DNA of 64,000 nt. It comes from Akkermansia muciniphila (GTDB lineage Bacteria > Verrucomicrobiota > Verrucomicrobiia > Opitutales > Opitutaceae). Below are positions 1 to 64,000 of the stretch, one piece after another (position 1 is the first letter of the stretch; each line of letters begins with the position of its first letter). The DNA lies in the NCBI GenBank assembly GCA_945888375.1, contig CAMCZZ010000004.1, positions 1 through 64,000 on the forward strand, written 5' to 3'. The notes below the pieces were generated by a model. That model had not been told where the DNA came from, did not search any database, and worked only from the letters and a program-made list of their open reading frames with translations. The translations under genes were made by a program, and so were the position numbers.

Positions 1-2
1 CG

Positions 3-125
3 CTGTTCAGCGCCGCCGCCATGAACTTCAAGAAGCTCCTGGGCTTCTTTTTGGCCTTTTTGCTCCTCCTGCTCTCCGCTCTCCTCACGCCTCGTCCAGC
101 AGTTACCCTGCTGCGTCCCGCCTAA
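3..125 (+). CDS. C-terminal fragment or short hydrophobic peptide (LFSAAAMNFKKLLGFFLAFLLLLLSALLTPRPAVTLLRPA*), truncated by the window edge
   Basis: Open frame from the window edge to TAA at 123-125; Leu-rich hydrophobic stretch. Confidence 0.25.
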   Translation: MFSAAAMNFKKLLGFFLAFLLLLLSALLTPRPAVTLLRPA

Positions 126-235
126 TATGGCGTTTTTCAGAACCGACTAATTAGCAGAATACCTAATTTCAGGAGTGTGCGTTAAAAACACTGTTTAGGC
201 TTGACGGCTCAACAAAGTTGAGCCATGCTCATTTT

Positions 236-2677
236 ATGGTGAATGACGTTATGCCCCATGGCACGCCTGAAAGCTCGGAGTTTAACTCCGAGACGGTGCT
301 TTGGTATGACCAACCCGCCATTGATTGGAATCATGCGCTGCCGATCGGCAACGGGCGCTTAGGGGCAATGATTTTTGGCAAAACCTGCGACGAACGCATT
401 CAGCTCAATGAAGATTCAGTCTGGTTCGGTGGCTTTCTGGAGCGAAATAATCCCGATACGCTGGCGCATCTTCCGCGCTTGCGGGAGCTGCTTTTTGCCG
501 GGAGGTTAAACGAAGCCGCCGCGCTCACCCGCATCGCGATGACCTCGCGGCCCAAGCATCTGGGGCCCTACCAATCCCTGTGCGACTTCAACCTCTACTT
601 CCACGATGAGGGTGGAGCGGCGGCTTATTCGGTGCAGCCCGATTCCACCGGCGTGCCGGTTTTTATGAAGGCTCCCCTCGGCCGTGCGACCGATTACCGC
701 CGGTTTCTGGATGTGGGGCAGGCGGTGGCGGGCGTGAGTTTCCGGCTGGGCGGGGTTTTGTTTAGTCGGGAAATGTTCTCCAGCCATGCCGACCAGGTGA
801 TCGCGGTGCGCCTGACGGCCGATACACCGGGTAAACTTCGCTTTGCCGGCCATTTGTTCCGCCGTCCCTTTGACCCTGGCTCCGTTTCGCTTGGCACCGA
901 TGGTTTGGCCTTATCCGGCCAGTGCGGCGCGGGCGGGGTGCGCTATGTCTGCGCGGTAAAGGTAGCCGCCCAAGGGGGGAGCACCAAGGTGATCGGCGAT
1001 TTCGTGTCCGTGGAGGACGCCGATTCGGCGATCATATACATCGCCGCCAACACAAGTTTCCGATGTGAGCATCCTCTGGAGAAGTGCTTGGAGCAACTTA
1101 AGCAGGCGATGGCTTTGCCCTATGCGCAGCTACGGGAAAGGCACGTTCGTGAACACGCCCGGCTCTTCGAACGCTGTCAGCTCTCGCTCGCCGCCCCACA
1201 AGAGGCAAACGCTCCGAAGCCCCATCCGACCGACCTTCCCACCGATGTGCGTCTGCGTCGGCTGGCGGAGGGGGCGCAGGATAACGGCTTCGTTTCCTTG
1301 TATCATAATTTTGGTAAATATTTGCTGCTCTCTTCGTCCCGCCCCGGCACTCTGCCCGCGAATTTACAGGGTATTTGGAACGAGAGTTACACTCCATCCT
1401 GGGAGTCGAAATATACCATCAATATCAATGCGCAGATGAATTACTGGCCCGCCGAGGTGAACGGTCTGGGCGAGTGTCACGAGGCACTGTTTGATTTTGT
1501 AGAACGCTTGGTCGTAAACGGACGCAAAACCGCGCAGACCCTTTATGGCTGCCGGGGCTTCGTGGCCCATCATAATACCGGCCTGTGGGCCGAGACTGCG
1601 CCCGAAGGCATCTCTATGATGGCCGCCATCTGGCCGCTGGGTGGCGCGTGGTTAAGCCTGCACTTCTGGGAGCATTATCTCTTTTCAGGAAATGCTGCGT
1701 TTCTGCGTGATCGTGCTTTTCCCGTGATGAAGGAGGCTGCACTGTTTTTCGTGGATTTTCTCGTGCGCAACCCTGCCGGGCAATTGGTGAGCGGGCCTTC
1801 GCTCTCGCCGGAAAATTGGTATCGCCTGCCGGGTGGCGAAGAAGGGTCGCTTTGTATGGGGCCTGCCATGGACCACCAAATCATCCGCGAGCTTTTCCAC
1901 GCCTGCGGCAAGGCCGGCAAGGTTTTGGGTATCGACGCGGATTTTTGTGCTGAATTGGCCGCCTTGGCAAAGCAGTTGCCCCCCTCGGCTGCCGGTGCCG
2001 ACGGGCGCCTGCTGGAGTGGCCGGGCGAGTATGAGGAGGCCGAGCCGGGGCATCGCCATATCTCTCACCTCTTCGCGCTGCATCCCGGCACGGAGATTAC
2101 GCCACGTGGCACGCCCGACCTGGCTGCCGCCGCCCGGAAGTCCATCGACCACCGGCTGAAGCATGTGCTGGGGCGGCACACCGGCTGGAGCAAGGCATGG
2201 ATCATCAATTGCTTCGCGCGCTTGGGCGATGGTGAAGCGGCTTGGGCTAACCTGCGCGAGTTTTTCGCCCAGTCCACCTTGCCCAATCTCTTTTGCACCC
2301 ATCCGCCTTTCCAAATCGACGGTAACTTCGGCTCGGCCGCCGCGATTACGGAGATGCTGATGCAATCCCACGATGGCGAGGTCGCTCTACTCCCGGCGCT
2401 TCCAGCTGCATGGTCGGACGGAGCGGTGCGGGGCCTCCGGGCGCGAGGCGGCTTTGAAGTTTCGATGACGTGGGCGCGCGGCAAACTGGTCTCCGCCACG
2501 GTGGCCGCCACCCAGACCACCCGCTGCCGCCTACGCGCTCCCGACACCCTCGTGCCTGCCGCCACCCATCCCGCAATTGATCTAGCGAGGGAAGGCGGTA
2601 ACTTGCTAAGTTTCCAAGCTGAAGCCGGCGGGGTTTACAAATTCCAGACGCAGCCCCTCTGTCACCCGCAAAATTGA
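236..2677 (+). CDS. Glycoside hydrolase family 95 (alpha-L-fucosidase/alpha-L-galactosidase-like)
   Basis: WNHALPIGNGRLGAMIFG...LNEDSVWFGG and later GH95-like motifs (QGIWNESYTPSWESKYTININAQMNYWPAE; HRHISHLFALHPG; QIDGNFG); ATG at 236 preferred over TTG at 218. Confidence 0.93.
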   Translation: MVNDVMPHGTPESSEFNSETVLWYDQPAIDWNHALPIGNGRLGAMIFGKTCDERIQLNEDSVWFGGFLERNNPDTLAHLPRLRELLFAGRLNEAAALTRIAMTSRPKHLGPYQSLCDFNLYFHDEGGAAAYSVQPDSTGVPVFMKAPLGRATDYRRFLDVGQAVAGVSFRLGGVLFSREMFSSHADQVIAVRLTADTPGKLRFAGHLFRRPFDPGSVSLGTDGLALSGQCGAGGVRYVCAVKVAAQGGSTKVIGDFVSVEDADSAIIYIAANTSFRCEHPLEKCLEQLKQAMALPYAQLRERHVREHARLFERCQLSLAAPQEANAPKPHPTDLPTDVRLRRLAEGAQDNGFVSLYHNFGKYLLLSSSRPGTLPANLQGIWNESYTPSWESKYTININAQMNYWPAEVNGLGECHEALFDFVERLVVNGRKTAQTLYGCRGFVAHHNTGLWAETAPEGISMMAAIWPLGGAWLSLHFWEHYLFSGNAAFLRDRAFPVMKEAALFFVDFLVRNPAGQLVSGPSLSPENWYRLPGGEEGSLCMGPAMDHQIIRELFHACGKAGKVLGIDADFCAELAALAKQLPPSAAGADGRLLEWPGEYEEAEPGHRHISHLFALHPGTEITPRGTPDLAAAARKSIDHRLKHVLGRHTGWSKAWIINCFARLGDGEAAWANLREFFAQSTLPNLFCTHPPFQIDGNFGSAAAITEMLMQSHDGEVALLPALPAAWSDGAVRGLRARGGFEVSMTWARGKLVSATVAATQTTRCRLRAPDTLVPAATHPAIDLAREGGNLLSFQAEAGGVYKFQTQPLCHPQN

Positions 2678-2685
2678 ACCATTCC

Positions 2686-3309
2686 ATGAGCCCAAGCATT
2701 ACATTAGCGGGAGCCTCCGCCCCGTCAGCCGCACTCCCTGCAATCGAGTCCACCGAGACCGCGCAGCCAGGTGTTAACAGCAGGCTGGGGCAACTGATTC
2801 GGCGTATCCGCAGGCAGCAGGGCCGCACACAGGATGACATCGCGAAAGTCTGCGGCTTCACTAAAAGTCTGCTCTCCCGCATCGAGACGGGTGATGTTAA
2901 CCCGCCCGTCGCCACCTTGGTAAAGATCGCCGGCGCCCTCAATGTAACCTTGGCCGCTCTGCTGGAAACGGACGACGGTGTCGGCACCATTCTCACCACT
3001 GCCGAGGAGGTGAAATCCTCCGTTAAAGCCACCGAACTCGGCTACGAGACCTTTGCCTTTGCCGCCAACCGTGGTGCCAAACGCATCCAACCCGTCTTTT
3101 TCCAAATCAAAAAAGGCACCTTGCGCCGACACTCGGTCACGCATCAGGGCGAAGAATTCCTCTACGTCTTGGCCGGCTCCATCTGCTTCCACGTAGGCAA
3201 CGTCCGCTACACCCTCCACGCCGGTGACAGTCTCTACTTCGACGCCTCGGAAGAGCACGGAGTGGAGGCCCTCACCGAGGAGGCTACTTACCTCGATATC
3301 TTCTGCTAA
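2686..3309 (+). CDS. XRE-family transcriptional regulator with C-terminal cupin domain
   Basis: N-terminal HTH (LGQLIRRIRRQQGRTQDDIAKVCGFTKSLLSRIETG) plus cupin (HSVTHQGEEFLYVLAGSICFHVG). Confidence 0.9.
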   Translation: MSPSITLAGASAPSAALPAIESTETAQPGVNSRLGQLIRRIRRQQGRTQDDIAKVCGFTKSLLSRIETGDVNPPVATLVKIAGALNVTLAALLETDDGVGTILTTAEEVKSSVKATELGYETFAFAANRGAKRIQPVFFQIKKGTLRRHSVTHQGEEFLYVLAGSICFHVGNVRYTLHAGDSLYFDASEEHGVEALTEEATYLDIFC

Positions 3310-3437
3310 ACGCCCCTTCGATTCATCTTTAATACCCTTTTTCCTCTCCCCCGCGCGCTGCGGGTGCCTCAGCTACTGCTTTGCCCACTTTCCCAGAACA
3401 ATAGCGCCAATCCCCTCCATTATAAACACTCCCTACC

Positions 3438-4118
3438 ATGAAAGATATCAGCCAAAGAACCGTCGGCATCATCCACGCCGCTCTGCTTACCAGCCGAGCC
3501 GTTCAACCGTTTATAGATTCGATTCTACCGGAGGTAAAAATCGTCCATCATGTGGATGATACGGTGCAGAACTCGAATTTCGCCTGCGCTCCGGGCATCA
3601 TTCCCAAGGAGAACTTCTACAAGTTCACAACCTACGCGCACATGCTGCAAGGCGCGGGGGTTGATGTCATCCTTCTCGCCTGTTCGACCTTTAATCGCGC
3701 CGTCGAAGTAGCAAGGCCGATGATCACGACCCCAATGCTACAAATCGACCGTCCCATGATGGATCTAGCGGTCCAGCAGGGCAGGAAGATCGGCCTGCTC
3801 GCCACCGTGCCCACCACCGTGCCGGCCTCGGAGCGCCTCTTGCGTCTGGCCGCCGCCGAGGCTGGCAAAGATATCGACGTCACCACCGTCCTTTGTAGCG
3901 AAGCCTTCGCCGAAATCAAAAAGGGCAACGTGGCTCGTCACAACGAATTGCTTCTGCGGGAAATCGATACCCTAACCAAAACGGTGGATACCATCGTGAT
4001 GGCGCAGCTCTCCATGAGCGCTCTCGAACCCATGCTGGGGGACTGCAAGGTCCCCATCTTCAACAGCGGGCGCACCGGCTTCACCAAGATCCGCGAGATG
4101 CTTGAGGCGATGGAGTAA
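3438..4118 (+). CDS. Asp/Glu/hydantoin racemase-superfamily protein
   Basis: Racemase-like motifs (VDVILLACSTFNRAVE; IGLLATVPTT); second cysteine position not obvious. Confidence 0.7.
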   Translation: MKDISQRTVGIIHAALLTSRAVQPFIDSILPEVKIVHHVDDTVQNSNFACAPGIIPKENFYKFTTYAHMLQGAGVDVILLACSTFNRAVEVARPMITTPMLQIDRPMMDLAVQQGRKIGLLATVPTTVPASERLLRLAAAEAGKDIDVTTVLCSEAFAEIKKGNVARHNELLLREIDTLTKTVDTIVMAQLSMSALEPMLGDCKVPIFNSGRTGFTKIREMLEAME

Positions 4119-4141
4119 CGCTTAAACGCCCCCCAAACACC

Positions 4142-4603
4142 ATGAATACCACCATCGCCATCGGGTGCGACCCGAATGCTGCGGAGTTAAAAACTTTACT
4201 GGTAAAACATCTGCACACGATGGGTTACGAAACGAGTGACTACGGAAGTGACGATCCGATCTACGCCAACACCGCGTTGGATGTGGCCCGCGCCGTCGCA
4301 GCCGGTAAACACCCCCGCGGCATCTTGCTGTGCGGCACGGGTATAGGCGTCGCCTTGACCGCCAATAAAGTCCCCGGGGCATATGCGGCGGTGGCGGCCG
4401 ATGCCTACTCGGTGGAGCGCTCTATAAAAAGCAACAATATCAACATTCTGACTTTCGGCGCCCAGGTCATGGGCCCGGAACAAGCCAAGGCCCTGCTTAC
4501 CATCTGGATGAAATCAACCTACGAAGTTGGCGGCCGCTCCCAGGCCAAGATCGACCGTATTCATGAAATCGAAAGCTCCTACACCACCTCTACTTCATTA
4601 TAA
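4142..4603 (+). CDS. RpiB/LacA/LacB-family sugar-phosphate isomerase
   Basis: LLCGTGIGVALTANKVPGAYAAVAADAYSVERSIKSNNINILTFGAQVMG is a typical RpiB core. Confidence 0.9.
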   Translation: MNTTIAIGCDPNAAELKTLLVKHLHTMGYETSDYGSDDPIYANTALDVARAVAAGKHPRGILLCGTGIGVALTANKVPGAYAAVAADAYSVERSIKSNNINILTFGAQVMGPEQAKALLTIWMKSTYEVGGRSQAKIDRIHEIESSYTTSTSL

Positions 4604-4606
4604 TCC

Positions 4607-5617
4607 ATGCTCACTAAACAAAAGATTCTCGACCTGCCCTATGTCTATACGGCCAACGTTTTTTCCGTCGGCGACCGGCTTTGTGTAGGCGCCGGATCGG
4701 AGCGACCGCATCCCTCCTATCTGCTTGATTTCGAACAGCGCGAACCCGTCGAGATTGCTCCTGCCCCCGGCGGCACGATGAGTTTGGTGCCCGTGCCCGG
4801 AAGCGATAACCATCTCGTCTCGGTGATGGGACTCTTCCCGCCCTTCATCGGGCTGGAGGCGGGCATCTTTCTTCATACTAAAAAGGATGGAGCCTGGTCC
4901 TCACGTATGGTCATTGCGCTCCCCTTCTCCCACCGCTGCGAATTTCTCACCGTGGAGGGTGATAGCTTCCTGTTGATAGGCACCTGTAGCAAACATAAGG
5001 CCAACCCGGAGGACTGGAAACAAGCCGGCGAGGTTTACGGGGTAAAGGTGGGCGATCCGGATTCCTGCGACTGGAAACCGACGCTCATCATGGATAAGCT
5101 CTACCGAAACCACGGCATGACCAAATCCGTCATAAACGGCCAGGACTGCCTTTGCGTCTCGGGCACGGAAGGCATCTTTGCGATCCGGCCCCAAGCGACG
5201 GGCTCGTATGCGGTGACCCGCCTATTTGATACGGAAGTGAGCGAATTTGTCTTCATCGACCTCGATCATGACGGCGTGGATGAGCTCGTCACGATAGAGC
5301 TCTTTCACGGGAACACCCTCAATATCTATAAGAAGAACGAACAGACCTGGGAGCGTCGTTACACTTCACCCTTGAGCTTTGGCCACGGCCTCTGTGCCGG
5401 CACTTTCAAGGGGGACCTCGTGGTCGTCGTGGGCAGCCGGCGCGATACCGAGGCGCTCGAGCTTCACAAAGTGGTGGATTTTGCGAACGGAGCCATCGAA
5501 CGCATCATTCTTGAGACCGGGGTTGGACCGACGCAAACGCGCCTCTTCACGCACAAAGGCACGGACTACATCCTTAGCGCCAACCAGGTAAAAAACGAGG
5601 TCGCTCTCTATTCCTGA
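4607..5617 (+). CDS. Conserved hypothetical protein, probable cytosolic beta-propeller/VCBS-like
   Basis: FIDLDHDGVDELVTIE resembles an FG-GAP/VCBS calcium-binding motif; no signal peptide; 3-bp gap to the RpiB-like gene. Confidence 0.6.
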   Translation: MLTKQKILDLPYVYTANVFSVGDRLCVGAGSERPHPSYLLDFEQREPVEIAPAPGGTMSLVPVPGSDNHLVSVMGLFPPFIGLEAGIFLHTKKDGAWSSRMVIALPFSHRCEFLTVEGDSFLLIGTCSKHKANPEDWKQAGEVYGVKVGDPDSCDWKPTLIMDKLYRNHGMTKSVINGQDCLCVSGTEGIFAIRPQATGSYAVTRLFDTEVSEFVFIDLDHDGVDELVTIELFHGNTLNIYKKNEQTWERRYTSPLSFGHGLCAGTFKGDLVVVVGSRRDTEALELHKVVDFANGAIERIILETGVGPTQTRLFTHKGTDYILSANQVKNEVALYS

Positions 5618-5669
5618 TACTCGCACCCCACCCAATTCTTTCCAAGGCCCGCAAAGCACACTCCTTACC

Positions 5670-6053
5670 ATGAGTAAAATAATACAAGAAGACGAAATAC
5701 CCTTTCAAGAACTCCCGGGACGCTCCCTGAAATGGCTCTACACCCCGGACCTGGTGGAGTCGAAGGGCTTCTCCATGAACGTGGTTAATATCAGAGCCGG
5801 CAACACCGTAAAGCCCGCCCACTCGCATCCCAAACACGACGAGGTTGTCTATTTGTTGAGCGGCAGCGGGAAGGTTTATATCGACGGCGTGGTCTCGGAT
5901 GTCCGCCAAGGTTCCGCCATTCTTTTTACCGCAGGCTGCATCCATATGCTCCGCAATTCGTCCAACGAGGATATGAAGGTCGCCTGCTTCTTTACGCCCG
6001 CCGCCACTTTTGCTGATTACCTCCTCCATGAAGAGGTGATTTTCCCGGATTAG
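5670..6053 (+). CDS. Cupin domain-containing protein
   Basis: AHSHPKHDEVVYLLSGSGKVYIDGV...GSAILFTAGCIHMLRN cupin motifs. Confidence 0.88.
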   Translation: MSKIIQEDEIPFQELPGRSLKWLYTPDLVESKGFSMNVVNIRAGNTVKPAHSHPKHDEVVYLLSGSGKVYIDGVVSDVRQGSAILFTAGCIHMLRNSSNEDMKVACFFTPAATFADYLLHEEVIFPD

Positions 6054-6089
6054 TTTCATCTTCCCCTTCCCCCCAAAAAAACCACACCC

Positions 6090-7091
6090 ATGCAACGTAT
6101 TATCAATAACCCCGACGACGTAGTGAATGAGATGCTGGAAGGCTTTGCTGCCACGCACGCCGACCTCGTGGCCCGTGTCCAAAATAATCATCGTGTCCTC
6201 AAATACAAGCAGGCCCCCGTCCCCGGCAAAGTGGGCGTGATCACGGGTGGCGGCTCGGGCCATGAACCGGCCTTCATCGGCTATATCGGAGAGAATATGT
6301 TGGATGCCGTGGCCGTGGGGGAGATCTTTTCGTCACCCACCGCAAAATCCTTCACCGATGCCATCAAGGCGGCGGATTCCGGCCGGGGCGTTGCGGTGCT
6401 TTACGGCAATTACTCGGGCGACAATATGAATGTGAAAATGGCCAAGATCGACGCGGATGATGACGGCCTCGTCGTGAAAAGCGTGGTCGCCAACGACGAC
6501 GTGGTATCGGCCCCAAAATCAGAACCCCACAAACGCCGCGGCGTGGCGGGCGAGATTTTTATGTGGAAAATCGGCGGTGCGCGAGCGGCCTTGGGCGGTA
6601 GTCTCGACGAAGTGATCGCCTCTGCCCAGAAAGCCATCGACCAGACCCGAAGCGTGGGTATCGGCCTGAGTTCCTGCACCATTCCCGCCGTGGGTAAGGC
6701 GAACTTTTTTATCAAACCCGGCACGATGGAATTCGGTATCGGCCACCACGGCGAGCCGGGCCTTGCGATTACCGAGCTGAAGACCGCCGATGAGATGGCT
6801 TCGTTGGCGCTGGAGCACATCCTCCCCGACCTGCCCTTTGCGCCGGGGTGCGAGGTTGCCGTCCTGGTATCTGGTTTAGGCGCGACTCCGATTAACGAGT
6901 TGTATGTTTTTTTCCGCAAAGTCGCACAGATTCTACAGAGCCAAAACATCCACATTCATAAGTCCTATGTAGGGAATTATTTCTCTTCCCTCGAGATGAT
7001 GGGCGTGACCCTCACGCTGATGAAACTCGATGACGAACTGAAGCAATTGCTGGATATGAAGTGCAATGCGGTCGCTTTAAAACAGGTCTGA
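6090..7091 (+). CDS. dhaK: Dihydroxyacetone kinase-family subunit DhaK
   Basis: VGVITGGGSGHEPAFIGYIG, YGNYSGDNMN and FGIGHHGEPG (covalent His motif). Confidence 0.92.
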   Translation: MQRIINNPDDVVNEMLEGFAATHADLVARVQNNHRVLKYKQAPVPGKVGVITGGGSGHEPAFIGYIGENMLDAVAVGEIFSSPTAKSFTDAIKAADSGRGVAVLYGNYSGDNMNVKMAKIDADDDGLVVKSVVANDDVVSAPKSEPHKRRGVAGEIFMWKIGGARAALGGSLDEVIASAQKAIDQTRSVGIGLSSCTIPAVGKANFFIKPGTMEFGIGHHGEPGLAITELKTADEMASLALEHILPDLPFAPGCEVAVLVSGLGATPINELYVFFRKVAQILQSQNIHIHKSYVGNYFSSLEMMGVTLTLMKLDDELKQLLDMKCNAVALKQV

Positions 7092-7133
7092 TCGTTCAGG
7101 CGACGTTAGCATATACCCCAAAAAAATAATCCT

Positions 7134-7808
7134 ATGAACTATTTCAAAAACAAAGAGGGTGCCGCCATCGTGCGCTGCATCGTAAGGACCATCCAAGCCA
7201 ATAAAGACTATCTTGGTAGTGTGGACGGTGAAATCGGCGACGGCGACCATGGCGTGAATATGAACAAGGGATTCACCATGGCAGGCGAGCGGCTGGAGGA
7301 AGGTCACACCTTCTCCGAAGCCTGCCGCGTCGTTGCGCAAGCGCTGATGGAGGATATCGGCGGCTCCATGGGGCCGCTTTACGGTTCGTTTTTCAAGGCT
7401 CTGTGGCGCCACTCCAAAAGCCTGGAGAATATCAGCGCCGAAAACTACGGCACGATGCTCCAGGCCGCCACCGAAGCCGTCATGGAGATTGGCGGGGCCA
7501 AAGTCGGGGACAAGTCGCTCATCGATACGCTGGTGCCGGCCTACCAGGCATTTCAATGCGCCTTGGCGGACAAAGCGGGCTTTGCGGAGGCACTGCAAAG
7601 AAGCACCGCTGCGGCCGAGGCGGGCAAGGAATCGACCCGCGCGATGGTGGCGAAAATCGGACGCTCAGCCCGACTCGGCGAACGCTCGCGCGGTGTGCTC
7701 GATGCCGGCGCCGTTTCCAGTTTTCTTATTCTCGACGCCCTCCACGGCGGCATCGCGGCAAGTCTGCACGACCCCGCCGTCGAAGGCCGCACGCTCACGG
7801 CCCTTTGA
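7134..7808 (+). CDS. dhaL: Dihydroxyacetone kinase-family subunit DhaL
   Basis: DGEIGDGDHGVNMNKGF and DIGGSMGPLYGSFF motifs; directly downstream of dhaK. Confidence 0.92.
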   Translation: MNYFKNKEGAAIVRCIVRTIQANKDYLGSVDGEIGDGDHGVNMNKGFTMAGERLEEGHTFSEACRVVAQALMEDIGGSMGPLYGSFFKALWRHSKSLENISAENYGTMLQAATEAVMEIGGAKVGDKSLIDTLVPAYQAFQCALADKAGFAEALQRSTAAAEAGKESTRAMVAKIGRSARLGERSRGVLDAGAVSSFLILDALHGGIAASLHDPAVEGRTLTAL

Positions 7809-7833
7809 AAAGTAGCCCCTGTAAACGATTACC

Positions 7834-8170
7834 TGAAGTGCGGGTATATAACCACGCGCTTACCCCATCCGAAATCACCGCGAGTCGCACGGCCGGACCC
7901 GACGTGGTCTCTTCCCCTCCCACCGCCCAGCCCGACGCGGTGACGATCCACCCGGGGCAAAAGACGCGGATCGCCGTGCTCGCCAACGATACCGGCCCGC
8001 TGACCGCTTCCACGGTCGTCATCGCCCAAGCCCCGGTGCTCGGCACCGCGACACCCGATGCGGAGGGGCGCATTCTATATAACCACTCCGGCACCGATCT
8101 CGGGCCGGTGAACTTCACCTACACCGTGGCCGGCCCCCGCTACTCATCACTAGTGACTTTAGTGAATTAA
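7834..8170 (+). pseudogene. C-terminal relic of a LamG / cadherin-like (VCBS-type) surface protein
   Basis: EVRVYNHALTPSEI (end of a LamG domain) followed by PTAQPDAVTIHPGQKTRIAVLANDTGP...GRILYNHSGTDLGPVNFTYTV; no start or upstream domains. Confidence 0.65.
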
Positions 8171-8179
8171 ACAGACCTT

Positions 8180-10387
8180 ATGGAACCGCATCCCTCCTCC
8201 CCATCGACAGCCGCCCAATCACCAGCCGAGGGGAAAATTCCCGCACACCCCGGCCTCGCCGGTTCTCCCGAAACCCATCCCTACCTAAATCCCAACGCCC
8301 CTCTGGAGCAGCGAGTGAAGGATCTTGTCGCCCGGCTCACGCTGGAGGAAAAGGCGATTCTCCTCAACCACAAGGGGCCGGAGCTGAAGCGTTTTCATAT
8401 TCTATCCGACAACTGGAACCAATGCCTGCACGGCATGCGCTGGGCCGGCGGCCCGACCACGTTGTTTCCCATCCCCACCGGCATGGCGGCGACCTGGGAC
8501 CCGGAATTGATCCGCCTCGTGGCCGACGCCATTTCAGACGAAGCCCGCGCGGTTAACAACTGGTGGCATGACGACCCCGACTTCAAAGGCGGATTCGGCG
8601 GCAGGCACGGCGGCGAAAAAACCGGCCTGGTTTACCGCTCGCCGGTGATCAACATCATGCGAAATCCCTTCTGGGGCCGCAACGGGGAAACCTGGAGCGA
8701 AGATCCCTACCTGTGCGGGCGCATGGCCGTCGCCTTCATCAAGGGCCTGCAGGGAGACGATCCCCGCTACCTCAAGCTGGCCGCCACCATCAAACACTTC
8801 GCCGTGAACAACGTGGAGGTGGACCGCAAAACCTTGTCCGCCAACGTGAGCGAGCGGATGTTGCGCGAATATTGGCTGCCGCACTGGCGGGACGCCGTGG
8901 TGGAGGGAGGCGCACGCTCCGTGATGGCTTCCTACAACCAGGTTAATGGCCTGTATAATGTGTTCAACCCATTCCTGCTCAAAGATATCCTGAAGGGAGA
9001 TTGGGGCTTTGACGGCTTCACCGTTTCGGATCTCGGCGGCGTGCGTAACAAGGAAATGGTCGTGCTTTCGGTCAACGCCGGCTGCGATTTTTCCGACGAG
9101 GAATTCATGAAATACATCCCGGAAGCGGTGCGCGAGGGCCAGATCAGCGAATCGCGGCTCGACGAAGCCCTGTCCCGCCTCCTGAAGGTGCGCTTCCGGC
9201 TCGGGGAGTTCGATCCGGTGGAACTCGTCCCCTGGCGCAAAATTTCGATGAGCGTGGTCTGCTCGCCTGAGCACCACGCGCTCTCGCTGGAAGCCTCGCA
9301 AAAATCCATCGTTCTGCTGAAAAATGACCCGGCGTTGCTTCCCTTGGACGCGGGCAAATTGAAGAAAGTGGCCGTGCTCGGCCCCTTGGCGGAGCGGGTT
9401 TACGAAGGCGACCACTTTTACATCATGGCGCCGGGCCGCAAAACGGTCGCTCTTCTGGAAAGCCTCACCAAGGCCCTGCCGGACGCGGAAATCCTCTTCG
9501 CTCCCGGCGCCGAAATAGCGCGCCCGCTGCGGGTGAAAGACCAACCGGCCCCTGCCCCTTTCGATCACGTCGGCGAACTCCAAAAAGCCGTCAACGCGGC
9601 GAAAATCGCCGACGTGGCCATTGTTTGCGTCGGCACCAATCAATACGTCGAAAACGAAGAATGCGACCGCACGACCCTGGCCCTGCCGGGCAACCAGCAG
9701 CAACTCGTGGAGGCCGTCCTCGCCGCGAATCCCAACACCGTGGTCATATTCCACAATGCCGGCCCCCTTTGCACACCGTGGATCAAGGAGCATGTGCCCT
9801 CATGCCTCGCCGCCTGGTGGAGCGGCGAGGCCCAAGGTGACGCCTTGGCGGATGTCCTGCTCGGGAAAGCGAACCCGGCGGGCCGTCTGCCCTACACCGT
9901 TTACGCCTCCGATGCACAGGTGCCGCCGCAAAGCGAATATGACATCAGCCAGGGCTTCACCTATATGTATGTGCGGGGCGAACCCCTCTACGCTTTCGGC
10001 CATGGTCTGAGCTACACCACGTTCGCTTATTCCGATATGAAACTTCCGGCGCTGACCGCCAAGGCGAATGATACCATCGCGGTGACCTTGACCCTCACCA
10101 ACACGGGCGAGCGCGATGGCGACGAGGTTGTGCAAATCTATGTCAAGGAACCGGCCGGCAAAGTCGTCAAGCCGCGCCTGCGCCTGGTCGGTTTCAAGCG
10201 GGTGACCCTGAAGGCGGGGGAAACACAAACCGTTACCATTCCCGTGGAGGTTGCGCGGATGCGTTATTGGGATGAAGACACGCACGCCTTTGTCGCGGAA
10301 CCCGGCCGCTATGTTTTAAACGCCGGGCCGAGTTCGGCGGATATCAAACTCAGCGCTTCTTTTGTCCTAGAACCAGCTTGGAACTAG
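8180..10387 (+). CDS. Glycoside hydrolase family 3 (beta-glucosidase/xylosidase-like)
   Basis: LEQRVKDLVARLTLEEKAILL, GFTVSDLGGV and a C-terminal FN3-like domain; no obvious signal peptide. Confidence 0.93.
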   Translation: MEPHPSSPSTAAQSPAEGKIPAHPGLAGSPETHPYLNPNAPLEQRVKDLVARLTLEEKAILLNHKGPELKRFHILSDNWNQCLHGMRWAGGPTTLFPIPTGMAATWDPELIRLVADAISDEARAVNNWWHDDPDFKGGFGGRHGGEKTGLVYRSPVINIMRNPFWGRNGETWSEDPYLCGRMAVAFIKGLQGDDPRYLKLAATIKHFAVNNVEVDRKTLSANVSERMLREYWLPHWRDAVVEGGARSVMASYNQVNGLYNVFNPFLLKDILKGDWGFDGFTVSDLGGVRNKEMVVLSVNAGCDFSDEEFMKYIPEAVREGQISESRLDEALSRLLKVRFRLGEFDPVELVPWRKISMSVVCSPEHHALSLEASQKSIVLLKNDPALLPLDAGKLKKVAVLGPLAERVYEGDHFYIMAPGRKTVALLESLTKALPDAEILFAPGAEIARPLRVKDQPAPAPFDHVGELQKAVNAAKIADVAIVCVGTNQYVENEECDRTTLALPGNQQQLVEAVLAANPNTVVIFHNAGPLCTPWIKEHVPSCLAAWWSGEAQGDALADVLLGKANPAGRLPYTVYASDAQVPPQSEYDISQGFTYMYVRGEPLYAFGHGLSYTTFAYSDMKLPALTAKANDTIAVTLTLTNTGERDGDEVVQIYVKEPAGKVVKPRLRLVGFKRVTLKAGETQTVTIPVEVARMRYWDEDTHAFVAEPGRYVLNAGPSSADIKLSASFVLEPAWN

Positions 10388-10406
10388 CTGGGCGGCTTCC
10401 ATTATT

Positions 10407-11396
10407 TTATTTCGCATCAAAACGATAATAATTGTTCCAGGATGTCGCCTTTCCGGGCTTTATGTCTAAATCTATCATCGGTTCCGGGCAATGCGCCATC
10501 CGCCAGATATAGACATAAAACGAGGCGTTCGGGTTCGGTGATAGGGGATGACTTCCCGTAACATGAACCGCCGTATGGGTCTTGTCATTGCTCAGGGTGA
10601 ACGCATTGGTGCTTCCCACATTCAAACCGCCGCGTATTGGCACCCTGTCTACCAGAGACTTAAGCAGGCGCAAGGTTTTGCCCTTGATCTCGGCTTTACC
10701 GGTGAAATCGGCCGAGGTCGTGATGTCTTGTGGAAATCGCAGCAGATAGTTCGGGTTGATAAAATCGTTATCGAAGCGGAAGAAATTGTGGCAGTAGGTG
10801 GAGGTGACGATGTCTTTCCCGCCGGTATTTTCCAAAGTGTGCAGCACATCGATCTCCGCTTTGTCGGGAACCAGCGAAATCTTTTTCGTATAGCGGTAGC
10901 CGTATCCGGAATCGATTTTTACGGCGTGCTCGAATAGCACCCAGTCTTTGTCGCAGGAAACTTTCCACTCGCCGGTATCGAGAATTTTGTAGTGATTGGC
11001 AAAAAAATAGGCGGCATCCGTCGATTTTTCCAGCACGCCTACGCCTACCTTGACGAATGCCCCGCCTGCGGTCGCCGCTTCGTAGCCCAGCGGGAAGCGG
11101 AATTCCTCGGCGATACCGGTTCCGCTGCCGATGTTCAGGGGGTCGTGCGTGCCGGGGTTGAGCGAACCATCATAGCCGCGCCAATCCTGGAAGTAAGTAT
11201 GACCTTTGTAGGTCACCTGTGCCATAAATCCCGACCAATCAAAGCGGCATGCGCGATAATACCCGTTGTTTTTATCAACGGATAATACTTCCACTTCAAG
11301 CAGGCCGTTGGAGAGTATGATTACCGGAAAGCCATCCACTTTTTTCGTATTACTATGTATTGAATCGTGGTTTTCCGACGATGATTTTTGTTCCAT
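10407..11396 (-). CDS. Aldose-1-epimerase/galactose mutarotase-like hypothetical protein
   Basis: Family-like composition (VIILSNGLLEVEVLSVDKNNGYYRACRFDWSG...EFRFPLGYEAA); ATG at 11396 preferred to the TTG at 11423. Confidence 0.55.
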   Translation of the reverse strand: MEQKSSSENHDSIHSNTKKVDGFPVIILSNGLLEVEVLSVDKNNGYYRACRFDWSGFMAQVTYKGHTYFQDWRGYDGSLNPGTHDPLNIGSGTGIAEEFRFPLGYEAATAGGAFVKVGVGVLEKSTDAAYFFANHYKILDTGEWKVSCDKDWVLFEHAVKIDSGYGYRYTKKISLVPDKAEIDVLHTLENTGGKDIVTSTYCHNFFRFDNDFINPNYLLRFPQDITTSADFTGKAEIKGKTLRLLKSLVDRVPIRGGLNVGSTNAFTLSNDKTHTAVHVTGSHPLSPNPNASFYVYIWRMAHCPEPMIDLDIKPGKATSWNNYYRFDAK

Positions 11397-11595
11397 AGAG
11401 GCGGTTTGATTCGGGGCGAGCAAAATAGGGTCAAGCCAAGGGGGGGGCAGGTTTCAACTTATTGAAAATTTGCTTGGAAAGATGGAAATTCAATAAGTTG
11501 AGGCCATTGACCCCAATGGCGCTCGGTTCCCCTATCCCAGAAATTCTACAGGCTCTCGCCGCCGCCTGACTCTGGTGCGGCATGCGAGGCGGGCC

Positions 11596-12369
11596 TCAGA
11601 ACCCCACGGAGGCGCCGCCATCGACCGGCAACGTGACGCCCGTCACATAGCCGGCCGCCGCTGAACTGAGGTAGACCGCCGCGTGGCCGATGTCGGCCGG
11701 TTCGCCCATGCGACCCATTTGAATGCGGGACAACACCTTGGCCTTACGGGCGGGATCGCTCTCAAGCGCTTTGCGCGACATCTCGCTAAAGATCCAGCCG
11801 GGCGCGATGGCATTTACCCGCACGCCCTTGGCGCTGAGCTCTGCGGAAAGCGTGGAGACCATGCCAAAGTAGGCGCTCTTGGCCGCCGCATAGGCCAAGA
11901 CCAAGGGCACGCCCATGAAGGCGGCCATGGACGAGGTAAAGAGGATGGAGCCTTTGCCTTGCGCCACCATGCCGGGAATGAGCGCCCGCGTCAGCGCGTG
12001 CGCGGCGAGCACATGCGTATTGAGCACACTTTGGAAATCTTCCGGGCTCGTCTCGGCGGCGGGTTTCTTGAGGTGCGTGCCGGCGTTGTTGACCAGAATC
12101 GTCACGGGGCTTTCCGCGACTTTTTGGGCGGCGGCCACGAGTTCGCCCGCCGCGTCCAGCCGCGTGACATCGTGGGCGACGTAGCAAGCCAGCGCCCCCA
12201 GCTCGGCGCAGGCCTGGATCAATTGATCTTCGCGGCGACCCACCAGCACGACTTTTGCGCCGGCCTGAACCATGCAGCGGGCAATGCCCAGCCCGATGCC
12301 GGAACCTCCACCCGTGATGAGCGCGGTTTCTCCATCGAGGCGGAAGGGGTTACTGGAGTTAGGTGTCAT
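11596..12369 (-). CDS. SDR-family oxidoreductase
   Basis: [20 protein letters not shown] and [10 protein letters not shown] (YxxxK) motifs. Confidence 0.93.
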
Positions 12370-12371
12370 GG

Positions 12372-13484
12372 TTAGATCTTGTTGATTTCAGCGAGCGCCT
12401 TGCGGCTGGGTGTCATGCCCGCGCCGGGTGTTTCCGGGGCGACGTAAAAACCGTCCACGATCTGGGCCGGCTTATCCATCCAGTCCCGCAGCCACGGAAT
12501 ATATTCGAGTAACGAACACGCCGGATGCGCGAAGCAGACGTGCTGATGCACCTGACACATGTCGCCGACGTGCGGCACGACCGGCAAGCTGTAGCAGCGC
12601 GCCAGGTCCGCGACCTGCCAAAACTCCGTGATGCCGGCGAGGCGCACCACATCCGGTTGGACGTAGTGCACGGCCCCCGCGTGGATGAAATCGCGGAATT
12701 GCGAGGTCATGTAAAGTTGCTCCCCGAGGGCGATCGGAGTGGCGATGGTTTCCGCCAGGCGGCGATGACCCTCGACGTCGTCGAAGTAGATCGGCTCCTC
12801 GATCCAGGCGATGTCGAAGTCCACGAGGCGTCCGGCGGTTTGGATCGCTTGGGGCAAAGTCCAGCGACCGTTGGCGTCGGTCATGATGCGGATATCGGGG
12901 CCGAGGGCCTGGCGCACGGCCTCGACGCGGCGGAGGTCTTCCCGCGGATTGGGCCCGCCGACCTTGAGTTTGACGGCGCGATAGCCCTCCTCCTCGACCA
13001 AGCGTTTGCAATCGCTCACCATCGTTTCGAGCGACCAGTTCAGCCACCCGCCATCGGTGTTATAGGCCTCGACTTTTTTAGTCGCCGAGCCGCCGAGGAG
13101 TTTCCACAGCGGCTGGCCGACGGCTTTTGCCTTCAGATCCCATAGCGCTATATCAATCGCCCCGAGCGCCAGGTGAGTGATACCGGCGCGGCCCACCCAG
13201 TAGATTTCCGACTTTTTGTGCAGTTTCTCCCAGAGCGCCACCACCTCTTGGGGATCTTCGCCGAGGAGCAGCGGCCCGAAGCTGTGAATAATACAATCCA
13301 CGATCAAACGGTCGGTGGGCAGGTGCGCGTGGGTGCCGGAAAAGCCGTAGCCGATGTGGCCGGTGTCGGTATGGATCGCCACGCCGGGCGCGCCCCAGTG
13401 CGTGAGTTTGTGGGTGCTGTCGGCGATGCCGCCACGAGTAACCGGGGCGTGGAGGATGATCGGTTCCAGTTTGGTGATTTTCAT
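12372..13484 (-). CDS. Enolase-superfamily (mandelate racemase/muconate lactonizing type) sugar-acid dehydratase
   Basis: YRAVKLKVG (KxK), MTDANG, WIEEP, GEQLY motifs. Confidence 0.88.
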
Positions 13485-13500
13485 AGTATTATTCCGGAGC

Positions 13501-14517
13501 TTAGAGGGCCTTATCGAAATCGATCATGGCTTTGACCAAGCCGGCCTCACGGTGGAGACCGGGCAGGCGTTCGCCGGTATCGGCGAAATCAAAGCGGTGG
13601 GTGATGAGCGGCAGCACATCCACTTGATTGGTGTGCATCAGACGGATCACTTCGCGGAAGGTGCCGCTCAGCCCGGCTCGGCTGGCCATCAGCGTGAGCT
13701 CGCGGCGATGGAAATTCGGATCGTCGAAGGTCATGTCACCTACGAACAAGCCGAGGAAAACAATCCGCCCGCCGTTCTCGGTGAGTTGGAAGGTGCCGCG
13801 CATCGAGGCCGGACTGCCGGTGGCGTCGATCACCACGGAGGGCAACTGGCCAAAATGCGCCTGTAGATTATCCGCCAGGTGGGCATAGGCCGGCAGGGCG
13901 GTGCCGAGCTGCATGGTCTCGCAGGCGAACTTCAGGCGATCGGGTTGCAGGTCCACACAGACCAGATTTGCGCCCGCCGCTTTGGCGAAAATCGCGGCGG
14001 CGAGGCCGATCGGTCCCATGCCGAGGATCACGGTCGGTTCGCCCGCCTTGATCGCCGCGCGCTCGACGCCGTGCGCGCCGATCACGAGGGGCTCGACCAG
14101 CGCGATCTGATCCGGGTTCAGTCCTTTGGCCGGGTGGAGTTTTTCCGCCGGCACGGTCATAAACGGCGTGTGGCCGCCATCAATGTGAACCCCGAGGACT
14201 TTGAGGTTTTTGCAGCAATTGGTTTTGCCCGCGCGGCAAGCCGGGCACACGCCGCAAAAATAGTAGGCCTCGACCGCGCAGAGGTCGCCAGCGGCCAGCC
14301 CGCTCTCCGCCGGGGCAGTCACGACCTCGACGCACAACTCGTGACCCAGGCGGCGAGGATAACTGAAGAACGGTTGTTTGCCCGCCAGCGCGTGGATGTC
14401 GGTGCCGCACACGCCGCAACGGCGGACGCGGACGAGTGCTTCGCCTTCCGCCGGTTGGGGAACGGGAACCTCGGTCCACACGAGTGAGCCGGGTTGTTGG
14501 AGGGAGAGGGTTTTCAT
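13501..14517 (-). CDS. Zinc-dependent alcohol dehydrogenase family protein
   Basis: CGVCGTDIHALAG, GHELCVEV, structural zinc cysteines (CGVCPACRAGKTNCC), nucleotide-binding VILGMGPIGLAAA. Confidence 0.92.
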   Translation of the reverse strand: MKTLSLQQPGSLVWTEVPVPQPAEGEALVRVRRCGVCGTDIHALAGKQPFFSYPRRLGHELCVEVVTAPAESGLAAGDLCAVEAYYFCGVCPACRAGKTNCCKNLKVLGVHIDGGHTPFMTVPAEKLHPAKGLNPDQIALVEPLVIGAHGVERAAIKAGEPTVILGMGPIGLAAAIFAKAAGANLVCVDLQPDRLKFACETMQLGTALPAYAHLADNLQAHFGQLPSVVIDATGSPASMRGTFQLTENGGRIVFLGLFVGDMTFDDPNFHRRELTLMASRAGLSGTFREVIRLMHTNQVDVLPLITHRFDFADTGERLPGLHREAGLVKAMIDFDKAL

Positions 14518-14626
14518 AAATGATGAGAATTGCGGGAGGCGAGGCGGGGGTGGCGGGACGAGCGGCGCAAAGCCCTTGGGCAAGTGCCGAGCGCAGGGGG
14601 TAACTTACGGCCCGTCATTGCTCGGT

Positions 14627-15505
14627 ATGGGCTGGAATTTGAAGCGCAATGAGGTAGCCTTCACGGGCACAATGACTGAAAATGCTAGGGGCGATTTTCC
14701 CTCCACCAGCGGCACGCTGAGCCCTCCGCCCGGGCGGCCGAACTGGGCCGGGCGCGGCGATCTGCCGTTGATCTACCTTGGCTGGGGGCAACGGGATTTC
14801 GCCAGCGATCCGCTTCCCCGGCATGTCGATCCGGGCACGAACTATTTCGTGCTGATGCGCGGTTCCGTGAGCATGGTCAGCGACGAAGAGGTGCGGACGC
14901 TGCGCGCTCCGGCCGCCTTGGTGATTGAGCCCGGATTCCCGTTTGGCATCCGGCAGAACGCAATCAAGCCGGTGGAGATTCTGGTCTGGGTGTGGCGGGG
15001 CCGGCCGGAAGTTCCTGAACTGAGATCAACGAACGCGGGCTTTTCCCTTCTGCCCCTCACGCACAGTCCCATTGATTTTTTAGCGCAGGTGCACGTGCAA
15101 TGCCGGAAGGAAGTTTCTCTCGCCGATGCCTCCGTGCCTGCGACGCTTGCCGCGCTGCGAACCTTGATGGAAGTGGAGCTGCTGCGGGCCAGTCGGGCCA
15201 CTCCGGCGGCGGGTGATATCCGCTGGGCGCTCACCCAGTCGTGGCTGGGCAAAAATCTTGCCCTTCGCGCGACCGTCCCCGCGCTCTGTGATTACCTCGG
15301 AATGGCCCCCAGCACCTTGAGCCGTTTCTTTCTCGATCAGGCCGGGACGACGCCGGGGAAATACTTCCGCCAACTCAAACTGGACGAAGCCCAGCGGCTG
15401 ATTGAACAAGACGGCTGGCAGGTCAAGGCGGCAGCCCACCATCTGGGCTACAAACACGCCAACGACCTAAGCCGTGCCCTGCGGAGCAATAGGGAGTTAG
15501 GTTAG
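14627..15505 (+). CDS. AraC-family transcriptional regulator
   Basis: C-terminal HTH (LCDYLGMAPSTLSRFFLDQAGTTPGKYFRQLKLDEAQRLIEQ); divergent from the ADH gene; ATG at 14627 or 14671. Confidence 0.87.
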   Translation: MGWNLKRNEVAFTGTMTENARGDFPSTSGTLSPPPGRPNWAGRGDLPLIYLGWGQRDFASDPLPRHVDPGTNYFVLMRGSVSMVSDEEVRTLRAPAALVIEPGFPFGIRQNAIKPVEILVWVWRGRPEVPELRSTNAGFSLLPLTHSPIDFLAQVHVQCRKEVSLADASVPATLAALRTLMEVELLRASRATPAAGDIRWALTQSWLGKNLALRATVPALCDYLGMAPSTLSRFFLDQAGTTPGKYFRQLKLDEAQRLIEQDGWQVKAAAHHLGYKHANDLSRALRSNRELG

Positions 15506-15572
15506 GGAGCTTTCTCGGTGCCGCTTGTTTACGCGATCTCTTATCGTTTGTGCGTTCTCCGCCGGACCGGGA

Positions 15573-18101
15573 TCACTCCGACGCGGCTCTCCTGATCTCG
15601 AGCTTCCCTAGCGGCGAGACGCCGCAAAGCATGATCGGGTCATTCGGGCTGGTTCCCCACGATACCTCCCGGCGTTTTCCGCCGAGCGTGACCGCAGCGG
15701 AACTCGTAGTGCTGCGAGTGATACGATACTCCGCCCGGGACCCGATAAACTGCGAAGGCGGGACCAGGAGGGTGGCAAAGGTTGTGGGGCCGGATGTTTT
15801 GCGCAGGTGTCTCACCGTGAGCGCGGGCACCGGAGGGCCGCTCTTGGTTTTGTCCCAAGTGCCCCCTTTGATCACATCCCAGCCGAGGATTTCTGGTTTG
15901 GTGACGGCCGAATCGGCATGAAACGAATCAAGTCCAGTCAAGGGCAGGATGGCCAGCAGGGGACTTCCCTCCTCGCCACACAGCGCGACTCCGTCGGCGG
16001 TGTGTTTTGCCTGCGTGGTGGCGGCGTGCCAGCGCAGGCCGTAGGCGTGGGGTAGGTCGTCGGCGGGAGTGAGGGTGTCGAGCACAAGGACGATCCCGGT
16101 TTCTTTGAGGAAAACGATCTCCCGCCGGTGCCGGACGCTGAGCTGCGGCTCCCGTCCGTAGCCGCCGACGTGCCAGCCGCTGGCGTAGATGTAGGCTGGC
16201 GACTCGGAGTAAACGGGAGCGGGAGTATCCGCCGGCAGCGCGCCGATGGGATCATCCTTGCTCGGTTTCGGGCGAAACTGATTCAGCCGGTCGATGGTGA
16301 TCGTGTTGTGCGACAAGGTGGACATCGACCACCAACGAAACGGCGTTTTGTCGTAGGTCCCTCCGGTCCCGTCGAACAAGCCGCGGCGGCCGTCCGGCGA
16401 ATACACCAGATTGAGTGCATCAAAATGGCCGTGGCCTCCGCCCATCGGGCCGACGTCGAAAAGCAGGTAGCTCGCATCTTTTTCCCATGAGGTGCGCATG
16501 ACCATGTAGCCGCTCGCTTCGAGGTATTCGCTGGCCGGCAGGGGTGGGTTCGGGCCGGGTGCGGCTCCGCTGGCAAGAGCGGCGGCCCAGGGCAGGATGC
16601 GGCTGCCCGAATAGGCCTCCCGCAGGAAGGGGGTGGTGACGGAGGCGAGCGTCAGGCGGCTCGAGTCGTTCAGCGATGGCACACGGCGGTCGGGGGTGGA
16701 GACCCGCACATTCCACTCGGCCATCCGGCTGAGCAAGGACCGGAAAGACGGGGAAAAATCGCCCGCGCATCCGTTGCGTTCCGCGCAGCTCAGAACGAGC
16801 GCGAGTTTGTCCACAATCCACTGGTGGTAGGAGGGCGAGGCCTCGAACCACCCACCGTCGCTGCCGGTGTTGGGCACGACGCATTTCTCCAGATTGACGA
16901 CGGCGGTTTTGCGCCACGACGGGGAGTCCCGGAACTCCGGGAAAAGGGTCGCGGTGGTATGAAGCCCGCAGTTGGCTAGCACGTAGAAATTCCCCGTAAA
17001 GGGTGGCTTCGCCGCGAGGAAATCAGCGTGTTCCCAAAACGATTTCACCATCGCGAGCAGCGCGTCGTCCGAGAAGGCCGGGTGCGCATGAAACGCGGCC
17101 CAGGCATCCGGCCAGAATTCCCCCGTGCGAATGCCCGCTTCGAGCACCCGCCAGCCCGAGCCCGCCCAGCTCCAATTCGAGGCGGGCACCGGCATCGCAT
17201 CCGTCCAGCTCAAGACCGTGCGGCCCCACGCCGCCGGATAACGCGCATCACCACTGGCCTCCAAGCCATACTTCCAGCGGGAGGCAAACTCGTGCCGACT
17301 GATGCTCCAGACCCACTCGTTGGTCTGGGCGTTCGTTCCGGCGGTGGGGTCGAAGTGCCAGTCGACGGCTCCCTCGGGGTAGGTGTGGCGATGGCCCAGC
17401 ATGGCGAATTCGCCGGCCACATTCATGGCTGCGAGTGCCGCCAAGTCCTCCTTTTCCTTAAGTGTCATCTCCCGGGGAGGGGACTGCCACGTGGGCTGGG
17501 TCCGCCCGCGAAAATGCCGGACGAGCTCGCGCCGGGCCTCCGTGATGTCGCCCCGCAGCACCGCCGCGCGAACCCCGCTCAACTCGGGGCGTTCGAGGTC
17601 AAGCGCCGCGAGGAGTTGGGCATCGCTCAGGCCGGGGCCGAGCGGCCAGGCCGGATGCGATGGACCGGCGAGCTTGATCGCCCCCGTCTTCCCGCTTGCC
17701 GAAACCTGGATCACGCCGGGGTCTCCGCCCTGCCAGTCCTCCGGCGGCACCGCGATGGTGATGCGTTGCCAGCCGGGTATCCGCAATGGAACGGGAGTCG
17801 GCGGCCTCCCGCCCTTTCCAAGGGTGATTTGCAGCATGCAACCAGGCTCTGCCTCCGCAGCATGGACGAGGAGTTGCACAAGACCGGGTTTCGGCAAAAG
17901 CCGCCAACGGTCGCTTTCCGCCGTGAGGGCGAGGGTCGGCTCGGAGCCGGGATCCCACACCCGCACGGGGCCTTCTGCCTTTGCGTTCAGCCAGGTGGAA
18001 AGTTGCGCCGTGACCGAGGTGAGTGGCGGCTCGGCGGCGCGCAGCGCGCCAGAACCGGAAACTACGGCCACCAGCAAGCACGCCGGGAGTGTCCATTTCA
18101 T
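15573..18101 (-). CDS. Heparinase II/III-like polysaccharide lyase family protein
   Basis: Signal peptide; GGGHGHFDALNLVYSPDGRRGLFDGTGGTYDKTPFRWWSMSTLSHNTITID is typical of heparinase II/III C-terminal domains. Confidence 0.85.
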   Translation of the reverse strand: MKWTLPACLLVAVVSGSGALRAAEPPLTSVTAQLSTWLNAKAEGPVRVWDPGSEPTLALTAESDRWRLLPKPGLVQLLVHAAEAEPGCMLQITLGKGGRPPTPVPLRIPGWQRITIAVPPEDWQGGDPGVIQVSASGKTGAIKLAGPSHPAWPLGPGLSDAQLLAALDLERPELSGVRAAVLRGDITEARRELVRHFRGRTQPTWQSPPREMTLKEKEDLAALAAMNVAGEFAMLGHRHTYPEGAVDWHFDPTAGTNAQTNEWVWSISRHEFASRWKYGLEASGDARYPAAWGRTVLSWTDAMPVPASNWSWAGSGWRVLEAGIRTGEFWPDAWAAFHAHPAFSDDALLAMVKSFWEHADFLAAKPPFTGNFYVLANCGLHTTATLFPEFRDSPSWRKTAVVNLEKCVVPNTGSDGGWFEASPSYHQWIVDKLALVLSCAERNGCAGDFSPSFRSLLSRMAEWNVRVSTPDRRVPSLNDSSRLTLASVTTPFLREAYSGSRILPWAAALASGAAPGPNPPLPASEYLEASGYMVMRTSWEKDASYLLFDVGPMGGGHGHFDALNLVYSPDGRRGLFDGTGGTYDKTPFRWWSMSTLSHNTITIDRLNQFRPKPSKDDPIGALPADTPAPVYSESPAYIYASGWHVGGYGREPQLSVRHRREIVFLKETGIVLVLDTLTPADDLPHAYGLRWHAATTQAKHTADGVALCGEEGSPLLAILPLTGLDSFHADSAVTKPEILGWDVIKGGTWDKTKSGPPVPALTVRHLRKTSGPTTFATLLVPPSQFIGSRAEYRITRSTTSSAAVTLGGKRREVSWGTSPNDPIMLCGVSPLGKLEIRRAASE

Positions 18102-18210
18102 AGTGATGCAGGAAGGGAATCAGGGAATCAGCGCCGTTAACGACGACCCTGGAACGCTCTCGGTCGAGCGCGCAGGGCTGATAACATCGGTCGTTTTGAT
18201 CGGGCGGTTC

Positions 18211-19791
18211 TCATGGTGCGGTGGTTATACGAAGCGCGAAAATCCCCAAGCCGGGCAACTGGTCCGCCGGCAACGCAAGCTTCAGTCCCGCTTCATCGCG
18301 CGTGATCGGCAGATCCTGCGCCGTGCCCAGCAGGCGCACCGATGCGATGGCCGGCGGCGCCCCTGCGGCGGTGGTCCCCAGCGACCGGATGACCAGTTCA
18401 CCGTTGGACGGCGGGGCCATGACGATCGCGTAGAGCCGCGAAGCGTCCTTCGTTTGGGTGAAGCGGATGTCTTCCGCGGTCAGGGGAACTGTAATGACAT
18501 CTTTGTCGCCCCCGTGCCGGCCGGGCTCGCGAGCCAGCATCGCGGGCCCCTCGCCGAAGACCTGCCAGGGCCGGGTCGCGTAGATCGCCTCGCCGTAGCG
18601 TTCCAGCCAGGCCCCGATGTCGCGCACGATGGCGAACTCCTTTTCGTCGGGCTGGCCATCCCGCCGGAGCGGCACGCTCAGGAGGAGGTTGCCGTTTTTG
18701 CTAACGATGTCGGCCAGCATCGCGATGACGGTGCGGGCATCCTTGTATTCGTTCTTGTCATACACCGCCCGGCTGTAGTGCCACTGGCCGATGCAGGTAT
18801 CGGTTTGCCAAGGTTCGGGCAGGATCGTGGAGGCTTTGCCGCGCTCGATATCATAGAGGAGCGCTTTGCGCTGCTGCTCATTGAGCGCTTTGGTGGCGAG
18901 CACGGCCTCGTTGCGCCCGTGACGCTGGACGTTGGCGTTGTAGAACTTCGCCGCCATACCGAGCGCCTCCGCTGGGGCGTCCTTGTAGAGCGGCAAAACG
19001 GCGTCGTCGAAGTAGAGAAGGTCGGGGCGGTAATCGGTGACCAACTGGTCAACCCGTTTGAAAAAACGCTCCACATAGGCCGGGCCGGGAGGTCCGCCGA
19101 TCACGTGCCGCTGCTCGTAGAGATCCTGGGGATCGAGCCCCTCCCACCACTGCCCGGCCCCGTCGGCCTTGGTCAGCCGCCCGTCGTAACGTTTCCCGCC
19201 TTGGGGGCCGTCTTTGTCGGCGTTGCGGGTCACCTCCCACCAACGCCAGGTGCGTGCCGCGTGGACGCTGACGCCGAAGCGAAGGCCCGCCTTCTGGGCG
19301 GCGCTTGCCCACCCGGCGATGAGGTCGCGCTTGGGCCCGACGGCCACCGAGTTCCAGGGCTGGTGGGTCGAGTTCCAGAGATCGAGATTGTCGTGGTGGT
19401 TGGCCATCGCGACGAAGTAGCGGGCGCCGCTCTTGCGGTAGAAGTCCACCAAGGCATCGGGCTCGAAGCGCTCGGCTTTCCAGTCGCGAATAATCTCTTT
19501 GAAGCCGACCTCCGAGGGGTGGCCATAACGTTCGAGATGTTCTTTATAGTGAGGCTTGTCGGGCAGATACAGATTGCGCGCATACCAGTCGCCACTCTCG
19601 GGCTCGCACTGCGGACCCCAGTGGGCCCAGATGCCGAACTTGGCGTCGCGAAACCAATCGGGGGTTTGGTAGGTTTCGAGGGATTCCCAGGTGGGTTGAA
19701 AGGAGGCGGCCTCGGCTGCCGGGGCGCCCGCCAAGAGCGGGAGGACAATGAGCAGTGCGGAGCGGAGCGGGGATGGAAGGGCGGGGATCAT
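18211..19791 (-). CDS. GH29 alpha-L-fucosidase, secreted
   Basis: Signal peptide; DWFRDAKFGIWAHWGPQ, RYFVAMANHHDNLDLWNS, PDLLYFDD motifs. Confidence 0.93.
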   Translation of the reverse strand: MIPALPSPLRSALLIVLPLLAGAPAAEAASFQPTWESLETYQTPDWFRDAKFGIWAHWGPQCEPESGDWYARNLYLPDKPHYKEHLERYGHPSEVGFKEIIRDWKAERFEPDALVDFYRKSGARYFVAMANHHDNLDLWNSTHQPWNSVAVGPKRDLIAGWASAAQKAGLRFGVSVHAARTWRWWEVTRNADKDGPQGGKRYDGRLTKADGAGQWWEGLDPQDLYEQRHVIGGPPGPAYVERFFKRVDQLVTDYRPDLLYFDDAVLPLYKDAPAEALGMAAKFYNANVQRHGRNEAVLATKALNEQQRKALLYDIERGKASTILPEPWQTDTCIGQWHYSRAVYDKNEYKDARTVIAMLADIVSKNGNLLLSVPLRRDGQPDEKEFAIVRDIGAWLERYGEAIYATRPWQVFGEGPAMLAREPGRHGGDKDVITVPLTAEDIRFTQTKDASRLYAIVMAPPSNGELVIRSLGTTAAGAPPAIASVRLLGTAQDLPITRDEAGLKLALPADQLPGLGIFALRITTAP

Positions 19792-19822
19792 TGGGGATTT
19801 TTTGAGGCGGATGTATTCCGGT

Positions 19823-20146
19823 TCAGGTGTTCACGCTGAAATCCAGCACGCACACGCGGTCCAAACTTGGATCAAGGTGGTCTCTACAGAACGCCTGGTG
19901 GGCCGGATGAGGTAGATAAGCATCTCGCCCGGCCGAGTCGGCGAAGGTGACGATGAAGCAATGGGTGTAGCCGTGGTTGATGTTTTCCACGCTCGAGTTT
20001 TCGCCCCACTCGAAGCCGGTGACAAAGGGCAGGCCGGCGCAAAAGGCGCGGAAGGCGTGCGCGATGCCCTGGATTTTTCCCGGGCCGACGCCGTCCTTGA
20101 ATTTAAACAAGACGACGTGGCGGTAGGGCGCGGGGTTTGTATTCAT
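19823..20146 (-). CDS. Dabb (stress-responsive A/B barrel) family protein
   Basis: YRHVVLFKFKDGV...HCFIVTFADSAGRDAYLPHPAHQAF; ATG at 20146. Confidence 0.87.
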   Translation of the reverse strand: MNTNPAPYRHVVLFKFKDGVGPGKIQGIAHAFRAFCAGLPFVTGFEWGENSSVENINHGYTHCFIVTFADSAGRDAYLPHPAHQAFCRDHLDPSLDRVCVLDFSVNT

Positions 20147-20982
20147 TTTGTATCGGCCAGACCGGCGCTGACCGCGCGGGCCACTTCGGTGCCCATGACC
20201 GCGTAGCCCTTGCCGCTGAAGTGAACGTTGTTGGGGAGTTGAAGCTCGGTGAGCTGCGGCTCGACCGCGCGGTAAAGGTCGATGGACGGGATTTTTTCCG
20301 CGGACATGAGTTCGTCGGCGATGCGGTTGACCTGGTCGCACTGCGCGGCGGTAAAGTTTTCTTTGTTCGGACCGGCGGGAGCGGGGGTGGTGCGCACCCA
20401 GTAAAGTTTCGCGCCGGTTTTGCGTAGGCGCGTAATCAAAGCGATGATATTGGCGCGGTAAACATCGGGCGGGGTTGCGCGGTCGTGGATGCCGAAGTTG
20501 AGCGTGATAATGTTCCATTCGCCGGAACCGAGCCACACGTCGAGTTTAGCCAGTCCGGTGGCGGTGGGGCCGCAGTTAGCCGGGGCGCGGTGGACGTTGA
20601 CCTGGCCGGCAAGGGCGGAGCGCACGTTAAGGGTATAGCCGCGGGAGATCGAGTCGCCGATGATCAACATACGCAGTAGCGCGGGGTCGTCCTTCACGTA
20701 GTTCCAAGCGGTGACCTTGCCGGCGATGCGGTCCTTTTGGTGGATGGGGAAATAGAAGCCGCCAAGGTTTTCGGAAAGGGTGCGTTCCCACGCCTGTTCT
20801 TCGGGCGAGAGCGTGGCGACAAGCGCGGCGTAGGCGGCTTTTTGCTCGGGAGTGATGGAGTTGGGCTTGGCGTTTTGTGCCGTGGCCTCCCTGGCGTTGG
20901 TGGGTTCGCCTTGGGCGTGCAGCGAGGCGAGCGACAGGCCCGCAATGAAGACAGAGTATAAAAGGAAGGAGCGGTTGTTCAT
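20143..20982 (-). CDS. SGNH/GDSL hydrolase family protein
   Basis: LIIGDSISRGY, NFGIHD, VHFSGKGYAVMG motifs; signal peptide from ATG at 20982. Confidence 0.88.
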   Translation of the reverse strand: MNNRSFLLYSVFIAGLSLASLHAQGEPTNAREATAQNAKPNSITPEQKAAYAALVATLSPEEQAWERTLSENLGGFYFPIHQKDRIAGKVTAWNYVKDDPALLRMLIIGDSISRGYTLNVRSALAGQVNVHRAPANCGPTATGLAKLDVWLGSGEWNIITLNFGIHDRATPPDVYRANIIALITRLRKTGAKLYWVRTTPAPAGPNKENFTAAQCDQVNRIADELMSAEKIPSIDLYRAVEPQLTELQLPNNVHFSGKGYAVMGTEVARAVSAGLADTK

Positions 20983-20992
20983 GGTGGGGGAA

Positions 20993-21982
20993 TCAGGCGT
21001 GGAGCCCGGCGGTGGCTTGATCGACGGCGGCGAGCACGTCGGGGGTGAGTTTAGCGACGTCGCCGGCGGCGAGGAGGTTTTCGGTGAGTTGTTCAACGCG
21101 GCTGGCCCCGAGGATCACGGTGCTGACGTTCGGATTTCGCAGACACCAGGCGAGGGCGAAACGGGCGGGCGGGAGGCCGGCGGCGGCGGCGACTCGCGCG
21201 ATGGGTGCGACGGCTTTGGGCGCGGTGCCGGGGATGCCGTTGGCGGACTTGCCTTCCATGAGTGCGCGCAGCCAGGCGGTCTGGGCGAGGCGGGAATCGA
21301 CGGGGATGCCGTCGGTGTATTTGCCCGAGAGCAATCCTGCGGCGAGTGGAGACCAGGTGGTGGTGCCCATGCCGTAGCGTGAGTAGAGCGGGGCGTATTC
21401 ACGCTCCACGCGGTCGCGAACGACGAGACTGTATTGCGGCTGCTCCATCACGGGAGGGATGAGGTGGTGACGTTCGGCGCACTCGTGGGCGGCGATGATC
21501 AGGTCGGCAGGCCATTCGCTGGTGCCCCAATAGAGAACTTTGCCTTGGGCGACGAGGTCACTCATAGTGCGCACAATCTCGAATATCGGCACCGACGCGT
21601 CGGGGCGATGGCAGTAGTAAAGATCTAGGTAGTCGAGGCGCAGGGGGCGGAGTGCGGCGTGACAGGCCTCGACCAGGTGTTTGCGGCTGAGGCCGGTTTG
21701 GTTGGGGCGGGGATTATCAACGGCGCCAAAGTAGGCTTTGCTGGAAACGATATAGGTATCGCGCGTCCAGCCGGAGTCAGCGAGGATGCGCCCCATCACC
21801 TCTTCGGAGCGGCCGTTGGCGTAGGTCTCGGCGTTGTCGAAGAAGTTGATACCCGCGTCGTAGGCGTGGTGGAGCAGTTGTTTGGAGGTGTCGTTTTCAA
21901 TCTGGGCACCAAAAGTGATCCAGCTCCCGAAGGAGAGTTCGCTAACGAGTAGGCCGGAGGAGCCGAGTTTTCTGTAGTTCAT
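20993..21982 (-). CDS. Aldo/keto reductase
   Basis: INFFDNAETYANGRSEEVMG, YLDLYYCHRPD, WCLRNPNVSTVILGAS. Confidence 0.93.
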   Translation of the reverse strand: MNYRKLGSSGLLVSELSFGSWITFGAQIENDTSKQLLHHAYDAGINFFDNAETYANGRSEEVMGRILADSGWTRDTYIVSSKAYFGAVDNPRPNQTGLSRKHLVEACHAALRPLRLDYLDLYYCHRPDASVPIFEIVRTMSDLVAQGKVLYWGTSEWPADLIIAAHECAERHHLIPPVMEQPQYSLVVRDRVEREYAPLYSRYGMGTTTWSPLAAGLLSGKYTDGIPVDSRLAQTAWLRALMEGKSANGIPGTAPKAVAPIARVAAAAGLPPARFALAWCLRNPNVSTVILGASRVEQLTENLLAAGDVAKLTPDVLAAVDQATAGLHA

Positions 21983-22081
21983 GGGGAAAGGGGTAACGGA
22001 GTTAATACAAAGGAGCGATGAGGCGATTTTGGCCCCATGCCAGCAGCGGCGCTGGGGGAGGGATCGAAGAGGAGGCTTCGG

Positions 22082-23107
22082 TCAGGCTTTCTTTTGAAAC
22101 TCCTCCGCTCGCACCGCATGCCGCAGCGGGTGGCCGTCCCGCCACGCCAGGAAGTCCTCGATCATCATGTCCGCCATGCGCCGGACCTCGTTGTTTTTAC
22201 TCCCGGCGATGTGGCTTGTCATGTGGACGTTGGGAAGGGTGTAAAGCGGACTACCCGCCACGGGCGGCTCCGGATGCTGGACATCAAGTAATACGGTGAG
22301 ATCGGGGCGCGCTTGCAGTGCTGCAATCATCCCTGGTTCATCGACCTGCTTGCCGCGGCCGGTGTTGATGAAGGTGGCTCCCTCGCGCATGGATGCGAAA
22401 TGTTCCTGCTTAAAACATTTATACAGTTCTGGCAGGTCCGGGAGGTGATTACTCACGATGTCGCCTTCCCGAAAGGCGGTTTCGATATCCACTAGCTTGG
22501 CAATGCCCATCGCGTTTGCTTCTTTTTGCGTGAGGTAATCGCTGACCGCGATCACCCGGAGATTAAAGGGCTGCAAGAGCTTTAACAAATAGCGGGTTAC
22601 GGCTCCAATCGCGATCAGCGCGACCGTCGCTCCGTAGGCGCCCGGGCCGGAGGGCATTTCCGTCTCAATCCACGGCCCGAGGCGGCACCGGCTGGAATTC
22701 CGGAACGCCGCCTTGCAGGAGAGCAGTATCTGGGCGAGACAGAACTCCGCGACCGGAATGGCGTTCGCCTCGGCGGCACTGCATACAACGATGCCCCGCT
22801 CCAGAAGCGGCCCGGCAAAGGCCTTGACCGAGCCGCTGGCATAGAAGACCGCCTTGAGCGCGGGTAACGCGGCCAACTGTTCGGCGTTCAGAGAGGGCAT
22901 GCCCCAGCAGGAGAAGATCACCTCGACCTCCCCCAGTGCAGACTGATGCCGGGCAAAGTTTTCCGAGGTGATTTTGGTCGGATAGAGCTGGGTGAGCGCC
23001 GCGATTCGCGAAAGGCGTTCTTTGCCATAGACGTAGTCGAAGACATCGCCGTCCACCCAGGACACCTTGTTCGCGAGGAGAATTGCTTGGGGAGTTCTCA
23101 TGGACAT
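22082..23107 (-). CDS. D-isomer-specific 2-hydroxyacid dehydrogenase family protein
   Basis: GATVALIAIGAVTRYLLKLL (NAD-binding), EGATFINTGRGKQVDEPGMIAAL. Confidence 0.87.
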   Translation of the reverse strand: MSMRTPQAILLANKVSWVDGDVFDYVYGKERLSRIAALTQLYPTKITSENFARHQSALGEVEVIFSCWGMPSLNAEQLAALPALKAVFYASGSVKAFAGPLLERGIVVCSAAEANAIPVAEFCLAQILLSCKAAFRNSSRCRLGPWIETEMPSGPGAYGATVALIAIGAVTRYLLKLLQPFNLRVIAVSDYLTQKEANAMGIAKLVDIETAFREGDIVSNHLPDLPELYKCFKQEHFASMREGATFINTGRGKQVDEPGMIAALQARPDLTVLLDVQHPEPPVAGSPLYTLPNVHMTSHIAGSKNNEVRRMADMMIEDFLAWRDGHPLRHAVRAEEFQKKA

Positions 23108-23289
23108 GGGGCGAGGGTCATTTATCGGATTTAAGAGGAAATGGTTAAAAACATGGAGAACAGGTGAATAAGTGGCTTCATGTTTGTCGGATAAGAATGG
23201 CGCGTGGTGAAGGTGGGGTAGTGTAGTCTTCCAACAGGTCGCCCCTTCAGGGCTGCCCTGCCCAATGAAGTGCCATTTTGGTCGGGATA

Positions 23290-24744
23290 TTAGTGGGAAA
23301 GCGTAAGCTTAAAAACCAGTCCGGGGGACAAGGTCACGTCGTCTGGTATATGGATCTCCAACCCTTCGCTGCCCTGCGCAAAGGCGGGCACACAAGCGCT
23401 GCCGAGTATGGCGATCGTTTTCACCGGCTGGCCGGCGAGCGATCGGATCCGCACCACCCGGTCCTGCAGAAGTCCGAGCACCGTGGCGTAAAGCACGTCG
23501 CCCTGGGTGGTGAAACGGATATCCTCTCCGGTAAAGGCGGGCCGTTTTGTATCGGTGTGGGCGCCGGCGGGAATAGATGTTGGGCCTTCGCCGTATATCT
23601 TCCACGGACGCGTGCCGTAGATAGCCTCTCCATTGATTTTCAGCCAGGCGCCGATGCCTAGGAGAATCTCCTGATCTTCCTTCGGAATGGTGCCGTCGGC
23701 CCGCGGGCCGACGTTGAGGAGCAGGCTGCCATTTTTGCTCACAATATCCACCAAGTCGGCGATTAACGCGGGCACCGTCTTGTAATCTTGGTCCTTGGTA
23801 TAACCCCAGGATGAATTTGATACTGCGGTGTCGGTCTGCCAAAACAGGGGGCGTATGCCATCGAGTTGACCACGCTCCACGTCAAAGACGGCGGCACCCT
23901 CGGGGAAGGCATTGTATTTATAGTTGATGGCGACGCCCAGACCCCACTCGCGGCCCCGGTTGTAATAATAAGCCGCGAAACGCCGAAGATAGGGCTCGAA
24001 GGCGACATGATGGATCCACCAGTCAAACCACACGATTTGCGGGCGATATTTGTCCACCAGCTCGCAGGTGCGCCCGAGCCAGCCCTCCAGAAAGGTTGCG
24101 TCCGGATAGGGTTCACTGAGCCAGTCGTGGCCGTGTTCTCCGGGGATGAAGCCGTGCTCGGTAAGAGGCGCGGCCGCGCCGTATAAATCGGCGAACGCAG
24201 GATTCTGGACATCGGAGTCGAAGGCGCGCCCACCGTTGAAAAAGAACCAGTTTTCCGCGCGGTGGCTGGACAGCGAGAACACCATACCTTCGGCCCGGAT
24301 GGCCTCGGCGAGTTCCGCGATGACGTCGCGCTTCGGCCCCATCGTGGTAGATTTCCAACGGGTGAAAGAGGAATCATACAGCGCAAACCCGTCGTGGTGC
24401 TCCGCCACGGGCATGACGTAGCGCGCGCCGGAACGCTGAAAGAGTCGCGCCCACTCGGCGGCGTTGAAATGTTCGCCCGTGAAGGAGGGGATAAAGTCTT
24501 TGTAGCCAAACTCGGTATGCGGCCCGTAAGTCGCGACATGGTGTTCAAATTCCGCCGAGCCCTTTTGATACATCATCCTCGGATACCATTCACTTTTAAA
24601 GGCCGGGACGGAATAAACCCCCCAATGGATGAAAATGCCGAATTTGGCATCTTCATACCAAGCGGGCACTTGATAGCGGAGCAATGAGGACCACTCGGGC
24701 GCGAAGGGCTCGGAAGAGGGCGAAAAGAGAGGGGCGGGGTTCAT
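23290..24744 (-). CDS. GH29 alpha-L-fucosidase-like, no signal peptide
   Basis: PAWYEDAKFGIFIHWGVYSVPAF, RYVMPVAEHHDGFALY, PQIVWFDWW. Confidence 0.93.
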   Translation of the reverse strand: MNPAPLFSPSSEPFAPEWSSLLRYQVPAWYEDAKFGIFIHWGVYSVPAFKSEWYPRMMYQKGSAEFEHHVATYGPHTEFGYKDFIPSFTGEHFNAAEWARLFQRSGARYVMPVAEHHDGFALYDSSFTRWKSTTMGPKRDVIAELAEAIRAEGMVFSLSSHRAENWFFFNGGRAFDSDVQNPAFADLYGAAAPLTEHGFIPGEHGHDWLSEPYPDATFLEGWLGRTCELVDKYRPQIVWFDWWIHHVAFEPYLRRFAAYYYNRGREWGLGVAINYKYNAFPEGAAVFDVERGQLDGIRPLFWQTDTAVSNSSWGYTKDQDYKTVPALIADLVDIVSKNGSLLLNVGPRADGTIPKEDQEILLGIGAWLKINGEAIYGTRPWKIYGEGPTSIPAGAHTDTKRPAFTGEDIRFTTQGDVLYATVLGLLQDRVVRIRSLAGQPVKTIAILGSACVPAFAQGSEGLEIHIPDDVTLSPGLVFKLTLSH

Positions 24745-24784
24745 CAGAAGGTGACTGGATTGGGGTTGGGCTGGGCGCTTCGGG

Positions 24785-25750
24785 CTACACGGCGCTCAGA
24801 AAACGATGGGCTCGATCCATAAAACCGGGCAGCGCCTCGTGGCCGTAGTCCGGATAGATCGCGAGCTCCTTGGGTGAGGTGATGCGGTTGTAGGCGGCGA
24901 ACTGGGTCGAGGGCGGACAGATCGTGTCCATAAGGCCGACGCCCATTAATACAGTGGCCCGGATGCGGGGGGCGAGATGGGCGACGTCCACGTATCCAAG
25001 CTTTAGCCAAAACTCCTCGGCGCGCCGGTGTTCCGGGTCGTGCTTGCGGAAAAAATCACGCAGTTCCGCGTAGGCGTCTTTGGCGAGGTCGAGCTCCCAT
25101 ACTCGCCGCCAGTCGCAGAGAAAGGGAAACTTGAGCGCGACGCGGCGGATGCTTGGCGACAGCGCCGCGCAGGCAAGGGTGAGGCCGCCGCCCTGGCTGT
25201 TACCTGTGGCCACCAGTCTCGCGGAGTCCACTTCGGCGAATGTCGCAACGATCCGGGCGAGCAGCGCGGTGTCCAGATAGTGGTGCCGATAGAGCAGGTT
25301 GCGTGGATCGGGGTCGAGCAGGCCGCGGGTCAGATGGCCGTTTGGCGGGGAGGTGCGCAGCGTGCCGTGATCTTGGCTGAGCCCGCCTTGGCCGCGACAG
25401 TCGAGCGCAGCTACACAGAATCCCTCAGCGACTAAGCCGAGCTTCTCGTGCCACTCACCGCTGTGATGGTTGAAACCGTGAAACTGGAGCACGCAGGGGC
25501 GGCGCCCTGACTCGGCACCCCGCGGGCGGAGATATTTGGCGTGGACGCGAGCTCCGGCGGTGCCTGTGAACCAGAGATGGAAACACTCCGCTACCGGACT
25601 GGTAAAGTCTGCGGAGATGAGTTCCACACGCGGGTCCACTTGGGCGAGTTCGGCGAGCGAAGCATCCCAGAAGGCGTCGAAGTCGGCGGGGCGGGGGTTG
25701 CGCCCGGTGTAGCGAGGAAGCTCCGCCAAGGGTAGATCGATGAGGGGCAT
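24785..25750 (-). CDS. Acetyl-xylan esterase (AXE1/cephalosporin-C deacetylase)-like alpha/beta hydrolase
   Basis: YTGRNPRPADFDAFWDASLAEL, RLVATGNSQGGGLTLACAAL; ATG at 25750 because the ORF extension overlaps the upstream gene. Confidence 0.88.
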   Translation of the reverse strand: MPLIDLPLAELPRYTGRNPRPADFDAFWDASLAELAQVDPRVELISADFTSPVAECFHLWFTGTAGARVHAKYLRPRGAESGRRPCVLQFHGFNHHSGEWHEKLGLVAEGFCVAALDCRGQGGLSQDHGTLRTSPPNGHLTRGLLDPDPRNLLYRHHYLDTALLARIVATFAEVDSARLVATGNSQGGGLTLACAALSPSIRRVALKFPFLCDWRRVWELDLAKDAYAELRDFFRKHDPEHRRAEEFWLKLGYVDVAHLAPRIRATVLMGVGLMDTICPPSTQFAAYNRITSPKELAIYPDYGHEALPGFMDRAHRFLSAV

Positions 25751-25751
25751 G

Positions 25752-28700
25752 TTAAGCCTGAACGGCGAGTTCCAGTTCGAAAGAGACGGCGATCTCCGCC
25801 GGCAGAAGGATCGCGACGCGCCCGTGAGCGACCGGCAGAGGCGTGCCCCGGCCTTGGCGAAGGGCACGCAGGCCTAGGGCGCGCAACTCAAGGGTTTGTT
25901 CAGTCCGGGCGCGGAGGACCACGGTCGCGCGGCCCGGCTGCCACGAAAGGCGCTCCAGCGTGATCGCGCCCCGGCAAAGCAGGCCCTTGACCTCGCCTTC
26001 CTTCCAAGCGGCGGGCAGTGCGGGGAGGACCTCTATCCAACCCGGACGACTGTCCACCAGCGCGAGCGTGACCACGCGGACCAGACCGCCGGTGATGTCG
26101 GTGTTGAAGACCGAGCGCGGGTTATGGGTGGAGACCATGGATTGCGGGATCCAGAATCCGTGAGCCAGCCAGTCGATGGTCTCAAAAGTCGCCTCGCGCA
26201 GGCGCAGGCTGGCGGCGGCGGCGCCGAGTTGGACCATGCCGAAAGCCATGACTCCTCCAGCGGCCCGGCGACGTGGCTCCATACGCTTTTCAATCGCCAC
26301 GGCAAAGGCGCGCATCAGCGCGGGGCGGCAGGCAATGTCGTCGGGTAAACCGTGGTAGAGCGCGTAGAGGTGGGAGGCGTGCCTGTGTTCGTAGCGATCC
26401 TCGAGGCGCGGATCGCCCCATTCGGCGACGGCGCCCTCCGCGTTGATCCGGTAGTCGGGCAGGCGCGAAAGAATAGACTCCCACGCGCTCCAGCGTTCGC
26501 GATGTAGATTTTCGGCGCGGCAGCATTCGAGGAGATTGGTGAACAGCTCTCGCACGGCGGCGTGGTCCATCGTCGCGTCCGTGCAGGCTTGCGAGCCGGT
26601 GGATGGCGAGTCGTTTTCGGGCGAGTAGGACGGTGAGAAGTGCAGTCGTCCGTCGGGGCCGGGTTGCAGGAAATCTTCGTGGAAGGCGGCGGCCTCGAGC
26701 AGGAAAGGCAGGCTGCGGCGCAGCAGGAAATCTCGGTCGCCGGTGTGCAGCCAATAGTCGTGAAAGTAGCGGGCGTTCCAGGCGGCCCCCGCAGTCCAAA
26801 ACGGCATCGGCCAGATCTGGCAGAAATGGTTCAGCAGTCCGTGCGAACTGGTGCGGGAAGGAATCAGAATGCCCCTCGCCCCGTAAAGCCGCCGTGCGTT
26901 CTCGCGATAGTCGGGGAGCTGTGACTCCAAGTAGGCGAAGAAGCCTTCCATCGCCTCGGGCAGATTGCCCGCGAGGTGACCGTCGATCGCGCATTGGAGA
27001 TTCCCGTTTTGGGTGTAGTCGCCGGACCACGATGGCTCCCAGGTGCCGCTCCACACTCCCTGCAAGGTGGGGGGGAAATGTTTGCCGCTGGAGCACAGCG
27101 CGAGGTGACGGCAGGCGTAGAACACTTTTTCCATCAGCGCCGGGTTCATCGCGCCGACGTGCGATTTCTGGAACAGCCGCTCCGTCGGCAGGCGGTGGTC
27201 GGCGGCCGAGCCGCCAAGCCGGAGTTGCACGCGTTCGAAAAGAGTTTGGTGGGCGGAGCGGTGCCGGGCGAGCAGGGACGCAAAATCCGGCACGAGGGCG
27301 GAAAGGTCGTCGCGAAGGCGTGATGTTTCGGCGGAGCCCCGGCTGATTTCGGTGCGCACCAGAACCAACACCTCGTCGGCCTCGGTGACGTGAATCGTGT
27401 TTTGGTCAACGCGAACGGAGCCACCGCGCACGACTACGCGTCCCAGCGTGCGGCAACTCCGGAGGCTACCGGGCCAGTGCTGGGCGTAAGTCTGCCGACA
27501 CTCGATCCAGCCGGGCATCGCGTGCGAGGCCACGCTGGCCACACTATCCGGCGGATTTGGGCCCGCGAGCTGGGCGCGTGCGTCGTGCGGTGCGAGTGTG
27601 AGCGCGACGCCGACCTTGCTGACGGGTCCGGTGATTCGGACGACCACGACATCGTCAGCGCGCGAGACGAAGACCTCGCGACGATGCCTGCCGGCCCGGT
27701 CTGTCCACGTCGTGCTTGCTTTCCCGGTTAAGAAGTCGAGTCCGCGCAGGTAATCGTGGCAAAGGCCGTTGTCCTCGTGCCGAAGACGGAGAAAACCGGC
27801 GGGCACGAAGGGATCGGTCCAGCGTTTCTCCCCTCCGTAACCATCGCCGGCGGAGGCAGCGAGCAGGCGATCTGCGGCGGCCTGGAAGTGTCCGGCGGAA
27901 AGCAGGGTGCGAAGCTCGGGAAGAATCGCGGCCTGGTTGGGCGGGGGAATCGGTGGGTTCAGGGGGAGGAAGAGCCCGGCGCGATTAACGACGATGACTT
28001 CGTCGAGCGGTCGGCCCAGCACGAGTGCGCCGTGTTCGCCGTTGCCGCAGGTAAGCGCGGTTTCCCAAGACCAGGAAGGAGTCTCGCTCACGATGCCTCG
28101 CGTTACATCCGAGAGGCCGAGTTCGGCAAAGTGTGCTTCCGTGATGAACGCGGGCGGCAAAGGCTGCGCGAGATCGGCGCGATAGAGGCGGGCACCGTCG
28201 GCACCGCGGCTGCCGCCGTCGCCAACCACCGAGTCTTTCCGCATCTCCCGGCCTTGCAGGCGTTGGGCGTCGCCGGCCACGCGGCGTTCGTGGCCCCGAC
28301 TTGGCGCGGGACCGGGACTCCACGCCAGAATGTCGTCCTCGACTGACTCGCCGCCCGCGAAAAATCGTCGTAGATCCTGGTCGTTCCAAGCTCGGGGAAC
28401 GATGACTACGCGATCCAGTTCTCCGCAAAAGGCCGCAGTGCAAGCAGCGAGACGCGGGCCACCGATCGTAAGAGTGTCCAGGTCGATCCCGCTTTCACAA
28501 ATCGCCGGAGCCGTCGCGGGGGCTGCAATCTCTTCGTCAGCCTTTTCACCCACGAGGCTCAGGGTCCAGCGGCCTTTGTCGCGGCTGTAAGTGAGCATGA
28601 GCCAGCACCATTCGTGGAGCGGTAGCGGCGGAGTGGTCAACTCGCCCGCGCCATCGCGCAGCGTGGCGACGACCCGCGTCTGGTTGTCCACTCGGACGGC

Positions 28701-28898
28701 GGGCACTCCAGGGCGCTCGATGTCCCCGTCCAGCAAGCCTGCGTCGCCGGCGGTGGGCGCGGCACCGAGGCGCAACCGAAGTGCAAGGGTCGCCTCGTGG
28801 GAGCGAAGGGCGCCGTGGGTGCGAAACAACCACGTGCCATCGAGAGCCAGTGGCTGGCTTTTGGACGGAGCGGAAACGGGACTTTGTTCTAAAAACAT
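25752..28898 (-). CDS. GH95-family protein with N-terminal LamG/concanavalin-like domain
   Basis: GH95-like motifs (SWETALTCGNGEHGALVLG, LQGVWSGTWEPSWSGDYTQNGNLQCAIDGHLAGNLPEA) preceded by a LamG-like region (LALDGTWLFRTHGALRSHEATLALRLRL...ELDRVVIVPRAWNDQDL). Confidence 0.85.
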   Translation of the reverse strand: MFLEQSPVSAPSKSQPLALDGTWLFRTHGALRSHEATLALRLRLGAAPTAGDAGLLDGDIERPGVPAVRVDNQTRVVATLRDGAGELTTPPLPLHEWCWLMLTYSRDKGRWTLSLVGEKADEEIAAPATAPAICESGIDLDTLTIGGPRLAACTAAFCGELDRVVIVPRAWNDQDLRRFFAGGESVEDDILAWSPGPAPSRGHERRVAGDAQRLQGREMRKDSVVGDGGSRGADGARLYRADLAQPLPPAFITEAHFAELGLSDVTRGIVSETPSWSWETALTCGNGEHGALVLGRPLDEVIVVNRAGLFLPLNPPIPPPNQAAILPELRTLLSAGHFQAAADRLLAASAGDGYGGEKRWTDPFVPAGFLRLRHEDNGLCHDYLRGLDFLTGKASTTWTDRAGRHRREVFVSRADDVVVVRITGPVSKVGVALTLAPHDARAQLAGPNPPDSVASVASHAMPGWIECRQTYAQHWPGSLRSCRTLGRVVVRGGSVRVDQNTIHVTEADEVLVLVRTEISRGSAETSRLRDDLSALVPDFASLLARHRSAHQTLFERVQLRLGGSAADHRLPTERLFQKSHVGAMNPALMEKVFYACRHLALCSSGKHFPPTLQGVWSGTWEPSWSGDYTQNGNLQCAIDGHLAGNLPEAMEGFFAYLESQLPDYRENARRLYGARGILIPSRTSSHGLLNHFCQIWPMPFWTAGAAWNARYFHDYWLHTGDRDFLLRRSLPFLLEAAAFHEDFLQPGPDGRLHFSPSYSPENDSPSTGSQACTDATMDHAAVRELFTNLLECCRAENLHRERWSAWESILSRLPDYRINAEGAVAEWGDPRLEDRYEHRHASHLYALYHGLPDDIACRPALMRAFAVAIEKRMEPRRRAAGGVMAFGMVQLGAAAASLRLREATFETIDWLAHGFWIPQSMVSTHNPRSVFNTDITGGLVRVVTLALVDSRPGWIEVLPALPAAWKEGEVKGLLCRGAITLERLSWQPGRATVVLRARTEQTLELRALGLRALRQGRGTPLPVAHGRVAILLPAEIAVSFELELAVQA

Positions 28899-29289
28899 GG
28901 GGACGGTGTCATTTGAACTGCGACCGATGCAGCCTCGCATGGCGGGCGATTTAAGTTTTATGAGTATAAGCAGCGGGCGTTGCTGCGCCCATGTAGTTCT
29001 GCGCATGCGGCATGAGCTTTTAGTCACCGGCGGCGGCGGAGCCTCTTTGGCGACGGCGGACCGTTTCGATGAACCGTCTCGTTTCTTGTGCGAAAATGTT
29101 GCGATCCTCCGCGGCCCGAAGCGGCAGACAACTGCGGACACCGCAGCTGCGCTTTCACGGAACGCCGAGGCAAAAAATCATATCCGTCCTGCGCATAAAC
29201 GCATGGCTGAGGAACGCGGAATTGGATATAAACTTGGCCACTCACCCCCGTTACGAACCAAAGCCTCCGTTTTAGATAATCACGGCAGT

Positions 29290-30048
29290 ATGATCCCCAA
29301 AACCATGAAACTCACATCCAATTTTACCCTCCGTTCCAGCCCGGGCCGAAGAGGCTTCACGCTGATCGAACTACTCACCGTAATCGCGATCATCGGCATC
29401 CTGGCCGCGATCATAATACCTACCGTGGGCAAAGTCCGCTCCTCTGCCACAAACGCCACGTGCAAATCCAATTTGCGCCAACTTGCCATGGGGGTCATTT
29501 TATATGCCGGCGATAATAAAGACCGAATTCCAACCAATCTCTATAAAGGCATCGGCAGCACCTACACGGGCTTGGACCAAGGTGCCTTGGTGAGTTATAT
29601 CGGGCCCTACCTGGGCAACGGGGCCAAGGTAATCGCCCCAGCATTTATCCGCACGCTTGAATGCCCAGCCCATATGGCCGCCAAAGGGGATCCCTCCACC
29701 ACCGTGCCGGCCCCGACTGCTAGCTATATGATTCTAAATGGCACCAATTCCCCTTTTAATAACGTCAACGGTGTGGCGATGCCTTGGGGCAATTACGGCC
29801 CGGCAACCCCCAAGCCGGTAATGACGATTTCCAAGATATCAACCCTTACATTTAGAACCACGCAGAATACTATACAATCGGTCCCCCCGTCCATGATGGG
29901 CAAGCCCGCCAGCCCCTCCACCACGCTCCTTGCGGTGGACAACGACTATGTCAGCGAGGGCGAGGTCCATGGTAGCGGCTCGATGAACGCCAGCTACTTT
30001 GATGGAAGCGTCCGTGCCATTAATTCGCTTACTTGGGAGCGTCGTTAA
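29290..30048 (+). CDS. Type II secretion/type IV pilin-like prepilin (N-terminal cleavage/methylation domain) protein
   Basis: RRGFTLIELLTVIAIIGILAAIIIPTV and C-terminal GSMNASYFDGSVRAI. Confidence 0.92.
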   Translation: MIPKTMKLTSNFTLRSSPGRRGFTLIELLTVIAIIGILAAIIIPTVGKVRSSATNATCKSNLRQLAMGVILYAGDNKDRIPTNLYKGIGSTYTGLDQGALVSYIGPYLGNGAKVIAPAFIRTLECPAHMAAKGDPSTTVPAPTASYMILNGTNSPFNNVNGVAMPWGNYGPATPKPVMTISKISTLTFRTTQNTIQSVPPSMMGKPASPSTTLLAVDNDYVSEGEVHGSGSMNASYFDGSVRAINSLTWERR

Positions 30049-30358
30049 GAAACTCTATCCGCCGCCTTATCTCCTCCTCCGTTAGATCTGGCGGCACCCG
30101 CACCAATTCCTTCATCCCGGTGCCGTGCGCCGACATGAAGCTCGCCTTGCGGCCGCGCGACTGGTCGCTCGGCTGTAGGTTCGTATCCCGCTACTCGGCC
30201 GCGAGACATTTCGGCTACAGCTCTATTTAAACGACTTTCACCCTCCGATTCGCTAAAAACGAAAAGCCCCTTCGTTACAGGGGGAATTCTCCTCTCTCTC
30301 TCACTGCTGCATCGTGCGACTCTAATCCGCCAACCAGAAGCAACCGATCTCGGCTCGT

Positions 30359-30545
30359 TTAGCCACTGCGTGATTTAAGAAACTTCTCCGGCGAGAGGCA
30401 GTGGACGCGTTTAAACACCCAGGGAAAATGATAAGGGTCCATGCCGAATTCGTCGCCGATTTCGCGCACCAGCCGGCCGCTTTCCTCCAGCCGCGCCGCC
30501 GCTTGATTCATTCTCAATCGCATCAAGACTTGATACGGCGGCTGG
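30359..30545 (-). pseudogene. C-terminal relic of an AraC-family regulator
   Basis: PPYQVLMRLRMNQAAARLEESGRLVREIGDEFGMDPYHFPWVFKRVHCLSPEKFLKSRSG resembles the second half of an AraC HTH; upstream sequence is not AraC-like. Confidence 0.6.
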
Positions 30546-30872
30546 CCGCAGATCGTAGAGGACGGTTCGCGCCGGAAGCGCCTGGACCGGGCGCTACCCC
30601 GACAGCGGTGCCTACGAGCGCGGCCTCCCCTTTTAGCGCCCCGGCCACGACGGTTACCCCGCCGCCCCCCGAGCGTTTCCCCAGAGCCTACAATGCCCCG
30701 GCCTGCCTTCGACCTGCGTCCAGACACACCCGTAGCGAAGGGGCTCCGATCAAGCGACCAGCGGCGGCGAGGGAACCTACGTGCGTCTGCAAGTTCGTAA
30801 AACCGGCGAATGCTCGCTGAGGGGAACCCGACCGGATTGAAGTTGGAGACGCACGTCGGCACGTGTCTCCTT

Positions 30873-31490
30873 TTAGGTTTTGTCATTTGAACGCTTCTCG
30901 TCCGGCCCCTCGTCGGTGTAGGCACCCAGGCCTGCCTTCGCCAGAAGGCGCAACAGCGCGCGGACTAGCTCGATGCGTTCATCTAGGACTGCTATGCGTT
31001 TCGGGTCGGTAGCTTTCCCGCGTTCCGCGCCTAAGCTCTGCAAGGAATCGCGAAGCAATTGGACAGCCTTCTTTAGCTCGCCTATGTCGATTTCGGCGAC
31101 CGCCGTGTTCATACGAATCAACGTGCGAACGCGGTCGGCAGCAGCCTCAAACTCGTTGATCATGCGGTCCAGCTTGGCGTCCGCCGCATGGAGACGATCG
31201 GCCTTTTCCTGCACGGTTGCGCTGTGCGTCCACACGGCCTGGCGCCCGCGTTCGATTTCCGTGATGAACTTTTCCGTCTTCTCCAACTCGACGAGCAGTG
31301 CCTGCATCGCGCCAGGGGACACCACCACCAAAGGAGGGGCACCCGTGGCGACTTGCTTGATCGCGCGACGCACGGCATCGGACTTGGAAATGCCGCCGTA
31401 GAATTTCAAGCGAAGGGTTTCGATCATGACCGCTTCTTCATTGTCGACATTCAGGGTGACGACCTGGGATTTTTTCTTTGTAGGGTTCAC
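30873..31490 (-). CDS. Hypothetical protein with RHH-like N-terminus and coiled-coil
   Basis: SQVVTLNVDNEEAVMIETLRLKFYGGISKSDAVRRAIKQVA then charged helical sequence; 4-bp overlap with the upstream ORF. Confidence 0.6.
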   Translation of the reverse strand: MNPTKKKSQVVTLNVDNEEAVMIETLRLKFYGGISKSDAVRRAIKQVATGAPPLVVVSPGAMQALLVELEKTEKFITEIERGRQAVWTHSATVQEKADRLHAADAKLDRMINEFEAAADRVRTLIRMNTAVAEIDIGELKKAVQLLRDSLQSLGAERGKATDPKRIAVLDERIELVRALLRLLAKAGLGAYTDEGPDEKRSNDKT

Positions 31491-31723
31491 GATGCGCCCT
31501 CCTGTTTTTTAGCCGGGGCCGTGATCACCTTCGCCGCAGCTTCAGCCTTGGGCGGACGTGTGACATTGTAGACTTCCGCGTCCGACATCGCGGTCAGGTA
31601 TTCGATCACTTTGCACTTCTCGATTAGGTGCGCCTCAAGGCGGTCATGAAGGGCTTTTTTCTGAACAGGGAGGTCGGCCAGTTTAAGGCGCGCCTCGATT
31701 GCATTCTCCATTGTAGTTTTCAT
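31487..31723 (-). CDS. Small hypothetical protein
   Basis: MKTTMENAIEARLKLADLPVQKKALHDRLEAHLIEKCKVIEYLTAMSDAEVYNVTRPPK; overlaps the following ORF by 4 bp (probable translational coupling). Confidence 0.5.
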   Translation of the reverse strand: MKTTMENAIEARLKLADLPVQKKALHDRLEAHLIEKCKVIEYLTAMSDAEVYNVTRPPKAEAAAKVITAPAKKQEGAS

Positions 31724-31802
31724 TTTGGTAATTGGTTTTTCGTGACACCTGCCGCACGGGCAGGAAATTTTTTCGACAGCGGTATTACTTCGGGGCAACT
31801 TG

Positions 31803-32063
31803 CTAGGAGCCGACTTCCCGTGTCGGCATTTCGCGTTTTTCCTGGGCGACTGGCTGCTGCGGCCATGTCAAGACCGCGACCTCCCACAGCAGTTCATCAA
31901 CCGACACATCGGGCAGCGGTTTCTTCCCCCGCCGCTTCGTGGAGTTGATGACGCGATTGCTGCCTGATTCTTTACTTTCCCGCCTAGTGCCAAGGCCCGC
32001 ATTGCTCCGGCAGAAAGAGTTCCTCTCGGCAGTGGTCGGCCTCCTCGCGAGGCCGCTACGCAT
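31803..32063 (-). CDS. Small hypothetical protein (true start uncertain)
   Basis: Open frame with protein-like C-terminal half (KKPLPDVSVDELLWEVAVLTWPQQPVAQ). Confidence 0.3.
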   Translation of the reverse strand: MRSGLARRPTTAERNSFCRSNAGLGTRRESKESGSNRVINSTKRRGKKPLPDVSVDELLWEVAVLTWPQQPVAQEKREMPTREVGS

Positions 32064-32233
32064 GGTCCGACAATTACGCGCTTACTATGCCGTCGCCAAA
32101 TTCGCCCCCGCGCCAAATGTGCAAGGCTGCAAGCCCTTAGGTTGACGGCTCCAAACCGTTTTGTTGTCCTACCATATCATTTGTTTCGTGCCTGTTTTTC
32201 ACTCAGCGGCACGCGCCTAGCACCTCCTCTTTC

Positions 32234-32743
32234 ATGGCCCGTTCCACCGTCCACTACGCCGACAGCACCACCAACAACCTGCTCAAGAAGCTCCATAACA
32301 AGCTTCGGCCAGCAGGCACTCCGGTGCAGCGCGTGGAATACATCATCGAGTTGCTTCTCCTCCGGCTCTTTGAGGTGAAGCTTCGCCAGGACGCGGATTT
32401 CAAACCGCTCATCCCTATCTTCAAATCCGAGGAGCACGCCGGGCTCCTCTTCAGCTCACTTCTCGTCGCCTCAAACGACGACATCCTCCCCCGCCTCAAC
32501 TCGAAGATTTTCCCCTTTTACGGCAACATCGTCCGCGAGGCCCGCGCTGTCCTCAAGACCAACCCCGCGCCCATCCTCGCCGCCAACATCGACGACCAAG
32601 GCCGCATCGACCTTGACGCCATTTTTGCCAACCCAATTTACAGCCGCCTGCTCGGCCGATTTGACGAAATCAACAAACTCTTCGAGGGACGGCTCCGCGA
32701 TGTCTTCGGGCAGCTTTCCGGCCAGATCAAGCTATCGGCATAA
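32234..32743 (+). CDS. Type I restriction-modification HsdM N-terminal-domain-like protein, no methyltransferase domain
   Basis: VEYIIELLLLRLFEVKLRQDADFKPLI and RLLGRFDEINKLFEG resemble HsdM N-terminal helical domains; 169 aa only, no NPPF/Y motif. Confidence 0.5.
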   Translation: MARSTVHYADSTTNNLLKKLHNKLRPAGTPVQRVEYIIELLLLRLFEVKLRQDADFKPLIPIFKSEEHAGLLFSSLLVASNDDILPRLNSKIFPFYGNIVREARAVLKTNPAPILAANIDDQGRIDLDAIFANPIYSRLLGRFDEINKLFEGRLRDVFGQLSGQIKLSA

Positions 32744-32750
32744 CCATAAA

Positions 32751-33587
32751 ATGAGCCAAGAAATCACCCCGTTTGAAGCCATCCGCCGCACCAACCCGGC
32801 GGGCAACGAATACTGGTCGAGCCGCGACTTCGCCAAAGTGCTCGGCTATGTGAATTATCGCCATTTTCAGGCGGTCATCGAGAAAGCCCGCACCGCTTGT
32901 TTTAACAGCGGCCAGCGCGTGGACGACCATTTCGTCGGGATCGACGAAATGGTCGAGATCGGCAGCGGAGCCCAGCGTGTGATTCCGACCGTGATGATGT
33001 CGCGCTACGCGTGCTACCTCGTCATCCAGAACGCCGACCCGTCCAAGGAAATCGTTGCTCAGGGGCAGACCTATTTTGCCATCCAGACCCGCCGCCAGGA
33101 ACTCTCTGACGAAGAGGTAGAGGCCCAACGCCGCCTCTCCATCCGCTCCGAACTGCGCACCCACAACAGCCAGTTGGCCGACGCCGCCAAAGACGCGGGC
33201 GTAATCGAGCCCCGCGACTACGCCATCTTCCAAAACCACGGTTACATGGGCCTCTACGGCGGTCTTGGTGCGCAAGACATCCACCGCCGCAAAGGTCTGA
33301 AAAAGGGCGAGCAGATCCTCGACCACATGGGTAGCACCGAGCTTGCGGCCAACCTCTTCCGCGCCACGCAGGCCGAAGAAAAACTCCGCCGCGAAAAAAT
33401 CACCGGCAAAGACAAAGCCAACCAAGCCCACCGCGAAGTCGGCGCGAAGGTGCGCCAGACGATCAAAGAACTCGGCGGCACCATGCCCGAGCATCTCCCT
33501 GCAGCGGAGAGCATCAAGAAGCTGGAATCGAAGCAGCGGAAGGCGTTGAAAGCGTCGCCGAAAAAGCTTCCTCCCGCGAAGGAGTAA
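32751..33587 (+). CDS. dinD: DNA damage-inducible protein D (DinD), BRO-N domain
   Basis: ITPFEAIRRTNPAGNEYWSSRDFAKVLGYVNYRHFQAVIEKA; YAIFQNHGYMGLYGGLGAQDIHRRKGLKKGEQILDHMGSTELAANLFRATQAEEKLR. Confidence 0.9.
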   Translation: MSQEITPFEAIRRTNPAGNEYWSSRDFAKVLGYVNYRHFQAVIEKARTACFNSGQRVDDHFVGIDEMVEIGSGAQRVIPTVMMSRYACYLVIQNADPSKEIVAQGQTYFAIQTRRQELSDEEVEAQRRLSIRSELRTHNSQLADAAKDAGVIEPRDYAIFQNHGYMGLYGGLGAQDIHRRKGLKKGEQILDHMGSTELAANLFRATQAEEKLRREKITGKDKANQAHREVGAKVRQTIKELGGTMPEHLPAAESIKKLESKQRKALKASPKKLPPAKE

Positions 33588-33746
33588 TGAGCCGCGCTTA
33601 CCTGCCGATCAGGTTGCCAAAAGGTTGTCCAAGACGCTGTTTTTGCCTTCACTTTCCCGCATTTACCTACTTCTCTGCTCGTTATAACCCACTAACCATC
33701 AACTAAATCCCAGTTAATACGGAACTTAGCTTGCAGCGGAGATTCA

Positions 33747-33774
33747 GGTTCGAATCCCTCCCTCTCCGCCATTT
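33747..33774 (+). repeat. tRNA 3'-end fragment (probably tRNA-Ser), att-like direct repeat copy 1
   Basis: GGTTCGAATCCCTCCCTCTCCGCCATTT: T-loop plus acceptor 3' strand with CCA; no matching 5' half or T-stem partner upstream. Confidence 0.75.
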
Positions 33775-33882
33775 GTGCAGCAAATGGAGCTGCGACGCAG
33801 TCGAACAAAATGCGTTAGCATTTGAGGCAGGGTTAGGGACGGCGCAGCAGCGCCGGGGTAAGACCCTGAGCGTTAGCGAATC

Positions 33883-33904
33883 AATCCCTCCCTCTCCGCC
33901 ATTT
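33883..33904 (+). repeat. Direct repeat copy 2 of the tRNA 3' tail (AATCCCTCCCTCTCCGCCATTT)
   Basis: 22 nt identical to 33753-33774, offset exactly 130 bp. Confidence 0.85.
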
Positions 33905-33930
33905 TAACCCATGTAGCGAAATGGGATACG

Positions 33931-36807
33931 CTATTCGCGAACAATGCCGGCGGCCGATCCGAAGTCCGATTCAAGGCCCCCATCCCGGGCCCGCAGCCGG
34001 ACCGGCCCGATCAAACCGGACGTCGCCAGCGGCCAGTCCGCCGCCTTGAAGTCCCGGTAGCCGATGTTGACGAAGTAGAAGTTCCGCCACGACACGCCGC
34101 GTCGATCGAGATCGCGAATGCGGTTGGCGGCCAGATTCGTCACCTCGATCTCCAACTCGTTCCCGATCGGACGGAGCAGCCCGGCGGGCACCATAACCCG
34201 ATGCGGGCGCATAAAGGTGACGCCCAGATCGCTCCCGTTGAGTCGCACCCGCGCCACGTGGAAAACCTCGCCCAGGTCGAGAATGCATTCCCCGGTGCCG
34301 GTTTCATCGGGGTCGAAACGCATGACATACCGTGCGGTGCCCGCAAAAGCCTCGCGCCGGACGTCGCCGCCCTCGGTCCAAGAACCCAAACGCAACGGCT
34401 CCCACGGTTCCGGCCGCTCCGGGCCACCCGCGATGAACTCCACCCGCCACGGGCCATCCAAAGTGAACAAAGTCCGGCCCGGTCGCGCAGCCCCTTCCGC
34501 GCTCGCCAACCCACCGGCCGAGGCCACATCCGCACCATCCCGGCGGGTGCGCAGCCAGACGCTGTGGCCCGGCTCCAAGCGCAGTCGCACCTCGGGCCGG
34601 CCGGCGGCGTTTTTCCTCACCCGGCCGGCCGTGATCGCGCCCGTGAGAGGATCAAGCAAACTCACGACCGCAGCCGGCCGCCCCAGCTCGACCCAGGTGT
34701 CGAGCGGCTCCGGCGCGTGGTTGGCCAAGAAATAGCCCGGGGCGCCACCCTCGGTTTTGCGCAGGAGCAGCAGGCCCGGGTGGGCGCGCACCGCCGGCTC
34801 CGGGAGAATGCCCGCCAGCGCCAGGACCTTTTCCGCCGGTCCAAACAGGATCCGTCCGCGCCCCCGCCGCAGCTCTCGTGCCTCGGTCAGCTCCGCACGG
34901 GCAAAGGCGGGCAACAAGTCGCGCAGTTCGTTCCGCCTCCGCTCGACCTCGCCGAGCCCGGGAACGTCGCCCGCGACCGGCGTGACGAAGCAGACCGTCG
35001 CGCCGTCCTCGGCCAAGCGCAGGGCCGCGCGGAGAGTTTCCAGCGGCAACGTTTTCGAGGCCGGAAAAACCACGGCTCGATAAGCCGCGCCGCCGTCCAA
35101 ACCGACGCCGCCGTCGTCCCGCATGCTCAGCCCGGCGATCTGACGATCGCTGGCATAGTCGAAGGCGTGGCCCCGCGCGAAGAGTTCGTAGCCAAGCGGC
35201 GGGACCCAGTTACGGTTGTGCACCGTGAGCAGCGCGACGCCGGGTTTGGGATCGCTCCAGACGTCGTCGATCGGCCAGTAGAGCAAAAAATCGTTGTCGG
35301 GCGCGGAGACCTGCAGGAGGGACTGCACGCGGGTGACATAGGCGTTGAATGCCGCGAACTCGCGCCAGAGCGGGTTGCGGGTGTTGAGCTCGCTGGCGGC
35401 GTAGAAAAGCCAGCCGGGCCACGGGACATCGTCGGGCGAGTAGGCGTTGCCGTGGTAAAAAACATGGTTCACGCCGGCGACGAACAAGCGGTCTGTGAAA
35501 CCCTTCAACTCCTCGAAGGTTTCGTGGAAGTGCTCCGCCATCCAGGTGCCGGTCTCGGCGGAAACCAGCCGCCGGCCGGTCACGTGCGCGGCGGACGAGG
35601 CGAACTTGCTCACCTGCATGTCGCGGTCGGCGCCGCCGATGTTTTGGTCGAAACGCGAGTCCAGCGGGTCGGGGCCGCCGTGGCCGAACATCTCGGTCTC
35701 GGGAATCGCGGCCAGTGCGTAGAGATCGAGCAGATTGGCCGGCGCGCCATGGGCCTGGAAACGCGTGCGCAGGCCGCTCCCCGCCGCCCAGTCCGTCCAG
35801 AGCGGGAACACCTTTTCCACCATCACATCCGAAACCGTCCGGCGATAGTCGTGCCAGAGACGGCCCACCGCCTCGGACTCGCCCCGCCCGGCCAGCAGGT
35901 CCCAATTGTCCTCCAACCGGTAGCCGCGCCGGCGGAAAAACTCATCCACGAGCGCCGGGCTCCACGCCGCTTCGTAATACTCGTAGGAGTCGTGATAGAT
36001 CGCGCGCGGCCGGGCATGGCCGGAACCGGCGGCGAAGGCCTCCTGAAACGGAGCGAGGTGGTGTTCCATCGCCCCCGGCGAAAGGGAATCGATCATCCTG
36101 CCTTCGCCCCCGGGCCCGGCGCGTTTGACCTTGAGTCCGGTGCTCTGCACCCCGACCGCGACCACCGTCCAGCCCTCGACCGAACCGGGCGGCTGCCAAC
36201 CCAGCCGCCCATCCGCCTGCACGAGCGAACGCAGGTCCTCGCGCGCTCCGCCGGCCGAGACCGCCGCGAACGATTGCCACGCGATGGAATCGAAACCCTT
36301 GGGCGGCGTGATGCGGCTATCGGCGGGAAAGGCCGTGTTGATCAACACCAGACGCTTCCCGCCTTCTTGCTCCGTGACGTTCGGACCGCCAAAACACCAA
36401 CCCGTGCCGGCCGTCAGATCGACGCCAAGGTCGCGCTGCTCCGCCGCCGCGACCGTCCAATCGAAAATCCGCCACCACTCGGGACTGAGAAACGGGATCC
36501 AGCGCGCCGCCGCGTCCTTCGCGCCGTAAATCGGAATGATGTGAATGCCGCCGAGGCCCGCGTCCCGGTAACGATCCAGCTCGCGGCCGAGATTATCCTC
36601 GTCCACGGCCGAGCCGAGCCACCAGTTGAAGGTCCACGGCCGGGCCTCGCGCGTGATCACGGGCCAGCCCGACCCGAAAGCCGGCGGCGCGTCTGCGGGC
36701 GGTGTTTGCCCCGCGAGCCAAGGAGCGAACCATGCGGCTGAAACCGCACCAAGAAAGCGCAGGAAACGGGGCGGCTCGATTAAACCGAAACACATGGGGG
36801 AAAGCAC
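33931..36807 (-). CDS. GH106-like glycosyl hydrolase (alpha-L-rhamnosidase-type)
   Basis: FNWWLGSAVDEDNLGRELDRYRDAGLGGIHIIPIYG, DLTAGTGWCFGGPNV, TETEMFGHGG-like region, C-terminal jelly roll (LEIEVTNLAANRIRDLDRRGVSWRNFYFVNIGY). Confidence 0.82.
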   Translation of the reverse strand: MLSPMCFGLIEPPRFLRFLGAVSAAWFAPWLAGQTPPADAPPAFGSGWPVITREARPWTFNWWLGSAVDEDNLGRELDRYRDAGLGGIHIIPIYGAKDAAARWIPFLSPEWWRIFDWTVAAAEQRDLGVDLTAGTGWCFGGPNVTEQEGGKRLVLINTAFPADSRITPPKGFDSIAWQSFAAVSAGGAREDLRSLVQADGRLGWQPPGSVEGWTVVAVGVQSTGLKVKRAGPGGEGRMIDSLSPGAMEHHLAPFQEAFAAGSGHARPRAIYHDSYEYYEAAWSPALVDEFFRRRGYRLEDNWDLLAGRGESEAVGRLWHDYRRTVSDVMVEKVFPLWTDWAAGSGLRTRFQAHGAPANLLDLYALAAIPETEMFGHGGPDPLDSRFDQNIGGADRDMQVSKFASSAAHVTGRRLVSAETGTWMAEHFHETFEELKGFTDRLFVAGVNHVFYHGNAYSPDDVPWPGWLFYAASELNTRNPLWREFAAFNAYVTRVQSLLQVSAPDNDFLLYWPIDDVWSDPKPGVALLTVHNRNWVPPLGYELFARGHAFDYASDRQIAGLSMRDDGGVGLDGGAAYRAVVFPASKTLPLETLRAALRLAEDGATVCFVTPVAGDVPGLGEVERRRNELRDLLPAFARAELTEARELRRGRGRILFGPAEKVLALAGILPEPAVRAHPGLLLLRKTEGGAPGYFLANHAPEPLDTWVELGRPAAVVSLLDPLTGAITAGRVRKNAAGRPEVRLRLEPGHSVWLRTRRDGADVASAGGLASAEGAARPGRTLFTLDGPWRVEFIAGGPERPEPWEPLRLGSWTEGGDVRREAFAGTARYVMRFDPDETGTGECILDLGEVFHVARVRLNGSDLGVTFMRPHRVMVPAGLLRPIGNELEIEVTNLAANRIRDLDRRGVSWRNFYFVNIGYRDFKAADWPLATSGLIGPVRLRARDGGLESDFGSAAGIVRE

Positions 36808-36874
36808 AAGGTTTGTGGGGCAGGGGGGAATTTCGAAGAGAACCGACGAGGCAAAGGCGGACCGCCGCGCGCGG

Positions 36875-38206
36875 TTAAGGTAGGTAGGGAGCGCCGTTCA
36901 CGTTCACAGTCTCGAAACGAATTTCACTCCCAGCCCACACGCCAAGTTTCGGCCGGGCGAGGTTCACGTCCACTTCCTCAAACCGCACGTCTGTGATTTC
37001 GGTCTGGCCGGGATTCCCGGAAATGCCCCCGAAGGAACCGAAACGACCGCGGAGGCCGGAAAAGGTGACATCGCGCACCACCGATCGAGGCGGCGCGAGC
37101 CCCTTCAGATCGAGGTATTGCGTCCACGGTCGCATGGAAACAAACGCGCCGCCGGAGCTCTCCAGCGTGATGTCTTGATACCGGATGTTTTCGTAACGCT
37201 GCGGCGTGTCGGCACGCAGCTTGAAGTTGGCGACGACCATCGCACTCAGGACCCGGCAGTGTTCCACCCGCACATCCCGCACGACGGTGGCCTCGCTCCC
37301 GAGCGTGACGGCCGCGTGCCCGCGCTTGAAAACGCAATCACGCACGCGCACGCGCTCCACCGGCGGGCTGTCCCGGTCCTCCAAGGCGAGCGGCCCTTTG
37401 GTTCCCTTCAGCGCAATGCAGTCATCGGTCACGGAAAACCAGCAGCCCTCGATGGCCACGTCCTGGCAGCTGTCCACGTCGATGCCGTCGGTGCTGGGGG
37501 CTTGTTTGTAGTCGTCGGGAACGGCGAAGCGGGCGTTTTTAACGAGGACGTCGCGGCAGCGGTAGAGATGGAGATTCCAGAACTGGGAATCCTTGAAGGT
37601 GACGCCTTCGATCACGACGTCGCGGGAGTTTTCGATCAGGGCGAGCCGGGCGCGGGGGATGGCGAGATTTCTGAAGCCGTTCTTGTCGGCGGCGGCGTTT
37701 CGCAGCCGCCAGAATTCGTCCCAAATCTTGCGTCCGTCGCCGTCGAGCGTGCCCTCGCCGGTGATGCGCAAGCCGTCGCAGCCGTCGGCGTTGATCAGCG
37801 CGGGCGTGAAGCTTTCTTCGAAGTGGCCCTCGATGCGCGTGCGGCGAGCCGGAAAGTCGGCGGCTACATCGGTGGAGGCGCGGAGGACGGCGTTTTTCTC
37901 CAGGCGCAGATGCACCCGCGGCTTCAAGAACAGGGCCCCGGTGACGAAAACGCCGGCCGGGACGACCAGGGTTCCTCCGCCACCCGCGGCGAGACGGTCG
38001 ATGGCGGACTGGATGAACGAGGTGTTCAGTGCGACACCGTCGCCGATCGCGCCGCACTCCGTGGCGTTCAACCGAAGGGACTCTCCACCCTCTGCGCCCG
38101 CCTCCAAGGTCGCGCGCAAGGGAGACAAGCCCACCGCGACGACCAACAGCGCCAATCCGCAGACGCGAACCATGGATTGAAGCAAGGGCGACGACGCGGG
38201 TTTCAT
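36875..38206 (-). CDS. GH28 polygalacturonase-family protein
   Basis: GDGVALNTSFIQSAIDRLAAGGGGTLVVPAGVFVTGALFLK; STDGIDVDSCQDVAIEGCWFSVTDDCIALKG; signal peptide from ATG at 38206. Confidence 0.9.
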   Translation of the reverse strand: MKPASSPLLQSMVRVCGLALLVVAVGLSPLRATLEAGAEGGESLRLNATECGAIGDGVALNTSFIQSAIDRLAAGGGGTLVVPAGVFVTGALFLKPRVHLRLEKNAVLRASTDVAADFPARRTRIEGHFEESFTPALINADGCDGLRITGEGTLDGDGRKIWDEFWRLRNAAADKNGFRNLAIPRARLALIENSRDVVIEGVTFKDSQFWNLHLYRCRDVLVKNARFAVPDDYKQAPSTDGIDVDSCQDVAIEGCWFSVTDDCIALKGTKGPLALEDRDSPPVERVRVRDCVFKRGHAAVTLGSEATVVRDVRVEHCRVLSAMVVANFKLRADTPQRYENIRYQDITLESSGGAFVSMRPWTQYLDLKGLAPPRSVVRDVTFSGLRGRFGSFGGISGNPGQTEITDVRFEEVDVNLARPKLGVWAGSEIRFETVNVNGAPYLP

Positions 38207-38226
38207 CGGAAATCGATGCGACGGGC

Positions 38227-39792
38227 TCAATGTTTCACGCGTTCGGAACGGATGATTTCGTAGAGCGGTTCGCCACCTTCGGGCGTCGTCACTTGGGCGA
38301 AGGTCACATCCTCGGCCCGATCCACCGTCACTTTCGCGCCGGCGGGCAGCCGGATGTCCCTAAAGGAAACGTTCCGGGTGCGATGCCCCTCGGCCGCGAA
38401 GCCGTTGACGACGATGACGGGCTTGGTCGGATCGGCCTCCGTGAGGTCGATGTTCTCGAAGCGGAAGTCGCGGAAAAAAGGCGGAACGGGCGCGGCCCCG
38501 CCGTCGTTGTTGTAGGGCAGCTTGGTGTAGACCGTGATCTGCCGGAGGCTGCAGTCGCGCACCGTGACGTTCTCGACAAAACCGCCGCGCTCCTCGGTCG
38601 CCTTGATCTGCAGACCGTGGAGAAGCGGGCCGGCGACACAGTCCTCGATCAGAACGTCGCGCACGCCGCCGGACATCTCGCTTCCGATGGAGATGCCGTG
38701 CCCCCGCTCGAAACGGCAGTCGAAAACGCGCACGCCTTCGGTCGGGCGGTTGACCACGTTGCCCTCGGGATTTTTTCCGGACTTGATCGCGATGCAGTCG
38801 TCGCCGGTGTCGAACGTGCAATCGAAGATATAGGAGCGCCGGGAGGAATCGGGATCGATGCCGTCGCCATTGCGCACGTCGCTCCGGATCACGAGCCCGC
38901 GTAAGGTGATGTTTTCCGAATAGATGTAATGGAGTGTCCAGCACGGCGTCTCCTCCAAGGTGAGCCCGGCCACCTCGACGTTCTCCGCGTTCATCAGCAG
39001 GATCAACCTCCCGCGCGAGCGCAGTCCCTTGACCCCCGGGAACTCGGCGCGCACGGCGTCGGAGAGTTTTTTCCCGCCGCCGGAGATCGTGCCCGCGCCG
39101 CGGATACTGAGATTGCGCACATTGGCCGGCCCCGCCGAGTCCAGGGTGCCGGCGTTGAGCAGGCTCGCGTAGGTGTCCATTTCCCAACCCTCGAAACGAT
39201 TGCGGATGAACGGCGCGTAGTCGGCGGGATCGGCGGAGCCCTTGAGCACGCCGCCCTCGGCGATTTCGAGGGTCATGTCGCTTTTGAGAAAGAGCGCGCC
39301 GCTGAGGAACACGCCGGCCGGCAAGCGCACGACGCCTTCGGGCGGGCAGGCGTCGATCGCGGCCTGGAGGGCGCGGGTATTCAGGGTGCGGCCGTCGCCG
39401 ACCGCGCCGTGGTCGAGGACGGAAACGACCGGCTCCGGCGAACGGGTGCGCAGGTCGAGCCCATTGCTCTCCGTTCGGTCGCCGGGGTCTTCCGTGCCGG
39501 CGGCGGCACGGGCGCGGACCGTGAAAACGTAGGCGTGCTCCGGGGCGAGCCCGCGGGCGGTGAAATGCGTCTTGCGTGTCTCCCCGCAAGGTCGGCCGTC
39601 GCGCAGCACTTCGTAGGCGAGGCCGGGACCGGCGCCTTCCGGCTTGTCCCAGATCAGCGTGGCCTCGTCGGAGCGCAGGGTTTGCGGTGCAAGAAAGAGG
39701 CTGAACCCGGCGGCTGGCGCCTCATGGCAGGGCAAAAACCCGGCGAGAAACACAAGAACTGGGGCGAGCCAACGGTGACGAAGGAAGAGCAT
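38227..39792 (-). CDS. GH28 polygalacturonase-family protein with N-terminal FN3-like domain
   Basis: GDGRTLNTRALQAAIDACPPEGVVRLPAGVFLSGALFLKSD; GDGIDPDSSRRSYIFDCTFDTGDDCIAIKSG; ERGHGISIGSEMSGG. Confidence 0.93.
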   Translation of the reverse strand: MLFLRHRWLAPVLVFLAGFLPCHEAPAAGFSLFLAPQTLRSDEATLIWDKPEGAGPGLAYEVLRDGRPCGETRKTHFTARGLAPEHAYVFTVRARAAAGTEDPGDRTESNGLDLRTRSPEPVVSVLDHGAVGDGRTLNTRALQAAIDACPPEGVVRLPAGVFLSGALFLKSDMTLEIAEGGVLKGSADPADYAPFIRNRFEGWEMDTYASLLNAGTLDSAGPANVRNLSIRGAGTISGGGKKLSDAVRAEFPGVKGLRSRGRLILLMNAENVEVAGLTLEETPCWTLHYIYSENITLRGLVIRSDVRNGDGIDPDSSRRSYIFDCTFDTGDDCIAIKSGKNPEGNVVNRPTEGVRVFDCRFERGHGISIGSEMSGGVRDVLIEDCVAGPLLHGLQIKATEERGGFVENVTVRDCSLRQITVYTKLPYNNDGGAAPVPPFFRDFRFENIDLTEADPTKPVIVVNGFAAEGHRTRNVSFRDIRLPAGAKVTVDRAEDVTFAQVTTPEGGEPLYEIIRSERVKH

Positions 39793-39902
39793 GGGATGGA
39801 TCGGGACGGGGTGACGGGAATCGCGGGATGGGGTGCCCGTCGATCTCGCTCGCAGACTAGCCGATCACCCCGTCCTTTGCCATTGCCGGATCGCGCGCAA
39901 AG

Positions 39903-40763
39903 ATGACAGAAACGCGCATGACGGGCTCAAATCAGAATCTGGTCTACATGGCGAAGGGCGCCCGCACCTATGGGCTCCGCCCGGTCCTGGGCCGGCCTCG
40001 CGGCTACTGGGAGCTGCAATGGGTTTTCAAGGGGAACGCCCGCCCGGACAACTCCGACCTGCCAAGCGAAGCGGCGCGATCCCCCCGGCTCCACCTCGCC
40101 CACCCGGATTCCCCGCACGGCTGGACGGACGACGGCGCCGGAGTATCGGAGGTCTTCGTCCTGCATTTCCGGACCGTCCCGGAGGAGTTGTCCGCCCATG
40201 TGAACATGGCTGGAACGCTCCTGCTATCCTTGAGCGAGGCGGAGCGTCGCCACTTCGCCGCCCGCCTGGAGGACGTGGCGGAAATGGCCGGCGCGGCCGA
40301 TGTCCGCCTGAAATTGAAACTCGAACAGATCCTGATCGAGGTGGCTTTGCTGGTATTGACACGCGCCACTCCGCCGCCAACGAGGCGGCCGATCGCCGAT
40401 CGAGTGGAGCAAGCCTTGCACTGGTTCGAGGAGAACATCGCCGAGAACCCCTCCGCAGCCACGGTCGCGCGCGCGGTCGGGGTGTCGCCCGCCCACCTGC
40501 GCCGCCTATTCGCGGACGCCGGCCGGGAGGCCCCCCGGACAGAACTGGCGCGCCTGCGCATGGCCGTCGTCCAACGCTGTCTCCGTGACGGCTGGAAGTT
40601 GGAAAAAATCGCCGCTTACCTCGGCTTCAGCGAGGCCAGCGCCGTATCCCGCGCCTTCGCCAAGGTCTGCGGGGCGTCCACCCGACGCTGGCTGATACTG
40701 GAGGAAATCAAAGGTTCGGAGTCGAAACCGACCCGCGCCGCGGACGCCGCCCCCGGACCTTAG
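39903..40763 (+). CDS. AraC-family transcriptional regulator
   Basis: C-terminal HTH (ATVARAVGVSPAHLRRLFADAGREAPRTELARLRMAVVQRCLRDGWKLEKIAAYLGFSEASAVSRAFAKVCG). Confidence 0.88.
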   Translation: MTETRMTGSNQNLVYMAKGARTYGLRPVLGRPRGYWELQWVFKGNARPDNSDLPSEAARSPRLHLAHPDSPHGWTDDGAGVSEVFVLHFRTVPEELSAHVNMAGTLLLSLSEAERRHFAARLEDVAEMAGAADVRLKLKLEQILIEVALLVLTRATPPPTRRPIADRVEQALHWFEENIAENPSAATVARAVGVSPAHLRRLFADAGREAPRTELARLRMAVVQRCLRDGWKLEKIAAYLGFSEASAVSRAFAKVCGASTRRWLILEEIKGSESKPTRAADAAPGP

Positions 40764-41287
40764 CGGCCGGCCTTCCGGCGCTTCACCCAGGAGATGATCG
40801 CGGCGTCGTCAGCGCCCGCGCGCCAGACTAGGGCGAGGAACTCCGCCGGCAGGATGTCGTTCTCCTTGAAAAACCGCCGGTCGCCGCCGCAGCCATACAT
40901 CATCGTGGCGGGCAGCTCGCCGCGGAGCTTGGCGCGGGCCTTAGGCAGGATGCGGGGGAGCCAGACAAGGCCATCCACTGCCGCCGCTTTGTCTGGCCAG
41001 GTGGCGGGATCGGCCACCACGCCGGTGCCGCGACCACCCTGCACGTTAAGAAAATAGTCCCGGCGAATGGTCTCGATGGCGAGGGCGTGACCGAAGCCGG
41101 GTTCGCCACCGCCCGCGTCATCCTCGGCGTAGTCGTAAAGGTGCTGCGCTGTGAGACCGTTGGCCGCCAGCCAGGCCGTCTGGTCGGCGTCGAAGTATCC
41201 CTCCGCTCCACGTCGTCCCGCGCGGTAAAGGGCAAGGGCGTAATCATATAAAGCACGGAACTGGGTCGGGAAATGGTAATGCGACAT
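40760..41287 (-). CDS. DUF5069 domain-containing protein
   Basis: DADQTAWLAANGLTAQHLYDYAED...RDYFLNVQGGRGTGVV...LPRILPKARAKLRGELPATMMYGCGGDRRFFKENDILPAEFLALVW; ATG at 41287. Confidence 0.8.
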   Translation of the reverse strand: MSHYHFPTQFRALYDYALALYRAGRRGAEGYFDADQTAWLAANGLTAQHLYDYAEDDAGGGEPGFGHALAIETIRRDYFLNVQGGRGTGVVADPATWPDKAAAVDGLVWLPRILPKARAKLRGELPATMMYGCGGDRRFFKENDILPAEFLALVWRAGADDAAIISWVKRRKAGR

Positions 41288-41494
41288 CGAGGGGAGCAAA
41301 CAACGAAAGCGGCGCGGAGCAAACAACCGATAAGCTCAAGACCCATAAAATCACGCGGCAAACCGGCACACCCTCGACCCGATAACTTAACTAAACCCGC
41401 ATAGCGCGATAAGCGGGGTATCCGGTTCTGAACTTGCAGCTTCCATAAAAAGCACAGCGCGCGACCTTCCTGGTCCTGAATTCGAAAGACCCGG

Positions 41495-41820
41495 CCGCTC
41501 CTCCGGAATAGGCACCGACTGCTCCGGATTACCCAGCCGCTACTCCGGATTACCCAGCCGCTACTCCGGTGTAGCCAGCCGCTGCTCCGGTGTAGCCAGC
41601 CGCTACTCGGGAGTAACCGGCCGCTCCTCCGGAATACTCAACGGCTGCTCCGGAGTAGCCGGCGGCTTCTCCGGAATACCCAAACGTTACTCTGGACTAC
41701 CAGGCCGCCGCACCGGAATACCCAACCGCTACTCGGGAGTAACCAGCCGCTACTCCGGAATACCCGCCGGCTGCTCCGGAATACCCAGCCGCTTCTCGGG
41801 AATACCCGCCGGCTACTCCA
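41495..41820. repeat. 21-bp tandem repeat (minisatellite), about 15-16 degenerate copies
   Basis: Consensus CCGCTACTCCGGAATACCCAG repeated in strict 21-nt register. Confidence 0.9.
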
Positions 41821-41870
41821 TACCAGCCCGCAACCACTCCATTGCGGCACTGCACCAGTCGGCCGGCGCC

Positions 41871-41950
41871 AGGCGGGACGAAAAATTGACCGAGTATCCG
41901 TTGCTTGAAGCCGAGGACCTGCACGCCTACCTGATGCGGGGCAAAGACGT
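41871..41950 (+). pseudogene. Possible DUF433-like C-terminal relic
   Basis: Frame reads DEKLTEYPLLEAEDLHAYLMRGKDV, similar to DUF433 C-termini; no upstream domain. Confidence 0.3.
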
Positions 41951-42363
41951 TCGGCACTCTAACCATAGCCCGCGAAAAACCGGCGCCAGAAAACGAATTT
42001 TAACCCTAAACCCGCGATTGCTCGCGGCGAGCCGCCGTAATCTCGCGGGCATCTGGCGAATTGCGAAACCACCTCGATGCACCTTCTGGCGCACCTCGGA
42101 TTTCGCGCATCGCCATCTGCTCCTCGGTCCTACGGCAGCTCATCAACTCCCATCACGGTTTACGGGTTAAAAAACGCGGAGGGCAGAAACTGCAGGGGGC
42201 CGGACCTGCACGGAGCTTAGGGGGTATGCCCTCGTTGTGCTCGTGGTTCTGAGCAAAAAATCCCCACGCCTGCTTCACAGGCCCGCCCTAATTACCACCC
42301 GCTTCTTGCCCGCGGGCCCCTTGCCTTGAAGTTCCCCTGAAAGCGCGGCGTTGCGCGGCACTC

Positions 42364-43452
42364 TCAAGTCACGCTCGGGTAGCTGCCCAGCCACTTGACC
42401 AGTGGACAAAAGGCCCGCAGCTCGGCCACCGCTTCCTTCATCGCAGGGTCCTCGTAGTGGCCGCTGACATCGATAAAGAACAGGTAGTCCCAGGGCCGGC
42501 GCTTGCTGGGGCGCGACTCGACCTTGGAGAGATTGAGCCCGCGGGTGCCGAAGGGGGTGAGCATGCGCATGAGCGCGCCCGAATTCGCCGCCGCCGCCTC
42601 GCCGAGCGAGACCACCAGACTGGTCATGTCGCGCCCGCCACCGACCGCACCGGAGGCTTTTTTGCCGATGACAAAGAAGCGCGTGGTGTTGTCGTTCCGG
42701 TCTTGGATATTGCGGGCCAGCACGGGCACGCCCCGCGCCTGCGCCGCGAGCTCGGCCGCGATGGCCGCGACGCCGGGTTCACTGCGCGCCGTCTCGACGG
42801 CCTTGGCCGTGCTCGCGGTCTCGACCAGTTGCGCGTGCGGGAGGTGCCGCTGCAACCAGGCCCGGCACTGGGCGAGGGCCTGGTCCTTCGAGCAGACTTT
42901 TTCGATTTTTTCGAGCGGCGTGGCCGAGATGAGCGCGTGGTTGATCTCGAGGTAGATTTGCGCGACCGCCTTGAGTTCGCTCTCCACAAAGCCGTCCAAC
43001 GCCTCGCGCACCGAGCCCTCGGTAGAGTTTTCAACTGGAATGATGCCGTAGTCCGCCTCGCCCTTTTCCACCGCCGTAAAGATGTCGGCAATGGTGGCGA
43101 TGGGCCGGTAGTCCACGCTCGCGCCGAATTTCTTGATCGCCGCCGCGTGCGTGTAGGTCGCCTCCGGCCCGAGGTAGGCGATCTGCAAGGGCTTTTCCAA
43201 AGCGATGGCGGCCGACATGATCTCGCGGTAGATGGCTTGGAGGGCCTCGTTTTGGATCGGGCCCGCGTTGAGGCCGGTGACCTTGCGGAAGACGGCATCC
43301 TCGCGCTCCGGCACGTAGATCTGGCCACCGGCGCTGCGCTTGAGGCGGCCGATTTCGCAGGCGAGGGTCAGGCGTTCATTGAGGATGCGCACCAGCTCGC
43401 GGTCGAGCCGGTCGATGCCTTCGCGAATAGGGAGGAGCGGGTCTGCGGACAT
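42364..43452 (-). CDS. pheA: Bifunctional chorismate mutase/prephenate dehydratase
   Basis: IREGIDRLDRELVRILNERLTLACEIGRLK (chorismate mutase), IAYLGPEATYTHAAAIKKFG, PVENSTEGSV, NDNTTRFFVIGK, ACT ESRPSKRRPWDYLFFIDVSGH. Confidence 0.95.
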   Translation of the reverse strand: MSADPLLPIREGIDRLDRELVRILNERLTLACEIGRLKRSAGGQIYVPEREDAVFRKVTGLNAGPIQNEALQAIYREIMSAAIALEKPLQIAYLGPEATYTHAAAIKKFGASVDYRPIATIADIFTAVEKGEADYGIIPVENSTEGSVREALDGFVESELKAVAQIYLEINHALISATPLEKIEKVCSKDQALAQCRAWLQRHLPHAQLVETASTAKAVETARSEPGVAAIAAELAAQARGVPVLARNIQDRNDNTTRFFVIGKKASGAVGGGRDMTSLVVSLGEAAAANSGALMRMLTPFGTRGLNLSKVESRPSKRRPWDYLFFIDVSGHYEDPAMKEAVAELRAFCPLVKWLGSYPSVT

Positions 43453-43467
43453 GCGTGGGGGAAAATA

Positions 43468-44358
43468 TCAGGCGGAAGGCTCGGGCTCCGTCGGGGCGGG
43501 CGCCTCTTCTGTAGCTGGCGCGGACGACACGGGCCCGTCCTCGGCGAAAAGCGCCTGGATCTCGACGGGCGCCAGAGAAGGCGACTCGCCCTCGCCATCT
43601 TCGAGCGGCAGGCCCATCTCAGCATCGGCCGGCGGGGTGCTCTCGGCGGCGCGATTGAGCCACTCATCGATCTGGCGCGGCGAGAGCACATCCGAGGCGG
43701 GCAACTCGACCAGCGACTTCACCCCGACGAATTCGAGGAAACGGTCGGTGGTGCCGTATTGCAGCGGACGCCCCGGCAGGTCGGCGCGCCCCACGACGTA
43801 AACCAGTTCGCGCTCGAGCAGCTTGCCCAGTCCCGCCTCAGCGGAGACGCCGCGCACGGCCTCCAGTTCGGAACGCGTGACCGGCTGGCGATAGGCCACC
43901 ACCGCGAGGGTTTCCAGGGCCGACTGGGTGAGCTTCACCGGGGGCGGCTCGTCGCGAAGGATGCGGATCCATTTGGCAAAACGCGGATGCGTGACCAGCC
44001 GGTAACCCTGCGCGCCATCAATAAGCAGGTAGATGTCGTTTTGCGCCTTCAGTTCCTCGGCGAGCGCATCCATGGCCTCACGGATTTGCGCGGCGGTGAC
44101 CAGAGAGGGCACTTCAACGTAAAGCTCCTCGTCCACTGGGGCGAGGCCGAGCGGGTCCACTTCCTCCGCCGTCGTGGCCGGGACTTCCGGGGCGACGCCT
44201 TCCTCGACGACCTCCTCGGCGGCCGCTTCGGGACTCACGCCCGCCGTCTGGGCCTGGTCATGATAACGACCAAAGACCGCCTGGATCTCCTTGATCGTAA
44301 GCGGCTGGCTCGAGGAGAAGAGCAATGCCTTCAGCACCAGTTTGAGATTGAACGCCAT
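43468..44358 (-). CDS. scpB: Segregation and condensation protein B
   Basis: LVLKALLFSSSQPLTIKEIQAVF; TLAVVAYRQPVTRSELEAVRGVSAEAGLGKLLERELVYVVGRADLPGRPLQYGTTDRFLEFVGVKSL. Confidence 0.93.
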   Translation of the reverse strand: MAFNLKLVLKALLFSSSQPLTIKEIQAVFGRYHDQAQTAGVSPEAAAEEVVEEGVAPEVPATTAEEVDPLGLAPVDEELYVEVPSLVTAAQIREAMDALAEELKAQNDIYLLIDGAQGYRLVTHPRFAKWIRILRDEPPPVKLTQSALETLAVVAYRQPVTRSELEAVRGVSAEAGLGKLLERELVYVVGRADLPGRPLQYGTTDRFLEFVGVKSLVELPASDVLSPRQIDEWLNRAAESTPPADAEMGLPLEDGEGESPSLAPVEIQALFAEDGPVSSAPATEEAPAPTEPEPSA

Positions 44359-44485
44359 GCGAGGATAAAGCCGGAGTAAGTCGCCCGCCCCGCCCGCCGC
44401 GCAACACCGAAAAACCCGATCGCCCCCCGGCTGCCCCGCTTCCAACTTTATCTTGCGGGACCTCCGGCCCAGTCTCACCTCCCCC

Positions 44486-45370
44486 ATGCACCACCCCACC
44501 CTCCTTCGCCGCCTGCGGTTTTTCTGCGCCTTTATCCCCGCCATGTCTTTAATGCACGCCAACCCCCTCCCTCTTTGGCCCGAGGCCGCGCCCGGCGCCC
44601 TCGGCGCCGCCGGCACGGATCGCCCCGAACTCACCGCCTTCCTGCCGGCCGCCGGCACGGCCAACGGCGCCTCCATGCTCATTTTGCCCGGCGGAGGCTA
44701 CGCCCACCTCTCCGTGCATGAGGGTGCAGGCTACGCCGCCTGGCTGAACCGCCTCGGCGTCACCTGCTACGTGCTGAAATACCGGCTCGGCTCCAACGGC
44801 TACCGCCACCCCGCCATGCTCCAGGACGCCGCCCGCGCCCTGCGCACCGTGCGGGCCTGGGCCCGCCGCGATGGCCTTGATACGGCCCGCATCGGCATCA
44901 TCGGCTCCTCCGCCGGCGGCCACCTCGCCTCGACGCTGCTCACCCATTTCGACCCCGGCCAGCCCGACGCCACCGATCCGGTGGAACGCGAAAGCTCCCG
45001 CCCGGACCTTGGTATCCTGTGCTACCCGGTCATCTCCCTCGGCGAGTTTGCCCACGCCGGGTCCCGCCAAAACCTGCTCGGGCAAAACCCCGCCGCCGAG
45101 CAGCTGCAGCTGCTTTCCAACGAAACCCAGGTGACGGCCGCCACCCCTCCCTGCTTCCTCTGGCACACCGTCGAGGATAAGGTCGTGCCGGTGGAAAACA
45201 GCCTGCTCTTCGCCTCCGCCCTGCGCCGGGCCGGGGTGCCTTTCGCCCTCCATATTTACGAAAAGGGCGGCCACGGCCTCGGCCTGCCGGAACACGGCAA
45301 AAACGCCCCGCCTTGGGATGCCGACTGCGCCTACTGGCTGCGGATTCGGGGCTTTTTGCCCACCCCCTGA
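44486..45370 (+). CDS. Alpha/beta hydrolase (acetyl esterase-like)
   Basis: ASMLILPGGGYAHLSVHEG, GIIGSSAGGHLAS, PCFLWHTVEDKVVPVENS, GGHGLGL. Confidence 0.9.
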   Translation: MHHPTLLRRLRFFCAFIPAMSLMHANPLPLWPEAAPGALGAAGTDRPELTAFLPAAGTANGASMLILPGGGYAHLSVHEGAGYAAWLNRLGVTCYVLKYRLGSNGYRHPAMLQDAARALRTVRAWARRDGLDTARIGIIGSSAGGHLASTLLTHFDPGQPDATDPVERESSRPDLGILCYPVISLGEFAHAGSRQNLLGQNPAAEQLQLLSNETQVTAATPPCFLWHTVEDKVVPVENSLLFASALRRAGVPFALHIYEKGGHGLGLPEHGKNAPPWDADCAYWLRIRGFLPTP

Positions 45371-45523
45371 TCGCGCCATTCGTGTTTTTCAGCAGCGCAG
45401 GGACTTTCGTCACCTTCGTGCGAAGACGCGTCTTCACCCTTGCATCCGCCCGCGCCCGCTGGGCAGGCTCACCGTTTTCCCAGAACACCCGACTCCGTCC
45501 GCCTCGCGCGCCACGTCATCCAA

Positions 45524-47341
<1,818 letters not shown>

Positions 47342-47363
47342 GCCCCCACCCCGCCAGCCCCCG

Positions 47364-47390
47364 GCCGCGTCCTCCCGGACGCGGCTTTTT
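47364..47390 (+). terminator. Rho-independent terminator downstream of typA
   Basis: GCCGCGTCC-TCCC-GGACGCGGC followed by TTTTT. Confidence 0.8.
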
Positions 47391-47484
47391 GCTGCCCGCC
47401 CGCCAGGCGCGGACGGCACAGGCACCCGCCGCTTTGCCGCAAACGGCCCGATTTGCGGCGCCGGTCTATGCGATTGGGATATGC

Positions 47485-47559
47485 TGGAGCCGATGGTCAG
47501 GATTGAACTGACGACCAGCGGTTTACGATACCGCTGCTCTACCACTGAGCTACATCGGC
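47485..47559 (-). tRNA. tRNA-Thr (CGU anticodon)
   Basis: Reverse complement GCCGATGTAGCTCAGTGGTAGAGCAGCGGTATCGTAAACCGCTGGTCGTCAGTTCAATCCTGACCATCGGCTCCA folds as a cloverleaf; anticodon loop ATCGTAA; encoded CCA. Confidence 0.93.
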
Positions 47560-47647
47560 GTGGCCAACAGAGAAAGGGGAACAAACTCGCGCCGGAGCGC
47601 AGGGCAAGCTTCTTTCCCTGCACGCCTCCAACTTTGACCCGCCGCGC

Positions 47648-48760
47648 ATGCCTCCCCTGCCCACCGACCTTTTTGATTACACCCTCCCCGAAGCGTTGAT
47701 CGCCCAGACTCCGGCCGCCCGCCGCGATGCCTCCCGGCTACTCGTCGTGCACCGCGCGGAACGCCGCCTCGAGCACCGCGCCTTTGCCGATCTCGGCGAT
47801 TATCTCCGCCCCGGGGACATCCTCTTGCGCAACAATGCCGCCGTGCTGCCCGCTCGCCTGCTAGCCGCCCGACCCACCGGCGGCGCGGTCGAGTGCCTGC
47901 TCCTGCGCCCCGCCGCCTCCGGGGACGAGAACGAGTGGTGGTGCCTACTGCGCCCCGGTAAAAAGTTACCCGTCGGCGGCACCTTCGGCCTCCCGGGCGT
48001 ATTCACCGCCACCGTGCGGGAAAAAGACGCCGAGGGCGCAGGGCGCGTCGTCTTCGCCTGCGAACCCGGCCCCGATGGCAACCCCGCCTCCATCGTCGCG
48101 GTAGCCAACCGCGTCGGCGAGGTCCCGCTGCCGCCCTATATTACCCGCCAGCACACTGCCGAGGAGCGTATCAGCGACCTAGAACGCTACCAAACCGTCT
48201 ACGCCGACCGCGCCCGGCAGGTCGCCGCCGCCGCGCCGACCGCCGGTCTGCATTTCACGCCGGAGTTGCTGGCCTCGCTCGAGGCCGCCGGCGTGCGCAC
48301 CGCCGACGTCACCCTCCATGTCGGCCTCGGCACCTTCAAACCCATCGCGACCGACACCGTCGAGGCCCACGCCATCCACCGCGAAATCTACGAGGTGCCC
48401 CCCGCCACCCGCGCCGCCATGCTCCCCCCCCCACCCGGCACGCGCCGCATCGCCGTCGGCACCACCACCGTGCGCACCCTGGAAGATTTTTGCCGTAAAC
48501 TCCCCGCCCGCCCCGCCCCGCCCGACAAACCCTTCCACGACGAGGCCGCGCTCTACGTTTACCCGCCGGCCCACTTCGCCGCCATCGACGCCTTGGTGAC
48601 CAATTTCCATCAGCCTCGCTCCACCCTGCTCTGCCTCGTCGCCGCCTTCCTCTCCCCCGGTTCGACCGAAGGCATCGCCTGGCTGAAGGAGATCTACGCC
48701 GAGGCCATCGCCCGTAAGTATCGTTTTTTCAGCTACGGCGACGCCATGCTGATCCTGTGA
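47648..48760 (+). CDS. queA: S-adenosylmethionine:tRNA ribosyltransferase-isomerase
   Basis: FDYTLPEALIAQTPAARRDASRLL, NNAAVLPARL, PTAGLHFTPELL, LVTNFHQPRSTLLCLVAAF. Confidence 0.96.
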   Translation: MPPLPTDLFDYTLPEALIAQTPAARRDASRLLVVHRAERRLEHRAFADLGDYLRPGDILLRNNAAVLPARLLAARPTGGAVECLLLRPAASGDENEWWCLLRPGKKLPVGGTFGLPGVFTATVREKDAEGAGRVVFACEPGPDGNPASIVAVANRVGEVPLPPYITRQHTAEERISDLERYQTVYADRARQVAAAAPTAGLHFTPELLASLEAAGVRTADVTLHVGLGTFKPIATDTVEAHAIHREIYEVPPATRAAMLPPPPGTRRIAVGTTTVRTLEDFCRKLPARPAPPDKPFHDEAALYVYPPAHFAAIDALVTNFHQPRSTLLCLVAAFLSPGSTEGIAWLKEIYAEAIARKYRFFSYGDAMLIL

Positions 48761-48826
48761 AGGCGTCAAAAGCTTCAACGCCGCTTGCGCCCCAAACGGG
48801 ATCAAATTGCCTGCTCCCATCCCTCG

Positions 48827-49159
48827 ATGCCTTCCGCCCCCGAATCCACCCCGTCCGCCGACTCGCCGCTGCCACCCGAAAAAACCATCGCGGCCTGGCG
48901 CATCCTGCTGCGCGGCGCAGGGGCGTTTCTCATGCTTTACATTTTCTGCGTCTGGGCCGCCAAGGGCTACCACCAGGGCTGGTCCCAAAACCAGGTCCCG
49001 GTAAAGCAGGTCGATCCGATCACCGAGATAGAGTTTGTGACGTATGAGAAACGCTTTGTTCCCGGCCTCGACTATCTCGTCGGTGGTCTCATCGCAGGCA
49101 CGGTGATTTTCTCCGCAACCTTCCTCGGGCGTCGCGGTCCGAAAACCGGCCGCACCTGA
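48827..49159 (+). CDS. Small membrane hypothetical protein
   Basis: Two hydrophobic helices (RGAGAFLMLYIFCVWAAKG; GLDYLVGGLIAGTVIFSATFLG). Confidence 0.6.
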   Translation: MPSAPESTPSADSPLPPEKTIAAWRILLRGAGAFLMLYIFCVWAAKGYHQGWSQNQVPVKQVDPITEIEFVTYEKRFVPGLDYLVGGLIAGTVIFSATFLGRRGPKTGRT

Positions 49160-49188
49160 TTTTTCAACTCAACCAACCCACCCACGCC

Positions 49189-49812
49189 ATGAACCCAATG
49201 CTCCGCACCATCGCCTTCGCCGGCTTCACCATCGTCTCCGCCGTCGCCGCCCCCAAGGCCTACGATTTCAAGGACCCGAAGGGTGTGAACGCCATCCAGT
49301 TCACCCTCGACTCCGTGCTCGAGCCAATCGTCGGCACCGCCTCCGCCGTCGAGGGCAAAGTGACCTTTGACCCGGCTGACGTCGCCGCCAGCCAGGGCAG
49401 GATTGAGGTCGCCAGCGCCTCCCTCAAAGTGCCCAATGACAAGATGACCGAACACCTCCTCGGTGCCGACTGGATCGACGCCGGCAAGCACGAGGACATC
49501 AGCTTCGAGTTCACCAAACTCGAGTCCGTCAAATCGATTGGCGACGGCAAGTGGTCCGCCCTCGCCGCCGGCAAGTTCACCCTCAAGGGCGTCTCCAAGG
49601 AAGTGCTCGTCCCGGTGACCCTCAGCCATCTCGAGGGCGCCTACGGCAAGCGCGTGAACAAGCCCGAACTCGGCGGCGACCTCCTCGTCGTGCGCGGCGT
49701 GTTCACCCTTCTGCGCTCAGACTTCGGGATTCAACCGGGCAAAAACGAAGACAAGGTCGCCCCCGCCATCCAGCTGACCTTCGCCCTCGTCGGCGGCGCC
49801 CCTAAGGCCTGA
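49189..49812 (+). CDS. YceI family protein
   Basis: Signal peptide; VEGKVTFDPADVAASQGRIEV...DWIDAGKHEDISFEFTKLESV...GKFTLKGVSKEVLVPVTL. Confidence 0.88.
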   Translation: MNPMLRTIAFAGFTIVSAVAAPKAYDFKDPKGVNAIQFTLDSVLEPIVGTASAVEGKVTFDPADVAASQGRIEVASASLKVPNDKMTEHLLGADWIDAGKHEDISFEFTKLESVKSIGDGKWSALAAGKFTLKGVSKEVLVPVTLSHLEGAYGKRVNKPELGGDLLVVRGVFTLLRSDFGIQPGKNEDKVAPAIQLTFALVGGAPKA

Positions 49813-49844
49813 TCCCCCTCCCCCGCCCCGTCCGCGCCTTCCCA

Positions 49845-49876
49845 GCCGCGTCGCCTCGCGACGCGGCTTTTCTTTT
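49845..49876 (+). terminator. Rho-independent terminator downstream of the yceI-like gene
   Basis: GCCGCGTCGC-ct-...GCGACGCGGC followed by TTTTCTTTT. Confidence 0.75.
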
Positions 49877-49901
49877 AGCCATAACTGCGCAAGGTAACGG
49901 T

Positions 49902-50264
49902 ATGACCGACGACGAGCTGCAATCCCTGATCGACGACGCCAGCTACGACCACGCGATGGGCGATTCCGACGCGGCCATCGCCAAATTAGAACGCGCCGCC
50001 GAGGCCGCGCCCGCCTGTTTTGACGCCTGGCACGCTCTCGCCGAGATCCACTTTTCACGGCGCGATCTGGACCATGCCCTCGCTGCCGCGAATCGTGCCC
50101 ATGCCCTTCGCGCCGACGATTTGTTCATCAACACCACTCTTTCACGTATCTGGATGGAAAAAGGCGACAAAGCCACGGCCGAGAAATTCGGCGCCCAGGC
50201 CAAGATCCTAGGCTGGAAAGACCAGCTCCAAAACCCCGACGCCCACGAAGGCGGCCTGAAGTAA
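49902..50264 (+). CDS. Tetratricopeptide-repeat protein
   Basis: TPR-like helices (AAPACFDAWHALAEIHFSRRDLDHALAAANRAHALRADDLFINTTLSRIWMEKGD). Confidence 0.8.
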   Translation: MTDDELQSLIDDASYDHAMGDSDAAIAKLERAAEAAPACFDAWHALAEIHFSRRDLDHALAAANRAHALRADDLFINTTLSRIWMEKGDKATAEKFGAQAKILGWKDQLQNPDAHEGGLK

Positions 50265-50300
50265 AAACGGCGAGAGCCGCCGCGTGGCGCCCGCTGCCGC

Positions 50301-50969
50301 TTACTCCGCCGGCAACGCTGCCAGCACGCGGTCAGCCACGCGCGCCACCTCTTCGCTAAGACGCCGCGCCAGCTCGGCGTAGTCACCTTCGCGCCACGGA
50401 GTCTGCGGTGCCTCATAGACCTCGCGCAACAGCACCTCACCGGCCCCGGCCTGCTCGCCCGCGCGCACCAGCTCGATGCCACAGAGAAAACCGACCGACG
50501 CCGTCCCGTCCGCTTTGACCAGGCCCTCGCAGCGCAACACGCTCACATGCAGGTCCACATCGCGCGTGGTGTCGAAGGGGAAGGGCTGGGGAAATACCCG
50601 CTGCACGCGGTCCGAGAGGTGTAGCCGCGCCACCAGCATGCGGTTGATCCCCGTGGCCAGCGGCTCGGCCCAGCGGGCATAGTCGCGGTAGTCGATCTCG
50701 TTGGGCCCGCGCCGCACGATCATGGTCTTACCGTCGAGGTAAGGCGCGACCGTCACGCTGCGCACGCCAACCCTCAGGTGGCCTTTCTTGTAGCCGGTGT
50801 TGAGTTCCGTCGCCGTCGGTCCGGTCAGCACATAGAAACGGGTCGGGTCCTTCTGGGGCGTGGGCAAAAGACTGCAACCGGCGAAGCCCAGAGCAGAGAG
50901 GGCGAAAAGAGCGGAACGGAAAAACCGGGAAAAGGGACGCGTATTCATGCGGGAAAGGGGAGTTCGCAA
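50301..50969 (-). CDS. ABC-type transport auxiliary lipoprotein family (PqiC-like)
   Basis: Lipobox LGFAGCSLLP; RFYVLTGP...LRVGVRSVTVAPYLDGKTMIVRRGPNEIDYRDYARWAEPL; downstream of the MlaD-like gene. Confidence 0.85.
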   Translation of the reverse strand: MRTPLSRMNTRPFSRFFRSALFALSALGFAGCSLLPTPQKDPTRFYVLTGPTATELNTGYKKGHLRVGVRSVTVAPYLDGKTMIVRRGPNEIDYRDYARWAEPLATGINRMLVARLHLSDRVQRVFPQPFPFDTTRDVDLHVSVLRCEGLVKADGTASVGFLCGIELVRAGEQAGAGEVLLREVYEAPQTPWREGDYAELARRLSEEVARVADRVLAALPAE

Positions 50970-50979
50970 GCGGTTGCCT

Positions 50980-51999
50980 TCACTTGGCCTCCTCGGCGCG
51001 TCCGCTCAGCAGTGCATTCGGGTTGCGCTCCAGGAAATCAGCCAGCCGCCCGACGGCGGCCGCCGCCTCGCCGAGCTGGACGAAAGCCTTGGAGGCGTCG
51101 TCGCCAAGGTATTGCTGCGCGTTGATGAAACGCTTCATCACGGTCGAGGTTTCCGTAAAGTCGGCCAGCGCGGTGCGGGCCTCGGACAGGACCAAGTTGA
51201 GCTGCTCGCCGCTCGGCCCCGCCGATTTTTCCAGATCGGCCAGAATGTGATCGAGCCGCACCGAGGCCGAGGCTGCATTGGCCAGTATCTGTTTCGCCTC
51301 GGGCGATTCCACGAAGCCGCGCAAGGCCTTGCCCGCCTCCGCCCACTCGCGGGAGACCCGCGCCAGGTCGGCGGCATTGATCTGCCGGCGGGTATCCACC
51401 AGCAGGCCCTGCACCTCCGCGCCCATTGCAGCGAAATCAATGCGCTTCACGTCCGTCAGAATCTCCTCCAGACCGCGCAGGAACTCGGCGCTCTTCGAGG
51501 GCACCGCCGGGAGCTCGAGATACTCCGCCCCGGCACCGTCGCGCGGACGCGCCGGATAGGATTTGGGGTCATAGAAATCGAGCTCCACGTAAAGCAGGCC
51601 GGTGGCGTAGCCGATGACGCCGAGCTGGGCGCGCAGCCCCTGGTCCACCAGTTGCTGCAACTCGCCGCGGTCGGAGACATCCACCGGTTCGCCGGCGGCG
51701 TTGGCCACCACGTCGCGGCTGAGTTCACAGACCACCGCGACCACCGAGCGGGGTTCGTCGGCCGAGACGCCGGGGATGGCGCGCACCTTCATGCCGACCA
51801 CGCGTCCGATGCGCACGCCGCGTAGCTTCACCGGCGAGCCCTGGTCGAGGCCGTGGATGGACTCGTTGAAATAAACCACGAAGCGCTCGGGCTTGGAGAA
51901 AAAGTTCACGCCGCCGAAGGAGAACAAGGCGATGACGCCGAGCAGGATGGCGCCCAGCACGAAGAGGCCGACGACAGTGGGGCTGATTTTGGTCTTCAC
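50980..51999 (-). CDS. MlaD family (MCE domain) protein
   Basis: VVYFNESIHGLDQGSPVKLRGVRIGRVVGMKV. Confidence 0.93.
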   Translation of the reverse strand: MKTKISPTVVGLFVLGAILLGVIALFSFGGVNFFSKPERFVVYFNESIHGLDQGSPVKLRGVRIGRVVGMKVRAIPGVSADEPRSVVAVVCELSRDVVANAAGEPVDVSDRGELQQLVDQGLRAQLGVIGYATGLLYVELDFYDPKSYPARPRDGAGAEYLELPAVPSKSAEFLRGLEEILTDVKRIDFAAMGAEVQGLLVDTRRQINAADLARVSREWAEAGKALRGFVESPEAKQILANAASASVRLDHILADLEKSAGPSGEQLNLVLSEARTALADFTETSTVMKRFINAQQYLGDDASKAFVQLGEAAAAVGRLADFLERNPNALLSGRAEEAK

Positions 52000-52850
52000 G
52001 ACGGCAATTGATTTAAGGGGATTTCATGCGGACGCGGTCCCGCACTGTCGAAGCCCTTTTCGCCCGGCCGGGCGTTGCGGCCGAGAAACTCGCGCACGCG
52101 CGGATCCCCGCTCTCGACCGCCAGCACGCGGGGATCACCGAGCGCGATCTGGCCGCGCGCCGGCTTGTCCAGCATGAGCACGCGGTCGGCGATGCCGAAG
52201 ATTGAATCCAGCTCGTGGGAAACCACCACGCAGGTCGTGCCGAGCAGGTCGCGGATCTGCAGGATCAGCTCGTCCAGTTTGCGTGAGGTGATGGGATCGA
52301 GGCCGGCGGAGGGCTCGTCGAAAAAGACGATGGCCGGATCCAGCGCCAGGGCCCGCGCCAACCCCGCGCGTTTTTTCATACCGCCGGAAATTTCGGCCGG
52401 ATAATAACCCTCGTAGCCGGCGAGGCCGACCTGAGAGAGCTTGAAGGCCGCCAACTCCTGGCGTTCCCGCGGATTGAGCGTGGTGTATTCCTCCAGCGGC
52501 AGACAGACATTCTCCAACAACGTGAGCGAACTCCAAAGCGCACCGCCCTGGTAGAGCACGCCAAAGGTCTTGAGCAAATCGCGCCTCCGTGTGGCCCCGG
52601 CGTCGAGAAAAGAGCGTCCAAAGAAACGCACATCGCCTGCCGTCGGACGATTTAAGCCAATAAGATGTCGGAGCAGAGTGCTCTTGCCGCAACCCGAGCC
52701 GCCGATGACAAAAAAGATCTCCCCTCGCTTCACCGCAAAACTAAGGTCCTTGATCAGCGGCTCGCCGCCGTAGCCGCAATCGATGCCCAGCGCCTCGACG
52801 GCGGCGGGCGTGTCAGAGGAGTCGGCGGAGGGGTTGAAAACGGAAGCCAT
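51996..52850 (-). CDS. ABC transporter ATP-binding protein (MlaF-like)
   Basis: GGSGCGKSTLLRHLIGL, SGGMKKRAGLARALALDPAIVFFDEPSAGLDP. Confidence 0.95.
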   Translation of the reverse strand: MASVFNPSADSSDTPAAVEALGIDCGYGGEPLIKDLSFAVKRGEIFFVIGGSGCGKSTLLRHLIGLNRPTAGDVRFFGRSFLDAGATRRRDLLKTFGVLYQGGALWSSLTLLENVCLPLEEYTTLNPRERQELAAFKLSQVGLAGYEGYYPAEISGGMKKRAGLARALALDPAIVFFDEPSAGLDPITSRKLDELILQIRDLLGTTCVVVSHELDSIFGIADRVLMLDKPARGQIALGDPRVLAVESGDPRVREFLGRNARPGEKGFDSAGPRPHEIPLNQLPS

Positions 52851-52853
52851 GGG

Positions 52854-53999
52854 TCAGAGTCCGAAGACATTAAAGGCGACTGCGAAAATCGCGTCGGCGA
52901 TAATGATGAGAAGCAGCCCCATGACGACCGCCGAGGTCGCCGCCCGCCCCACCCCGGCCGCGCTGCGTTCGGCCAGCAGGCCCCGATGACAACCCGCCAG
53001 ACCCACCAGCACGCCGTAGGCGCCGGCCTTGATCACGCCGGTGGCGACATCGGAAAGGTCGATCGCCGACATGGTCTGCACCCAGTAGGCGGCGGGCGGG
53101 ATGTCGAGCAGCCCGAGCGACACCACCATGCCGCCGAGAATGCCGAGGAAATTCGCATAGAGGGCGAGCAGAGGCATCATCAATCCGAGCGCGACCAGGC
53201 GGGGTAGCACGAGAAAATCGACCGCACGGATGCCGAGCGTCTCGAGTGCGTCGATCTCGTCGTTCGCGCGCATATTGCCCAGTGTCGCCGCAAAGGCGGC
53301 GCCGGTGCGGCCGGCGAGGATGAAGGCTGTCATCATCGAGCCGAGTTCGCGCACCATCACCAAGCCGACCGCGTCTGCGACGTAGATGTCGGCCCCGAAT
53401 TGCCGCATTAAAATCGCCGACTGATACGCCATGATGAGCCCGACCAGCAGGCTGATGAGGCTGACAATGGGCAGCGACATCGCGCCGCACTGCTGGATTT
53501 CCTCAAGACAATCCCGCACGCGAAACTTCTGCGGATTGCGGGCGAGATAGACACCGCTCAGCACGCATTCGCCGAGGAAATGCGCGATCTCGCGAGTCTT
53601 GGCCCACACATCGGCCGCCGCCAAACCCACCGTGGCCACAAAGCTCTCGGCGCGATCCGCCGGTCGCGATTTCTCACAGGCCTGGGTAAATTGTTGCAGC
53701 ATCGCCTGCATGCCCGCCGGCAGGTGCTCCAGTTCGCAGCGCACGCCCGCGCCCTCCGCCCAACTGCGCATCTCGTGGATAAAAAGAAGGAGCGAGCTGT
53801 CCCAATCGCCAAGGTCGGTCCCGAGCGCGATGTGCAGACCATCCGGTTTTGCCGCTAGTTTTTCGGGGCTCCAACCGGGTTTCTCGGCCGTGACCCGCCA
53901 GACTCCGCCCAAGGTGACGCGCATCTCGCCACCGGCCGATTCCACGCGGACGGAAGCCTCGCAGGGCGACGCGACGGGAGGAGGAACGGGACGGGCCAT
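52854..53999 (-). CDS. MlaE family ABC transporter permease with N-terminal STAS-like domain
   Basis: LVGLIMAYQSAILMRQFGADIYVADAVGLVMVRELGSMMTAFILAGRTGAAFAATLGNMRANDEIDALETLGI. Confidence 0.93.
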   Translation of the reverse strand: MARPVPPPVASPCEASVRVESAGGEMRVTLGGVWRVTAEKPGWSPEKLAAKPDGLHIALGTDLGDWDSSLLLFIHEMRSWAEGAGVRCELEHLPAGMQAMLQQFTQACEKSRPADRAESFVATVGLAAADVWAKTREIAHFLGECVLSGVYLARNPQKFRVRDCLEEIQQCGAMSLPIVSLISLLVGLIMAYQSAILMRQFGADIYVADAVGLVMVRELGSMMTAFILAGRTGAAFAATLGNMRANDEIDALETLGIRAVDFLVLPRLVALGLMMPLLALYANFLGILGGMVVSLGLLDIPPAAYWVQTMSAIDLSDVATGVIKAGAYGVLVGLAGCHRGLLAERSAAGVGRAATSAVVMGLLLIIIADAIFAVAFNVFGL

Positions 54000-54078
54000 G
54001 CGCTAGGTTGGGCCAGCGAAACGGGGTTGCGCAAACGATTCCTTGCCGCCCGCCCGCTTGATCCCGCTCCCTTAATGC

Positions 54079-54750
54079 ATGTCACCACGTTTCCGCACCG
54101 TCCTCTTCGACCTGGATGGCACCCTGCTCGATCATTTTTCCGCCATTCATCGCGCGCACTCGCACGTGCGCCGTCACTACGGCCTGCCTGATGCCACCCG
54201 CGGGGAGGTGTTGCGCGCGATCGGCGGCGGCCTGCCTGAAGCCCTGAAAAAAACCCTCGGCCCCACCCACGGGCATCTCCTAGAGGAGGCCCTGCCGGTC
54301 TACCGCGCCTACTGGGACGCCACCCTGCTCGACGATGCCGTGCTCTTCCCCGGCGCGATCGACTTACTGGAAAAACTTCACGCCGCCGGGTCCGTCTGCG
54401 CCGTCTTCACCAACAAGCACGGCCCGTCCGCGCGCCGGGTCTGCTCCCACCTCGGCCTTGACCCGTTCCTTGCCGGGGTTTTCGGGGCGACCGATACCGC
54501 GTGGCTGAAACCACAGCCGGAATTCACGGCGCATGTGCTACGCTCGCTCTCCGTCGAGGCGGCAGCAACCGCGCTCGTGGGCGATTCACCTTGGGATGTG
54601 GATGCTGCCCGTCTGGGCGGACTGGGCGGTTGTTTCGCCGTCACCACCGGCACCCACTCCGCTGAACAACTCCGCACCCACGGCGCTCCCTTCGTCGCAG
54701 CCGGGCTACCCGGGCTGGTAAACGAATTATTCACTGGCGCTCACTCGTAG
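54079..54750 (+). CDS. HAD-family hydrolase (phosphoglycolate phosphatase-like)
   Basis: VLFDLDGTLLDHF, VFTNKHG, ALVGDSPWDVDAARLGGLGG. Confidence 0.92.
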   Translation: MSPRFRTVLFDLDGTLLDHFSAIHRAHSHVRRHYGLPDATRGEVLRAIGGGLPEALKKTLGPTHGHLLEEALPVYRAYWDATLLDDAVLFPGAIDLLEKLHAAGSVCAVFTNKHGPSARRVCSHLGLDPFLAGVFGATDTAWLKPQPEFTAHVLRSLSVEAAATALVGDSPWDVDAARLGGLGGCFAVTTGTHSAEQLRTHGAPFVAAGLPGLVNELFTGAHS

Positions 54751-55985
54751 CGCAGGGCCTCGATGGGATCGAGTTTGGCCGCCTGGATCGCCGGATAGAT
54801 GCCCGCCAGCACGCCGGCGCTGACGCTAAAGATAAAGCCCACCACGAAAGCAGACGGCGAGAGCAGCGGTGTGCTGCCCGGCGGCAGCGTAGCCGAGAGG
54901 ACTTTAATCAAGGCGACGGCGACCGCCACGCCCGCCGCGCCGCCGAGCAGACTTAGCGTCACCGCCTCGGCCACGAACTGGCTGAAGATATTGAAGGGCG
55001 TGGCGCCTACCGCCTTGCGGATGCCGATCTCCCGCACGCGCTCGTTGATCGACGCCAGCATGAGATTCATGATGCCAATGCCGCTCACCAGCAGTGACAC
55101 CCCCGCGATGGCGCTGCCGCCGATCACGAAGCTGGCCTTGGTGCTGGCGAAGCTGGCCAGCTGTTCCTCGTTGGTGCGGACATTGAAGTCGATGATACCG
55201 CGATGTTGCTGGGCGAGGACGTTAGAGGCGGCATCCACCGTCTCGCGCAAACGGGTGATATCCGCCGCCTTGAAGTTCAGATAACTAAGACGGTCGGAAC
55301 GCTGCACCTTGGTCGCCATGGTGGTGACGGGCACGAAGGCGATTTCGTTCTTCCAATCCAAGGTGTTGTAGGTGCCCCACAGCCGTTCGTAATGCTGAAG
55401 CAAACCGATCACACGAAAAGGCCGATCGTTGAAATCGATGAAGGCGCCAAGCGGTTCCTCGCCAAGGGCGAACAGGCGATCGCGAATCTTGCTGCCGATG
55501 ATGATGACCTCCGCATCGTCGTGCAGGTCGAGGTCAGAAAAGGCCCGGCCGGAGGCGACCTCGTAGCGATTGATCTCGAGGATAGCGTTGGTAACGCCCA
55601 GCACACGCGCGCCGCGGCGGCCCTCAAAGCTCTTGCCTCCGCGCACGAGGCGGGGGCGCGTCGCCTCGATCTCGGGGGAAACCAAGGCCGCCTGCGGCAC
55701 GAGGGCGGCAATCGCCCTGGCGTCCGCACGTGTAAGGCCAGGCGAGACGGCAGCTAGGGGGGCCTGTCTTTCCTTCACCCCCTGCGCGGTCGTGGAGATT
55801 TTCTCGATGCCGCCCTGCTCCTGCAGCGAGACCTCCCACCCCTTGAAAAATCCTTCCATGAAGCCCGTGGTCAGGACCATCGAGGCCACGCCGAGCATCA
55901 CGCAACTGATGGTAAGCAGGGAGCGCAGCTTGTGCCCCCAGATTTCAGCGAAACCATTGACCACCCCGAAAAACAATCGCCTCAT
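54741..55985 (-). CDS. ABC transporter permease (MacB-like)
   Basis: N-terminal LRSLLTISCVMLGVASMVLTTGFMEG, periplasmic domain, IGIRKAVGATPFNIFSQFVAEAVTLSLLGG. Confidence 0.92.
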   Translation of the reverse strand: MRRLFFGVVNGFAEIWGHKLRSLLTISCVMLGVASMVLTTGFMEGFFKGWEVSLQEQGGIEKISTTAQGVKERQAPLAAVSPGLTRADARAIAALVPQAALVSPEIEATRPRLVRGGKSFEGRRGARVLGVTNAILEINRYEVASGRAFSDLDLHDDAEVIIIGSKIRDRLFALGEEPLGAFIDFNDRPFRVIGLLQHYERLWGTYNTLDWKNEIAFVPVTTMATKVQRSDRLSYLNFKAADITRLRETVDAASNVLAQQHRGIIDFNVRTNEEQLASFASTKASFVIGGSAIAGVSLLVSGIGIMNLMLASINERVREIGIRKAVGATPFNIFSQFVAEAVTLSLLGGAAGVAVAVALIKVLSATLPPGSTPLLSPSAFVVGFIFSVSAGVLAGIYPAIQAAKLDPIEALRYE

Positions 55986-56674
55986 GCGAACCCTCCTTCG
56001 GTGACTAGGCCGTCACGCACGTGCAATTGTCGCCGGAAATGCGCCGCGATTTCGGGCGAGTGGGTGACGACCACGATGGTGCGCCCGAGGCGGTTCAGCT
56101 CCTTGAACAAATCGAGGATGGCGGCGGCGGTTTTGGTATCGAGATTACCCGTGGGCTCGTCGGCGAGCAGGATGCGTGGCTCGTTCACCAAGGCGCGGGC
56201 GATAGCCACGCGCTGACGCTGGCCGCCGGAGAGCTCGCCCGGCTTGTGATGCGCACGATTGGTCATGCCGACCAAGTCGAGGGCGCGGTCAACGCGATCC
56301 TCCGCGTCGTCAGGCGGCGAGCCGTGGTAAGCGAGAGGCAGGGCGACATTCGCACGCACGGAAAGACGCGGCAGAAGGTTGAAGGCCTGAAAAACAAAGC
56401 CGATTTTCTCGGCCCGGACACGCGCGCGCTGACTCTCGTTTAGCGAGGCAACGGGACGGTTCTCGAAAAAAATCTCCCCAGAGCTGGGCGAATCGAGAAA
56501 CCCCAGCAGGTGCATCAGGGTCGACTTGCCCGAACCGGACGGGCCAAGGATGGCCACGGCCTCGCCCTCGCTCAGGGTAAACGAAGCGTCCACCAACGCG
56601 TCCACAATAACGTCGCCCATCGGGTAACGTTTACCGACGCGATCGAGACGGAGAACTTCGAAGCCTAGGGGCAT
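55982..56674 (-). CDS. ABC transporter ATP-binding protein (MacB/LolD-like)
   Basis: GPSGSGKSTLMHLLGFLDSPSSGE, LSGGQRQRVAIARALVNEPRILLADEPTGNLD. Confidence 0.95.
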   Translation of the reverse strand: MPLGFEVLRLDRVGKRYPMGDVIVDALVDASFTLSEGEAVAILGPSGSGKSTLMHLLGFLDSPSSGEIFFENRPVASLNESQRARVRAEKIGFVFQAFNLLPRLSVRANVALPLAYHGSPPDDAEDRVDRALDLVGMTNRAHHKPGELSGGQRQRVAIARALVNEPRILLADEPTGNLDTKTAAAILDLFKELNRLGRTIVVVTHSPEIAAHFRRQLHVRDGLVTEGGFA

Positions 56675-56686
56675 CGGATGGGTTTC

Positions 56687-56764
56687 CCACCAAACACACG
56701 AAACAACACGAAAAGGAGGACCTCCAATGCGTTCATATTTCGTGTCATTTCGTGTGTTTCGTGG
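56687..56764. repeat. Long imperfect inverted repeat between exporter genes
   Basis: CCACCAAACACACGAAACAACACGAAA (56687-56713) against the reverse complement of TTTCGTGTCATTTCGTGTGTTTCGTGG (56738-56764), about 24/27 matches, with GGAGGACCTCC in the loop. Confidence 0.85.
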
Positions 56765-56778
56765 GCCATGGTGCAGTG

Positions 56779-57918
56779 TTATTTATCCTGGCTGAACTTC
56801 ACGCCAGGCGGGCGTTGCAGGGAGACCTCGGCGGTCTCGGCGAGGCCGGATTTAATCTCGACGTGGCTGTCGTCGCGCACGCCCAGCTCAACCTTGGTTT
56901 TGACCGGCTCCGCCTTCGCTTCCGCCGCGCGCACGAAGACGAACCAATCGCCGCTGGTCTGGTCATTAAAAACCGACGTATGCGGCACAGAGAGGGTCTG
57001 TATCGAAGTGGCGGTGACGATGTGAACTCGCGCGGTCATACCGGGACGCACGCGCGGATGGGAACGCTCGATGGCGATCTGGAGCGGAAAATCCTTGGAA
57101 GCGCCTGAGCTGCCGCCCGCTCCGCCCACTTGGGAGTTTCCCCCGGCGGCCTTGCCGGCGGCGGGGGCGATGAAGGTGATGCGCCCGGCAGCCTTGGCTT
57201 CGGGCACGGACTCGAAGGTAATCTCGACCGACATGTCCGGCGTGAGCACGGCAACGTCGATCTCGTTGATCGCGGCCTCGACGCGGAGGCGGGTGAGGTC
57301 GGCGAGCTCGAGCAAGGTGTTGCCCTCGCGGCCGGCGTCGGCGCCGGTGACGATCATGCCCGGGCGCGCAGCGAGGCTGAGCACGCGGCCCGAGTAGGGC
57401 GCGGTGATCACACCCTTGGCGAGGGAGTTTTCCAACAGGCGCACCCGTGCCTCCTGCGAAGCGGTTTCATTATCAGCCAGACGGAAGGCGATCTCGGCCT
57501 CCTTGCGCTCCTTCTCCGTTACGAGAGCCTTCGCGGCGAGGGAACGGAGCCGGTTGAACTCCAGTTCGGCCCGCTCGGTGCGGAGGCGGGCCCCTGCCAC
57601 CCCTAGCCGAGCGTCGTCGAGTTGCACGCGGAGCGTGCTTTGATCCAGCTCAATAAGGGGCTGGCCGAGCGTGACCTCCGCCCCGGCTTCGACCAGCACG
57701 CGGGCAATGCGGCCGCTGACCTCGGAGCGGATCTCGGTGGAAAGCACCGGTGTGATCGTGCCGTTGATTACCGCGGTCTGTCTAAGGTCGCGCCGCTCAG
57801 GTTTGGCATAGGTATAGACGACCTTGACCGCTTCGGCGGAAGAGCGGGCGTGCAACACCCATGCGATGCAGCCGGCGAGGAGACCAAGGGCGACGACGAT
57901 CCAGAGCAGGCGTTTCAT
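56779..57918 (-). CDS. Efflux periplasmic adaptor (HlyD/MacA-like) protein
   Basis: VSGRIARVLVEAGAEVTLGQPLIELD; barrel-sandwich and TARVHIVTATSIQTLSVPHTSVF; ATG at 57918. Confidence 0.9.
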   Translation of the reverse strand: MKRLLWIVVALGLLAGCIAWVLHARSSAEAVKVVYTYAKPERRDLRQTAVINGTITPVLSTEIRSEVSGRIARVLVEAGAEVTLGQPLIELDQSTLRVQLDDARLGVAGARLRTERAELEFNRLRSLAAKALVTEKERKEAEIAFRLADNETASQEARVRLLENSLAKGVITAPYSGRVLSLAARPGMIVTGADAGREGNTLLELADLTRLRVEAAINEIDVAVLTPDMSVEITFESVPEAKAAGRITFIAPAAGKAAGGNSQVGGAGGSSGASKDFPLQIAIERSHPRVRPGMTARVHIVTATSIQTLSVPHTSVFNDQTSGDWFVFVRAAEAKAEPVKTKVELGVRDDSHVEIKSGLAETAEVSLQRPPGVKFSQDK

Positions 57919-57955
57919 AAGGGGAAAGGCAGGGTGGAACTGCCCCACCCTGCAA

Positions 57956-59518
57956 TCAACCGGCGAGGTGGTGGCTAACCGCGTCGAGCAGCGCCTCCCA
58001 GGAGGCGTCGATGATGTTGTCACTCACGCCGACGGTGCCCCAGACGCGCGTGCCGTGGCCGCTCTCGATCAAGACGCGGGTGCGGGCGTTGGCGCCGTTG
58101 CGGCCGTCGAGGATGCGGACCTTGTAGTCGCGCAGCTCCATGTCGCGGATGCGCGGATAGGCGGGCTCAAGCGCGAGACGAAGAGCCTTGTCGAGCGCGC
58201 CCACGGGACCACTGCATTCGGCGACGGTGTGGCGGGCCTCGCCGTTTACGGTAAGTTTGACGGTGGCCTCGGCGACGAGACGCCCGGCCGGCCCGCGTTC
58301 GACGATCACGCGGTAGCTTTCAATCTCGAAGAAGTTTTTCGTCCGGCCGAGGGTTCGCGCAATCAGGAGGGCGAGCGAGGCGTCGGCGGCCTCGAACTCG
58401 TAGCCGCGGAACTCGAGGTCCTTCAGTTGCTCGATGAGCGATTTCATCTCGGGCGCCTTCTCGTCGAGTTCGAAGCCGAGCTCTTTGGCCTTCATCGCGA
58501 CCGAGCTGCGGCCGGCCATGTCAGAGACAAGCACGCGGGTGCGGTTGCCGACGAGGGCGGGATCGATGTGCTCGTAGGAGGACTTTACCTTCTGCGCGGC
58601 GTTGGCGTGGAGGCCGCCCTTGTGGGCGAAGGCGGAGGCGCCGACGTAGGGCGCTTTGGTGTCGGGCTTGAGGTTGGCAAGCTCGTCAAAAGTGAGGGAG
58701 AGCTCGCGCAGGCCGGCGAGGTTTTCCGCGCAACGGGCGGTCTTGCCCATCTTGAGGAACAAGCTCGGCAGGATGGTGAACAGGTTGGCGTTGCCGGTGC
58801 GCTCGCCGTAGCCGTTGGCCGTGCCCTGCACGAGGGTCGCGCCCGCCGCCACGCCAGCGAGCGAAAGCGCGACGCCGAGACCGGAGTCGTTGTGGGTATG
58901 CACGCCGACCTTATCCGGGCCAAACTCGGCCACGACCTTGGCGACGATGGCCTTAAAGTCATCGACGAGCGTGCCGCCGTTGGTGTCGCACAGGGTGAGG
59001 TTGCTGGCGCCGCCCTTGATCGCGGCGCGGAGGGTCTTGAGCGCATACTCCGGGTCGGCCTTGAAGCCGTCGAAGAAATGCTCGGCGTCGTAGACCACCT
59101 CGCGGCCCTGGGCCGTGACGTAGCGGATGGAGTCCTCGATCATGGCGAGATTTTCCTCGAGCGTGGTGCGGAGGATTTCCGTGACGTGGAGCGTCCAGGT
59201 TTTGCCTACGAGCGTGAGCACGGGCGTCTCGGCGGCGAGCAGGGTGGCGAGTTGAGGATCCTCGGCGGCGGTGATGCCCGCCCGGCGGGTGGAGCCGAAG
59301 GCGGCGAGTTTGGCGTGGGTGAACTTTAGTTTTTTAGCCTCGGCGAAAAACGTGATGTCCCGGGGATTGGAGCCGGGAAAGCCGCCCTCGATGTAGTCCA
59401 CCCCGAAGGCGTCGAGTTTTTGCGCGATCAGGAGCTTGTCCGTCACGGAGAAGCTGATGCCCTCCCCCTGCGTGCCATCGCGGAGAGTGGTGTCGTAGAT
59501 TTTAACGGCGTTGCTCAT
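57956..59518 (-). CDS. cimA: Citramalate synthase
   Basis: VKIYDTTLRDGTQGEGISFSVTDKLLIAQKLDAFGVDYIEGGFPGSNPRD, LCDTNGGTLVDDF, VGVHTHNDSGLGVA; ATG at 59518. Confidence 0.94.
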   Translation of the reverse strand: MSNAVKIYDTTLRDGTQGEGISFSVTDKLLIAQKLDAFGVDYIEGGFPGSNPRDITFFAEAKKLKFTHAKLAAFGSTRRAGITAAEDPQLATLLAAETPVLTLVGKTWTLHVTEILRTTLEENLAMIEDSIRYVTAQGREVVYDAEHFFDGFKADPEYALKTLRAAIKGGASNLTLCDTNGGTLVDDFKAIVAKVVAEFGPDKVGVHTHNDSGLGVALSLAGVAAGATLVQGTANGYGERTGNANLFTILPSLFLKMGKTARCAENLAGLRELSLTFDELANLKPDTKAPYVGASAFAHKGGLHANAAQKVKSSYEHIDPALVGNRTRVLVSDMAGRSSVAMKAKELGFELDEKAPEMKSLIEQLKDLEFRGYEFEAADASLALLIARTLGRTKNFFEIESYRVIVERGPAGRLVAEATVKLTVNGEARHTVAECSGPVGALDKALRLALEPAYPRIRDMELRDYKVRILDGRNGANARTRVLIESGHGTRVWGTVGVSDNIIDASWEALLDAVSHHLAG

Positions 59519-59596
59519 GGTAGGTTTGGCCGGCGCGGGGCCGGCAGGGAGGAGTCGTAGGGGGAACGGTGAAGGGATGATTGAGCGGGGGAAACG

Positions 59597-59628
59597 AAAA
59601 ACCCCGGGCGCTTTAGCCCCGGGGTTTT
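59597..59628 (-). terminator. Terminator-type hairpin upstream of cimA (attenuator candidate)
   Basis: Minus strand AAAACCCCGGGGCTAAAGCGCCCGGGGTTTTT: strong GC stem followed by a T run, about 80 nt before the cimA ATG. Confidence 0.8.
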
Positions 59629-59655
59629 CGAAAATCAGCGGCGTGCGTCGTGCAG

Positions 59656-59715
59656 TTACGCCAGGATTCCCGCCCCAGGAGGGCGGGTAATAATCAAAAA
59701 GTTGTGGATCCTCAC
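59656..59715 (-). promoter_or_regulatory. Putative leader peptide ORF (M)RIHNFLIITRPPGAGILA* upstream of cimA
   Basis: GTG AGG ATC CAC AAC TTT TTG ATT ATT ACC CGC CCT CCT GGG GCG GGA ATC CTG GCG TAA; upstream GGGGAG; overlaps hairpin CCCGCCC-N5-GGGCGGG (59669-59687). Confidence 0.6.
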
Positions 59716-59753
59716 GTGGTGCACTGCTCCCCAACGAAGCCTCGGCCTCGCGC

Positions 59754-62102
59754 TTGTCGAGGGCGTTTTCGCAGGGGCCGAGCGAGATTTGTGGCCCTCC
59801 TCCGCTTGCCAGCACGCTCCGGCTGGTCCCTTTATCGACTTTCGTGCCGCCTCCGCCCCCCAAGCCTCGTCCTGCCCCGTCCGTCGCCGCCGGGACCGCC
59901 AACACCCTGACCGGCGTGCTGGAGCGCATCGTTTTCCACAACGAAGAGAACCACTACACCATCGCCGAGTTCCGCCCCGACGAGGGCGACGAGCGCGTGA
60001 CCATCGTCGGGGCCCTGCCTGGCGTGCAATGCGGCGAGACCCTCCACCTCCACGGTTCCTGGGCCAGCCACGCCCAGCACGGCGCCCAATTCAAAATAGA
60101 ACGCTTCACCAGCGAACTGCCATCCAGCGTCTACGGTATCCGCAAATACCTCGGCTCCGGCCTCGTGCCCGGCGTGGGCAAGGTCTACGCCAACAAGATC
60201 GTCGACGCCTTCGGCACCGCTACCTTCCGCGTCCTTTCCGAGGAGTCTGCCCGCCTGCGTGACGTGCCCGGCATCGGCAAGGTCCGCGCCACCGCGATCA
60301 AAAAGGCCTGGGACGAGCAACGCGCCTTCCGCGAACTCTACATCTTTCTCCAAACCTACGGCGTCACCCCCGGCCAGTGCGTAAAGTTGATCGAGAAATA
60401 CGGCGCCGAGTCGCGCTCCATCCTGCAAAACCAGCCTTACCGCGTGGCCCGAGAAATCGACGGCATCGGCTTCAAGACCGCCGACCGCATCGCCATCAAT
60501 CTGGGGTTTGCCAACGACGCCCCACCCCGCCTCGACGCGGGCCTGCTCTACGCGCTGGAGACCCTTCAGGAGGAGGGCCACACCGCCTTGCGCGAGGCCG
60601 ACCTGCGGGACTACGCCGCCACCCTGCTGGAAGCTTCGGGGGAACGCATCAGTGCCCGCATCGCAGCCCTTGTGGCAGACAAAACCCTGTCGCTACACAC
60701 GCCCGCCGGCGTGGCCGAGCCCCTGCCCGGCTCCAGCCTCATCCAACTTCCCTTGCTTGATCGCGCCGAGCAAAAGATCGCCGACGCCGTCCACCGCCTG
60801 CGCCTGGTGCCGAGCGGACTACCGCCGATCAAACACGACGCCGCTCTGGTGTGGGCCGAGGAAAAGGCCGGGTTCACCTTCGCCCAGGCCCAGCGCGACG
60901 CCGTCCGCGCCTCGCTGCTCGCCAAGGTCTCCATCCTCACCGGCGGCCCCGGCACCGGCAAAACCTCCTGCCTGCGCGCCCTAGTCGAGATCCTGAAGGC
61001 CAAAAAAGTCCGCCTCGCCCTCGCCGCCCCCACCGGCCGCGCCGCCCAGCGCCTGACCGAGACCACCGGCGCTTTCGCCCAGACCCTGCACCGCCTGCTG
61101 AAGTTCAACCCCCAGCGCGGCGGCTTCGACGCCAACGAGGACGCGCCCCTCGCCACCGATTTCCTGGTCGTGGACGAGGCCTCCATGCTCGATACCCGCC
61201 TTGCCGCCGCCGTCTTCGCCGCCATGCCGTCGCGCGCCCACCTCCTGCTGGTGGGCGACACCGACCAGCTCCCGAGCGTCGGCGCCGGCAACGTGCTAAA
61301 GGATCTCATCGCGACCGAGACCGTGCCCGTCACCCGCCTGACCATCGTCCATCGCCAGCAGGGCCAGAGCGAGATCGTGACCACCGCCCACGCCATCAAC
61401 GCCGGCGAGCCCGCCCTGCCCATCGCGGTCGATTCCCTCGAAAAACTTCAGCCCTGGGCCGACCTCACCTTCGTGGTGGCGCGCGACGCCGACGATTGTC
61501 TCCAGAAAGTCGTGACGCTCTGCGCAGAGTTCATCCCGACCCACTTCCCGTGGATGAAGCCCGGCCGCGACATCCAGGTGCTCGCCCCGATGCACAAGGG
61601 CACGGCGGGCGTGGGCAACCTCAACCTCCGCCTCCAGGCCTCGCTCAATCCCCACGGCGCCGGCCTGCGCGCCCCCGGCGGCGAGTTCCGGGTCGGCGAC
61701 AAGCTCATCCAGCTGCGCAACAACTACGACAAGGGGCTCTTCAACGGCGACATCGGCGTGGTCGTGGCGGCCGACCCCGAGGCCGGCACGCTCGACGCCG
61801 AGTTCGACGGCACACGCCACGCCTTCACCCGGGGCGAACTGGGCGACCTCGCCTTGGCCTACGCCATCAGCATCCACAAGAGCCAGGGCAGCGAATACGC
61901 CGCCGTGGTCATCCCGCTGCTGAAGGCGCATTTCATGATGCTTCAGCGGAATCTGATCTACACCGCCATCACGCGCGGGAAAAAGAAGGTCTTCCTGGTC
62001 GGCGAACCCGCAGCCTACGCCATGGCCGTCCGCAACAACGAGGCCAAGACCCGCTCCACCCACCTAAAGGAAAAAATCCTCGCGGCTGGGACGAAAGCCT
62101 GA
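59754..62102 (+). CDS. RecD2-like ATP-dependent DNA helicase (SF1B); true start probably downstream of 59754
   Basis: Helix-hairpin-helix region ([14 protein letters not shown]), Walker [45 protein letters not shown]. Confidence 0.93.
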
Positions 62103-62167
62103 GCCCAGCCGGGCCCCCGCCTTTTCCCCAAGTTGACAAGCCCCCGTCGGCGCGCACGGCATGGCGC

Positions 62168-63310
62168 GTGCCGTCCACCGTCCCGCCCCCCCCCGAGCCC
62201 AAAACCCTCGTCGCCCTTTCCGGCGGGGTGGATAGCTCCGTCGCCGCCTTGCTCCTGCGCGACGCCGGCGTGCCCATCGAGGCCGCCTACATGAAAAACT
62301 GGATCAACGAGGACAACATCCTCGGCGATTGCCCGTGGGAGCAGGACATCGCCGATGCCCGCCGCGTCGCCGACCAGCTCGGCATCCCTTTCCGCGTGGT
62401 CAACCTGATGGAGGAGTATCGCGAAAAGGTCGTCGCCTACCTGCTCGACGGTTATATGCGCGGCCTCACGCCCAACCCCGACGTGATGTGCAACCGCGAA
62501 ATCAAGTTCGGCGTGCTCCGCGCTTGGGCGCGCGACCACGGATTTGCCGCCGTTGCCACCGGCCACTACGCCCGCCGCGCCGAGTTGGCCGGCCGACCCG
62601 GCGACTTCGCCCTGCTCGAAGGGGCGGACCCGAACAAGGACCAGACCTACTTCCTCGCGCTGCTCGACCAGGATCAGCTCCGCGCCGCGCGTTTCCCGGT
62701 CGGCGACATCCTGAAGCCCGATCTGCGCGCCCTCGCCCGCCGCGCCGGTCTCGCCACCGCCGACAAAAAAGACAGCCAGGGCATCTGCTTCATCGGGCAG
62801 GTGAAGATGGCCGATTTCCTCCGCGCCTACGTGCCCGACGCCCCCGGCCCCATCGTGCGCGCCGGCGACGACCGCGTGCTGGGCGAACACCGTGGCCTGC
62901 ACTTTTTCACCCTGGGCCAGCGCAAAGGCATCGGCGTGCCGTCCAACACCGACGGCCGCGCCTACGTGGTGGTAGGAAAACGTGCCGCAGATCGCGCCCT
63001 CCTGGTGGCCTTTGATGGCGAATCCGCACCGGGGCTTTTCACCCGTGAGGTGCAGGTGCACGGCCTGCGTTGGAACACCCCCAACCCGCCCGCGAACGAC
63101 CGCGGTCCACTCTCGCTGGAGGGCCGCGTGCGTTACCGCGATCCACGGGTGCGCTTGACCTTCACCCCGACCGGTCCGGACTCGGCAAAGGTGGTTTTTG
63201 AGGAACCCCAGCGCGGCCTCGCCACCGGCCAGATTCTCGCCCTGCACGACGGACCGCGGCTGCTCGGCGGCGGAGTCTACACCGAGGGTAGCCCCAACGC
63301 CCCCGCCTAG
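62168..63310 (+). CDS. mnmA: tRNA 2-thiouridine(34) synthase MnmA (probable GTG start)
   Basis: [56 protein letters not shown]. Confidence 0.95.
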
Positions 63311-64000
63311 CGCCGGTTGGCTTTGCGGCGTTTGAGCGGCCTCAGTAAGCGCAACTGCCGCCGGGCCTCGGCAAACACCTCCAGCGGCGGCGCCCAACTC
63401 TCGCGCGAACCGAAACGCAGACGAAGCAATCGTTCGCGGATCGCGACCAGCCCGGGGGCGCTCGTTGCCCCCAGTGCAGCCGACCTGTTTTGCAGCTTTA
63501 AAAGCCAGTGCGAAGCCTCGCGCCGGACCGGTTCCTGACGCTGCGAAGCCAACCGAAGACTCCGCCACGCCAACCACCGGGAACGGCCATAACGATGCCA
63601 GAGGCCCAGGCCGGCAACGAGGAGTCCGCCACTTGCGGCGGCCACAAGAAGGCGGGGGAAATCCCAAGGCTGGTCGAACCACGCTACCAGCTTGCGCCCC
63701 CCCGTCTCCACGTGCTCACGAAGCTCGCGCACAAGAGCGAGCAAGTGATCTTTCGTGCCGCGGACCAGCTCCAGCTGCGCGGTCTGATCAAAGTTGACGA
63801 TACGCCGATACCAAAACACCCGCAGGCCATCCAGCCGTGCCGACCAACCTGCGTCCTGCACCATCCGACTGCCCGCGTGCGTAAGCACCTCCGGCACCTC
63901 CGGGGGCGTGAGCAGCGAACCCGGGGTCGCATCAACCCGCACCCAAACGCCCTTTTCCTCATCCCAAATCTCACACCACGCATGGGCATCCGAATTACGC
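63307..64000 (-). CDS. Transglutaminase-like (TgpA/DUF3488-type) protein, C-terminal part, continues beyond the window
   Basis: [25 protein letters not shown] in frame at the edge, followed by [11 protein letters not shown] and a transmembrane helix. Confidence 0.75.

Follow-up and report, generated by a model that had tools for sequence, protein, structure and literature searches.

A putative isoleucine-specific leader-peptide attenuator upstream of citramalate synthase in the Opitutaceae

The gap between cimA, which encodes citramalate synthase, and its divergent neighbor recD2 raises the question of whether translation of a short peptide controls transcription of cimA and, if it does, which amino acid is sensed. 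The window, meaning the whole stretch of 64,000 nucleotides that was analysed, comes from contig CAMCZZ010000004.1. An original prediction made from this DNA placed a leucine/isoleucine attenuator on the minus strand upstream of the gene. Based on comparisons with related genomes, it is very likely (probability about 0.9) that the leader attenuates transcription of cimA by a ribosome-mediated mechanism that responds specifically to isoleucine. This reading is drawn from sequence comparison, namely the in-frame isoleucine codons, the conserved spacings, the terminator, and the pairing and co-change of regions 2 and 3 (Table 1). Translation of the leader ORF, stalling of the ribosome and readthrough upon isoleucine starvation are inferred.

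Layout of the leader and its proposed mechanism

On the minus strand, the leader consists of a -35-like box, a short ORF, a hairpin and a strong intrinsic terminator. It is bounded on its far side by recD2, which is encoded on the plus strand. The identification of the downstream gene as a citramalate synthase was correct, as the protein matches the TIGR00977 equivalog model with 694 bits, compared to a cut-off of 450. Likewise, the 19-codon frame with its stop (GTG 59715 to TAA 59656), the hairpin formed by CCCGCCC (59687-59681) with GGGGCGGG (59676-59669) and the T-run terminator were all found as described. Region 2 can pair either with region 1 through GGGGCGGG or with region 3 through TCCTGGGG. 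The C-terminal end of the peptide reads LIITRPPGAGILA followed by the stop codon, and the terminator lies downstream of it, between the leader ORF and the structural gene and about 80 nt 5' of cimA. A generic terminator scan did not detect the window terminator. The predicted fold of the leader has a free energy of -58.4 kcal/mol vs. -43.2 in shuffles (z = -4.1).

Table 1. Features of the cimA leader in the window.
Feature	Position	Strand	Basis
-35-like promoter element, TCGACA	59755..59760	-	TNGACA conservation among leaders
Leader peptide ORF in its probable complete form: 22 codons from GTG, VHHVRIHNFLIITRPPGAGILA, then TAA	59656..59724	-	Sequence; congeners
Leader ORF as originally predicted: downstream GTG, 19 codons plus stop TAA	59656..59715	-	Possible alternative start
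Putative control codons ATT ATT, encoding Ile-Ile with the rare codon	59689..59694	-	II conserved, in frame only; ATT enriched
Region 1, CCCGCCC, 5' arm of pause/anti-antiterminator hairpin	59681..59687	-	Sequence and fold
Region 2, TCCTGGGGCGGG, partner of region 1 or region 3	59669..59680	-	18-nt stop spacing; complementarity to region 3
Region 3, AAAACCCCGGGG, terminator 5' arm, alternative partner of region 2	59617..59628	-	Pairing tests
Region 4 and U-tract, CCCGGGG TTTTT, 3' arm of intrinsic terminator	59597..59608	-	3:4 helix conservation
Intrinsic terminator, AAAACCCCGGGG-CTAAAGCG-CCCGGGGTTTTT	59628-59597	-	Sequence
cimA, citramalate synthase, 520 aa, putatively regulated gene, ATG 59518	57956..59518	-	TIGR00977 equivalog

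In the proposed mechanism, transcription would begin near the leader start codon, and RNA polymerase and the ribosome would advance together. With ample charged Ile-tRNA, the ribosome would pass ATT ATT and reach the stop codon, 18 nt beyond the start of region 2. There it would cover region 2, regions 3 and 4 would pair, and transcription would end before cimA. Under a shortage of charged Ile-tRNA, it would stall at ATT ATT and cover region 1. Region 2, left exposed, would then pair with region 3, which would keep the terminator from forming and allow transcription of cimA.

In 29 of 32 leaders, the motif TNGACA lies 36-51 nt 5' of the leader start, compared to a mean of 1.2 of 32 in mononucleotide shuffles, and the box is present in all 25 cimA leaders. 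No clear -10 box or consensus was found among the leaders examined for TNGACA. With ordinary sigma-70 spacing, transcription would begin no more than about 15 nt from the leader start codon, or at that codon itself. The sequence GGGGAG (59732-59727), which the original prediction placed before the GTG, would consequently coincide with the 5' end of the RNA or precede it. It is not conserved, lies 2 nt from GTG 59724 and is probably not a Shine-Dalgarno site. Its location and the lack of an evident Shine-Dalgarno-like sequence at this position in relatives suggest that translation of the peptide may begin on an almost leaderless transcript. Initiation also probably occurs nine bases upstream of the GTG first proposed, at the in-frame GTG 59724, which gives the length and start position seen in most congeners (e.g., VNRANIIDVSIITRPPGPGILA). 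A transcription start downstream of the terminator, which would speak against attenuation, is unlikely because the TNGACA box is conserved and the T-run nearly touches the start codon in some relatives. In two records, L062 (G030) and L224, the T-run continues straight into the ATG of cimA (CCCCGGGGTTTTTTTATG), an arrangement in which the start region could additionally be masked by the terminator stem.

Isoleucine codons, spacing and alternative pairing

The leader ORF carries clustered codons for an amino acid of its own pathway. In 20 related genomes for which both sequences were compared, isoleucine makes up 21.7% of leader codons but 3.9% of cimA codons, and the ATT:ATC ratio is 70:29 in the leaders and 28:359 in cimA. 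These genomes share ancestry, and the p-value of the Fisher test therefore exaggerates how independent the counts are. The preference for the rare codon ATT would suit a sensor. The sequence and length of the peptide vary (18 to 28 long), and II is conserved in 34 of 36 leaders, only in frame. When these 36 leaders were aligned, isoleucine codons accounted for 177 of 859 codons in frame vs. 11 of 1646 out of frame, which argues against an AT-rich unstructured linker.

The original prediction assigned control to leucine as well as isoleucine, and the ilv leaders of E. coli are multivalent. A multivalent branched-chain attenuator responding to leucine and isoleucine, and perhaps to valine, would fit the TTG codon that adjoins ATT ATT in the window. 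This reading deserves little credence, however, because leucine and valine make up only 4.0 and 3.6% of the residues in the 36 leaders, compared to 21.5% for isoleucine, and relatives carry TCG, ATT or CTG in place of the TTG. Leucine was rejected as a co-signal because it is neither enriched nor conserved, while the isoleucine part of the claim stands, at 22% of leader codons. Similarly, the ORF, the isoleucine codons and both hairpins are conserved in the genus and much of the family, whereas the leucine codon is not.

The spacing of these elements is also conserved. The distance from the first GGG of region 2 to the stop codon is 18 nt in 20 of 24 leaders, and the distance from the end of the isoleucine run to the same GGG is 12-15 nt in most. 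These spacings would place region 1 under a ribosome stalled at the isoleucine codons and region 2 inside the footprint of one that has reached the stop codon. The trp/his/ilv model places the stalled and stop-codon ribosomes in the same way.

Region 3 has two possible, mutually exclusive partners, region 4 in the terminator and region 2 in the antiterminator. By computation, the antiterminator excludes the terminator, and its partner segment lies near the control codons. The 3:4 helix is kept in 97.8% of cells, and three of its pairs show double changes (18 double-change cells vs. 4.0 in shuffles). A 2:3 helix of at least seven contiguous Watson-Crick pairs is possible in 27 of 36 leaders, compared to 1.3% of spacer 13-mers. 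When the leaders are divided by terminator type (CCCGGG and CCCTGAG), the 2:3 helix averages 6.6 and 7.4 bp with the group's own partner but 4.2 and 3.8 bp when the partners are swapped. In five genomes where the element precedes ilvA, regions 2, 3 and 4 have all been altered, from CCCGGG to CTCAGGG/CCCTGAG, and this joint change in the CCCTGAG group supports the switch. In the window, the 2:3 helix joins UCCUGGGG (59680-59673) to CCCCGGGG (59624-59617) over 8 bp that include two U-G pairs, the longest uninterrupted Watson-Crick stretch being only 4 bp. When region 1 is masked and region 4 is still absent from the RNA, folding predicts 2:3 pairing at 0.64 in the window and at a mean of 0.67 in 32 leaders. 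In the unoccluded leader, the 1:2 hairpin is predicted to be dominant in only some relatives (mean P 0.15). Thus, basal termination may be weak when the leader is not translated, with most of the effect perhaps coming from the ribosome at the stop codon. RNAalifold recovered the terminator only, because the 1:2 and 2:3 helices compete and are near-palindromic.

These observations also bear on the possibility that the gap between the divergent recD2 and cimA merely holds a constitutive terminator or a short RNA and that the ORF is a by-product. Such an explanation would account for a strong terminator so close to cimA and for the weak, sub-threshold sRNA matches in Rfam. It is very unlikely, since it predicts neither the in-frame-only isoleucine enrichment with its rare-codon bias nor the 18-nt stop spacing and the three-way co-change of regions 2, 3 and 4. 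Moreover, recD2 is divergent, so there is no other gene on the minus strand upstream that would need a terminator. Almost no weight can be given to direct sensing of isoleucine or tRNA-Ile by a riboswitch or T-box, which would explain a regulatory terminator and alternative structure before an isoleucine-synthesis gene, because the leader and its relatives match no Rfam family at threshold and the sequence drifts outside the arms and isoleucine codons, with no conserved aptamer core. Specifically, none of the leader families in Rfam 15 (ilvB-OMG, Leu, His, Thr and others) reaches its gathering score in the leader or its relatives, and the only amino acid leader match in the window is to His_leader, at 15.1 bits vs. 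a gathering score of 49. T-box membership was rejected, as no covariance-model match was obtained even at E<=10. Overall, the comparative evidence supports the attenuator originally proposed, apart from its leucine part and its ribosome-binding site.

Distribution at cimA and ilvA

The cimA upstream regions of 63 genomes, comprising the window genome and members of its genus, family and order, were compared. The cimA leader, defined as a short ORF with an isoleucine cluster followed by a CCCGGG-type terminator, is present in 25 of them, including all 14 genomes of the genus with a recoverable cimA. Examples of the peptides are VNRANIIDVSIITRPPGPGILA, MHATRRITASIITPPPGPGIRA, MTTTRIIADIIIIARQPGQDDAA and MTTAPAIIRAISSIIGCAPGRGEMA. 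In one congener, G001, the peptide MNSRRFAIAITLAVLHRGQEITA is degenerate and lacks II. An automatic rule requiring a short ORF with II and then a terminator accepted 25 of 123 real cimA upstream regions and none of 960 dinucleotide shuffles. A second set of 60 cimA upstream regions from the order, 54 of which came from other families, contained one carrier, G258, which belongs to the same family. The element also occurs in two further records (L224 and L226). Named relatives put the carriers in or near the Opitutaceae of the Verrucomicrobiota. Several members of the family have the element at neither cimA nor ilvA. When repeated loss and repeated gain of the cimA leader are weighed on a cimA tree, seven changes are needed, of which well-supported branches force only one, and either history may hold. 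In six records (L017, L018, L019, L022, L024 and L026), cimA has no leader; most share a CCCTTGCC box near the ATG that seems to be a short, leaderless promoter.

A covariance model was built from the 25 cimA leaders. In the window genome it yielded one strong full-length match, that in the window, the rest being terminator-only or weak. Elsewhere it gave full-length matches before ilvA, a threonine ammonia-lyase homologue named from sequence similarity, in G018, G048, G097, G017, G035, G020 and G082; the ilvA leader of G042 was recognised through inspection of ORFs. Examples of the ilvA leader peptides are MTSLNHIARAMIIGMMIIIRSQPGHGDVA and MNQRAIIIAAIIIRPHSGRRRMAV. By TIGR00977 and by similarity, respectively, the putatively regulated genes cimA and ilvA both belong to the isoleucine pathway. 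The cimA upstream regions of the eight genomes with an ilvA leader lack the element, as do the ilvA-like upstream regions scanned in genomes with a cimA leader. Thus, no genome among those examined carries it at both genes, an observation on a sample in which ilvA copies beyond the best one were only partly scanned. The window genome has no ilvA homologue at E<=1e-40, and the same is true of all congeners except one, which probably leaves cimA as the only route into isoleucine in these organisms. A broader proposal can be offered tentatively: a single Opitutaceae family of isoleucine attenuators would guard the carbon-committing gene of isoleucine synthesis, cimA or ilvA depending on the genus and never both, and may have moved between them, with its peptide perhaps made from a nearly leaderless transcript and its promoter very close.

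Relation to known systems and other candidate leaders

The element resembles the E. coli ilvGMEDA and ilvBN leaders (PMC10272879) in its short ORF with branched-chain codons, its U-tract terminator before a pathway gene and its alternative 1:2, 2:3 and 3:4 hairpins. In contrast, the window element involves isoleucine alone, precedes cimA (ilvA in other genera) and occurs in Verrucomicrobiota, and its peptide has no recognisable sequence homology except for that imposed by the hairpin. In the Corynebacterium ilvBNC leader and the ilvB-II motif, a branched-chain-rich uORF also controls an intrinsic terminator (PMC10272879, PMC11857589), but the gene, phylum and RNA are different, and the codons are branched-chain generally rather than isoleucine only. 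According to work cited in PMC10272879, the C. glutamicum leader peptide is reportedly formed without a ribosome-binding site. The ilvB-OMG and Leptospira ilvB motifs have been reinterpreted as branched-chain-rich uORF attenuators (PMC10272879); they are tied to ilvB, and the window has no match to them in Rfam 15. The attenuator peptide for branched-chain synthesis in S. aureus is likewise a leader-peptide system outside the Proteobacteria, although it is leucine-rich, from Bacillota and associated with another gene (PMC5794164).

A 2010 survey added Bacillota to the Proteobacteria and Actinobacteria, until then the only phyla with known leader-peptide systems (PMC2965389). Full-text literature searches found nothing relevant on leader-peptide attenuation in Verrucomicrobia/Opitutales, in a corpus mostly without subscription papers where absence is not proof, and the one paper found to combine citramalate synthase with leader-peptide attenuation appears to treat a different topic. 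While the mechanism is classical, the gene, the lineage and the placement at cimA or ilvA appear to be new. If the reading is true, Verrucomicrobiota would join the phyla with classical leader-peptide attenuation, and the citramalate route to isoleucine would gain a named regulator. The alternative placement would also provide a natural test of how switches arise or move within one pathway. The family can be searched for with a covariance model and could enter Rfam.

Other candidate leaders were seen in related and distant genomes. In family f21 of the same order (L059, L181, L183, L184, L185, L187, L188, L190 and L193), a different short ORF precedes cimA. It ends in RIS or IIS before the stop, at a conserved CGAATTAGCTGAGGGG(C/T)CGG-like motif, and has a GCTTGAC promoter-like box upstream and alternative GC-rich arms. 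No intrinsic terminator and no Rfam match were found in the f21 leaders, which are possibly a second, differently built isoleucine-responsive type. Upstream of cimA in L050 (G070) and L044 (G067), a common sequence, CGAATTCGGTAG, ends a short isoleucine-containing ORF and resembles the f21 motif. Within the same family as the window element, L096 (G240; 3136 bases) encodes the leader peptide MVLNHHHHHSS with a terminator hairpin and then a hisG-like gene after it, an arrangement that looks like a histidine attenuator. A search of the window genome for histidine runs of this hisG type gave eight matches, none resembling a leader followed by a terminator. Finally, in L273, a Desulfobacteria bacterium MAG, the short ORF MQPQAITSTVGIIAVVVGIIISLLPAGGLVMA and then a terminator occur about 210 nt upstream of cimA, a possible independent branched-chain attenuator at this gene.
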